DNA of 64,000 bases from assembly GCA_030737835.1 (NCBI GenBank), contig CM060850.1:4470015-4534014 (forward strand), written 5' to 3'. The stretch comes from Acorus gramineus. Taxonomy: Eukaryota; Streptophyta; Magnoliopsida; Acorales; Acoraceae. The position numbers and the translations under genes are program-made. Of this stretch, positions 1-64,000 are shown in pieces (the first letter of the stretch is position 1; every line of letters starts with the position of its first letter). The notes below the pieces were generated by a model. That model had not been told where the DNA came from, searched no databases, and saw only the letters and a list, made by a program, of their open reading frames with translations.

Positions 1-630
1 TATTATACAAGTGAATTATATATACACACTTCCGACTAGTGTCTAGCACTTTTTACAATATTAATATATTTATTTAAATAAACTAATTCCTTTTTTAAAA
101 ACGAATTTTAATTTTTCATGCACTGCACTGCGCTAGTGAATAATATACTGTACAATTTTAGTATACACTATAAGGGACTAGGAGATTGTCATGGTTAAAG
201 ATGATGATACAAAACTATCTTTTTTGCTTAACACGATTTTTTAAATTGATCTTTAAAAACTAAATTTTCCACGCCAACTCAATTATTTCATGAAGTTTCA
301 AATACCTCTATAGGTGCATAATAAGCACACCTATTCAAACAAGACCTCATTACCTAAGATATAATATTTATTGAAGGTAGAGTGGAGCAACACTGCATTG
401 GGACCTTAGGTAAATTTTTAAAATAAGATTCCCAGCCCATACATATTCACATGGGAAAAAATAATATAATTTCTTAATAAATATCTATAAAAAAAATATT
501 TGAAGATCCACCCTAGATAGGGTTCTAACATGTTTAAGGCCAAGATCAACCATGCGCGAGAAGGTCAAACAGCATTGAATTTGGTTTAAATAACTCAAGA
601 TGCAAAACAATGTGCAATTTCAAGATTGCA

Positions 631-694
631 AGATAAAGCAATTTTTTTCCTTTGGGAAAAAAAGATAAAGCAATTTTTTTCCTTTGGGAAAAAA
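631..694. repeat. 32-bp direct tandem duplication
   Basis: A unit that starts agataaagcaattttttt and ends in an A-run is repeated twice head to tail with a period of 32 bp. Simple replication-slippage type repeat. Confidence 0.8.
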
Positions 695-1439
695 AGATTT
701 TAGCAAGTCGATTACTCCTACTCATGTAAGCTAAAAATTACTTGAGTTACTTGTGTTTGTTGTGTAAAACTAATAAATATATAATTTCGGGACAATATTA
801 GTATAAATAAGTAACTAGTATGGAAACTTTATGTAGAAATAACTAGTGGGTCTTTCCATGCTCGTTGGGTCAAATCCAAAGAAAGTACCCTGAGCACAAA
901 ATATTTTGAGTTGTTTTATGGATCCATTAAATGCATCGATCTATTATCAACCATGATGGATAAATAGGTGAAGACCATCTGGTCTGGGCTAAATGAGTTT
1001 CAGGGTCATTTTGTCATCTTTAGGTAGGGGCAACCATGTAAATATCTTTAGTTCTATTCACCCTAGCTATAGTTAGGATCATTGAAAACAGATCAAGCCT
1101 TATTCTTTTGGCTTTTTATAAATAATAATAAGTCTTTAGATATATGTTATATAATATGTTATGTAGGGGGCATTGTTTGAAACAATGGAGAGACTCAACT
1201 CTTATTTCTTACATTCATGCTGCATCACGCTGTCACCATATAACATACATGCAAACACCTCTTCATTGTTTATATTGGGATTATATTTCGATCCGGTGTA
1301 TCAACATCAGATGGCCATAATAAAATTAAATTATGATAGTCATCTAATTAGTAGATTAATTAAGATTTAATCTTAATTAAGATATATAAAGTGAATCTCC
1401 TAAAATCAGATAAACAGATTTATTTATTAAGAGATTACT

Positions 1440-1747
1440 TAGGTGAGAAATTATTTATCTATATAAATATTCTCTAGGGTTTCATAGCAAAACTTGGCAT
1501 AAGCAGACAAATAAAATGTAGAGATCCATAGGAGAGAGGTTGAAATGGTTCAAAAGAAGCTAACTCAATAAAAAGAGTTTGTAAGGCTTTTTTGTATCTC
1601 AACTATTATAATAGATTCTCTGTTTTCACCCCGTAGATGTAGGCTTAGGCCGAACCACGTATTTTTGTGTTCTTCGTGTGATTGTGTTCCGTTCTTGTGT
1701 TCGATCTCGTGTTTTATTGATGGCTTCCGCGAATTCGTTTCCCGACA
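1440..1747 (+). mobile_element. Ty1/copia-like LTR, R-U5 part
   Basis: The order of elements resembles a copia LTR: a TATA-like tatataaatattctc near 1460, transcript-like sequence, then a stretch near 1630-1700 (ccgtagatgtaggc, ccgaaccacgtat, repeated ttcgtgt/ttcttgtgt words) that strongly resembles the R-U5 of Tnt1-type elements, ending in cccgaca at 1747. I could not define the 5' LTR end or a target duplication, and no internal coding region follows, so this is a solo or broken LTR. Confidence 0.45.
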
Positions 1748-2248
1748 GTTTACTCATTCACCAAGGTGATCAACATAAAAGTTTAGAAGTGTTACAAAAT
1801 CATGTTTGACAATGGAAAATGTTACACTCAGTCTATTTTATAATCTCACAAAGACAACCCATGCATATATGTTTTCATTTTTTTAAAATCATATATACCC
1901 CATCTATTGAAATATGTACTTTTATAAAATGTGAATTATATATATCAATGAATTGATTGGTATCATTTATAGATAATATGAATTTCTAACTAATTGTATA
2001 CATTACAGTGAATGAATGTAGCTAATGAGATATATGATATTGCATTTATTACTAAAAAGGGATTGTACGTGCGCTTAAATACAATAGAAGCACTGTGATA
2101 AATAATAATAATAATATATAATAATAAAATCTCAAAACCTCTCCCTGTTTTTTTTTGTGAGTCTAGTAATCTTCAAAGGAGAGAGGTATCACTTGAAAAA
2201 ACATTTGAATGAACCCTTAATATTATTAGAGATTAAGGTGTGAAATGT

Positions 2249-2371
2249 AGGTATGGCAATGAGACAGAATAATAAATAGGAAATCTACCCTGACCCAACC
2301 CTATTGGAACGGGCTTGATCCGTTAAATGTCGAATCCAAACATATTTCAACCCGCCCCGTTTCCATCCTTA
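2249..2371. mobile_element. small TIR element, unit 1 copy
   Basis: A stretch of about 120 bp bounded by a ggtatggca / tccatcctt inverted pair (ggatggca/tgccatcc in the better preserved unit-2 copy), rich in cccgacccaa- and cccgccccgtt-like words. The flanks share tgaaat as a possible target duplication. Superfamily not assigned. Confidence 0.4.
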
Positions 2372-2783
2372 GTGAAATATGCTGCCTTAAGGTTGATTCA
2401 AGTACTGAAAGAGAATGGCTATATATATATAGTGGTTTTCTAATAATGTAATTTATTTTAGTTTTGGCCATGTTCCCTTATTTTGCTTGTTCTGATTTAT
2501 TTGTACTGGGTAGCTTTATTATCTATCTTCATGGAGGGACCAAAATTTGTTATAGAATTTGGATAACTCTAACCTTCGATTCCAAAAACAAAAAAAATCC
2601 ATGCCATTAAAAAAGGATGCAGAAATTCACTAACCAATCTCGGCCAAAGATATGTGTGCATGGTAAAACAAATTAATAAAGCATATTTATTACGATGCAT
2701 TTAAAACACATCCATATCAACTTTAATTTTTAAAATCACCTCAAGATCAGTTACAGAATTCTATTGTGATCGAGATCATACCT

Positions 2784-2801
2784 AGCTCTGATGAACCATA
2801 G
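2784..2801 (-). other. degenerate initiator-Met tRNA primer-binding-site-like word
   Basis: On the minus strand this reads close to the TGGTATCAGAGC primer-binding site of plant LTR retrotransposons, with a small insertion. It may be the last trace of an LTR element. The same word is in unit 2 near 13465-13485. Confidence 0.25.
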
Positions 2802-2858
2802 CTCAAATCATTACATGGTTGATATCTGAAGATTTGACCAATGAAGCCTCTCCAGATG

Positions 2859-3290
2859 AACTACAAGAAAAATATTTTTTAGCCATAAAGTTTTAATCTG
2901 GAAAACTAATTTCCTTGGTAATAATAAATGTATACCGACGAAATTTACTTTTTATAGGTAAAGATGGGAATAAATATGTATTTATTTAGTTTTTAATTTT
3001 TAATCATGTATTACCAACGAAATTATTTTGTTGGCAACTATATGACTCCAAAGCAAAATTCCTTGGTAAACGTCACATAAATAAAAAATATCACTTTTAC
3101 CAAGGGACATTTTCTTGACAAAGGTTCTAAGCAAAAACAATTGTTACATACTTATTATCGACAAAATTCATTTTTTCGGTAATTACATGCAGTCATTACA
3201 TGAATTTTATCAAGTAAATTTTTCCTTGGTAAAGTTTTTTTACCCAACATATCAGCCAGTCCAATATACGAATTAATTCCTTGATAAATA
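2859..3290 (+). mobile_element. CACTA (En/Spm)-type terminal relic, unit 1
   Basis: Begins aactacaagaaaaat, one base from the CACTACAAGAAAAAT terminus usual for plant CACTA elements. It is followed by repeated subterminal words of the ttccttggtaa / taccgacgaaat type on both strands, as in CACTA subterminal regions. The opposite terminus was not found and there is no transposase frame, so it is a truncated relic. Copied in unit 2 at 13541. Confidence 0.5.
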
Positions 3291-3483
3291 TTTGTATTTG
3301 ATTTTTTATTTTATATGTTACTATGGTTGAAAATCGGAACAATGGAAGAAGACAGAACCAGTGCTAGTACTTCAAAAATCAAAAAAATTGAATGTTTTGA
3401 GACAGACTTCTCCCATTCCCCAAGAACCGCGAGTACACAAGGTCCTTATAATAAAAATAAAAATAAAAATAGAAATTTCTAAA

Positions 3484-3958
3484 GTAAATTTCCGTTTACT
3501 TTAGAAATCTATAATAAAAGTTTTTTATAAAGAGGTTCTCATAATAAAAATAGAAAATAGCTTAATGGGCTTTTAACTTTACGTGGGCTTTTATGTAATC
3601 CACAAACAATAATATGATTATTGGACCTCAACAATAATAAGCATCAAACTTTATGGGTTGATAAAACATACTACTCATTAATAAAAATATTATATAACCC
3701 AATTATATAAGTGCCCACTTGATCGGATCATACAAAAGAAATAATTACTTCAACATAACTTTCAAATTGAAATAATCACATACCTACGTAAATTTCTGTT
3801 TACTTTAGAAATCTATAATAAAAGTTTTTTATAAAGAGGTCCTCACAATAAAAATAGAAAATAGCTTAATGGGCTTTTAACTTTATGTGGGCTTTTATGT
3901 AATCCACAAACAATAATAGGATTATTGGACCTAAACAATAATAAGCATCAAACTTTAT
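3484..3958. repeat. 171-bp direct duplication specific to unit 1
   Basis: 3484-3654 and 3788-3958 are near-identical direct copies. The second copy sits exactly where unit 2 instead has about 1.46 kb of other sequence (14475-15933), so the duplication is tied to the breakpoint of that size difference. Confidence 0.85.
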
Positions 3959-4003
3959 TTGGAGGTTTTAAAATAGTTAGGAACATATCTTCCCATGATT
4001 TTA

Positions 4004-4054
4004 AAACTGTGTAGGACAGATTTACTAGTATGGTAGTTCTGTCCTACACAATTT
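4004..4054. other. perfect-stem hairpin downstream of ATPase copy A
   Basis: gtgtaggacag and ctgtcctacac form an 11-bp perfect stem that extends to 15 of 16 pairs, around a 19-nt loop. It lies about 1 kb downstream of the copy A stop codon. The copy in unit 2 (15978-16028) is identical in stem and loop. Function unknown. Confidence 0.6.
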
Positions 4055-5040
4055 CTATGACTTTGTTTATCTACTTGGATAATTTTTCAGAGGGTCCTTG
4101 TGTAGATTTTTTTTTCTCTCCCTCTCCAATTTCTACACATATATTCTGATGGTCTTATATTTGCTTGAATAATCAATAGAATGAGTTCAAGAGAATCGTG
4201 TCACCTCACAAGTATCAGACTAGATGTGTTGCTGTTGCTGCATTTCCTGATCATCAAGGATTTTTGTGACATTCTCTTTCTTGGCACTCTACTTTTGCTG
4301 AACCATTATGCCTTCTCCTTTGTCCTTTTTTTTTTGACAAAAGAACATGCCAAATTGTCAAGTTATGAAGAATCACTCATATCATTCTTTCAATTGCTAT
4401 TTTTCAAAAATATGCAGCTATATATAGCAAACTTCTCATGAGGATTACCTTCTCATTTCTAAATACGTTGAACAAGTATTATCAACGGTCAATGCCTAGT
4501 AGGGTCAATGCCTAATAGGGACAAATACATCTAATGTTTATTGCTTTAATTTCAAGTTTCAACACACGATGGGGAACTTGTGTTCATATATCTCTATCTA
4601 CATCAAGACGTCTTTCACTCTGCATTCAAGGATTATGTAGGTCTTCTCTGCTGTCAATGAGATGTTTTATGGAGGTCTCATGATTATGTAGTAAGTAATG
4701 AGTAAACATCACTCGGATAATGAATACCAAATCACTCAAGACAATTACAATTAAACCCATCTTGCATCATGATTAATCAAAATCTGACTAGCATAGAAGC
4801 AATTCTAACTACACCTTGAATTGAATTGAACTATTTCCCTCAAAAAAAAAATATAAAAATAAAATAAAATTACACTTTGAATTGCATATATGAGATGATA
4901 TAAAATCCCTGATGTAACAATAAGAGCACATGACAAGCAGATATATGTTCATGGAATAGAACTGGAACACCTAAATAAAGAATACACCTAAACAAAGAAT
5001 TAAAAAATCCAATGTGACAGAGGAGATATGAATGTCTAAT

Positions 5041-8000
5041 CTAATGATGTTTCAATAACCCAAACAATGGTCCATCCGCAACAGGCACGCACTTGGCAAT
5101 CCATCCAATCGGCCATGACACCATCCCGATCCCGATGCAAGCCGCCCATTGCACCCAATTCAACCTCTCTGTGTTGGCAAACCTCCTCAAGAACTCCACC
5201 ATCACCACTTGAAGGACAATCGTGATTCCGATGATAGCAATGAATAAACGGTTCTTGTGGATTCCCTCGAACACGTTCTTCTTCTCCAACTTCCTCGAAT
5301 TGAACTCGTTGAACACCTGACACAACACGAATGCGTTGAATATCAATGTCTTCTTCACCCTATCGTCCACTCCAAATATGGAACTCCCCTTGAACTGAAG
5401 CGCCAGTAGGACCGCAATTTGATATAGCGCTTGCGGGACGAGGTTCCTATACATGATGTTGGTCACTAGTGGCTCAGTGCGACCCACTGGTGGGTTCTTC
5501 ATTAGATCCCTGGTAGGCTTTTCAGTAGCCAATGCTAAAGCTCCCAAGGTGTCCATGATCAAATTCACCCACAACATCTGGACCGGTGTTAGCGGAACTT
5601 CACCGGATGAGATCGCCGCAATGACATTTATGGTCAATGCAGAGACATTCACTGTCAGCTGAAACTGGATGAATTTTTGGATGTTGGTGTAGACGCACCT
5701 TCCCCACTGCAAGACCGTGACGACGGAAGTGAAATTATCATCCAAAATCACAATGTCGGAGCTCTCCTTCGCAACTTCAGTTCCTTGGATTCCCATGGAG
5801 AGGCCAATGTCAGCTTCCTTTAAGGCGGGCGCATCATTCGTGCCATCCCCCGTGACAGCCACGACATCACCTTTTTGTTTCAAGCATTGCACCATCAATA
5901 ATTTATCTAAAGGAGAGGACCTCGCCATCACCCTGATTTCGTCAACAACTTCCATCCGCTCCTCCAATGTGTAGTTCCTAAAATCCTTGCCTTCAATCAC
6001 AGCTACACCCGAGCTGTGTTTCTGATCAAGAATGCCACATTCGAACGCAATGGCTCTTGCAGTGAACACATTGTCTCCGGTGACCATTTTAACATCAACC
6101 CCGGCTTCTTTGCAATCTTGGACTGCTTTTCGCACCCCTGGCCGACATGGGTCTTTAAGGCCAACGATCCCCAACAACGTTAAATCTTCATCTCTGATCT
6201 TCCGCACTCTGCCCCCCTCATCGAACTCAGTGTCCTCGTCCGAGACCCTCCTTTGAGCGAAAGCAATGCATCTAAGACTATCTTGCGCCATGCCTTCGAT
6301 GATCTCTTCAAACTTCGATCGACGATCTCTATCCATGGATTTCTTCATCCCCTCGCAATCAAAGCAATGTGAACAAGCGGCCAATACAATCTCAGCTGCT
6401 CCTTTCCAGTGCACATCCATCATGTTAGTTGTGTTATCCTTCACTAACACTCCGCTTCGCTTCTTCTCCGAATTGAAGGCCTCAACATGAACCAACGCGC
6501 AACTCGATTTTATCTCCTCCATGTCAATCCCCAAATCTTTCACAGCCCAAGAGAGTATCGCCTTCTCCGTCGGGCTGCCAGAGATTTCAGGTTCCGCCAA
6601 TGGGTCCGCCTTATAAACAGTGCCCGTCGTGTTAAGGACGACACCACTACGAAGCAATTCGACGACATTGTGAGGGACGCCCAAACTAGTATTCGGAGAT
6701 TCATCACCGATTATGAACTGGACGACCGTCATTTGATTCATCGTTAGAGTGCCCGTCTTGTCGGTGCAGATGGTTGTGGCGGAGCCCATGGTCTCGCAGG
6801 CGGAGAGCTTCCTGACCATGGCTTGGTCGGCCATCATGCGCTTCATGGAGTAGGCAAGGGTGAGGGTGACAGCCAAGGGAAGGCCCTCCGGGATGGCCAC
6901 CACAATGATGGTCACCGCGGCAGAGAAGATCTTCACCATTGAATTTATGATTTGGTTGGTTGAGGTCTTGCTTCCATGGAACTCTTGGTTACCATCATCA
7001 TCTTGTGTGTTCCCCGTGAAGTAGCGAATCATTAGAACCACAAGAACAACAGCTGCTACACTCAGTCCAACCTAATTAGTACATGAAAAACGATAAACTA
7101 TTAGGAGTTCCATATGAATAATATTGCATCTATATCAAGCAATGCGAACTGTTTTCATTGCAGTATAGACTAATTGATCTGATAGATGAAATGAAATACA
7201 AGTAGAAGATATTACTGACAAGAAATTTGAAACTTAAAATTTTCTTAAAAAAAACAAAAAAAAAAAAAACAGAATTTTAAAACCATTACAATGTGACAGG
7301 TGAAGCCAAGTGGATCTAAATGGAAAATAATATACTGGGCCACTTGTACAGCCTCATCCATAGTCTACACCGTTTCTTATTTTAAATCACACATTCACCC
7401 GTTGAAGAGCATAGTGTTATACGAGATGAAATATATATTAAGATACAATCATACAATAGTATATTTTTCTTTAAAAAAATAAAAAAATTTACTCAATGAT
7501 ATGATAAAACCTCATATATTATTATAGCATATTATATATTGTGATATCATAATGTATGGGACATCAGACGAAGCTATAAAATGGACTAAGTGTATCAACG
7601 CTCGGATCTAAACATAGTAACATGTGGTTATTAATAAGTAAAGCTAAGTTAGGGCCAATTTGTTTAAATTTCATGGAATGAGAAATTTAACCATGACCAA
7701 AGAAACGAAGGATTCCAAATACAACTGGCCCGGGTGTTCCAGCAAATTGAGAATGATAATGTTTTTGAAATATTTAAAAATGAACATAGGAATGGAGGAT
7801 TGTAAACACAATTTTTTGGAGTGTTTTAATAAAATGAGAATAAGAATGAATGTCAAACAGGATCTTAATCTCTAAACCATTTTTTTCACCGTGTGTTAAA
7901 ACATGCTTGAATAGTATATGATTCCCCTGTTTCCTATCTCAAATGATAGGATGCTCAAACATGCATGAATTAACTCAAGAAACCCAAACCCAGCATACCT

Positions 8001-9095
8001 TCTGAATCGCCGACGTCAAACCCTCGAGCCGCTCCTGCAGGGGGGTCTTCTCGCCAGCGCTGCCCAATCCTGCCAACGACCCCATCATCTCCCCCCACGT
8101 GGTGTTCGATCCGACGGCAGTGACCACCATCTTCCCATACCCATCCACCACCTTTGCCCCCGACATCAAAAACGGCATCCCTTCCCCGTCAATGTCCACG
8201 TGATCACTCTCCCCTGTCATTAAATATGTTAAATATGTCTATTGAGATAATAAGTCTTAAAATCTCGGTTCTAATTCTCACATCACTCTAATATATCACT
8301 TAATTACTTAAATTAGTGCTCATATTCACCTGACATGCTCGACTCATCCACCTTCAACGCGTAGCCTTCCAAGAACAACCCATCCGCCGGCACTTGGTCC
8401 CCGATCTTCAACCACACCACGTCCCCGACCACCAGGTCGAACACCGACACTTCCCTCCTCCGCCCCCCTCTCATAACGTCCACGGAAACGTCATTGTACT
8501 TCTCCGACAGCCTCTCGAATTGCTTCGACTGCCGGAAGTTGCTCACCGCCGTCACCGCCACGACGAGGAAGACGGCCACCAGAATGCTCCCGCCGTCGTA
8601 CCACCCCTCCCGGAGGCCGTGCTGCTTCACGCCGAAGGCCAACGACACAATCGCGCACGCCAACAGAAGGATCAGAATCTTGTCGTTGATGGCCTCCAAC
8701 GCGAAGCGGAGGAATCCCTTCGAGGGGGGCTTCTTGAGCGCGTTCCGCCCGAACGCGTCGGACCGAGCGCGTACGTCCGCGTCGGATCCGTTTATGCCCC
8801 GCTCAATGTGCGTGCGGAGCCCCGCGAGGACGCCGCGGACGCCTCCGCGTCGGGTGAGGTGATCCGGGTTCTTGTCCCTCACCAGGCTCGCGAGATCTGC
8901 GGCGGAGAAGTCGAAGTGTTGTTGGTCGATGCGGACGTCGAGGACGGCGTATGGGTGCGTCATCGTTGTCCATGGGAGGGTGGCTAGTTTGGACATGGCG
9001 CGGCACGTTCGGATGACGGCGACGGCGACCCGCCATCGCTTGCAGAGGAGGAACCTTGATAGAGAGCCACCTTTGTTTGTTGTGAAGGTTGACAT
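5041..9095 (-). CDS. autoinhibited Ca2+-ATPase (type IIB, ACA12/13-like), tandem copy A
   Basis: Coding exons (minus strand) 9095-8330, 8213-7999, 7071-5041, all GT-AG, giving 1003 residues (3012 bp with stop). A P2B pump exports Ca2+ from the cytosol with ATP, usually across the plasma membrane in the ACA12/13 branch. Residues 15-40 are a basic, tryptophan-containing calmodulin-binding autoinhibitory segment (KRWRVAVAVIRTCRAM). Further landmarks are the actuator motif at 255-258, PEGL in TM4 at 388-391, the phosphorylated Asp431 in DKTGT, KGAAE at 550-554 for ATP binding, TGDN at 658, TGDGTNDAP at 734-742, and TM6 Asn830/Asp834 for Ca2+. Length is normal for the family. Oddities: the actuator motif reads SGES rather than TGES, and Asn853 and Asn960 replace the Lys and Asp found in copy B. 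The start is the ATG before the calmodulin-binding region. The nearest named relatives, Arabidopsis ACA12/13, are to my knowledge intronless. The family assignment is firm, the exact subgroup less so. Confidence 0.95.
7072..7998 (-). other. intron 2 of ATPase copy A
   Basis: 927 bp, AT-rich, donor AAG|GTATGC and acceptor TTAG|GTTGG. About 0.12 kb (roughly 7597-7720) is absent from the matching intron of copy B (19048-19836, 789 bp). No coding content seen. Confidence 0.85.
8214..8329 (-). other. intron 1 of ATPase copy A, splitting the TGES codons
   Basis: 116 bp, GT-AG, phase 1 within the Gly codon of the actuator motif. Sequence at the donor (ATGTCAG|GTGA) and at the acceptor (ATGACAG|GGGA) is nearly the same, a mutated version of the exact 11-bp repeat in copy B. 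Confidence 0.9.
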
Positions 9096-9428
9096 GATTT
9101 GATTGAATTATAGAAAACTGTGTTGTTGTGGTTGAATCATATATTGTTGTTAATCTTATGTATATGTGCATGTTAATGGAGGACATGAAGGAACTCAAGG
9201 AAGTTTCCATGCAAATCATTTTTCATCTATCAGGAAACGCACGTCGGTATCCATTTTCATAAACACAACACGTTTTAAAAATATTTATTTAGACGCTTAT
9301 GGTATTGTTTGGAGAGATTTAAGGGAGATTATAAGGGGTGTTAGATTTCAGGGTATTTTAATTGCAAAACCTTCCCACAAAGTGACAGGGTCAACATTGA
9401 CTGGACATTTACCTGGATGCATCATTTA

Positions 9429-9462
<34 letters not shown>

Positions 9463-10287
9463 CTGGACAGGGTCAACATTGACTGGGTCAATGTGACAGA
9501 TTAATTGCAAAACCTTCATTCCAAAGTGACAGGGTCAACATTGACTGGAATATATACCTGGATGCTCGACTGGGTTTGATAAATAATCTAATACGAGAGA
9601 TTAGATTATTGCAAAACCTTCATTCCAAACTCAACCTTCATTCCAAAGTGACAGGGTCCTCGACTGGGTTAATTGCAAAACCTTCCCATTCCAAAGTGAC
9701 AGGGTCAACATTGACTGGACATTTACCTGGATGCATCATTTAAAAAAAAAAAAAAAACACTATATTTTTTTTTTTTTTTTTTTCACCATGGAAAACCCAA
9801 AATATTTCTTGGAATGAAAAAAATATTTTAAATAAAATTTCATGTAGATCTCTATCAATTAGATCTAAATAATCTAATACGAGAGATTAATGTAATATGT
9901 TAGAACAGATTAAATCTGTCCCTAGTGATATGATGAGATCAATATAAATTGGAATTGGAATTTAAATTTAATTTTGAAAATATAACTTTAAATTTAAATA
10001 TAAAATTTAAAACCTTAAATTTTAAAATCAACATAAAATTTAACATTTAATCCCATAGATTAAAGACGATTCAAAATTCAAAATTTAATACTAGAGTTTA
10101 AGAACATGGAGAATAAAAAAATTAAGATTAAAGTTTATTCTATTATTCTTATTCACTCCTTCACTTAAGATAACTGTCCATTTTTTCAATTAAAACTGGT
10201 TTTGTACGAATTTTGTCATAAGAAAATAACCGAGGATGAGTTTGATATATTGGCCAAATGTTTTTCTATATAAATTTGGATGGGAAA
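9096..10287. other. upstream region of ATPase copy A
   Basis: AT-rich with no gene. The first 250 bp match unit 2 closely, then the sequence jumps from gtgttaga to ttcagggtat, skipping about 0.53 kb present in unit 2 (21221-21748). Where copy B has an uninterrupted alternating TA tract about 60-75 bp before the ATG, copy A has only a shortened tatgtatatg near 9157-9168. Confidence 0.6.
9345..9740. repeat. minisatellite-like expansion upstream of copy A
   Basis: The word gggtcaacattgactgg occurs four times (near 9388, 9470, 9532 and 9702), each with a preceding gcaaaacctt / ccaaagtgacag context. Unit 2 (near 21789) and the older third copy (near 24551) each hold it once. A (TA)n tract lies at 9431-9459. 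The expansion is specific to unit 1 and lies 250-650 bp upstream of the start codon. Confidence 0.85.
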
Positions 10288-10296
10288 TTAAACTAA

Positions 10297-11000
10297 GGCA
10301 TTTTTTTAAAATAATCACCATTAATTACTTAATTATCAAACTAATCACACATTTTAATTATTTACCAAACTAGTCACGAGACCAAGTCAAAAGTGCCACG
10401 TAAGTATTTTTTTTATTATTATTATTCTCACATTCTAAAATACCAACAGGTGTTTTGGTCATTTTTTTTTAAAAAGATCAATGGGGGTTGACGTTTTCTA
10501 AATATCAGATAATAATACGTTAACCCCAGTAACATATTACTTTTTTTTCACATATGGGGTTTGGCGCTTTTGTTCATAATATGACATTAATTGTAAGGGA
10601 AATTTCGATTCATTTTGCCACCTAAAATCAATAGTAAAAGCAATCTCTCAATGAAAACAATCAAAGGAGACCACTTTTGAATTGGGATTTCCAATGCGTA
10701 CGCCAACGTGGAGGGCTATTAATGTAGTAGGCTATCCTGAGAAGCTAACCCTTCACTGGGTCCTTCCCTGTCATCTCTCTCTCTCTCTCTCTCTCTCTGC
10801 AGCTCCTCCTCTTCTTGTATATCATAAGAGATTGAGAGAGTGAAAATGAAAACTTTACGAAAGAGCAAAATATAAATGTTAAAGCTCACTAATGTATTTT
10901 CATAGAAGAACTAAAAAAAAAATAGTGTTTTAAATGGGGGTTATATGATGCATATTATGACTGGAGCAATACAAAACGTCACTGTGAGTGGCGTTTTCAA
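10297..11000. mobile_element. truncated Mutator-like MITE 1, unit 1
   Basis: Keeps the left flank ttaaactaa (10288-10296), the left inverted repeat and the interior of the element seen whole in unit 2 (22396-23369), but loses the right inverted repeat. At about 11000 the sequence jumps to the equivalent of unit 2 27259. Interior features shared with unit 2 include a (CT)n run (about 10774-10799), longer here than in unit 2. Confidence 0.75.
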
Positions 11001-11099
11001 GTATATACAAAGGACATGTGAGGTCTCAAAATCCTATTAATAACAGTCGGTGAAGTGGTGACGTGTGAGTTCCGTGTCCCGCACGCATAGCTTGCCTAA

Positions 11100-11670
11100 G
11101 CATCCGGACAGGTAGGCCTGTCAACGGGTCGGGTCAGGATAAATCCGGACCTGATCCGTTTGATTGTTGGGTCCTTTGAATCAAATCCATATCGGGTCTC
11201 GGATCGAGTCGATCCATTAACACGTTCAGGCAAGACAAAGAGAAATTCATAAACTTTTCAAGAGCGTACAATGGCTTCATTTTTTTTCTTTTTAATAGAG
11301 TCTAATGTATTATAAATAGTTCTTCACTATTTTGATTTTTAAATGTTTTATGAGAGAACATTTAGAATACGGTTTGGATTATTATGCTTTTATGTGAAGT
11401 TAAAAGGTTGTAAAAATATTTCAAATGTTTAAAATTTTAAATAATTCTTCAATATTTAATTATAAATGTTTGGTTGAATGATGAGTGTTAGGTTGGATAA
11501 TAAATTTAAAAAATTACATAATATTTGAGTTGGGTCAATCGGATTCATAGGATCGGGTTGGGATGGACTCAGACCTGACCCGTTTTGATTATCAGGTCCT
11601 TCGGGTTAGGTATTTACGCATTTTATCGTGCTGGATCCGAGTAAACCCGCAACCCTTTAGGTGGTAGAGA
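11100..11670. mobile_element. unclassified repeat rich in GGTCGGGTC-type words, unit 1
   Basis: Bounded by ggcctgtcaacgggtcgggt at the left and an opposed aaacccgcaaccc at the right, with internal gacctgacccg and ggtcctt words. This pattern is common in dispersed plant non-autonomous elements. No coding capacity. The unit-2 copy is at about 27360-27920. Confidence 0.35.
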
Positions 11671-12594
11671 ACTAGCATGAAATGTATTATCATACTAGTT
11701 TGGAGAAATATCAAAGAATTGAGAATAAATTGTTCTAATTTTATATGATAAATTTTTTATCAATTTGTTTATATTTTTATTTGTTAAAATTAAAACAAAA
11801 GACTGAGGTAAATGTTATTTCATCATTTAGATAAAATAAAAAATCTCTATTTTTATTTTAAAAATGGGACAATTATATGCACTTTATCCTTATTATTTTT
11901 TTATACTAAACGAGATAAGCTGTCATCCCTCTCACTTCTTATTTCCACAATTACTCTTTATCCCTTCACTTATTCATGTGCCAAACTGGCCCTTGATGTG
12001 TACTAAAAAGAATATAAAAAGCGTGTGAATTACAAACTAGGTTGCACGTATCATTTTCCCATGATAAAAAAATGATGATACATTAAGTTTTACAGCCCAT
12101 TTTACAGTTTTATATATTTTGATAGTGCAATATATACATTACACTATTAAAGTGTATGAGATTCTATCATAATGCATGGAATAAAAAAATTATTTTTTTA
12201 AAAAAAAATATATATTATTGTATCTTTGTACATATTTTATTTCGTATAACCATCTATATTTTAATTGAAGAATATATAATTTAAATAAAAAAAAACATCG
12301 TGGACTGTAAATGAAACTTTGAAATGGGACATATCATGTATCTTTCGTGACAAGATGAAGTCAGAATTTTAAATCACTAATGGGCCTAAGGCTAAGAGCC
12401 CAGGCCTACAATAAACGCTGGTGTTTCAGTCACGCTTCAATGCCGACGGGTCTAGTGCGTAGTGTTGGTTAGCGAGGAACTTTAAACACACGGGCAATGT
12501 GGATATGAAAATGATAGCAAAGTCATTTTACGATCACACGTTTTGAGACTTTTTAAAGTATGCATATGTCTAATAAATTACGTGTTTTTATAAA

Positions 12595-12614
12595 ATATAT
12601 ATATATATATATAT
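12595..12614. repeat. (AT)n microsatellite, unit 1
   Basis: About ten AT repeats. The matching tract in unit 2 (28850-28902) is about 26 repeats, so it is a length-variable marker between the units. Confidence 0.9.
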
Positions 12615-12676
12615 TTCAATAAAGTAAATACATATTATGGGAAGATAAATTAACGAATTTCATTCAACCATATCAT

Positions 12677-12691
12677 TTTCATATGGTATTG
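12677..12691. other. tandem duplication junction with filler
   Basis: 15 bp that belong to neither unit separate the end of unit 1 (12676) from the start of unit 2 (12692). The filler together with the next bases reads atatggtattgca, identical to 12718-12730 just inside unit 2, which suggests templated repair synthesis at the junction. Confidence 0.6.
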
Positions 12692-12933
12692 CAGTGAATG
12701 AATGTAGCTAACGAGATATATGGTATTGCATTTATTACTATAAAAAGGATTGTATGTGCGCTTAAATACAATAGAAGCATTGTGATAAATAATAATAATA
12801 ATAATAATAATAAAATCTCAAAACCTCTCTCTTATTTTTTGTGAGTCTAGTAATCTTCAAAGGAGAGAGGTATCACTTGAAAAAACATTTGAATGAACCC
12901 TTACCATTATTAGAGATTAAGGTGTGAAATGTA

Positions 12934-13050
12934 GGGATGGCAGTGAGACAGATTAAATAGGAAATCTACCCGACCCAACCCTATTGAAACGGGCTTGATC
13001 TGCTAAATGTCGAATCTAAACCCGTTTCAACCCGCCCCGTTGCCATCCTT
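12934..13050. mobile_element. small TIR element, unit 2 copy
   Basis: Runs from gggatggca to tgccatcc, an inverted pair, with flanking gtgaaat words on both sides. Better preserved than the unit-1 copy at 2249. Confidence 0.4.
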
Positions 13051-13542
13051 AGTGAAATATGCTGCCTTAAAGTTGATTCAAGTACTGAAAGAGAATGGCT
13101 ATATATATATATATAGTGGTTTTCTAATAATGTAATTGATTTTAGTTTTGGCCATGTTCCCTTATTTTGCTTGTTCTGATTTATTTGTACTGGGTAGTTT
13201 TATTATCTATCTTCATGGAGGGACCAAAATTTGTTACAGAATTTGGATAACTCTAACCTTCGATTCCAAAAACAAAAAAATCCATGCCATTAAAAAAGGA
13301 TGCAGAAATTCACTAACCAATCTCGGCCAAAGATATGTGTGCATTGTAAAACAAATTAATAAAGCATATTAATTACGATGCATTTAAAACACATCCATAT
13401 CAACTTTAATTTTTAAAATCACTTCAAGATCAGTTACAGAATTCTATTGTGATCGAGATCATACCTAGCTCTGATGAACCATAGCTTAAATCATTACATG
13501 GTTGATATCTGAAGATTTGACTAATGAAGCCTCTCCAGATGA

Positions 13543-13990
13543 ACTACAAGAAAAATATTTTTTAGCCATAAAGTTTTAATCTGGAAAACTAATTTCCTTG
13601 GTAATAATAAATGTATACCGACGAAATTTACTTTTTATAGGTAAAGATGGGAATAAATATGTATTTATTTAGTTTTTAATTTTTAATCATGTATTACCAA
13701 CGAAATTATTTTGTTGGCAACTATATGACTCCAAAGCAAAATTCCTTGGTAAACGTCACATAAATAAAAAAATATCACTTTTACCGAGGGACATTTTCTT
13801 GACAAAGGTTCTAAGCAAAAACAATTGTTACATACTTATTATCGACAAAATTCATTTTTTCGGTAATTACATGCAGTCATTACATGAATTTTATCAAGTA
13901 AATTTTTCCTTGGTAAAGTTTTTTTACCCAACATATCAGCCAGTCCAATATACGAATTAATTCCTTGATAAATATTTGTATTTGATTTTT
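13543..13990 (+). mobile_element. CACTA-type terminal relic, unit 2
   Basis: Same relic as at 2859: actacaagaaaaat start, ttccttggtaa subterminal words, no transposase. Confidence 0.5.
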
Positions 13991-14474
13991 TATTTTATAT
14001 GTTACTATGGTTGAAAATCGGAACAATGGAAGAAGACAGAACCAGTGCTAGTGCTTCAAAAATCAAAGAAGTTAAATGTTTCGAGACAGACTTTTCCCGT
14101 TCCCCAAGAACCGCGAGTACACAAGGTCCTTATAATAAAAATAAAAATAAAAATAGAAATTTCTAAAGTAAATTTCCGTTTACTTTAGAAATCTATAATA
14201 AAAGTTTTTTATAAAGAGGTCCTCATAATAAAAATAGAAAATAGTTTAATGGGCTTTTAACTTTTTGTGGGCTTTTATGTAATCCACAAACAATAATAGG
14301 ATTATTGAACCTAAACAATAATAAGCATCAAACTTTATGGGTTGATAAAACATACTACTCATTAATAAAAATATTATATAACCCAATTATATAAGTGCCC
14401 ACTTGATCGGATCATACAAAAGAAATAATTACTTCTACCTAACTTTCAAATTGAAATAATCACATACCTACGTG

Positions 14475-15933
14475 CATGATAACAACCCATATTCCACCAT
14501 AACTAACTAACTATCTCCGAAATTACGGAATTGCCATAACCAAGTCAATCTCATCCATACCGGCCATTAATTATTCCATTCATGCATGACCCTTATAATA
14601 ATTGATTTAATTTGATTAAATAAAAAACAAATCCTCTTAATATTCATACAGCAGATAAAATTAAAAAATCAAACCTATCATACTCCGGTTCGTTAAAACA
14701 AATATATCTGAGTACCATAAATTTCATATTAATCTCATTAACGAACAGTTTTATATGCATAAAAATTCCTCAAAATAAATTCTGAAAATTGAAAAATGAA
14801 ATGAGAATACTTTCAAAATATCATAATGATCATCAAGCATACATGATCTAAACATAAATCATATATATGATCTAATTTAATTTCACCGTTCATAAAATAG
14901 ATCATTAAAACATCATTAGATACATGATCTAAATTTAATTTTACGGTAAAAGACATCTAAGTCCCTACAAACATGAGAAAATCCATATAAGTCCCTACTA
15001 AAATTGGAACAGACGTACGAGTCCCTAAAAACTCAGAAAAAATTCAATTATCATCCCTGAGTTAAATTTCCATCCAAATTTAACAGAATATTCCTAGAAT
15101 ATTCCATCACATATAATTGTATAGACATTGAAGTCCTTATTAACAATCATAAAGACAAATTAGTCCCTGCAAAATACAAAATTGTCGCTGAAAGACTTTT
15201 ACATTAAATTGTGTACACATTGCTGTAGATACCGCAATTTTGACCGTTAAAAAATCAGAGATTTACTTCAAGTGATACTTAGAAATAACCACAATTGGAC
15301 ATCTAAAAGAAAACATCTTTAAAAGGAACAAACGAAACCCTGGCCACAACACTTTGAAAAATAAAAGACCGGAGAGGGGGAGGCTAGTTGAAAATAACTA
15401 TAGCTTTTTTTTCTATTTGAAAACGAGTTTGGGAAATTCAGCTTCCTACAAATTCAAAAGCACCCCAAACCCGTTTCAAACGGGGCCTCCGAGAAAGTGA
15501 GGTTTGTCCTAACATTCAAGATCTACAAGAATGGATTGCATGTGAAGGAGATTGTTAACCCAATCCAACTGTGTTGGTGTTAACGGTGAGCCATCGTTGT
15601 CATTGAAAAGAAAATTGGGGATTTAATAACGAACTCACCTGCTTTTAAAATGTCCTAGAAAAAATTTATTATACTCCTGACATTCCGTAATAGTGTGAAA
15701 TTTATCTGAAAGTAGGTTCTTATAGTTCCATGATAAATGATGAATTCCTTCAATCACTTGCTTCCTGTCATGCATCTACCATCTTATGAAGTGATTCCAA
15801 CATAATTTGAACTTTCAGATTGTTGAATATGCTCTTGTTTGCTGTGGAGGATCAATAATGAATAGGCCATGTCCCATAATCACTTTATCTACAAAACATG
15901 ATTCTGAATTTGGTAGTTTTGAGAGCTTAAATT
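14475..15933. other. block present in unit 2 only, downstream of copy B
   Basis: About 1.46 kb lying between words that are close together in unit 1. AT-rich, with several agtccct / gatctaaa words and a GC-richer part (about 15330-15620). I recognise no protein or transposon terminus. Because unit 1 has a 171-bp local duplication at the same spot, a deletion or replacement in unit 1 is more likely than an insertion here. Confidence 0.6.
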
Positions 15934-15977
15934 TGGAGGTTTTAAAATAGTTAGGAACATATCTTCCCATGATTTTA

Positions 15978-16028
15978 AAACTGTGTAGGACAGATTTACT
16001 AGTATGGTAGTTCTGTCCTACACAATTT
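15978..16028. other. perfect-stem hairpin downstream of ATPase copy B
   Basis: Same 15-of-16 pair stem and 19-nt loop as at 4004-4054. Confidence 0.6.
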
Positions 16029-17016
16029 CTATGACTTTGTTTATCTACTTGGATAATTTTTCAGAGGGTCCTTGTGTAGTTTTTTTTTCTCTCCCTCTCC
16101 AATTTCTACACATATATTCTGATGGTCTAATATTTGCTTGAATAATCAATAGAATGAGTTCAAGAGAATCGTGTCACCTCACAAGTATCAGACTAGATGT
16201 GTTGCTGTTGCTGCATTTCCTGATCATCAAGGATTTTTGTGACATTCTCTTTCTTGGCACTCTACTTTTGCTGAACCATTATGTCTTCTCCTTTGTCCTT
16301 TTTTTTTTTTGACAAAAGAACATGCCAAATTGTCAAGTTATGAAGAATCACTCATATCATTCTTTCAATTGCTATTTTTTAAAAATATGCAGCTATATAT
16401 AGCAAACTTCTCATGAGGATTACCTTCTCATTTCTAAATACGTTGAACAAGTATTATCAACGGTCAATGCCTAGTAGGGTCAATGCCTAATAGGGACAAA
16501 TACATCTAATGTTTATTGCTTTAATTTCAAGTTTCAACACACGATGGGGAACTTGTGTTCATATATCTCTATCTACATCAAGACGTCTTTCACTCTGCAT
16601 TCAAGGATTATGTAGGTCTTCTCTGCTGTCAATGAGATGTTTTATGGAGGTCTCATGATTATGTAGTAAGTAATGAGTAAACATCACTCGGATAATGAAT
16701 ACCAAATCACTCAAGACAATTACAATTAAACCCATCTTGCATCATGATTAATCAAAATCTGACTAGCATAGAAGCAATTCTAACTACACCTTGAATTGAA
16801 TTGAACTATTTCCCTCAAAAAAAAATATATAAAAATAAAATAAAATTACACCTTGAATTGCATATATGAGATGACATAAAATCCCTTATGTAACAATAAA
16901 AGCACATGACAAGCAGATATATGTTCATGGAATAGAACTGGAACACCTAAATAAAGAATACACCTAAACAAAGAATTAAAAAATCCAATGTGACAGAGGA
17001 GATATGAATGTCTAAT

Positions 17017-20000
17017 CTAATGATGTTTCAATAACCCAAACAATGGTCCATCCGCAACAGGCACGCACTTGGCAATCCATCCAATCGGCCATGACACCAT
17101 CCCGATCCCGATGCAAGCCGCCCATTGCACCCAATTCAACCTCTCTGTGTCGGCGAACCTCCTCAAGAACTCCACCATCACCACTTGAAGGACAATCGTG
17201 ATTCCGATGATAGCAATGAATAAACGGTTCTTGTGGATTCCCTCGAACACGTTCTTCTTCTCCAACTTCCTCGAATTGAACTCGTTGAACACCTGACACA
17301 GCACGAATGCGTTGAATATCAACGTCTTCTTCACCCTATCGTCCACTCCAAATATGGAACTCCCCTTGAACTGAAGCGCCAGTAGGACCGCAATTTGATA
17401 TAGCGCTTGCGGGACGAGGTTCCTATACATGATGTTGGTCACTAGTGGCTCAGTGCGACCCACTGGTGGCTTCTTCATTAGATCCCTTGTAGGCTTTTCA
17501 GTAGCCAATGCTAAAGCTCCCAAGGTGTCCATGATCAAATTCACCCACAACATCTGGACCGGTGTTAGCGGAACTTCACCGGATGAGATCGCCGCAATGA
17601 CATTTATGGTCAATGCAGAGACATTCACTGTCAGCTGAAACTGGATGAATTTTTGGATGTTGGTGTAGACGCACCTTCCCCACTGCAAGACCGTGACGAC
17701 GGAAGTGAAATTATCATCCAAAATCACAATGTCGGAGCTCTCCTTCGCAACTTCAGTTCCTTGGATTCCCATGGAGAGGCCAATGTCAGCTTCCTTTAAG
17801 GCGGGCGCATCATTCGTGCCATCCCCCGTGACAGCCACGACATCACCTTTTTGTTTCAAGCATTGCACCATCAATAATTTATCTAAAGGAGAGGACCTCG
17901 CCATCACCCTGATTTCGTCAACAACTTCCATCCGCTCCTCCAATGTGTAGTTCCTAAAATCCTTGCCTTCAATCACAGCTACACCCGAGCTGTGTTTCTG
18001 ATCAAGAATGCCACATTCGAACGCAATGGCTCTTGCAGTGAACACATTGTCTCCGGTGACCATTTTAACATCAACCCCGGCTTCTTTGCAATCTTGGACT
18101 GCTTTTCGCACCCCTGGCCGACATGGGTCTTTAAGGCCAACGATCCCCAACAACGTTAAATCTTCATCTCTGATCTTCCGCACTCTGCCCCCCTCATCGA
18201 ACTCAGTGTCCTCGTCCGAGACCCTCCTTTGAGCGAAAGCAATGCATCTAAGACTATCTTGCGCCATGCCTTCGATGATCTCTTCAAACTTCGATCGACG
18301 ATCTCTATCCATGGATTTCTTCATCCCCTCGCAATCAAAGCAATGTGAACAAGCTGCCAATACAATCTCAGCTGCTCCTTTCCAGTGCACATCCATCATG
18401 TTAGTTGTGTTATCCTTCACTAACACTCCGCTTCGCTTCTTCTCCGAATTGAAGGCCTCAACATGAACCAACGCGCAACTCGATTTTATCTCCTCCATGT
18501 CAATCCCCAAATCTTTCACAGCCCAAGAGAGTATCGCCTTCTCCGTCGGGCTGCCAGAGATTTCAGGTTCCGCCAATGGGTCCGCCTTATAAACAGTGCC
18601 CGTCGTGTTAAGGACGACACCACTACGAAGCAATTCGACGACATTGCGAGGGACGCCCAAACTAGTATTCGGAGATTCGTCACCGATTATGAACTGGACG
18701 ACCGTCATTTGATTCATCGTTAGAGTGCCCGTCTTGTCGGTGCAGATGGTTGTGGCGGAGCCCATGGTCTCGCAGGCGGAGAGCTTCCTGACCATGGCTT
18801 GGTCGGCCATCATGCGCTTCATGGAGTAGGCAAGGGTGAGGGTGACAGCCAAGGGAAGGCCCTCCGGGATGGCCACCACTATGATGGTCACCGCGGCAGA
18901 GAAGATCTTCACCATTGAATTTATGATTTGGTTGGTTGAGGTCTTGCTTCCATGGAACTCTTGGTTACCATCATCATCTTGTGTGTTCCCCGTGAAGTAG
19001 CGAATCATTAGAACCACAAGAACAACAGCTGCTACACTCAGTCCAACCTAATTAGTACATGAAAAACGATAAACTATTAGGAGTTCCATATGAATAATAT
19101 TGCATCTATATCAAGCAATGCGAACTGTTTTCATTGCAGTATAGACTAATTGATCTGATAGATGAAATGAAATACAAGTAGAAGATATTACTCACAAGAA
19201 ATTTGAAACTTAAAAATTTTCTTAAAAAAAAAAAAAACAGAATTTTAAAACCATTACAATGTGACAGGTGAAGCCAAGTGGATCTAAATGGAAAATAATA
19301 TACTGAGCCACTTGTACAGCCTCATACATAGTCAATACCGTTTTTTATTTTAAATCACACACTCACCCGTTGAAGAGCATAGTGTTATACGAGATGAAAT
19401 ATATATTAAGATACAATCATGCAATAGTTTTGAAAAAATAAAAAAATTTACTCAATGATATGATAAAACCTCATATATTATTATAGCATATTATATATTG
19501 TGATATCATAATGTATGGGACATCAGATGAAGCTACAAAACGGACTAAGTGTATCAATACAACTGGCCCGGGTGTTCCAGCAAATTGAGAATGATAATTG
19601 TTTGGAATATTTAAGAATAAACGTAGAAATGGAGAATTCTAGACACAATTTTTTTTTAGTGTTTTAACAAAATGAGAATAAGAATGAATGTCAAACACGA
19701 CCTTAATCTCTAATCCATTTTTTCCACCGTGTGTTTAAACATGCTTAAATAGTATATGATTCCCCTGTTTCCTATCTCAAATAATAGGATGCTCAAACAA
19801 GCATGAATTAACTCAAGAAACCCAAACCCGGCATACCTTCTGAATCGCCGACGTCAAACCCTCGAGCCGCTCCTGCAGGGGGGTCTTCTCGCCAGCGCTG
19901 CCCAATCCTGCCAACGACCCCATCATCTCCCCCCACGTGGTGTTCGATCCGACGGCGGTGACCACCATCTTCCCATACCCATCCACCACCTTTGCCCCCG

Positions 20001-20962
20001 ACATCAAAAACGGCATCCCTTCCCCATCAATGTCCACGTGATCACTCTCACCTGTCATTAAATATGTCAGTTACATGAAGAAGAAAAATCTAGCTTCCTA
20101 TACATTTATTGAAATAATAAATCTTAAAATCTTAATTCTATTTTTCACGTCACTATAATATATCACTTGATTGTCCAAATTAGTGTTCATATTCACCTGT
20201 CATGCTCGACTCATCCACCTTCAACGCGTAGCCTTCCAAGAACAACCCATCCGCCGGCACCTGGTCCCCGATCTTCAACCACACCACGTCCCCAACCACC
20301 AGGTCGAACACCGACACTTCCCTCCTCCGCCCCCCTCGCATGACGTCCACGGAAACGTCATTGTACTTCTCTGACAGCCTCTCGAACTGCTTCGACTGCC
20401 GGAAGTTGCTCACCGCCGTCACCGCCACGACGAGGAAGACGGCCACCAGAATGCTTCCGCCGTCGTACCACCCCTCCCGGAGGCCGTGCTGCTTCACGCC
20501 GAAGGCCAGCGACACGATCGCGCACGCCAACAGAAGGATCAGAATCTTGTCGTTGATGGCCTCCAACGCGAAGCGGAGGAATCCCTTCGAGGGGGGCTTC
20601 TTGAGCGCGTTCCGCCCGAACGCGTCGGACCGAGCGCGGACGTCCGCGTCGGATCCGTTAATGCCCCGCTCAATGTGCGTGCGGAGCCCCGCGAGGACGC
20701 CGCGGACGCCTCCGCGTCGGGTGAGGTGATCCGGGTTCTTGTCCCTCACCAGGCTAGCGAGATCTGCGGCGGAGAAGCCGAAGTGTTGTTGGTCGATGCG
20801 GACGTCGAGGACGGCGTATGGGTGCGTCATCGTTGTCCATGGGAGGGTGGCTAGTTTGGACATGGCGCGGCACGTTCGGATGACGGCGACGGCGACCCGC
20901 CATCGCTTGCAGAGGAGGAACCTTGATAGAGAGCCACCTTTGTTTGTTGTGAAGGTTGACAT
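17017..20962 (-). CDS. autoinhibited Ca2+-ATPase (type IIB, ACA12/13-like), tandem copy B
   Basis: Exons (minus strand) 20962-20197, 20051-19837, 19047-17017, GT-AG, 1003 residues. Same architecture as copy A: calmodulin-binding N terminus (15-40), actuator TGES at 255-258, PEGL at 388, DKTGT with Asp431, KGAAE at 550, TGDGTNDAP at 734-742, TM6 Asn830/Asp834. It differs from copy A at five residues that I counted by eye: Gly62 (Asp in A), Thr255 (Ser), Arg461 (His), Lys853 (Asn) and Asp960 (Asn). At 255, 853 and 960 copy B has the residue I expect for plant ACAs, so it looks like the more conserved copy. Expected role: calmodulin-activated, ATP-driven removal of cytosolic Ca2+, shaping calcium signals. 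Copy B keeps a much longer original upstream region and a TA-rich TATA-like tract. Confidence 0.96.
19048..19836 (-). other. intron 2 of ATPase copy B
   Basis: 789 bp, GT-AG, AT-rich. Shorter than in copy A because a segment before acaactggcccgggtg is missing. Confidence 0.85.
20052..20196 (-). other. intron 1 of ATPase copy B, flanked by an exact 11-bp direct repeat
   Basis: 145 bp, GT-AG. The donor context ATGACAG|GTGA and the acceptor context ATGACAG|GTGA are identical over 11 bp, so the Met-Thr-Gly-Glu codons are present at both intron ends. This is what an insertion with target duplication, or a short tandem duplication of an AGGT site, would leave. Confidence 0.9.
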
Positions 20963-21021
20963 GATTTGATTGAATTATAGAAAACTGTGTTGTTGTGGTT
21001 GAATCACATATTGTTGTTAAT

Positions 21022-21040
21022 CTATATATATATGTATATG
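21022..21040 (-). promoter_or_regulatory. TATA-like tract upstream of ATPase copy B
   Basis: An uninterrupted tatatatatatg tract on either strand, about 60-75 bp before the start codon at 20962. In copy A the same place has a shortened tatgtatatg. The position fits a core promoter with a short leader, but no start site can be shown. Confidence 0.35.
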
Positions 21041-21220
21041 TGCATGTTAATGGAGGACATGAAGGAACTCAAGGAAGTTTCCATGCAAATCATTTTTCAT
21101 CTATCAGGAAATGCACGTCGGTATCCATTTTCATAAACACAACACGTTTTAAAAATATTTATTTAGACGCTTATAATATTGTTTGGAGAGATTTAAGGGA
21201 GATTATAAGGGGTGTTAGAT

Positions 21221-21748
21221 AAACATGGGATTTAAATGTTAAATTGGGGACGTGTGAAGTATCTTTGTTTAAACTTCTGCTAGTCGGTGTCTTGCGGTTG
21301 CTTAGTGAACAAGTTCTTTGAATCCTACATGTGAAACCTGACCAGACGCCGAGTTCACTCGGCCTACTCAGCATTAAAATCTTATTTTATAATTATATTA
21401 GTTTATTGCGTTTGGATATGTATTATAGTGATTTTTCGTTTTTACCCTTATATTTTTTTGTAGAGTGATCAATTATCTTTACTGAATTTTAGGTTTACAT
21501 TAAGGATAAAAATAAAAATTTACATATTTTAAATAACATAATTTCATATGCATATCTGTTGTCAAAATTTTAATTTCACGGATAATATATTTTAGCAAAC
21601 TGAGCTTTCTCTAAAAAAAGGATAATATATTTTAAACAATAAAATTATAAAAATATATGATTTAATGCATATTTTAACTAATTTTTAGATAAATAAATAT
21701 TATTTTAATGAATGAGATATTATAATATATTTTTTCATTTCAAACATT
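21221..21748. other. upstream block kept by copy B and lost by copy A
   Basis: About 0.53 kb. Its right part (from about 21669) has a homologue in the older third copy (24440-24520), so it was present before the tandem duplication and its absence from unit 1 is best read as a deletion. No gene inside. Confidence 0.7.
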
Positions 21749-22386
21749 TCAGGGTATTTTAATTGCAAAACCTTCCCACAAGGTGACAGGGTCAACATTG
21801 ACTGGACAGTGGACATTTACCTGGATGCATCATTTTTTAAAAAAAAATAAAACACTGTATTTTTTTTAAAAAAATTTTATTTCACCATGGTAAACCCAAA
21901 ATATTTCTTGGAATGAAAAAAATATTTTACAAAAAATTTCATGTAGATCTCTATCAATTAGATCTAAATAATCTAATACGAGATATTAATCTAATATGTT
22001 AGAACAGATTAAATCTGTCCCTAGTGATATGATGAGATCAATATAAATTGGAATTGGAATTTAAATTTAATTTTGAAAATAAAACTTTAAATTTAAATAT
22101 AAAATTTAAAACTTTAAATTTTAAAATCAACATAACATTTAACATTTAATCCCAAAGATTAAAGACGATTCAAAATTTAAAATTTAATACTAGAGTTTAA
22201 GAACATGGAGAATAAAAAAATTAAGATTAAAGTTTATTCTATTATTCTTATTCACTCCTTCACTTAAGATAACTGTCCATTTTTTCAATTAAAACTGGTT
22301 TTGTACTAATTTTGTCATAAGAAAATAACCGAGGATGAGTTTGATATATTGGCCAAATGTTTTTCTATATAAATTCGGATGAGAAA

Positions 22387-23378
22387 TTAAACTAAGGAAT
22401 TTTTTTAAAACAATCACCCTTAATTACTTAATTACTAAATTAATCACACCTTTTAATTATTTATCAAACTAGTCACGAGATTAGGTCAAAGGTGTCATGT
22501 AAGCATTTTTTTTTTTAATTCTCACAGTCTAAAATACCAACATGTGTTTTTATCATTTTTTTTTTAAAAGGTCAATGGGATTGACGTTTTCTAAATAACA
22601 GATAATAATACGTTAATCCCAATGACGTATTACATTTTTTTCACATATGGGGTTTGACGCTTTTTTTCATAATATGACATTAATTGTAAGGGGAATTTCG
22701 ATTCATTTTGCCACCTAAATCAATAGTAAAAGCATACAAAAGAACAATCTCTCAATGAAATATCAAAGGAGACCACTTTTGAATTGGGATTTCCAATGCG
22801 TACGCCAACGTGGAGGGCTATTAATGTAGTAGGCTATCCTGAGAAGCTAATCCTTCACTGGGTCCTTCCCTGTCATCTCTCTCTCTCTCTCTGCAGCTCC
22901 TCCTCTTTTTCTATATCATAAGAGATTGAGAGAGTGAAAATGAAAAATATGCGAAAGAGCAAAATATAAACGTTAAAGCTCACTAATGTATTTTCATAGA
23001 AGAACAAATACAAAAAAAAAATAGTGTTTTAAATGGGGGTTATATGGTGCATATTATGACTGGAGCAATACAAAACCTCACTGCGAGTGGCGTTTTTAAG
23101 CTTTCAAAAATGCTCATGTAAAAAAAATGTAATGCGCCACTAGGGTTGGGCACATTATTGTATGTTCCTTAGAAAACGCCAACCCCATTGGCATTTTAAA
23201 AAAAAAATTGCCAAAACGCCACCTCCTTTGAAGTTTTAGACAAGGAGAATTAAAAAAAATTAAAAATGCTTACTTAGCATCTTTGACCGGGTCTCGTGAT
23301 TAGTTTGATAAATAATTGAAAGGTTTGATTAGTTTATTAATTAAGGTGATTATTTAAAAAAAAAAGGCCTTAAACTAA
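22387..23378. mobile_element. Mutator-like MITE 1 with 9-bp target duplication
   Basis: Element 22396-23369 (974 bp), flanked by ttaaactaa at 22387-22395 and 23370-23378. The ends are imperfect inverted repeats of about 275 bp (about 22396-22680 against 23095-23369), sharing words such as tttatcaaactartcacgag and gcgttttct. The older third copy shows the unoccupied site (25128-25136). A 9-bp duplication with long inverted repeats points to the Mutator superfamily. There is no transposase. The interior (about 22760-22930) is GC-richer with a (CT)n run. Confidence 0.8.
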
Positions 23379-23433
23379 TGCTTATGTACCACATTCTTCA
23401 TTTTTCTTTTTGTTTTTTAAGATGGAACATCAT

Positions 23434-24284
23434 ACGTACAAAGGGTTGGGAACCTCTGTTTTACAATAACAGAGGTTCTTTGTTTCCACCATTCAAGAGT
23501 CGACACGTGGCCTTGGCAATCACATGAGATGGAGCTGACGCACGTGTTCACTTAACAGACCTAATCTCTGTTTTCGTCCGTTTGCTTCCGTTAGGTCATC
23601 CAAGACACATCTCTCACATTCACTTCTCCTCTTACCTCCTCCAAATACCCTAGACATAAATCATAAAATTTATAAAGCATGAACCCCAACCAAGATAATA
23701 CAACTAATCCCCAAAAAAATGTCTAGATTGCAAATCATAATAAACTTTGACACCCTCTTAGGCATTACAACAAACATGTGCCATGCACTCTCATGAGCAA
23801 ATCTTCAACAAACAAAGACAAAATGTGTAATATCAAAGAATCAAACTACTCAACCTTTACAAGCGATACAAAGCAACAACAAATAAAAAATCCTCTTCTT
23901 TCGAGCTCCAACTTTCAAACCTATCCTTACCGTCCGATCGAAGGGGGCTAGGGTATTTCGAGTGTTCTTCAACCCGGGGCTGTCGGCGGTGTCCAACTCT
24001 GCGTCGTCGTCTTCGAACGGGGTCAATGTGAGAGATGGATTTGAAGAGATGGAGGAGGGGTTGGCTAGGGTATTTGGAGGAGGTAAGAGAAGAAGTGAAT
24101 GTGAGAGATGGGTCTTGGACGACCTAACGGAAGCAAACGGACGAAAACAGAGATTGGGTCTGTTAAGTGAACACGTGCGTCTGCTCCATCTCACGTGATT
24201 GCCAAGGCCACGCGTCGGCTCTTGAATGGTGGAAACAGAGAACCTCTGTTATCGTAAAACAGAGGTTCCCAACCCACGTACGAA
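23434..24284. mobile_element. Mutator-like MITE 2 with 211-bp inverted repeats
   Basis: Element 23443-24275 (833 bp). The terminal inverted repeats 23443-23653 and 24065-24275 are highly similar over 211 bp, starting gggttgggaacctctg. Target duplication acgtacaaa (23434-23442) / acgtacgaa (24276-24284), 8 of 9 matching. The empty site survives at 25192-25200 in the third copy. Each terminal repeat contains its own small palindrome around aacctctgtt...aacagaggtt. The 411-bp interior includes a GC-rich stretch (about 23935-24040) with an open frame on both strands that I do not recognise. It could be a captured gene fragment. Confidence 0.85.
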
Positions 24285-24439
24285 GGCATGGTTGGTTGCT
24301 TGGGGGTGTCAACAGAGTCTGACACACGGTAATGGGTCAACATTTTTTCTTATAAAAATATAATACGTTATTGCATAATAAAGACAAAACAGACTTGGGA
24401 AAATAATAATGTTAATGAGAATGTAATAGATAAACATGG

Positions 24440-25340
24440 CCCATATTAACTAATTTTTTAGATAAATAAATATTTTTTTTATTGAATTAGATATTATAAT
24501 ATGTTTTTCATTTCAAACATTTTAGGGGTATTTTAATTGTAAAATCGACAGGTCAACATTGACCGGGCATTTTCTTGGAAGCATCATTCTTCAAAAAAAA
24601 AAATACTATATTTTTTTAATTCTATTTCACCATAGTAAACCCAAAAAATTGTTTCTACGGGAAATGAAAAAAATATTTTATAAAAAATTTCATGTAGATC
24701 TCTATCAAATAGATCTAAACAATCTAATATGATAGATTAAATCTAATAAGTTAGAACAGATTAAATATGTCCCCACATATATATGATGAGATCAATATAA
24801 ATTGGAATTAGAATTTTAATTTTAATTTAATTTTTAAAATCTAATTTTAAATTTAAATATAAAATTGGAAGCTTTAATTTTAAAATTAACATAAAATTTA
24901 ATACTAGAACTTCATAAAATTTAATACTAGAACTTAAGAACATGGAGAATAAAAAAAATTAAGATTAAAGTTTATTCTATTATTCTTATACACGTCCTCC
25001 ACTTATGATAACTGTCAATTATTGCAATTAAAATTGATCTTGTACTAATTTTGTCATAAGAAAATAATCGAGGATGAGTTTGCTATGTTGGCCTAATGTT
25101 TTTCTACATAATAATTCGAATTGGAAATTAAACTAATGCTTATGTACCAAGTTCTTTCCATTTTTTTTTTTTTATTAAGATAGAACTTCATACGTACGAA
25201 AGTATGCTTGGTTGCTGGGGGGTGTCAACGGAGTCTGACACATTGTCATGGGTAATTGCATAATAAATACATAGAAATATAATACGTAATCGCATAATAA
25301 ATACAAAACAGACTAGGGAAAATAATATTAATGAGAATAA
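24440..25340. repeat. diverged third copy of the ATPase upstream region
   Basis: Homologous in order to 21669-22395, then 23370-23442, then 24276-24440, i.e. the upstream region without either MITE. It is visibly more diverged than units 1 and 2 are from each other, so this local duplication is older than the gene duplication. Confidence 0.8.
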
Positions 25341-27255
25341 ATATAAAAAAACAAACAAAATCAAATATACTCAATAAACTGCCAATCAAGACTCGAGTGG
25401 CGCGTTCGAGGCGATGGTGTTGGATTTCGATAAAACCCCAAAATTCTGTATCCCATGCCAATAGAAGAAGAAAATAGAAGAACATAATTTTTTAAAAAAA
25501 ATTAGAATAGTTACCACGATTTTATTTTTTATTTTGAAGTACAATTTTGAAAGATGTAAGAAGACATAAAAAAAGTACAAGGAAAAGAGAAGAATATATG
25601 TACATGTTGTTATTGCTATGAGAATCTCGATGGAAAGTCTTCTGCTTTTAGTTTTTATTTTTTTTGCATTTTCTTACACAATGATAAACAATTATAGGAT
25701 GGGAATTAAAAAGGAAAATTAGAGTCCTTAATAGGTCTTTTTTATACATAAAATGAATTTGTACTCATTTAATAAACGCATAATTGAACGTGCATAAGAG
25801 ATGTATTATTTAATTAATTTTATCAAAATTAAATCACAACTTAATAAATATAATTAACGCCATTTAAAGATTTGACACTCAACAATATCTAAAAATGACG
25901 GGCCGGCCCACTAAGTCCATGAAGCAGCTCATCGGCCTGGCGAGCCCTGCCCGACATGGCCCAGCAAAGTTCACAGGCATGTCTAACACGGCCCTTTAGT
26001 GGTGCACTTCTACTTGAAAGTCACGTGAAACAAATTTGATTATGATTTCACTCCAAAAAAAAATAAAAAGATCATGAGTGATAGAATTGCATGAATGTAC
26101 TCATTTTAAATAGGGAGCTCTCTTTCCACCCCTCTAAGAGAGTTTGAGAGAGATAGGAAAAAAGAAGAGAAAAAAAAAATGAAAAGAAAGAAAGAGCTGA
26201 TCATGAATTACAGACCAAGTAACGTGGAAGAAGACAAACTAACTGATCATGAATTCAAAAACCACATAAGAAGAAAAAAAGATAGCAGACCAAGTAATTT
26301 TTTCATTCAATCTCTGTCAATTATATAAGATGTTGATCAAAGTGAACTGAACAATCTACCACTTCTCGACCCGAGCGCCCCCCCCCCCACCCCTAGTCCC
26401 CTCCTTAATCCCCAGCACCGCTCAACGCCACCTCCACCTTGGCAGCTGCTCTTTTCTCTTTTCCTCATTCTTCAAATAGAATTTTATATTTTCTTGTTAT
26501 TGATATTTTTATTTTTGGTTCTTTAATTTATTTATTAAAAAGTTATCAATTTCTTTGTTTTTCTCTTCTTTTACTTTTGTTTGTTACTTATTTGTTTTTA
26601 TTTGACTGTAATTTATTTAATTTGTTAGCTTTTTTTTTTATGAAAAAATTAATTTTAAGTGATTTTTTTTAATGTGTCATAACATTGTCACGTTATATGA
26701 TAACTCCCTCAATAAATAATTTAACGGGTAAGCAAAGAAAAAAGAGACAGAAAATAATCAATTGAAAAGAAAACAAAAAAAAAAAACATAGAAAAATGTA
26801 ATAGTTATAACATATATAAAGACACTTTAACATGCTAAAATAATCCAAAGATGGACTTAAAAAATAATGGATTCAAAAAAATAAATAGAATTAATTCCCC
26901 ACTCCCTGCACGCATGTGCCAGGCCTTTAAAATCACAAGGGCACGCATTCGAATATTCGATTAATTTATAGACAAACTTTTTCAACTATATATATGTGAA
27001 ACAAGCTTCAAAAGTTTGAAACAAAGCGACACGCGCAAAAAAATGATGAAAAAAAAATATTGATCTGCATTTTTAAACATATTTTATTACAGTGTCCACA
27101 AGCATAAAATAGACTCTACTACATATTCTATTTTTTAGAAAAGAATGTGTAATTTTTTTTTTATTATTAAGAAGGTCCAAACTCAGGCTGTATGATGATG
27201 TTATTTATATATGCACCATAAAGTTCTCCCAATCGAAGGGGGAGAAAAAAAAAAA
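25341..27255. other. upstream spacer present in unit 2 only
   Basis: AT-rich, no gene. Contains the LTR fragment above, a purine-rich stretch (26140-26200), a C-homopolymer of about twelve bases near 26380, and T-rich sequence with meaningless open frames (26440-26670). Lost from unit 1 by the deletion that also removed the right end of MITE 1. Confidence 0.6.
25678..25884 (-). mobile_element. copia-type LTR fragment, minus strand
   Basis: The reverse complement starts tgttgagtgtcaaat, a typical copia LTR start, and continues similar to 29324-29500 through words like cataagagatgta and actcatttaata. The 3' part of the LTR is missing. Confidence 0.5.
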
Positions 27256-27359
27256 AAGTATATACAAAGGACATGTGAGGTCTCAAAATCCTATTAATAA
27301 CAGTCGGTGAAGTGGTGACGTGTGAGTTCCGTGTCCCGCACGCATAGCTTGCCAAAGCA

Positions 27360-27920
27360 TCCGGACAGGTAGGCCTGTCAACGGGTCCGATTCAAGATAA
27401 ACCCGGACATGATCCGTTTGATTGTTGGGTCCTTTGAATCAAATCCATATCGGGTCTCGGATCGAGTCGATCCATTAACACGTTCAGGCAAGACAAAGAG
27501 AAATTCATAAACTTTTCAAGAGCGTACAATGGCTTCATTTTTTTTCTTTTTAATAGAGTCTAATGTATTATAAATAATTCTTCACTATTTTGATTTTTAA
27601 ATGTTTTATGAGAGAACATTTAGAATACGGTTTGAATTATGTTTTTATGTGAAGTTAAAAGGTTGTAAAAATATTTCAAATGTTTAAAATTTTAAATAAT
27701 TCTTCCATATTTAGTTATAAATGTTTGGTTGAATCATGAGTGTTAAGTTGGATAATAAATTTAAAAAATTACATAATATTTGAGTTGGGTCAATCGGGTT
27801 CATAGGATCGGGTCGGGATGGACTCAGACCTAACTCGTTTTGATTATCAGGTCCTTCGGGTTAGGTATTTACGCCTTTTATCGGGCTGGGTCCGAGTAGA
27901 CCCGCAACCCTTTAGGTGGT
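27360..27920. mobile_element. unclassified GGTC-rich repeat, unit 2
   Basis: Copy of 11100-11670: ggcctgtcaacgggtc start and gacccgcaaccc end, no coding capacity. Confidence 0.35.
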
Positions 27921-28847
27921 AGAGAACTAGCATGAAATGTATTATCATACTAGTTTGGAGAAATATCAAAGTTTTGAGAATAAATTGTTCTAATTTTATA
28001 TGATAATTTTTTTATCAATTTGTTTATATTTTTATTTGTTAAAATTAAAACAAAAGAATGAGGTAAATGTTATTTCATCATTTAGATAAAACAAAAAATT
28101 TCTATTTTCATTTAAAAAATGGGACAATTGTATGCGCTTTATCCTGATTATTTTTTTATGCTAAACGAGATAAGCTGTCATCCCTCTCACTTCTTATTTC
28201 CACAATTACCCTTTATCCCTCCACTTATTCATGTGCCAAACTAGCCCTTGATATGTACTAAAAAGAATATAAAAAGCGTGTGAATTACAAACTAGGTTGC
28301 ACATATCATTTTCTCATGATAAAAAAATGATGATACATTAAGTTTTACAGCCCATTTTACAGTTTTATACACTTTGATAGTGCAATATATACATTACACT
28401 ATTAAAGTGTATGAGATTCTATCATAATGCATGGAATAAAAAAATTTTTTTAAAAAAAAATATATTATTGTATCTTTGTACATATTTTATTTCGTATAAC
28501 CATCTATATTTTAATTGAAGAATATATAATTTAAATAAAAAAAAACATCGTGGACTGTAAATGAAACTTTGAAATGGGACATATCATGTATCTTTCGTGA
28601 CAAGATGAAGTCAGAATTTTAAATCACTAATGGGCCTAAGGCTAAGAGCCCAGGCCTACAATAAACGCTGGTGTTTCAGTCACGCTTCAATGCCGACGGG
28701 TCTTGGGGCGTAGTGTCGGTTAGCGAGGAACTTTAAACACACGGGCAATGTGGATATGAAAATGATAGCAAAGTCATTTTACGATCACACGTTTTGAGAC
28801 TTTTTAAAGTATGCATATGTCTAATAAATTACGTGTTTTTTTTTTAA

Positions 28848-28849
<2 letters not shown>

Positions 28850-28902
<53 letters not shown>
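28850..28902. repeat. (AT)n microsatellite, unit 2
   Basis: About 26 AT repeats. The unit-1 equivalent has about ten. Confidence 0.95.
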
Positions 28903-28904
<2 letters not shown>

Positions 28905-28964
28905 CAATAAAGTAAATACATATTATGGGAAGATAAATTAACGAATTTCATTCAACCATATCAT

Positions 28965-31900
28965 GTCTCTGTGAACTGCGCTTCTTAGTTTTTTTTTTTA
29001 AATCCTGTCAAGTTGAGGATGTGGGGAATAGCCCCTTAAGACACAATAGTACTCGTTGATGAAATCTTAAAAAACAGTCATTCTCATGACCTAAAGTTTA
29101 TTACGGAACATTGTCGAGATATGCCACGTGGTGACTGGTTATTTGAATAAACTCTACATATAAAGCACATACACTCCACATGAAAAAAGAACGACAATTC
29201 TACCTTACCAAATTATTCCAACCGAGACATTATTAACTTAAACGTCGAAGACTCTTTGACATGCATTACATCGGTGTGTTACAAATTTTTTTAAGTAAAG
29301 CCTACATGGATCACATTATTAGGTATTGATGACTGTCAAATAAATAATGAGTGGTGTTGATTATACCTACTCAATTGTGATTTAATTTTTTATAAGGTTA
29401 AATATACATCTCTTATGTACGTTCAATTACACGTGTATTAAATGAGTACATGAGGTTCCTACTCCAAACCCTAATTTATCTTTCTCATACACATCCCATC
29501 ATTGTATGAGAGAAGGCAAAAGAGAGAGGGACTTGTAAGTAGAAGACTTACCATCATATTCTTAAAACAATGACGACATGTACGCATATTATTGATTTTT
29601 CTTCATTGATCTGCATGAGATCTAGGGTTTAGGGGTTTTATTAAAATCCCAACACGGTGTCCCAATTCAGACGATCTTCTGACATCTTTTTCGTCTACTC
29701 CAATTTTACGTGAAGCGTCTAAGAAAAAGACACATCAACATCCAACTTAATGTATATCATTGCTGTCATATGTGATGTTGGCTTATCCTTGTTGCTTAAC
29801 AGTATCAGTACCCATAGAGAATCCTTGGCGGTGGTTTTGACTAGATTAGAAACTCTGCAAATAAATTACTAAACTATAAAGCAATTGTAGTTCACTTTGT
29901 TTCTTGATCTCTATAGAGATGACAAATCGTTCTCTACAATATACTAAAAACTATAATATCAGGCTGATGCACTAAATGGTAAAAGGCATTATTCATATTA
30001 ACTACCAGAATCATATCCAATTTATATCATAAAATAGTATATTAGATTTCATAGATTGAATTAGAATTACAAAAATGGTTAAGTGTATCAGTCCTTGTGA
30101 GGGATAACGCCTAATTATATTTCAATGTATAAAAATGATGAATCATGTGAACTTCTTATTTGTGATGAAACGGTCATGTACAGTTTTTATTATGAAAGAT
30201 ATTCTCAGTAGATTTTGATTAGTTCATTCAAATAAAAAATGAGAAATACAATAGTTCACTAGGTAAAATAATCATAACCATGTGGATTAAATTTAAAAAA
30301 TACCTAAAAACTATTTCACCGTTGGCAGGATGAATTAAAATATTGATATAGTACATGAAACTCGTATAAATAAAATTAAACTTGATCATTGGGTTATTGA
30401 CTGGCCTAAATTTGGGAATGATTTGATATATTAGTAGGGATAAAAACATTAATAAACATTCGTATATGGATGTCCCTCGATTTTATGTTTCCACGTGTTC
30501 ACTGACACGGGACTGCAAAGGAAACAAATTTCCATCAACTATTAATCAATGCATCGAATGAATGCGGCGGTTGACGATATTGAAGCTCTGCTTTAACCAC
30601 ACTCATGTCTAATAATAATAATAAAGTAATGGCAAATGCCAAAGGTTGCTTGGCTTACAAAGAATCATATGCTGCTCTGTTTACTTTGAACTATTCAACT
30701 TTTGAACAGGATTTTAACGCTAGTACCTCCTCAGATATATTGAAAAGGATTCGGAGATTCAGCTTTTTCGAAAATATGGATTTCAAATAGATTTGAAGGA
30801 AGCTTCCTTTTTCCATATTCTTAAAATAACAAGATTTTTTTTGAGAAAGACAAGTATAAATTAACTTATATTATATACAAACTCTTTGTTCTAATCAAAC
30901 CTATTCTACGTAGGAAGATAGAGATACCTCCTTATTAATAATGAGATTTAAGATCAAATCTTGTAGATTGACATAGAAAGATTTGATCAAGAAAAATACT
31001 TACTAATCATAAAAAAAACTCTTTGTTTATAAACGGATTTGAAGATTATGCATCTTGCAAACATGTAAATTGTCCAAATCTGTTTTCAAAATGCATTGAA
31101 GATTTTAGTTTTCATATCTTTTATCTAATTTGAAGGTATTTTCAGAAAGAGTTTGTAATTTTTGAAAAAAAAAACAAAACACAGCTTTTTATTTTTAAAA
31201 ATTTAAAATCTAAAAAAAAATAAGATTCTTTATAAACTAATTTTCTTAAAAACATGGACCAATCAAAAAATTTTAAAAATAGGTTATGTGAAAAAAATAT
31301 TTTTAAACTAGGTTTAAGTGAAAAAAATATTTTAAAAATTATTTTCCAAACATGGCTGTGTTTGAAATAACCTGCAGCTGTTTTGATTTTTTTTCTTCTA
31401 AAGAAACAAAAAGACGAATGTCATTTTCGTGGGAGCGAACTTTCATTTTCAATATATATATGTACGACTGTAGAGATGATTTTGATGTTTATATCATATT
31501 AACAACTTTGACAACAATATTTGGTTTCACGTTTGATTCATGAATGCCAATTCACCCCAAACCTGGAAAGAAAACTAAATATATCATCATTTTAATACAC
31601 ACTTGGTTTGCAAAGTGACAATACGAGATCCATCACAAATAAGAAACTCGAGTACCAATAAAGAACAATGGGGCTGCAAATAGTGTGGACTACAAAAAGG
31701 GTTAGATATATCATTTTTTAAAGAACAAACATCATATGAACGATAAAATTTTAAGTGGTTTGGCCCAAGCATGCATCATTTGGCAAAATAAGAGAGCTTT
31801 TTTTTTTATGATAAGAGTATAATGTATCTAACTAATTAATTAAGATCAAAACTTAACCAAACCTTATCAATCAGGTGCCCACCCCAACATAATTTCATTA

Positions 31901-34259
31901 AATACCATGTGAGTATATTGGATATGAGGCATATCTCAACATATTCAATATTTAATATAAGATTTAACTCATAGCGATCTCATGTGTTTAACATATAATT
32001 TATTTATTTTTTGAAAATTTTTATATGAATTCATTTTTTATTCAAGACTAATCACACACGATGAAATTTAACATTAATTAAATTTTAATCTCCACCAACT
32101 CTCTTAGCTCTAAGCCCCCTTTTGGGTAGAAAAATGGGTGTGATATATGGTGGAATATGAATAAATAAACATATAAGGTTCATTTATGCCATTCATAAAT
32201 CATTAACGGATTGTTTGAAAACTCATTTAAAAAGTACTACTGTGTATAAAGTATCTTAATAAAACTCTATTATTAAAAAACTCATTTCCTTTTTAAAAAA
32301 AAAGCATATATTTTTCGTAACAAAAATTGAAACCATTAATTTTTTTAATTATGTATGTTTCTCAAGAATCATTTGAAAACACGTTTACAATTTTTAATTC
32401 TTATAAAATTAAAAGCCATTTCAAACGTGATTTCAAACACTAGGTCTAATAAATCTACTTCCCAATTCACCCAAGGTGATTAAAAAAAAAAATCTGGTGC
32501 TGCCGAGCTTTCCTCCGTTAGTTTTCGCACTTCAATCAATAACGGACGCTTAAAAAAGGAATATTAGTTGGTGATTCAGACAAGGCAACGCCGCTTCCAG
32601 ACGTTCAGCCCGTCTCGTACAAGACATAATAATACTATTATCATGGTTCGTCCGAGAGGCGTAAAGTTGGCCACCGCAAAACAAAATATACGTAGCACGT
32701 GCTAAAGGGGGTCCTCCGCCCAATCCATCCAGCGCTGCAGCTCCATTTGATGAACCTATCTTTCAATGCAGTGGAGAAAAAACAAAAGTGGGGAGTGGGG
32801 GTTTTTTAAATATTCTTCCCAACACTTTTTAGTTCAACTCCTCCACGTGCTCGTGTGCTGTCTGGGAAAACTAGTATTGATCAAGATTCACTCAAAAGTG
32901 TGGATTTCACTTTATTTTAAAAAAATTACTCCTGTAGATTATTAGATGTGATCATGCTGAAACAAAATGGAAATTAACAAGGCTTTTCTTCTTGCCTATC
33001 ATTCCCTCATGCAAAAAAAAAAAAAAAAAAAAAACATGGTTTGGGTGATTTGGTTTTTGTAAGAAACTAAAATTTACAAATTACAATCGCGTTTCCAATC
33101 TCTCCAAATTTTATTGTTTTGTTAGAAAGCGTGATATAATTTCTTTTGTAATTTTTGAATTTTAATTCAAAAAAACTTTGAAGAGCATATGTATATGTTT
33201 TTGGGATTCAATTTTCCAAAGCAAAAAATGTATGATCATGAAGATCAAACTATGTTGGCAAACACACTGTTAATTAATACATGTGTTGATTTATTATTTG
33301 TTAGATATTTTCCCTATCAAATCCTAATAATAAAAAAATTCATAGTCATGCAAAATTTGATGATGGAAACCTTTTGATGATGCAAAATTATAGAATTTGT
33401 AACCAATAAATCATGATTTCGAGTCCAAATATTTATCTATAAAAAATGTAAATTTTTTTTTATACTAATGTTATCACTGTGTAAAAACTAAGAGTATTTA
33501 ATGATATTTATTCTTATTATCTAGACTACGTAAACTTTTTTGTTCTATGAAATCTACATAAACTAAATTTTTGGGACTCAATGAAGAATTTTCCTTTCTT
33601 GACATAGTTATTAAACTGAACCCTAAGTAGGCTAAGTTGTTGGATGATGTTCTTGTTCTCTATGCCAAAGAAATGTAATTTTACTTTCTTTGATTTAAAT
33701 TCATCCATTTGCCTTGATCTTTTTATTTCACAAAAAAATGATAACAAAAAATAACTCATTAAGTGAACTGATTGAATTTGTCTCAGTCCAATAATTCCCT
33801 TTATTTTTATGGAGTTAGTTACACTAGCTCCCCTGTCACCTCCCCGTGTTCAACGCCGTTCTAGCCTCAGTCCTATTCCAGTCCTACAAAGCTTTTAATT
33901 TCGTTCAACAAATAAAAAAAAGTTATAGTTGCTATCTTTGAAAAAAAAAAAAAAAGAGGATAGATCCTGTCAATTTATGGGGGTGACTTGTTCAAGTTAA
34001 ATTTGTACAATCAGCTCTCAAGATTCATTTAACCTAAAATCTCCTTATCAAACTTTAATGGAAATTTAATTAATTGAAACCTCTACAACAACTAGATTAA
34101 AACTGCATAATAACGTGCATCAGCAACCCTTTCACAATCGACACCGATGAATTGATGTTTGTCCTAAACTCCTCTTCAGACCTCCAACTAATCCGGGAAT
34201 TATAATAATCTTTGTATTTCCAAAACCAACTCAATCGACCAATTTTGTTCTTTTATAAT
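28965..34259. other. intergenic spacer between the ATPase duplication and the kinesin gene
   Basis: Unique AT-rich sequence apart from the LTR above. Several homopolymer A/T runs and no protein-like frames. The stretch 32560-32900 is GC-richer, but I recognise no gene in it. Confidence 0.55.
29324..29654 (+). mobile_element. copia-type solo LTR
   Basis: Starts tattgatgactgtcaaat (compare tgttgagtgtcaaat in the copy at 25884) and ends aaaatcccaaca, giving the tgttg...caaca termini typical of Ty1/copia LTRs. The middle includes a leader-like tctagggtttaggg. No internal domain follows and I could not find a matching 5-bp target duplication, so it is old or broken. Confidence 0.5.
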
Positions 34260-34617
34260 TACCGTCCGGTGCAGGGTCCACTTTGTAAATCAACAGAGAG
34301 AGAGAGAGCACTTTTTGCAGAGCGAAGTAAAGAAGCGCAGTTATTCCCGCTCAACCGGTCTCAGTTTTTCAGTTTTTGATTTTTAAAAGCGCGGACAAGC
34401 CCCCGAATCCTAAGACCACCTTCCATTACACGTGTCTTCCACATAAGATCCCCATATCGCCGCCCCCGTCCGAGACGACAGAACCACAACTCTCTCTTTC
34501 ACTCTTTTTGTTTTTTTAATACTTCTCTGATCCAATCTGAAGCGCCAATGCAGATTTAGAGAGAGAGAGAGGGAGAGTGTGTGTGTGTGTGCGCGCGCGC
34601 TTTGAAGGCGATCTTCA
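34260..34617 (+). promoter_or_regulatory. probable promoter and 5' leader of the kinesin gene
   Basis: A (GA)n run near 34294-34308 and a composite (GA)n-(GT)n-(GC)n run at 34560-34600 precede the start codon, as is common in plant leaders. A minimal upstream ORF, ATG to TAG of four codons, lies at 34548-34559. No clear TATA box. Confidence 0.45.
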
Positions 34618-37600
34618 ATGGCGAGGAGGAGTAGCTCACCGTTCGGACTGCGGCGGCCTTCGAGTAGCTCGTCCTCCTCCTCTTCCCTCATGAGCGGGAG
34701 ACTCATCCCCCGCTCCTCCCCCCAGATTTACGGCGGATTCTCCTCCTCCAGATCCTCGACCCCCAGCCGTGGCCGCAGTGACCGGACGAGGGAGCGGTCG
34801 CCGGTCCCCATCGGTTTCGCTTCATCCGAGGACTTGATCGGGTTGGATGACGTGCCGAGGTCGTCTGGTAGCGATAGCATCTCGGTCACCGTCAGATTTA
34901 GGCCGCTGAGGTATCTCAGATCTGGTTTTTGGTGTTTGATTGATTTTGGATATTTTTGAGGCGTCTCTGAATCTCTCGTTTTGTTTTTTATTTTTATTGT
35001 GACCCAGTGAGAGAGAGTTTCAAAGAGGGGATGAGATCGCCTGGTATGCAGATGGGGATAAGATTGTCCGGAGTGAGGTTAATCATGCCACGGCTTACGC
35101 GTTTGGTGAGTTTGTTTGGGGATTTTAATTGTGTATCGATTGATGTTGCTTGTTTTTATTGAATGTGTGTTTTGGAATTGAATTGAAGCTGGACAGTAGC
35201 ATGTATAGTTCTCACCTTTGCATGTTAGAAGGGATGAATGTAGATATTGGAAGGCTATTAAAATCATCTCTGATGAAATTTAAGGATAGTTTGTGAATGA
35301 ACAATCATCAACAAGGACGATATTGTGAAGAAAGGAACTAGCATAAGGTCAGTTGCCTTAATAAGTTAATAACCATGTCCAATAGCTATAAGGGTATGAA
35401 AACTGAAAAAAAAAAACAAACTCATGCTGGACTGACCTTTGTTGGTAATCTATAAACATTTGGTATAATGCCATTTGTAATGTCGGATTGAAGTGGTTGT
35501 CAAACAGGTCATGTTGATGTTAGTGTTCCTGTTCATGTGTTTTTAATTTAATAATCAGTTATTAGAATGCTGGCATTTGGAATTAGAATTCCTGGGTCAG
35601 GGCAAAGGATGCCATTGTAGTATCTCATATCTTCTGGTGTTGTTTCTCCAGCTTTTTTTTTCTCCCTTTCTTTTATGTTTTAATTTCTATTTATTCCATG
35701 GACTGTACGCCAATGAATAATAATCCTTGGTGGTAGCTGCTTCTACCAGTTTCTCAAAAAAAAAAGGAGGGGGGTGGGCTGTAATAATATCGTAGCTAGT
35801 GGGCTGTCAAGCATAACTTGGAGGGTCTGTATAGAGGAAATCAACAATGTAACCATTTTATTTGTGGCATACTTTTATATATAGCAATTTAGAGAGTGCC
35901 TGAAAGCTTGGATGAACACTCTTGATGCGCATGAGTATAGCATTTGAATGTTGCATGAAAAATATTTATTTCCATTGGCCTCATACCTTATTCACACTTC
36001 TTCTCTCCCTCTATCTGTCTTTCTTAGCCTCTCCTTTTCAAATATGTCTTTTCACAGATAGAGTGTTTGGGCCTTCCACAACCTCCAAGACGGTGTATGA
36101 TGTAGCTGCTCGGCCTGTCGTTAAGGGTGCCATGGAAGGCATTAACGGTATGCACGTTTTCTTTCGGGCTATGCTACTTGAAGTAATCCTTGTTTTTTAC
36201 TTCTTTTAGTAAAACTATTGGTCATGTAACATTTTTCCTCAATTTTATTCTTTCTTGAGAGGGCCATTGCATGGAGCAAAATTAAAGTGCTTGGGCCAAC
36301 AGGACAAAATCTTGGATCTAAGCCCTGCTTTGTGCCAGACAAAAAAAGGCCAAATGTTCTGATCATATCCCGTATTCTTCTTCCAACCACCCTGTATTTA
36401 TGTGGGACAGCTCTGGATGATGGCCTTTAATTATATTTTTTATTGTTGGACAGATGGATAAAACGTAGGAGAGTATAACCTGAAATTGATTTTCTTCTCA
36501 ATTTTATGCCTGCACTTGTGCTGGTTTACTTTCTAACCTTCTTTCATTCCCTCTGATTTGCTTTTTCTGGCTGGTTGTGTTCTATTTCATGTTTATTATG
36601 GCTTGCAGCATCAATCAAGCATGGGTATGAATTTTGCATAAACATTAGCTACGCATGAGGTTTCATTTTTTTCCTGGTATTCATAATCTGAATTTCCTTT
36701 TTTCTTATCTGTTCTGAACCTGTTTATCTCAGAACCACATTATTTTTTAATCAAGAAAATGTTTATTTACATGAAGGGAATGTCAATAATTTGGAGATCA
36801 TTCTGGATCATGTATGAAATGATGAGTTGGACTTGTATTGATTTCTGGTGGTTCTTTTTATTATATATTTATATGCATGTGAAAACTGTAGGTACTGTTT
36901 TCGCTTATGGTGTTACTAGCAGTGGGAAGACACACACTATGCATGTAAGTGTTATTCCTCAGAGAAGGTTTATTTTAATTGTACCATTTCTTAGTCTCGA
37001 TATTAATTTCTATGGTTGGTTATCCCTTCATAATGGGTAGACCCTTGACATGACACTGTCATGTAATAGGGATGGGCTGTAATTCCTTTCAGCATATTCC
37101 TATGACAATTTGCCCATATAGCCTTTCATCATCAAGTTATAACGTATTCAAGGATGCTATTTCTGGTGAAATAATGTATTTTCATTCATTTGAAATTTTT
37201 TTTCTTTGTTAAAGCATGTTTGTTAACCTGCGTGTATCCTGTGCTTCTGCATGCTCTTAAAGTTTTAGCTGGATTATTTCGTTTCCTACTGTTATGTGAT
37301 GCTTTTCTAATTCTTGTCATATATGTTGCATCTTTCCAGGGAGATCAACACACACCTGGAATTATACCTTTGGCTATCCAGGATGTCTTCAGCATAATTC
37401 AAGATGTGAGCACATTTCCAGGATACATGTTTTTATGAGAGTAACTGACCAATCAATAAGGTGTTAGCCTTGCTGGTCATCTTGATTGTTACATAAATAT
37501 TCATTTCATATAAAATATGAGATCTTGATATGTCAAAATAACATGTTTCATCCTATCTGTACATGTGCGTGCTCGAATCTGACATGTGTATGTCAAATTT

Positions 37601-40600
37601 GCCATTCTTATCAGGTGTATGTTAATGAAATTGTTAATTTTGTTCTTTGTGCTACTCTTATTTTTCCACCACTACAGCCCTTTACCAATTTCTACTTAAG
37701 GTAAAAGTAGCTCCTGCAGAACTAAAGGTTTATGGCAGACATTAATGTGTCATTATTTGCTCTTTGTTTACACAAGGGTCAAGGTTATGTAATTTTTTGT
37801 GATTTCTGCATTATATTTCTGTATCCAAGAATATGTCCATTAATTAATGATTTAAGTTATATGCGCTTGTGTGTCCATCCATGCTGCTATATGTGTCAAA
37901 TTTCAATATACTTGCATTACCTATGAATATATGTGCACATGCATTCACACAAGACACATTTAATATGCTTTAATGATAGAGGATTTTTTTTAATACCTCT
38001 CTCTCATGCGTGCATGAAAAATCATTGTTTCATTTTGTTCTTTGGATCTACTTCATCAGTCCATAAGGTGTTGTCTCAGATCGAACTCTGGATAGTTGAA
38101 GATCGTCCCTGTGTAACATGACCTTAAAAATTGTAATATGCTTTCGAAGTATGAAAATGGTTTTCAGTGCATGTTGTGATTTATATGTCTGTCTACTCAT
38201 TCTTCTTTATCTGGCAATGTAGCATGCATTTACCTATCAATCTATCATTTCATTCAGATATACACCACATAGTTTCTCTGCTTAATGATTATGGTTTTGT
38301 TTAGTCGTACTTTTTCTCTCATGCACAGCAAATAGCACTATATTTATTGTGCAAACAGGATGCCACATGGTTTTGGATCCATTTTGACAAGTTATTACAT
38401 CAGATCTGATTGTCTGGATGCAACCTGCGGTCCTGCACACACACAAAAACAATCGTCCACATGACCTTGAAATTTTTAACACGTGCCTTTGAAATTTGCA
38501 AATAGACAACCAGTTTTCAGCGTGATCACAAATGATCATAATGTTCCAATGCAGGTGTGCTAGTATAGAACTCTGAAGCCGCCTTTCTTATTTATATTTA
38601 TGGTTCTTATGAAGGCATGAATGAGTTTTATTTTTAGTTGGGTGTGTAGAAGTTGGACAATGCTAAACTGGACTTGATCATGCATATGCTTTCCGCTATA
38701 TGACATTTCAGCATTTATTAAATGTTGAATGAGATCATTTGTTGAGTGAGCTTCTCCCATGAATGTAGTAATCATTTCCATGATATCTGTGTCTTGATTA
38801 CCATCCAAATTTTGTATGAGTCAAATAAATGAAGATTTCTCATAAAATAGCTGAACAAAGTTGTTGACAGATGGTATTCAAAAAATTCTCAAATCAAACA
38901 CTAGACCAGTTTTATGTGAATATATGAGCTATTTAAGCATATCTAATGTGTGTTGATGAGTTGATCACGAGAATTTTCTTTTTGGCAGACTCCTGGACGG
39001 GAGTTCCTACTTCGCGTATCCTACCTTGAGATATATAATGAGGTTAGTACTATTCTAGTATCCCTTTAAAACAATTTTGTAATAAATCTTATCAATTTTT
39101 TTTAATGCTTTGCCGCTGAAGTACTCTTCAATTGCTTATATATTCATCTTGTTACCTATGTGCACTTATTGTTCGCTTGGTTCCTCGTGTTTGTATCGGA
39201 TGCTTTTTGTATATTTTCTGAACTAGACCTATGTTCTTTAAGGCAAAATGTAACTTTGATATTATCTGCCTTTTCTTGTAGGTGATCAATGACTTACTTG
39301 ACCCCACAGGACAAAATTTGCGTGTCAGAGAAGATGGACATGTAAGATTGTATACTTGCTAGGATCACCTTGTGCAATATGTATTCTGCTTCATTTACAG
39401 TCCACTTCCTTTTTAAGATATAACATTGCTCCATTACTTTCACCTTAGCACTCAATATCCCATAATGTTTAGTGAATGTAATGTATGGGAAATTGTTAAT
39501 TCTCTCTATTATGTAATTGATGATTGTGTAGTCTGGAGTCATCTATTTTGTTCTTTTCTCTTTCCTTTTTGGACTCTATCTACATAACTCGGAAACTGCT
39601 GCTTGCATATAATCAGTGAGACTATATCACCTACATTTTTTTATCTGATGGGTAAAATTTTAAAGCTCCAGTCATCATGAGCTTTCTATATGTATGACTT
39701 TTTTTGAGGCAAAAGGTAGGAGCTTCATTATATGAAGATGGTGCCCCTTGAACAAAAATAAAAGGAGACGAGAGATCTCCTAACAAAGATGAAATTAAGA
39801 AAATTAAAAAAGATGGAGGTTGTCACAGTACCCTCCTTCTAAAAGGATACATAAACAACAGGGAATCCAAAGGAGCCAAATTCCCCTTCCCACAACAATG
39901 TCCCCAATCCACCCAACACAATCTATATATGAATTTTACTGCATTTTATCCTAATTTTTTATTTCATTTAGAAAAATATTTAATTGTAGGCGGTGCCAGA
40001 GCTAATGAGTAAATTCTTTCTGATGTATTGTAAGAGGGAGGTTTGACTGACTCGTGCATTGGCCTTATGGAGATTTTACCTAGTGATTTCTATTGTGATC
40101 TGTTGTTTAGGTAAATGCATTGAACAACTGCTTGAATTGGTTACAACCAACCAGATGAATGGTTCTTTAACTGTTTTGTTTATTTGATGTTTAATTGTGC
40201 TCTGTTTTTTATAATTTAAATTTGTTTATTGTGGAGAAATTTATATATTTGTTTAGTGTTTTTGCTTTCTGATATTATGTGCTTGCAAATGGCTCTCATC
40301 ATATTCATATATACTACTCTATATGGATCCAATACCACACAGCTATAAATTGTTTTCACATGGATTGATGATTGCAATTTTTTATTCATAAACATATCTT
40401 TTTGGTTGGTCAAGTCCGTAGGCTTCCCACAGTTCATTGTCAGGCTTTAGACTTCTAACAAATACAGCAAAATTTGTAGGGAACTTATGTTGAAGGCATA
40501 AAGGAAGAAGTTGTTTTGTCTACTGGCCATGCATTGTCTTTTATAGCTGCTGGAGAAGGTAATGATTATGTTCTATCCTTTTTATATTGAAATAGAGTGT

Positions 40601-43600
40601 GGGAAGCTGATGTTCTTATTGTTTGGTCATTAAAGTTAAGATTGAAATACGTGCAAAATGCTGTCCACCAGATTTTTATTAATGCTGATGGAAACATAAG
40701 AGCAGAGATAAAAAGGAAGCCATGTCCCCATCACTTAGGAAAGATAGAAGATATGGAAATAAAAAAGATACTCTCTTTAAAATGTAATATACCAGCCTTC
40801 AATACATTTTTACATCACAGACTGAGAAAAGCCACTGCAGAGGACTGCTTGTACTCCAAATAGCATTGTTGCTGTCTGAATATCCTGTCATTCCTTGTTA
40901 TCGCTCCTCTGGATGTTGAACCATTTTATATCTCAACCACAACACATAAGAGAATTGGAAGTTTTTTTATGCCTTTCTATTAGTTTAAATGATGTATGGT
41001 TGGCCAATTGAAATGTGGATTTTCTTTTATAATAAACCTTGATTAAGAAAGGCTAATAACAACTATTCATATTATATTGACAATAGAGCTTGTGTTGAGT
41101 AATAATCTTTTGTTCTCTTTGCGTAAGATGAATAATAATATTTGTTAATTTATTGTGAATGCCTGAATGGATATTCTATTTTTTTCAATACCTCTTTATC
41201 TTGATTATATTTAATCTAGTTGGCAAGATAAATCTGGCTTTCTTGGATGTTTTAATGTAATCATTGACATTTTTTCAAGGAAATGTTGCACAGATGATTT
41301 GTCACATTTCTTGCTGCTTAAATGGCACATTTTTATTTGAAGAGGAAGTTTTTGGTGTTCTAAAATGGCTTGTACATGGTTTTCTTTGGTCAGTCGAATA
41401 TTGCCATGTCATGACCAGTCTATGATCAATAAGTCTCTTAACTCATTAACTTGTATGAAAATAAACTCAGCATGACATGCATTTTAAAATGCTAGGGCAG
41501 GCAATCTTTGAACATATGAGATGATTAATCTAAGATAAGTTCAGGTAGCGTTTGGAAACCCGTTTGGGTGATTTTGCTTTTGTAGGAATCATACTTAATC
41601 CAAACGTGTTTCCAATTACACCAAGTAGTCCCAGGTTTTGAAGAAAGCAAAAAACCATCTTTTAGCTATAAACAATGAAAAAGGAGTTTTCTCGAATCTA
41701 AGAAAAGTATGTTTCTGGAAATTCTAATTTCAATAGCATCTTTAAGTGAAAAGCTCATTTTCTATCCCATTTCTAAACTTTAACTTAACTTTTATCAAAT
41801 GGATCAAAAATGGATTTCCAGTCAGACATGTGCTTTGGAGAATGGATCCAAAGTCGATACTATTACGGCAGGGTGGTTCATTCATTGGTTTGTCTGGTTT
41901 AAACAGTGATCAAAGACATGACCATCGCTATTTATACAATTCGATAATGTACAGTAGTTTTTGCTAGGGTATAATTTATAGTAGTTGTAGAGAAGCAAAT
42001 TTTTTTTCTGATGCTTTGCTTGCATGCTTCTTTCTGTTGAAACTTTGATGTAAGTGTAGTTTGTCAATATGTTGCATTTTTGCAGAGCATCGCCATGTTG
42101 GATCCAACAATTTTAATTTGTTAAGCAGCCGAAGTCATACTATTTTTACACTGGTATGTTGTTCATGTCATAGAAGATGAAATCTTAGTTTTATAAGTCT
42201 ATTGTATTATGTTTTATGCCATTCCTGTTGTAAAAGATGGAATTCTGGTTTGTTAAAATCAATTGTAAATATTCATCAAGTCCAACTGAAAAAAAAAAGA
42301 TTACGAGATTGGATACTGTTATTCAATGGAATATCCCTGGCTTTTGTGCGTCATATTCATATGTATTAAATATATTCTTATTTTGTTTCCCATCACATGG
42401 TAACAGAGAGATGTACTAGATGATAATAGAGTACTAGTGAAAGACGTGCTCTGCACATGCAAGGATCTGTTAGTATAGAAATTCATTTTTGCTATTGGAT
42501 TCATGTGAAGCTTCAATCTTATATTTAATTTATTGGAAACAATTTGGGCACAAAAAATCATAATATATATGTCGAAACAATTTGATGGTCCATCCTTTAT
42601 TTTGCACCATAGGACATTGCAAATAGTTGGAATTTATATCTAAGATGAGCCCTTTAGATGCATTTCATCAACTTGATTTTTATGCACTAGTTTATTGATT
42701 TATGTAATTAATGGAGGATAAGTGATAAGACAGATTATATTAGGGAATGCTGTGTTGTGTGTTCTAGGCTTTATGAGTGAGAAATTGTTAATAACTAGAA
42801 AATACAGGTGAAATTGGATACTTGCACCTGACAAGTGGAATATTTTCATGAAGATTCCTTGGGCTCTTCTTAAATGCCCTGCTTGAATAAACATTATGCA
42901 CACATCATAGCACATTGTTATGAACGAGTAATCAATCACATGCACAAACCTATTATATCTTGAACAGAATATACAATACCCTTTAATGAAGGCTCAGCTT
43001 CATAATCCAGTCTCTAAAACTGGAAAAACTGAATCTGGAATCACATGCACAAACCACTTTTTTTGAAAGTGATGGGAGCACACCACCTGAATATTCTAGT
43101 TTCTTTTTGTATCTGATATGTGAAGTTTCCTTTCTTTATTCATGCTTGTGTACAAATTACTAATCCACACACTGGCTTTATTTATTGACAATATGTTCAT
43201 ATAGAACTTTTTGTGTTTCCTGTTTTCTATGCTATAGTTTGTTTTTCCCCTTTCATGATATTCTTTTTCAACTTTTGTAGATGATTGAAAGCAGCGATCG
43301 TGATGATGAATATGATGGAGTGATATTTTCTCAACTTGTATGCTGGAAAATATTTTTTGGTTGTGTAATATAACCACTAATATCATAATACCTGAATATG
43401 CTTTTTTTTTTGTTGTTGTTTTCTTGTTATAGAATCTGATTGATCTAGCTGGATCTGAGAGCTCCAAAACTGAGACAACTGGGTTGAGGAGAAAGGAAGG
43501 ATCTTACATAAACAAAAGCTTGTTAACACTTGGAACAGTGAGTCTTTTCCGTTGTTTCATTTCACTGCTTAAAGGCTCCCTCCAGAGTGGTTTTATTCTT

Positions 43601-46600
43601 TAAGGATGTTTCAAAATGTATTTTTTAATTGAGATAGCTACCATTTGTTTGATTGTTATCTAATAATGCTATCAAATATTTTATAATCATGAAATTTACT
43701 GAGACACTACTTTTCACTTCTAAATGGTGATTTTGTAAGCAAATATTTACAGTTTAAATAGTTGCTCCGAGGTTTCTTGTTCAGCAAGGCTTGTATATAT
43801 GCTAAAGATATTTCTGCGAGGAAATGTGGCATGATTTTTTATCCTTTGAATAACAAAACTGCACAAAAAATAAATAAATCAGAATAATGGGTGGTTTAAA
43901 TAGTTGGAATTTTATGCACAATTCTTATGCATTCAGATTTGTTTCTGAAAACCATCTCATTCCCCTGCTCATTGCACAGGAGACCATGATGTGTTTTCTT
44001 ACAATATCATCTGTCATTGTAATAGATGACTATGGACGATAGAAATGAAATTTTCTGCTGAAGATTTTGTATAAATGCTTTGTTTTTTATATGGATAACT
44101 TTGTGGATGGTCAGAATTGCTGTTGATCTGGGGTTGGACTAAATGCTGTAAGTGCTTGATGGATGGATGTTTAGAAAACATATTTCTCATTTAATGATCT
44201 ACCCAAAATATCAATTAATTAATAATTATATTAGATTTCTTGGTTGTCAAAATCAACCATGCAACTGAAATTTTGGAATATATAGTTGAGATTTCATCTC
44301 ATAGCATTCAAAGAACAATAGTAACAAATGGCTGAAAAGGAACTGTTCAAATGTTCCTAAATGTGTTTCCTGATTGACATATTTTTTTGAAGATGACGTT
44401 TGACTGAATAGATTATGTGTGATTTTCATGGGATTCTGCTCAAACAAAAGAGACGTTACCCTAGATATCCTGTTCAATGTTTTTATACTAGAAATAGAAT
44501 AGCAGTGAATTCTCATTGCATATGGAAAGTCAAAGCTCGAGAAGCTTAAATGTACTACAGGTACTTTTTATATGTAATAGGATGCTTGCAGACCCATTTC
44601 CATCAGTAATTTTTCCAGAAATAAACTACATTTTTGGGCATTCATTTCAAGTATTAAATCATGGGGAAGTGTGGACCTAACCTAATATATCAATGAAATA
44701 TATAGGTCTCATATTTATTGGCTTAAGAAGGGTGATGCTAGTAGGATGATAGTCCCCTTTTTCCTGACTTTTGTTTTTCTTTTTTTACATTAATATCACT
44801 CTTTTTTAGTAACAACAGGTCTTATTATTAGCTTCTATTGGTGCTGACCAATGGTTGAGTGAAATGAACGCCTGTCATTCTTCTTTGTCTCTCCATGTTT
44901 TAAATGGAGTATTTGTTATCTGGGAAAAATTGTATGCTTTTCTCCTCCTTTCCTCAGCCTGATTTTCACCGTGCTCACATTTGGTAATTCCCCTCTGTAG
45001 GTAATAGGAAAACTAAGCGAAGGGAAAGCATCTCATATACCTTATCGTGATTCAAAGCTAACTCGCCTTTTGCAGTCCTCATTGAGTGGCCATGGGCATG
45101 TCTCGGTGAGTTTGGAACATTCCTTTTTTTTTCCTTAAATTTTTTTTTTGGGTAATGTCTATATGAATTTTAATTCCTTCTTGCTTTTTGCACTTATATT
45201 TACAGCTCATTTGTACTGTTACGCCTGCGTCAAGTAATATGGAAGAAACTCACAATACGTTGAAGTTTGCGAGCAGGGCAAAACGAGTTGAAATTTATGC
45301 TTCTCGCAACAGGGTAAATATCTTCTGTGAGGTTTCTGCAAGATGTATCTGATGTAGTCAAGCATTAAATTATGTGGAATATGATTGCTATTTCAGATTA
45401 TCGATGAGAAATCATTGATTAAAAAGTATCAGAAAGAAATATCGGTCCTGAAACAAGAACTTGATCACTTGAGGAGGGGCATGTTAGCTGGTGTCAGCCA
45501 GGAGGAGATAATGAGCTTGAGACAACAGGTTTGTTTTCTGTTAGTTTTATCTTTTGAATCGCTTTCCCAATTTACTTATTTCTCTTTATTTTATGTCAGT
45601 TCACATATGTACAGTTCTTATTTGATTTTCCATGTCAAGTATACTGATCAGTCCATATGTGGATGTCTTAAATCAGTTGGAAGAAGGCCAAGTTAAGATG
45701 CAATCAAGATTAGAAGAGGAAGAGGAAGCAAAGGCTGCTCTCATGAGTAGAATTCAGAGGCTAACTAAACTTATACTTGTTTCTACCAAAAATACAATTC
45801 AAGATGATGTAGGTTTTCTTTTCATCTTGATGACATGAATTATTTAAATTGTTAATGTCTTATTCTTATGTTTACTAGTTGTCTGATGTCAGTTATCCAT
45901 TTTAGGCTTCAGTGTTGATGATGCATCCTTATTCCAAGTACCATATAAGTTGTCCTCTTCTCTTCTGTCCATTTGGCTTTTGCATCAACTTGATTGCTTG
46001 TCCACAGCGTGATTCCCATTAATTAAAAAAGACTTGAAGTTTTTTGAAGTTCTAGATGTAACATATTTCTGTATTTCACTTCTATTGATCACTTCTTGGT
46101 TTTTCTGTTCAAACATGTCAGTTGTGCAATTCTAGATTTGTGTTTGGAAGCTACTCTTTGGACAAACCAATAACATATCTTGTATAATACTAATTTTTAG
46201 ATACTTAAAAAGATTCGGATTGGCATATTGCAAAGGTGTGCAATAAAAAACCTATTCTTTTCCATGGAAGCTTTGTTGGGTTGTATTTTTATTGTTTAAT
46301 GAAACCAAGGGCTGGTTCACTTGACTAAGTATGGGTATCATTGGGATGTTCACAAATTAAATGACACTGTTATTTATTGCTTAAATTGCTTATTGTAATG
46401 ATTATGATGGTTAAAATATCTTATTTGTAGGTCCACAGGACAGTTTAAGTAAAACTCAATTAATATTCATAATTTTGCCAAAGCCATAAACTTGATTTGT
46501 TTTTATAGGTTCTTTGTTTCTTATGGAATTGAACATAGAATTGATACTCTGATATTGTGATCATTATACGAACTTAATTATAGAAATGAAGTATCCCCTT

Positions 46601-49600
46601 ACTATATGAGAACATAAATGATCCTTTGATGTGCTTGAATTACAAGCATTATTTTAGATTTTTTTAAAATATAAGTGTATCTTGTATTTGAATTGGAATA
46701 TGATTTTTGGTTCTTTGTCCTATATTGCACTGATCATGTATTTAGATTTTTAACTTCCATCTCCCCAACTTCTGCTCCTCTTTATACAGATTGTGATAAA
46801 TATTGCACTGAGAATTTTTATTCTTTTATGATTGTTTCCACTTCAATAGCTAATTTGCTTCTTGAAAGAGTATGACCTTGGTTTTACCTATGCTAACATG
46901 ATTTTATACAAATAGTTTCTCCTGACTATAATGCTTTATTTTGTTATCTTCTTGAAAACCCCAAAATATGGTTATCTTGTATCTTATGCTTTCTTATATT
47001 TTTTTCCCAGAAAGTTGATACCTTACGTGAGAGTTCTTCAGTAACTTCAGAAAATGAGAGCACACTGAAAGATTCTTCCGGTTATCCTCCGTCTCTTCAA
47101 TTGGAACCATCTTCTGATTCAAGAATTCAAGGATATCCAAGCAAGCGGAGTGAAGAGCAATCATCAATCAATAGTTCAGTTGACTTAACTCAGGTCAGTA
47201 ACCTTATTGCTGCTGATTCTGAAATGTTAGGTTGCTACTGTTATGTACTTTGCGGTTTTTGAGGACTACACTATAATTGCAAATACTGAAATACTATGTT
47301 TTTATGCAATTTTCAGAAACTTTCAGGCCTTGTACTATTGTAGTAGTAGTAGTTGTTAATGCCTAAGAAGCATTCCATGAAATTGTTCTATTTATAGTAT
47401 TGATAAATTGAGTATGATGGAAACACTGTGCAAGGTCCATTTGTATATCTAAACCTGTAATTATATTTGTCTTAATTCTATGTATTTGATCTGTGTGAGT
47501 GTGTGCATGCTTGCTTGTGTGCGTGTGTGTGTGCATATGGAAAATTAGATGTCAATGCTGCACATTGTTGAATATAGTCATGTGATTAAAGGTTGACTTA
47601 TTTATCATGCAAGCGATGATTCTGATCATCACTGGAGTAAATTAACTTATTTTAGTATTTTAAAACATGGCTACTGAGTAATTAACGAATATTGTAATAT
47701 TCATTGTTTCATAGACATGTTCACTCTTTTTTTTTGAGGAAAAAAAAAAAAAAAACCTAAGAAAACTGCCCATGCCATTGTTCAAAATTATATTGGTAAT
47801 TATGGACCTCAATCTCGATTGCAACTTTTCTTCTACATCATTTCAACTGTTTCATTTTGCTTGTATAGCCATGCCAAATTGTAACAGACCGTGCTATCTC
47901 TCATCTGGATATGTTTTTAAATCGCTGGATTTTTTTTTTTGTATAATGTTTAAATAGTTTATTGGATTTAAGAGTCCAATGTTATTGAACTTGATTTGAT
48001 CTTTTCTTTTGAATGCAGACTGGATTGACAGGGTCAGATCAGATGGACCTTCTTGTGGAGCAGGTTAAGATGCTTGCTGGTGAGATAGCATTCAGTACCA
48101 GTACCTTGAAGCGACTGGTGGAGCAGTCTGCAAATAGCCCTGAAGGTTCACAGATTCAGGTAAAATGATTTTTCCACTTTAAATTTGATTATTATGGTTT
48201 TGTCTAATGTAGGCTGAGTGCAAAATATGATTGTTCATTTTGTCTTAAAAAGGGGTGCCATATTGTTGAGTTTTTAGTTTTTACCCTACTACAAGACTTT
48301 AAATTCCATTTAAACAGCATAATAGATACCACCACATCCAATTGTCCAATGTCTGTTGGTAATAAGATTGGGTTGTATGTAGGAGAAATATGGGATTGCG
48401 TATAGCTTCATTAGAGAGTAGAGACTGGGGAACTAATTGCATTGGGGCTTATAATGGGGATTTTTCAGGTGAAGGTATATTGATTGTAAGGTGAGGAGTT
48501 AAATCTGTGTGTCCCATCTGCTGCATAACATATGGAGTTTCACTTCCAGTAGGATTTTGCTTGTGGAAAGGAATTGTAAGCGGCAAATATGAACAAGGAG
48601 TGGTGCCACTAAGTTTTGTCAGGAGCAATTTGGAGGTTGCTTGGGTGATTTCATCTCCGAGGATGCACAACATTTAAGTCTTAAACTGATATAAAAATTA
48701 TATGTGGTGAAATCTATATATTTGAAAATCCCAGAGATTTGAATATCATATTATGGACATCTAATATCAAATAAACTTCTGACCCAATAAAGGCCAAGCA
48801 ATTTTGATGGGTGGTTCGGGATACAAAAGATTTAAATTATCAATGGGTTGAATATCGGTTTTATCCAAAATGAGTCCCCACTAACCCATAACCTATTATG
48901 TTTAGATTCCATGTAAAGTATTCCTATTCCTTTTATTTAGCTTTCAGTAATTGTAGGTATAATTGAAAGATGCTATAATGGGGAGCTCTGGGAGGAAGGA
49001 GACACCATATCTATGTTCTACTCTGTCACTTGCCACTCTATCACAAAGGCCCCGTTTGGTTGCACGTTTGGGGTAACTTTTGCTTTTTGAAAAGCTGAAA
49101 AGCTAAAATCATGCAGCCAAACGGGACAGCTTTATTCATAATCGGAAGCTGGATTCCTTTTAATTTTTCCCTCAAAATCCGTGTTTTGAAAAGCTCAAAA
49201 GCAACGCTTTTTGTCGGAATCGATTTTTTGAATTGGAAAGCAACTTTCTCTACCAAACATCAACTGCTTTCAAATATTGATTCATGAATTAAAAAAAAGC
49301 ATCCCAATAAAATTCAAGGTCTAAAATCATCTTAAAAAGCAGCTTTATTCCAAAAGCTACCTTTCAATCTATGTTTCCAAACGGACCCAAAGTGCCATTG
49401 GACCACCAATGTTCCTAAAGTAGAGGAGAATGAGGATTGAGGAAAGAGATAATCATATGAAGATTGAGCAGTTTCTAAAGTGAGAGTCATACAATTATTA
49501 AAAATGCTGTTTTTTTTTTCTCAGTTTGGGTATCAGTCTAACCTGTACCTATTTTTATGATATATGAACATTTTGTCAGAAGCAAACAGAGATAGGATAA

Positions 49601-52600
49601 GATTGTCATTAATCGCACAACTAACACTTTCACTAAAGGAGAAGCCTTTAAATTCAGTTCCATGTGGTCCAGCATCTTATAGAACAATCATAACTTGATG
49701 TTTGGATGTGGAAATTCGTAAATGTATCACATCTCCATTCAGCGTATGTGGATTCTCCACCTTTAAAAAAAAAGAAAAAACTCCGGTACAAAGAAAATGA
49801 TCCCTACACCCAGCTAGTGAATGTGATTAGTGTGGGTCAACAAATGAAAAACTGTCTAGGAATGGCTACAAATTAAAACAGACATCATTGGTGTGGCTGA
49901 AACTTTACGGAAAGATAAAAGAGTGGAGGAAAGGAATAACAGAAAGGACAGTCTCCTTCACATTTAACCATGTTCCTTCCTGGACTTCTGGATAACTGTG
50001 ATCACCAGGCAGGAAAGGAAATACAATAAGGACAGTCTCCTTGACATTTTACCATGCACCTTCCTTGACCTCAGGATAATTGTGATCCATGCCTGGTTGA
50101 TTCATCAGTTATATTCAGTCTATTATTTATACGCTGATAACTTTTTATTCTTTGTCAAAAAATATATAGATTCAGAATTTGGAGCATGAGATCCAAGAGA
50201 AAAAGAGGCAGCTGAGCCTTTTGGAGCAACGTATTACTGAGAGCAGTGAGGCATCATTGGCCAATGCTTCTTTTGTTGATATGCAGCAGGTGGTTTCTAT
50301 CTTACACTCATTTATAAATATCTTTCTCTACCTTATCTGTTACTTCCATTGTCAGGTCAGTTTTCCATCAGAACCTAAAACCTTGTGTTCTTGCATTGCA
50401 GACAGTCATGAAGCTGACGACTCAATGCAATGAGAAGAGCTTTGAATTAGAGGTGAATCCTTTAATAAAATTTTCTTTTTTCATTGAGCCCATGTTTGTA
50501 CTATTGCATGGAATGACTGGTTTTTCCGCTTTGGCACTGTTGGTGCTATCTTATTTAGTGTTATTAATTAGTGGGTTCTGCTAGTTGAAGATTTCTATTT
50601 CTTTTTCAAGTTTGTGTGTGATTGTATCTACATTCCTGTGTTAAACATTATTAAATAATGGATGCAGCTCAAAGCAGCCGATAACCGTGTCCTTCAGGAG
50701 CAGCTCAATAATAAGGTAAAGAACCTTTTTATTATTCTATTACCTTATGTAGATTGCAATTGCGATATCATGTTTTCATCCTTGAGTCCCACTGAATATC
50801 ATGTTCCTATTCAGTATTGGTTCTGACCTCTATATTCTAAACCCTGATACACAAATTTTTTTGTCTTGCAGTGCTCTGAAAACAAGAAGCTGGAAGAGAA
50901 AATCATACTACTGCAACAGAAGCTGACCGCTGCTCTGGATAACAAATCAACATTATCATCTGAACAATGTGTTTCTGAAGAATATGTTGATGAGCTAAAG
51001 AAGAAGATTCAATCTCAGGTCATTCCATCATATCTCAATATTTGATTATTTATGTTCATACTTCTAATCCATTGAGTTGTTGGTTGGCTGTGGATTTGTA
51101 TGGTTGATTGATTGTGCTAATAAGTGGTTATGTTCGTGTAATATATGATATGATGAACATCCATCGATGACGATTAATCATCATTGTGGACATTACATGT
51201 GGTATATGTCCTAAATCCTGTTTCTTGTGACATTCTAATACATAGTGGACCATTGAGAATCTCAGGATACTATCCTCTATGATCAGCATCCCTAGTTTTA
51301 TCATAGCTTCCTTTCTAATGCACTCGATTATAGCTTAGCTATAGCTTATAAATAATGGGAAATGCTGGACTCAGTTGTAGCTTAACTATAGCTTATAATA
51401 ATGGGAAACACTTCACTTTGATTTTGTCACCTTGTAAGGTTGCCCTACTCAACAATTGCCTGGACATGTGTGTTCTTGTCAGACACAGCACTTTCGAAAG
51501 GATTAATGATTGTTGGAGATGACCCAACAGGGATTCAGTTGTCAAATGGTTTTAAAATTCAACTTTACATAGGAACATGACTTGTACAGTCCATATATTT
51601 TTGAAATATGGTACTCAAGTTCTGGTGATGGTTAGAGGTAACACCCCGTTTGGATATGGAATAGCCCATGGAATAAGTGAGAGCAGAATAGGTGTTTTTT
51701 GTTATTTGGATGCAGGGAATAACCAGGGATAAACTATGTCAGAATAAACTGGTATAAAGTGGTATATGGAGTCCAACTCATCCTTCGAATTAAAGTTATT
51801 CTAGGTTATTTCACCCAAAGAATATGTGGGCCCACTGTCAAATCAACTGTCATCACCTCTAATAAATTACCTGTCAAATCAACTATCATTATTTTTTCAC
51901 CTTTTATAAATTCTTATCCACAATTTATTTTCATTTTACCCAAACAAAAAAAAAATTATTATTACGTTTTTCAACGAGAATAATTCAAAACACAACCAAA
52001 CACAAAATCACTTTATACTCACTTATGCCGGAATAACCGTATACCTAAGAATAAGTCTTATTCTGTATCCAAACGGGGGCTAGAGTTATCTGTGAATTTC
52101 TACATCCGTTGTTTGTCATTCTATGTTTTCGGTATTCCTTATATCTTGATCTGTCAAATTGATTATTCTGTATCCAAACGGGGGCTAGAGTTATCTGTGA
52201 ATTTCTACATCCGTTGTTTGTCATTCTGTTTTTTCGGTATTCCTTATATCTTGATCTGTCAAATTGATGTTTGATGAGGTATTTTGGAACACTCAGTTTG
52301 ATAGCTAGTGCATCTGAGTATTTTGCAGAACGAATAATTTTCTTGTGATTCATAAGTCCTGTGGATGTTATTGCTTTATGTATCTTACAGTTTTGGTATT
52401 TTCTTCAACAGGAGTCTGAGAATGAGAGAATAAAGCTTGAACACATTCATCTTCAAGAGGAGAATGCAGGACTTATTTCACATAATCAGAAGTTGTCTGA
52501 AGAAGCTTCTTATGCAAAGGAATTAGCATCTGCTGCTGCTGTTGAGTTAAAAAATTTAGCAGGTCAAGTGACAAAGCTTTCAGTACAAAATGCGAGGCAA

Positions 52601-54151
52601 GCTAAGGAGATCTTGGCTCTACAAGAGACTACAAGAGGAGCTAGTATGCAAAACATTAATGGCGGTATTCGCAAGTTTTCTGAGGGAAGAAATGATGGGA
52701 TGCACTTGGGTAGAAGAGGTCGATCTCATAGTCGAGGCAGTGAAATTTCTAATCCAAGAAATGATGAGTTTGAGTATCGGAATCTTGCTGCAGATGATAT
52801 AAAGATAGAATTGCAAGCTAGGAAACAAAGAGAAGATGCTCTTGAGGCTGCATTAGCTGAGAAGGAGCTTGCTGAAGAAGAATACAAAAAAAGACTTGAG
52901 GAGGCAAAAAAGAGGGAAACTGCTTTAGAAAACGATTTAGCTGGTATGTGGGTACTGGTTGCAAAATTGAAGAAAGGGGCTTTTGGTATCTCAGAGTTAA
53001 GTGTTCAGGAGAGAACTAGTAATGGAACCGACCTCTCAAATGACCTAAAAGAAAATAATGATGACAATAAAGATAGTGTACTTAAAGAGAGACAATTATC
53101 TGATGGATTGACAAGACCAGTCAACAATGAGAAGAATCAGAATTCTGAGTTGGAACCTTTGCTTGTTCGCTTGAAGGTAAATTATATCATGGCTTTCATA
53201 AATATACGGTGTAATCCATTCATGCTACTGATCCTCAACTTTTCTTCTGGGTCTATTTTAGCGGTTTCTTATAGATTTTCCTGATTTTTTTATTTCCTTT
53301 CTTCTCTGTTGTCTAGATGTTTTCGTGCATCCTTCAGTGTTGTTTTTATTAAGAGTAATGGCCCTTAATTTTGCCCATGTGAATGCATTATTTGGTATTG
53401 TTTTGACCTATTGTCTATATTTCCTAATGCATAAATCTTGATAGTATGTATAGGCTTTACACACACACATGCTAAAGATTGTCTGGCCCTGATGGTCAGT
53501 CAGGCTGTACCTATTTGAAAATGTCACCGGGTTTTTATTAAGAGCTGTTCCAGTTCCAAATAGCAAATCATGGTAAAGAGTGTGATTGGGTGAATGAAGA
53601 GGGATTTAGGGGATCCGATTGGCTTCTTTTCAAGACTGCACTCCCTAGCACCTTTGATTCTTATTGCAGTTATTCCAGTCTACTAGATCCTCTTTTCATT
53701 TGGTAATATTGTTGGCCATATATAGTTCTTGGAGTTAGGTGACCTTATCATAAATTTTGCATGATATTCTTAGATGTGCATCAGATCTGGTTATCATGTG
53801 GTATCTTGGTGAGATTTGTTTGATGTTACTAATTTCCAATCTACTCAGGCTCGAATGCAAGAAATGAAGGAGAAAGACCTTGGTGTAGTAGGCAATGGAG
53901 ATGCAAACTCTCATATGTGTAAAGTGTGCTTTGAAACACCAACCGCTGCCATACTTCTTCCATGTCGTCATTTTTGTTGTGAGTAAAATTAGTGTAATGA
54001 TTTTATTCAAACAGTGAATTCTTCTTCTCTTCTGGCTTAATGAACTTCAATTTGTACTTGTGCAGTGTGTAAACCTTGTTCACTTGCTTGTTCTGAATGT
54101 CCTGTTTGCCGCACAAAGATTGGGGACAGGATCATTGCTTTTACTTCGTAA
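34618..54151 (+). CDS. KIN7D: kinesin-like protein, KIN-7 family (KIN-7D/KIN-7M type) with C-terminal RING finger
   Basis: 24 exons, all GT-AG and in frame: 34618-34910, 35008-35105, 36058-36147, 36892-36944, 37340-37405, 38989-39042, 39282-39341, 40480-40558, 42086-42153, 43281-43337, 43433-43537, 45001-45105, 45206-45313, 45397-45528, 45677-45808, 47011-47193, 48019-48159, 50170-50289, 50402-50452, 50668-50715, 50872-51018, 52412-53176, 53849-53978, 54066-54151. The product is 1056 residues, about the length of Arabidopsis KIN-7D. Residues 1-75 are basic and Ser-rich with few acidic residues, compatible with the organelle-targeting leader predicted for this family. The motor follows: P-loop GVTSSGKT 167-174, switch I SSRSH 278-282, switch II DLAGSE 310-315, motor end near 415. 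Long coiled coils and a basic linker come next, then a C3HC4 RING (Cys1009, Cys1012, Cys1024, His1026, Cys1030, Cys1033, Cys1040, Cys1043). Role: ATP-driven microtubule motor. The RING suggests E3 ubiquitin ligase activity, untested from sequence. The start has a good context and a stop lies upstream. Confidence 0.93.
49048..49388. mobile_element. TIR MITE in kinesin intron 17
   Basis: Bounded by ggccccgtttgg and ccaaacggaccc, a 9-10 of 12 inverted pair, in the 2.0-kb intron 48160-50169. Interior rich in aaaagctgaaaagct-type words. Target duplication unclear (a run of A on both sides), so the superfamily is not assigned. Confidence 0.6.
49941..50105. repeat. imperfect tandem repeat in kinesin intron 17
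   Basis: Two units of about 82-85 bp starting aaggacagtctcctt (near 49944 and 50028) with several substitutions. Ends about 65 bp before exon 18. Confidence 0.7.
51633..52088. mobile_element. hAT-like MITE in kinesin intron 21
   Basis: Element about 51641-52080 (440 bp), with ends accccgtttggata and tatccaaacgggggc in inverted orientation. The flanks tagaggta (51633-51640) and tagagtta (52081-52088) match at 7 of 8, fitting the 8-bp target duplication of hAT elements. It lies in the 1.39-kb intron 51019-52411. Confidence 0.65.
52058..52267. repeat. 105-bp tandem duplication overlapping the MITE end
   Basis: 52058-52162 and 52163-52267 are almost identical direct copies. Each carries the last 23 bp of the intron-21 MITE plus downstream intron, so the duplication came after the MITE insertion. 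Confidence 0.9.
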
Positions 54152-55278
54152 TTATCTTGTATTAATCATCACACCAAAGTAAAAGGTTACTTTCTGCTGC
54201 CCTACAGCCTATTATAAAGATTGGTTTTGACTGAATATTAATCTTCTTGACATTATCATCACCGTAGGCTGAGTTTTTTTTTTGTCAGTGATGTCGTCTA
54301 TTGAAGTATTTAACTGTCAAACTATTTGATTGTCTTTCAGGGCAGATGCTATACACACCAAGGGATTTGTCATCTGTCCGTGTAATGCAATACAACTCTA
54401 ATTCTTTTATTAGTCCACCCTAAGGTAAACTTCTTGTCATGCTCCTATCCATTGAACAATTGTATCTTTTTATGTCTTAAGAAGAAATCCTGTCCATGCT
54501 AGAGCTTGTGGTTTTCTTGTTCAAATTGTACAATGAAATATTTTACATCTACCGCGATCATGTATATAGGATGATTAATTGTAACCGCAACAAAGATTCA
54601 GAAGAAAATACAAGGGGAACTGCCTTAGTTCCTCAATCATTAACCGTGTATAACCTTGATTCCTGTATTTTCGTTTGTGCCTTTTATAATTTCACAAATC
54701 ATAGAATACTAATGACATGCCGATTCTGTACATTGATTGGACCCAAGAGCTGGTTGAATGAGTATATGAAGTATGAACTGAGGACCTGTATATTGTACAT
54801 TCAAACTGCTGTTGCTTGTAGAGTAGGTGAACATCAATGTGCAGGTAGAAAATCTTTCCATCTCCATATTAACCCAGTTAGAGAAGGAAAGAATGCTTCG
54901 CATTGTACTGTAGATGAGTTACAGGATCCATTTGGCAACAAATTTTAAAAAAATTTCTGGGTAAATATGTTACATTATAGGGTACCTTTATTTCCATGAA
55001 TTGAATCATTTTTATCTTTAATTTACTTAATGGATCACTTTTATCTTTGGTTGATCTTTGTTAGAATCATTGATCGAACTATTTGTTAACATTTTATGTA
55101 ATTATATTTATTCTAATGAATCAGAAAATGATATAAACCTTAGTCAATTGTAGAGGTCAGACCAGTTAAATCACTACCAATTGTCATATTCTAATATAAA
55201 ATATGCTAATAGTAGATATATTTTCACATCTTTGTTGTCATATATCATTAGAATGCAATGTGAGCTAATTATACTTGT
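54152..55278. other. kinesin 3' flank
   Basis: Contains the presumed 3' UTR (no certain polyadenylation signal) and AT-rich spacer. An open frame at 54496-54948 has no recognisable protein character. Confidence 0.5.
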
Positions 55279-56168
55279 TACATATTAGTGCGCGTCTATC
55301 CTCACCAATTGATTCTCTTAACATATCACTGAAAAAAAAATAAAAAAATGTTTGGTTGTTTCCACCAATTCAAGTTGATTGAACTTGGTCATCATTTTAT
55401 ATTTTGGGTGATCGAACTTAGTTGTCATTTCAGTTTTTGGGTGACCGAACTTTATCGTCATTTCAGGTTTTTGACGATCAAATTTGCTTAAACATGGTTC
55501 ATATATTACATGTTTTTGACATTATCTACCTTTTTTTTTTTATAAACAAATAAATTTTTGGATTTATCTATCATATCTTATGTTTATTCTTTTATCCAAA
55601 CAGTAGTTAAGGGATTGAAAAAAATGTAAGTATGCATACTTTCAATTAATTCAAATTTTTATAGAAAAATATCTTATTAGACAAATATATATCATTTTTA
55701 AGTTTCATTTAATTTCATGGTTAAGTGGATTCTTTGTTTGAAAAAAAAAATCCACGAGTTGATTTAAATACATTTTATATCTGGCTTTTGAAAATGTGAC
55801 TCACTTATGTAAAAAAACTGTTTTCATGTTTTACATTTAAGAATAATGATTGATTTTCTATACATTACAACTCAAACTTGGAGTGACATGAAAGATCCAA
55901 GGAGGATAGACGTCATAGGATTATGTTTTCAAGAAAAAAAATTATAAATTTTATTACAAACCCTGTTCATCTAAATTCGGTCGTCTAAAACCTAAAATAA
56001 TAACCAAGTTATGTTGATTAAAATATGAAATGACGATCAAGTTTGATCGCTCTAAACTTAAAGTGGCAATGAAATTTGATTGACTTGATCAGATATGTGG
56101 GAACAGAAAAAACATCAATTATTATTTTTATTTTTTTTCTTAAGTGAAACCCTCGCGCGTACATATTA
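55279..56168. mobile_element. Mutator-like MITE A of the spacer pair
   Basis: Element 55288-56159 (872 bp), flanked by perfect 9-bp tacatatta copies (55279-55287 and 56160-56168). The ends gtgcgcgtctatcc and gtgaaaccctcgcgcg are diverged inverted repeats. Both ends carry about 33-bp periodic words related to the phrase ttggtcgtcatttcaggttt and its complement. No transposase. Confidence 0.8.
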
Positions 56169-56198
56169 TCCCACCGTCAGAGGTCATAGAACCAAGGT

Positions 56199-57111
56199 TT
56201 TCTAATCGGGCGCGTCTATCCCTACCTAGTCTTTTTTTACCCCTCCAATAAAAAAAATGTGTTTTTTCTATTCTCACCGATCTAGCCAGGTCGATTAAAC
56301 TTGGTCATTATTTTAAGTTTTCGGCGATCGAACTTGGTCGCCATTTTAGGTTTCGGGCCACCGAACTTGGTCGAGCAGAATTTGTAATAAAGTTTTTAAT
56401 TTTTTTTCTTGAAAACTTAATCCTATGACGTGTATCCTCCTCGGATTATTCATGCAACTCCAAGTCTAAGTTGTAATGTAGGGAGAATCAATTATTATTC
56501 TTAAATGTAGAACATAAGAACAATTTTTTTTACATAAGTGACGGATAAATTTTTAAAAGCTAAATATAAAATGTGTTTGGATCAACTGGTAGGTTTTTTT
56601 TTTTAAAACAAAGAATTCGCTTAAATACGAATTCAAACGAAGCTTAAAAATGATATATATTTGTCTAATAAAATATTTTTCTATAAAAATTTGAATTAAT
56701 TGAAAGTATACCTATTTATTTTTTTCAGTCCCTTAGCTGTTATTTGGATAAAAAAATAAATGTAGAATATGATGGATAAATCCAAAAATTTATTTGTTTA
56801 CAAAAAACATGTAAATATAATTTTAGACCTTGTTCGACTAATTTCGGTTGTCCAAAACTTGAAATGACGACCAATTTCGATTGCCCAAAACCTGAAATGA
56901 CGACCAATTTCGATTGCCCAAAACCTGAAATGGCGACCAATTTCGATCGCCCAAAACTTGAAATGACGACTAAGTTTGGTCGTCCAAAACCTGAAATAGC
57001 GACCAAGTTCGGTCGACCTGAATTGGTGGGAACAGCCAAACACCGTTGTTTTTTTTTTTTATGATGAGTTAAGTGAAACGTTTGGTGAGGATGACCGCGC
57101 CCTTTCCAATC
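56199..57111. mobile_element. Mutator-like MITE B of the spacer pair, opposite orientation
   Basis: Element 56208-57102 (895 bp), with ends gggcgcgtctatcc and gatgaccgcgccc. Target duplication tttctaatc (56199-56207) / tttccaatc (57103-57111), 8 of 9. Same family as MITE A, lying inverted and only about 30 bp from A's right target duplication. The sequence aaaaatgatatatatttgtc in B is the reverse complement of 55681-55700 in A. Confidence 0.8.
56834..57015. repeat. 33-bp minisatellite inside MITE B
   Basis: About five and a half units of 33 bp, each containing ccaaaacctgaaatg- and accaatttcg-like words. Because 33 is a multiple of three, frames stay open on both strands and give artificial repeat peptides. 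Confidence 0.9.
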
Positions 57112-59339
57112 AGTCTGTCGTGGACGTATCTCTGGAAACTGACACGTGGTGATCGGTGATTTGTGTCAACCTCCATACTCCACTGCCACGTGTTAAGAAT
57201 GGAGAATGTCCTTGAGATTTGAATTAAAATCACTAATCACCATTTGAAATCTTATTAGCCCATGTGATTTTTATCTTTGTAAGCGTGATTGTTTATCTTG
57301 TGCTTAGTGCCTTCAAATCTATTTTACTATCTGGCCAATCCTCCATTCCTAAATCCTAGATAGCCAACTCGGATCATCCTGGCAATCTCACACGTGACAC
57401 AACCACCTAGGCGATTCAGTGGAATGTTTTTCTTTATATATATATATATGATATGATAATTTGTACGTTTTACATGACAAAATTTACCTTTCTTTATATC
57501 AAGTTTTACTGTGCTCAGTTTCGAAAAAAAAAAGTTTCTGTGTACTTTTTATTGTGGAAATACCTAGACTCCATGAAACCAAGATCCACAGGGAGTCAGG
57601 GACTACCCATCCACTGGGGGGCGGAGTTGTTGTAATGTTAAGTACAGTCTACGGGACAGTCTTATGAAAAAATTAATTATATTTTATTTTTTTTTAAAAC
57701 GTAAATATTATTTAATGAGATATATAAGTTTTGATAAAAATGCATAAAAATTAATGGGGGATATATTTTACTTAAAAATATATGTATCTTGTTGGATGAC
57801 CATGAGGGTATATATTGACCGCGAACAACACTGTTTGAATGTGTTATGGTCTTTTGAAACTGTAAGAGCTAATGCCATTTTTATTATTTGAAACTGATAC
57901 TAGTTCAGAATATTCACTGAATTTAACACGAGGGTGATAATGCAAAGAATTTCAAATTTGATAATATAAAAACAATTTTAACTTTTGAGAACATTGTGAA
58001 TATGTTTTTTTTTTTTTTTTTATTTTGGAAAAAAGTTAAGATCACATCTCACGTGAAATGAAACGCTAATTCTATAATGCGTGTTAGCATGTAATCAAAC
58101 TATTCTTTTATAATTTATCACTTGAAAATAAGATAATCAAACCACCTGTTTCTGCCTAAGAAATTAGGCCTTATTGATGAGCCCTAATAGATGGTATTGT
58201 CTTATTAGTTCTCTGTTTGATTTTTTCAAACAATAAAAAAGACAATGACATTACTATCCTTTAGAGGTTTTTAAAAATTAGTTTCAAGTAATTATACCAT
58301 CATTAATCCGTCGTAATGAAATCCCTAAAAACGCGGCATCATTAAAACTTCTCCGACTAAACAAATTTCAAAAAAAAATATTTATTACCTAGGGTTTCCG
58401 AATTAGACGAATCCAGAGAACGAAAAAAAAAAAAATTCCGGCGATCAAGAGTTCATATCATTTGATTTTCATCCCCAAATAATTGTAAACAATGGCGAAG
58501 AAAAAAATTTAGATTTCTTCCCACAATGAAACCTCCCCGTCTTGGTTTTTTTTTTTTTTCGACATAAACAGGACCATTAGAAGACATTTTTGCACTTCTT
58601 GAAAGATGAAATCACTGATTTAAAATATCAAACATGAAACGTTTCAATGATCAAAGTTCTATTCCGCACATTGTTCATTTGTTCATCTGAGTGTATCTGA
58701 AATCCATTTAAAGTATATGTGTTTCAGATACATGTATCTGAAATCCAAAATGGTTATTTGTTTATCTACGTTTGAGAAAAATAACATTTGACATTGTTCA
58801 TTTGTTTTAGGTTTTCCAGTGTATATAGATTTGAGAAAAAAAATATTTGACATTGTTCATTTGTTTAAGATTTTCTTGTGCACATTGTTCATTTTACAAG
58901 TTTGAAAATAAATATAATGAATATAGTATTCAGATACATGTATCTGAAAATCCAAATAACGTGCACTCGGTTATTAGAGAATTGATTTGGGGAAATCTAT
59001 ATGGTGCATTGTGTTTGTATACCAGTGTAACAGAATCCATTTGAATAAACAATTGATAATAGCCAAATGATTTGTTTTAATTTACATATGAATGTAGATC
59101 ATGTATAATTATCTTTTATTTTATAATTAGCATATGTTGGTTTGATGAAAATATCTAAAAGTTTTTTGGAATCACTATATGTATCTGAATCAAAAGGTCA
59201 TTGTATTTGAAAACCTGTTTACCAAATTGTTGTACTACATGTTCTGTACTGTATCTAAAATTGAAGTGTAATACAAACAACTGATAACATTTATTGGTGT
59301 GGAATCTAGTTGTTTTGTACTCCGTTTGCAACAATGGAG

Positions 59340-59589
59340 TTGAGCAGAAGACATTTGGGCAATGAGATCTCCAGTCTGAAATCTATTCAAATCCTTCATC
59401 AACAGGTCCTATGATTACAGCAAGATTAAGAAAGTTGATGATGATGTCATGTCCATCATCCAATCATTTGACCAAAAGTCTAACAGCTTTAACATCCAAA
59501 AGTCTAACAGCTTTAACATCGGTGGGAAGCGAGTAAAAATCACATCGGATGAAGTGGATCTTATATTTGGGATACATTTCAGGGGATAA
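59340..59589 (+). pseudogene. fragment resembling plant transposon-associated protein (DUF1985/Ulp1-type region)
   Basis: Conceptual reading gives SRRHLGNEISSLKSI in one frame, then after a frameshift FINRSYDYSKIKKVDDD, then FNIGGKRVKITSDEVDLIFG and a stop at 59587-59589. The GGKRVKITSDEVDLIFG pattern resembles the N-terminal domain of plant mobile-element proteins that often carry Ulp1-like proteases. A 24-bp in-frame duplication repeats QKSNSFNI. No flanking domains, so a dead fragment. The family call is from memory of the motif and is uncertain. Confidence 0.35.
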
Positions 59590-60142
59590 AAAATCATCAT
59601 CACTGCTTGATGAAAAATGAGAACAGTTATCACATGTTATAAAATTAAGATACAGTAATGTATTTGAAATCCAAATGAGCAGTTATGGTCTATATGCTAA
59701 TGAGCAGTGCATAGGTGATTGATAAAAGTCTTTAAATATACCAACAATAAGCAACTAAATATTAATCAGATACACATTAATCAAATCCATATAAATAAAA
59801 ATATCAAACTTCAAATTGGGCTAGAATTCAAATTCAGATATATGGTATCTGAAATTTGAATTAACAACTACACATTCGATACAAGTGAATCTTGAATCTG
59901 AATGAGTTGAATAATGATCATGCAAAGCTAAAAAATATGCTAAATGACTAAATATGCATAATTATATACATACATACTAACATAAACGATTATACAGATC
60001 ATACCTAGAACACAAAAATGCATATAAATCCAGATACAGATCATGTATTTGAATTTAAATTAAATTCGGTCTCAAAAAATGTATATGATGATTCAAAGGA
60101 AGAATGAAAAAATCATATCAACATGTTTTATTCATATCAGAA

Positions 60143-60430
60143 AAATCCTAACGTGAATGGATCGTCATTGTTTGCACCACAATCAAGTCGCAAATAAAAA
60201 TAAATGAATCATGTAATTCTTCTCTTCTCCACTGATCACACTAAAACAAAAAATGAATTCGGTTTTTGTTTTCACTTCCATCTATCAATGTGAAACTAAA
60301 AATTGTAAATCGTGATTTTTTTGGGCATCCGAAAAAGCCTAACTTGGATGAATCACCATTGTTTGCACCACAATCAGTTCGTAAAAAAAAAATCGTATAA
60401 TTCTTCTCTTCTCCACGGATCAAATCTGAA
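60143..60430. repeat. imperfect direct repeat of about 195 bp period
   Basis: The words ccattgtttgcaccacaatc and taattcttctcttctccac occur in both halves (near 60165-60232 and 60355-60418). Confidence 0.6.
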
Positions 60431-60896
60431 CCACGGATCAAATCTTAATAATAAACTCCATATATAATATATATATACATATTATATTAGTTTGTCCACT
60501 AAAAAAAATAACACCCAAGATAACGATGCAAGCAAAGAAAGATTGGATTCCTCAAAAAACCCGTGGGCGCTCAATACCATGGTTTCAAAAATAAATAAAC
60601 AAATGTCCACTCAGAGAAAAAAATAAAAATAAAAAAAACTGGGTACAAATGGATAATCATCAGAGGTGAAGAAAGACAACCTTCCTTTCCGGATTCAGAC
60701 AAAATTTTCATCAATCGCTTCCAGCGGTTCAAAGTACCTGAAGTCTTCAATTGGTGATCATGAACCGTATCGCAGAGTACATATTTCAATATTTACAGTG
60801 CAGAACAGAAAAAACACACACAACAACACAGCACGGCAGAGACTCATAAAAAAAACTCAAAACTCTCAAAAACATGAAATTTTAATTATTTTTTTG

Positions 60897-61876
60897 TCAT
60901 CCGGAGGTCCACATGGACCTAAATCTCTTGCAAGTTGGTGGGTTGATCTGGGGCACTCTGAACCCACCGTCGTCGTTTGCCCGTCGTTTACCGGACGGTG
61001 GCGAAGAATACATGAACGTAGTCTTGTCGTCGGCGTTGCAGGAGCCATTAAAAGTACCAATCACAGGTGTTGGAGGGGTCATCCATTGAGGCACTTTAGG
61101 AACCCATGTTGGGTTCGCTAAGGCACCAAATCCCAAGCCCCCTGTGTTATCGAAATCAGCTTCAATAAACGGCGACACCTCGCCCATCTAAATATAGAAG
61201 GAAATGTTAAGTTGGGTCAATGAAAAAAATGATATTTTTAGTGGTGGTGGTGACAGGGGACCAACCTTAGAGAGACAATCGGAGGAGTCGAGGAGGTCCT
61301 CGACGCACCAACCGGGCAATGTCTTAATCAAGTAGTCGGAGATGCTACTCCCACCACTACCACCATCACCACTACCGTCGCTGCAGCTGTTACTGGTGGT
61401 GGTGGTGGGGGTGGTGGAGGAGGTTGAGACGAGACCCACATCGTTAACGTCGGTGATGATGGAGGGGGATGGGGAGGAGACCCTGACCCCGGTGAGCAAG
61501 AACCGGTTGTGCTTCTGCGTGAGTGGGTTCGCGGTGTGGATGGGAGAATCGCATTCGCTGCAGAGGATCGCCCTGTCTTCCTGACAGAACAGTATCGCCC
61601 GCCTCTCCTGATCAAAACCCAAAATCAATCGATCGATCTATTGAAGAAAAATTAAAACTTTGTTAGGTTTGGGTTTGGGTGTACTTGGCAGATGTCGCAG
61701 CGGGGGGAGTCGGAGGGGGAGGTGGGGTTGCGAAGGGAGAAGCGGCAGTGCTTGCCGGCGAGCTTGTTTGCGTGGTGGACGCGGCGGTCGCAGCCGCCGC
61801 AGAGGGCGGCCTCGTCCGCGCAGCAGAAGATTGTGGCCTGCTCTGCTCCGCCGCAGACGTCGCACTGGATCTTCAT
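60897..61876 (-). CDS. BBX21: double B-box zinc finger transcription factor, BBX20/BBX21 type
   Basis: Three exons (minus strand) 61876-61685, 61607-61266, 61187-60897, all GT-AG and in phase 0, giving 274 residues. B-box 1 has Cys5, Cys8, Cys18, Asp21, Cys26, Cys29, His34, His43. B-box 2 has Cys60, Cys63, Cys72, Asp75, Cys80, Cys83, His88, His97. There is no CCT domain. Residues 152-171 (SISDYLIKTLPGWCVEDLLD) match the conserved block of BBX20/21. The C terminus DDGGFRVPQINPP with KRFR (250-268) matches the BBX21 end, including the Val-Pro pair used for COP1 binding in this clade. Ser/Thr- and Gly-rich linkers lie between. In Arabidopsis these are nuclear, COP1-degraded positive regulators of light signalling upstream of HY5-type responses; that role is inferred here. 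The N terminus looks more like BBX20 and the C terminus more like BBX21, so the exact orthologue is uncertain. Confidence 0.92.
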
Positions 61877-62018
61877 TATTTTCTTCTAAAAAAAAGAGAA
61901 CAGAAACAGAGAACACCCAATAGAAGAGCTAACACAGAGAGAAGGCTTCAAGGGTACTACTACAGATCGAATATTGTCTTGTTAGCGTTTGTTCTTGGTG
62001 GTGGTGTTGTTGTCAATG

Positions 62019-62057
62019 TTATTCTTTATGTGATAGAATTGGATGGTTGGGGACCAT
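62019..62057 (-). other. upstream ORF in the B-box gene leader
   Basis: A 12-codon ORF with stop (MVPNHPILSHKE) lies about 143 bp upstream of the B-box start codon and would be in the leader if transcription starts near the TATA-like tacaaata at about 62106-62113 (minus strand). Not overlapping the main ORF. Confidence 0.3.
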
Positions 62058-62351
62058 TGATAGATTGGAAGGGGAGTTGTGGAGAGAGGGTTTTGGTATG
62101 GAGGGTATTTGTAGATGGGGAGATGTAATCTTGGATTGATAATTGACGGTTATTTTTGTTTTATTTTTTATTTTATCTTGGTATACCATTTTTAGTTTAG
62201 TTTTTTGTTTCCAACGTCTCTCGAGATCTGAAAGTGGTTGGCATAACCCATAAAGGCATTGTCGGCCTATAACAAATCTTATTATTTGCAATTGAGTCTG
62301 GATCGAGTGACAGGGTTCGGTCAATCCTATCGGAATCGTCACTTAGCTCTA

Positions 62352-62500
62352 TGAATTGAACTACACAATCAATTATTGAATACAAGTCTCATTTTTTTTA
62401 TTGAATCCAGTCTAATATGAGTTTGATCAATGTCATTATTATCTAATAGGAGAGTAAGATTTGTATTCAACAATTGATTGTGCAGTTTGATTTATAGGAC
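62352..62500. repeat. inverted repeat upstream of the B-box gene
   Basis: tgcacaatcaattrttgaat-like arms at about 62352-62385 and 62463-62497 in opposite orientation, both running into tacaa. Possibly a small TIR element or hairpin. Confidence 0.5.
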
Positions 62501-63105
62501 TGTGTAATTCAATACTGATGGATTGAATAAATCTAGACTTATTGCAAGTGCTCCGTAGATTACTTAATCATAACCATTATTTTGAATATTTTCTTCTAAA
62601 TTTTTAGAAAAGGTTTTGATTTCTCATTTACCTAATAGATATTTCATTAAATTATGCATTTTAGTATCCTTGAAATCCGAATATATATTTGATTTGGATG
62701 ATTGTGTATGGTTTATAATTTAAAAAATTAATCTTTGTTATCTCACATTCGACATTAAAGTTTTGTATGTATTTCTCGTACTAATAAGCAAATATATTCA
62801 AATAATAGTTTAGTTATATTTAGTGTATTTATCTCATATGATTTATTAATGTATTGGATAAAACCCCATCGATTATCTGCTGTTCACAAATTTTAAAATT
62901 ATTTATAACAAATGCGAAGTAATATACGGTAAAGGAAAAAAAATGCACAATGGAATGTATACTTCCGTGTATGTATATATAACTATAAAATAAATATTGC
63001 TTCTAATTTTGCTCACCAACTTGCGTTATTCATTGATCTTTGATTCGATGATGTCTCTTTCATTTAAGCATATATGGGTTAGGACTGCATAAGATTCGGG
63101 GCTGT

Positions 63106-63170
63106 AAGCTGAAATGGCGACCAAATCTGGTCGACCTGGCCGGATCAATGGGAAAAGATAAAACACCCAT
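63106..63170. mobile_element. fragment of the spacer MITE family
   Basis: gaaatggcgaccaaatctgg and the following gtcgacctg...gggaa match the right end of MITE B (about 56990-57040). Confidence 0.5.
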
Positions 63171-63319
63171 TATCTCTTGTCAGTGATGGGGAAGTAACTT
63201 CTCTGCACTATATATTCAGCATTTATGTTTCAGGCGCCGATATTTTTATCTACAGAGTTCTTCAACCTACCCCTCTCAAAAAAATAAAAATGTGGTTTTT
63301 TTAAGAGGTGAACCCACCC

Positions 63320-63530
63320 AATCCATTCGACTTTGTAAAGTCATCCATTATGTCACAGGTCGACCTCACATAGTCGAACCTGTCACAGAGACCTAAGCTC
63401 TCTCTGTGACCCATTCGACTTTGTGTAATCGTCAGTTATATTCTCTGTTCGACGTCGCAGAGTCGAATATGTCACAGAAACCTAAGGCTCTCATGTGACC
63501 CATTCGACTTTGTGAAATCGTCAATTATGC
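63320..63530. repeat. tandem array with about 88-90-bp period
   Basis: cccattcgactttgt recurs at about 63321, 63410 and 63499, with gtcacagagacctaag-type words between. Opposed gtcgaa / ttcgac words within each unit give local inverted symmetry. Confidence 0.8.
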
Positions 63531-63814
63531 AGTGTTTTAAAACCTAACCCGATCTGCTTGGTTAAACCAATTAAACCTTCACCCGTGTTGAATTTCGGTT
63601 CGGTTTAGCCATATAACCCAATGATATAAAAAATCAGTAAAAATCAATCAACCCATCGATTGAACCAACAGTTTTTGTGAACCGGCTGCGGGTTGATTAT
63701 ATCGAATGGTTCTTTATTCATAGAAATTGTGATTAATCACTTGTAAAATATGAAATCTAATAAAAAGATTAGATTTTATATACTAAAAACAAGTTATGAT
63801 GTTAAGTAAAACAT

Positions 63815-64000
63815 TTGTACAAAGATTTTCTGGGTTTATCCATCATATTTCTATGTTTATTTTTTTATCCAAATAACAACCAAGGGACTATGAAAAAAAT
63901 GTAAGTAAGTGTGCTTTCAATTGATTCAATATTTTATAGAAAAATATCTTATTAGACAAATATATATCATTTTTAAGTTTCGTTGAATTCGCGGTTAAAT
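63815..64000. mobile_element. further copy of the spacer MITE family, running off the window
   Basis: Closely resembles 55545-55735 of MITE A (cttattagacaaatatatat, catttttaagttt) in the same orientation. The rest lies beyond the window. Confidence 0.6.

Follow-up and report, generated by a model that had tools for sequence, protein, structure and literature searches.

A tandem pair of Ca2+-ATPase genes

The window, by which we mean the whole 64,000-nucleotide stretch of Acorus gramineus contig CM060850.1 that was analysed, contains two intact minus-strand genes in tandem, copies A and B. Each encodes a P2B Ca2+-ATPase of 1003 amino acids, whose nearest solved relative is Arabidopsis ACA8. 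The two coding sequences differ at 27 of 3012 nucleotides and the two proteins at 5 residues (dN 0.0022, dS 0.032), and the dN/dS of about 0.07 indicates coding constraint. A Pfam scan reported the ATPase domains and did not report an N-terminal autoinhibitory domain, in a scan that had no positive control for the autoinhibitory model.

Each gene comprises three exons. The two introns interrupt both copies at the same places, residue 256 in phase 1 and residue 328 in phase 0, and they were found again by spliced protein-genome alignment that was given no prior structure. The exons and introns are as follows.

20197..20962, minus strand: copy B exon 1, 766 nt, ending ...AGC ATG ACA G
20052..20196, minus strand: copy B intron 1, 145 bp, GT-AG, phase 1, residue 256
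19837..20051, minus strand: copy B exon 2
19048..19836, minus strand: copy B intron 2, 789 bp, phase 0, residue 328
17017..19047, minus strand: copy B exon 3
8330..9095, minus strand: copy A exon 1
8214..8329, minus strand: copy A intron 1, 116 bp
7999..8213, minus strand: copy A exon 2
7072..7998, minus strand: copy A intron 2, 927 bp
5041..7071, minus strand: copy A exon 3

Intron 1 lies inside TGES, a catalytic motif whose codons it splits. If it is retained, the reading frame closes after Met-Thr-Gly-Glu-Tyr-Glu-His. Because both frames are intact and constrained and would close this early with the intron kept, the spliced product is probably the selected one, and intron 1 should be spliced. 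The RNA fold of intron 1 shows nothing notable (z 0.28), and Rfam detects nothing at gathering score in the window.

A tblastn search of the window found no coding remnant of the pump other than copies A and B. A third, older copy (81%) of the ATPase upstream region is located at 24443-25136. The window also contains an inverted repeat of 214 nt (23443-23656 and 24062-24275, 95% complementary, spacing 405 nt), and 33-bp tandem units at 55968-57051 within a long-inverted-repeat region at about 55.3-57.1 kb. In viral contigs, 0 of 5 pattern matches were confirmed as relatives. Bacterial genomes yielded 16 loci, and the five inspected (L001, L010, L014, L015, L016) are uninformative on intron position.

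An 11-bp direct repeat at the borders of intron 1

The exon-intron boundary of intron 1 in copy B, ATGACAG/GTGA, recurs exactly at the intron-exon boundary, so that Met-Thr-Gly-Glu can be read at either end of the 145-bp intron, just as the preliminary description of this DNA had it. That description also gave copy A the same two sites with one change each. This is correct, although the length of 145 bp applies only to copy B, and intron 1 of copy A measures 116 bp. The four repeat units are as follows.

20193..20203, minus strand: copy B 5' repeat ATGACAGGTGA, 7 nt of exon 1 plus intron GTGA
20048..20058, minus strand: copy B 3' repeat ATGACAGGTGA, intron ATGACAG plus exon 2 GTGA
8326..8336, minus strand: copy A 5' repeat ATGTCAGGTGA, differing at one position, which turns the Thr of TGES into Ser
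8210..8220, minus strand: copy A 3' repeat ATGACAGGGGA, differing at one position, with no effect on the protein

The only exact occurrences of ATGACAGGTGA in the window are the two at the copy B borders. Allowing one mismatch raises the count to 8, both units of copy A among them, where shuffled sequence would give 1.15. On the intron side, neither gene has a change in its half of the repeat. The threonine of TGES is also found in ACA8 and PMCA1, so the serine of copy A (ATGTCAG) is likely derived, in which case the ancestral repeat spanned no less than ATGACAGG; a serine at this place does, however, occur in one 7-exon-type paralogue too.

A chance match had been named as the alternative to a duplicated insertion site, and the repeat exceeds what chance would supply. 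In a simulation whose null uses plant splice-site frequencies, an exact in-register run of at least 11 occurs in 3-6 per 100,000 introns. Five further ACA genes of this genome have 87 predicted introns between them, and the border runs of these span 0-7. The range narrows to 0-5 for the 38 introns whose flanks are supported; the remaining 49 may include mispredictions.

Published data counsel caution about border repeats in general. One survey reports them in every one of 213 introns, 43 of which are spliceosomal (Table 1), with a mean length of 11.4 bp and mostly with mismatches; its Table 2 contains no spliceosomal repeat of at least 7 bp at 100% (PMC11782384). A review notes that gained introns of Drosophila carry border repeats no more often than conserved introns do (PMC3443670). 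Because repeats are common in surveyed introns and are not enriched at the Drosophila gains, the 11-bp repeat taken alone is only suggestive.

Most of intron 1 comes from a dispersed element

When compared with the window only, intron 1 has no significant match except its counterpart in copy A. A search of the whole genome (398.6 Mb in 137 contigs) reversed this impression of unique sequence. It gave 603 candidates, 40 of which were scored; 2 of the 40 are the window copies, and 38 lie elsewhere, on C1-C10 and C76, at 84-88% identity. Thus the suspicion that intron 1 might exist as a dispersed element was well founded. The 38 outside matches cover query bases near 16-100, which is the 5' part of the intron.

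Twenty of the 38 were fetched with their flanks. As the best matches to the intron, they do not sample the family at random. Every one of them has the segment inside a longer element, for which we derived a 488-bp consensus that starts with TAAGCCTGTCAAT, a terminal inverted repeat (TIR), and ends with ATTGACAGGCTTA. Both terminal repeats are visible in 18 of the 20 copies, the right end being missing in L025 and L033. The 8-bp flanks agree at no fewer than 7 of 8 positions in 11 of the 20 copies, as target duplications do. Short TIRs and an 8-bp target duplication are the anatomy of a hAT-like miniature element (MITE), and we class the source element as a putative one. Its assignment to the hAT superfamily is presumptive, since we take it from the duplication length. 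The element Dissociation of maize is a hAT element.

In both genes, nucleotides 2-86 of intron 1 correspond to consensus positions 146-230 of the MITE.

20111..20195, minus strand: MITE-homologous part of copy B intron 1, 86% identical to the consensus
8244..8328, minus strand: MITE-homologous part of copy A intron 1, 78% identical to the consensus

Alignment scores to the element are 122 for copy B and 94 for copy A, whereas about 3000 random 85-mers from the window reach 52 at most. The similarity begins at intron nucleotide 2 and therefore stops at the exon border. The upstream exon is not element-like beyond background, because 637 of 2981 coding 30-mers are as good as that of copy B, and 804 of 2981 as that of copy A. 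At the other end, similarity ceases at nucleotide 86. The remaining tails align to the element no better than shuffled sequences do (600 of 1000 shuffles as good for the 28 nt tested in copy A, 786 of 1000 for the 57 nt tested in copy B). Before the 3' repeat there are consequently 23 nt in copy A and 52 nt in copy B that lie beyond the MITE-matching part and have no traced source.

The sampled MITE copies differ from the consensus at 0-4 of 84 sites by local alignment, whereas the intron segment differs at 12 of 85 sites in copy B and 19 of 85 in copy A. This greater divergence implies an older or different subfamily as the source of the insert, and the search brought up no direct donor copy.

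Two other origins of the intron body can be weighed against these results. One was offered in the preliminary description beside insertion, namely tandem duplication of an AGGT-bearing exon segment (the Rogers model), which agrees with the location of both splice sites within a repeated AGGT. However, the intron does not significantly match any exon of the gene, its body is 25% G+C compared with 63% for exon 1, and it matches a dispersed element. We therefore rejected this origin, to which almost no credence can be attached: the exonic source it requires is missing and the MITE match contradicts it.

Alternately, the MITE family could have captured its core from the ATPase intron. The sampled copies are nearer the consensus than the intron is, as such a direction would predict, but they are best matches and not a random sample. 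Capture would have had to start precisely at the splice site and take along no exon, to which the element has no significant similarity, and it leaves the origin of the intron itself unexplained. Moreover, an older family member resides in another gene (71% identical, consensus 257-488), although that member lacks positions 146-230. We regard transfer in this direction as very improbable.

The remaining question about the MITE concerns how it arrived. Clean transposition, with target duplication and subsequent deletion of both ends, would be in keeping with a dispersed family whose members have TIRs and duplicate their targets, and Dissociation is a known source of a new intron according to a title cited in PMC3443670. 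Against this, the duplications of the family are 8 bp and that of the intron is 11 bp, so the expectation of a repeat family with similar target duplications was disappointed; and the intron holds an internal fragment from which both ends are gone. Any resemblance of the intron's 3' border to a TIR is not significant (equalled by 407 of 2000 shuffles in copy B and 306 of 2000 in copy A), and no terminal inverted repeats within the insert stand above shuffles (3903 of 5000 as good). Clean transposition is thus an unlikely route.

Intron 1 is absent from five ACA paralogues

A protein search of the genome (46 scored of 95 candidates) identified five ACA paralogues: three of a 7-exon type and two many-exon ACA8-like genes. 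A more distant paralogue may exist beside them. The motif is uninterrupted in all five. One paralogue reads AGCTTGTCAGGTGAGAGTGAG, an empty site nearly identical to the spliced sequence of copies A and B. Each of the three 7-exon-type genes has a single open stretch over at least residues 65-710. None of 87 predicted paralogue introns falls at residue 256. The same intron position in most ACA paralogues would have pointed to an ancient intron, and it is occupied in 0 of 5 in this genome.

Copies A and B belong neither with the 7-exon-type nor with the many-exon (ACA8-like) paralogues, and by this exclusion they are assigned to the putative ACA12/13 type (cluster 3) of plasma-membrane Ca2+-ATPases. 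The statement in the preliminary description that Arabidopsis ACA12/13 have no introns is confirmed in print (PMC5920303), and soybean ACA12/13 are listed with one exon each (PMC9161174). In wheat there is one intronless ACA group, which is not called ACA12/13 in the portion of the text used (PMC5966885). We found no published account of intron 1 in the literature searched, which omits most subscription journals.

Two side observations concern the 7-exon-type paralogues. One of them (L077, C2) has Ser-Gly-Glu-Ser, as does copy A. Another (L058, C3) is the gene with the older copy of the same MITE, at 748-988, between coding exons.

An older intron could already have been present at the codon, and a MITE could have landed in it later, displacing most of it. 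The 3' tail of intron 1 has no explained source, as might be expected of a remnant, and two of the paralogues, the many-exon ACA8-like genes, have an intron only 5 codons downstream (residue 261, phase 0), the nearest in any paralogue. Intron 2 of the same gene provides a precedent, in that the middle of it (copy B nt 280-550) is a second dispersed repeat, mostly at 69-76%, between unique flanks (genome search with 40 scored of 736 candidates). However, the MITE match starts at intron nucleotide 2, leaving no old donor-side intron. Derivation from the residue 261 intron would require a slide of about 14 nt and a change of phase, and the 11-bp in-register repeat would have to be a coincidence. 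With the position empty in all five identified paralogues and in ACA12/13 of both Arabidopsis and soybean (PMC5920303, PMC9161174), we consider an older intron quite unlikely.

The preferred reading, gain of intron 1 by insertion, was proposed in the preliminary description, and the origin of the intron body from a dispersed repeat and its absence from the five paralogues both uphold it.

Age of the insertion and divergence of copies A and B

Since intron 1 is present in both copies, the insertion predates the tandem duplication. Relative to the MITE consensus over 85 sites, 8 changes are common to copies A and B, 11 are private to A and 4 are private to B. The gain had been described as possibly recent. 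The gain itself stands, but it is not strictly recent, as the two genes share both the intron and the 8 of 85 changes, which would place it before their duplication. The shared changes could represent time that elapsed before the duplication, or they could be marks of an older subfamily.

Intron 1 is more diverged between the copies than its surroundings are. It differs at 20 of 116 positions and intron 2 at 37 of 788 (Fisher p 6e-6). Compared with 4-fold sites of exons 1-2, the excess has p 4e-4, and compared with 4-fold sites of the nearest exon stretch it has p 0.02. An old transposon fragment together with patchy gene conversion would account for this divergence. When 3957-9346 is compared with 15931-21220, synonymous divergence falls from 6.5% in exons 1-2 to 1.6% in exon 3, and divergence of the 3' flank is 0.6%, a gradient that suggests later gene conversion of the 3' half.

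All 11 of the changes private to copy A in its MITE segment (8244-8328) are transitions, and some are clustered. Among the differences between the two copies in intron 2, 25 of 37 are transitions.

Proposed origin of intron 1

Intron 1 is probably a new spliceosomal intron that arose when an internal MITE fragment inserted at ATGACAGGTGA with duplication of 11 bp of target. A fragment of at least 85 nt (consensus 146-230) would have entered this exon sequence, and the target would have been duplicated in the process. The duplicated AGGT would then have supplied both splice sites, with CAG|GTGA as the donor and ATGACAG as the acceptor, and the AT-rich MITE fragment would have become most of the intron body. 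Splicing would restore Met-Thr-Gly-Glu and leave the protein unchanged. Tandem duplication would have followed, producing copies A and B.

The insertion may have occurred by repair of a staggered break, with the element fragment as filler DNA, and not by the action of transposase. Such repair fits better with an insert that lacks both ends of the element and with a family whose own duplications are 8 bp. Immediately upstream of the captured part, the element reads TGACATGTTTGA, which resembles the target TGACAGGTGA, and this microhomology may have guided the junction. For the same reason, part of the 11-bp repeat could be pre-existing microhomology.

A broader proposal is that break repair in this plant has repeatedly trapped MITE fragments at AGGT sites in exons and so created introns, a land-plant counterpart of introners that uses pieces of elements, with intron 2 as a second product. 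The position of intron 2 is not matched in the five paralogues, where the nearest predicted introns are at residues 314 and 343. We offer this generalization tentatively, and think it unlikely to hold.

Significance and comparison with known systems

Gained introns mostly have no traceable source. Here most of the source, the repeated target and intron-free paralogues are available in one genome. The insert splits the catalytic TGES codons, and splicing failure truncates the pump, so the intron would have survived at a site that is intolerant of error. The exact repeat also leads us to infer that recombination between its units could cause precise intron loss, and that template switching during reverse transcription could mimic splicing in cDNA. 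The type of event is known, and intron 1 adds a natural example of it from a land plant, in a catalytic motif and with most of its source traced.

As P2B pumps (1003 amino acids here) with no N-terminal autoinhibitory domain detected, copies A and B resemble ACA12 and ACA13, for which the absence of that domain is published in the soybean paper (PMC9161174). They differ from them in having three exons instead of one.

Insertion of a transposon into AGGT is an established model of intron gain, and PMC3443670 gives cases from Oryza, Zea, Drosophila and Oikopleura. As in that model, mobile DNA would have become an intron, a duplicated AGGT would serve as both splice sites and the protein would be unchanged. 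In contrast, the insert described here is an internal fragment without ends, and its 11-bp repeat departs from the 8-bp duplications of the family.

Introns gained in Daphnia have border repeats of 4-12 bp, which PMC4202315 ascribes to staggered double-strand breaks. Intron 1 shares with them the direct repeats at its borders and the feature that the inserted DNA need not be an entire element. Unlike the Daphnia introns, its insert comes mostly from a MITE family, and it occurs in a land plant and in two tandem copies. The Daphnia gains are described in the same source as recent, polymorphic alleles, which intron 1 is not.

Introners, finally, include some families that co-opt splice sites from target duplication, and within animals and land plants a large survey (PMC9860276) reports introners in only two groups, both of them animals. 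Intron 1 is like an introner in being derived from a repeat. No family of such introns was seen among the 20 copies fetched from the 603 candidates: in all of them the segment lies within a longer element, 18 of them with both ends, and is not an intron-only unit.
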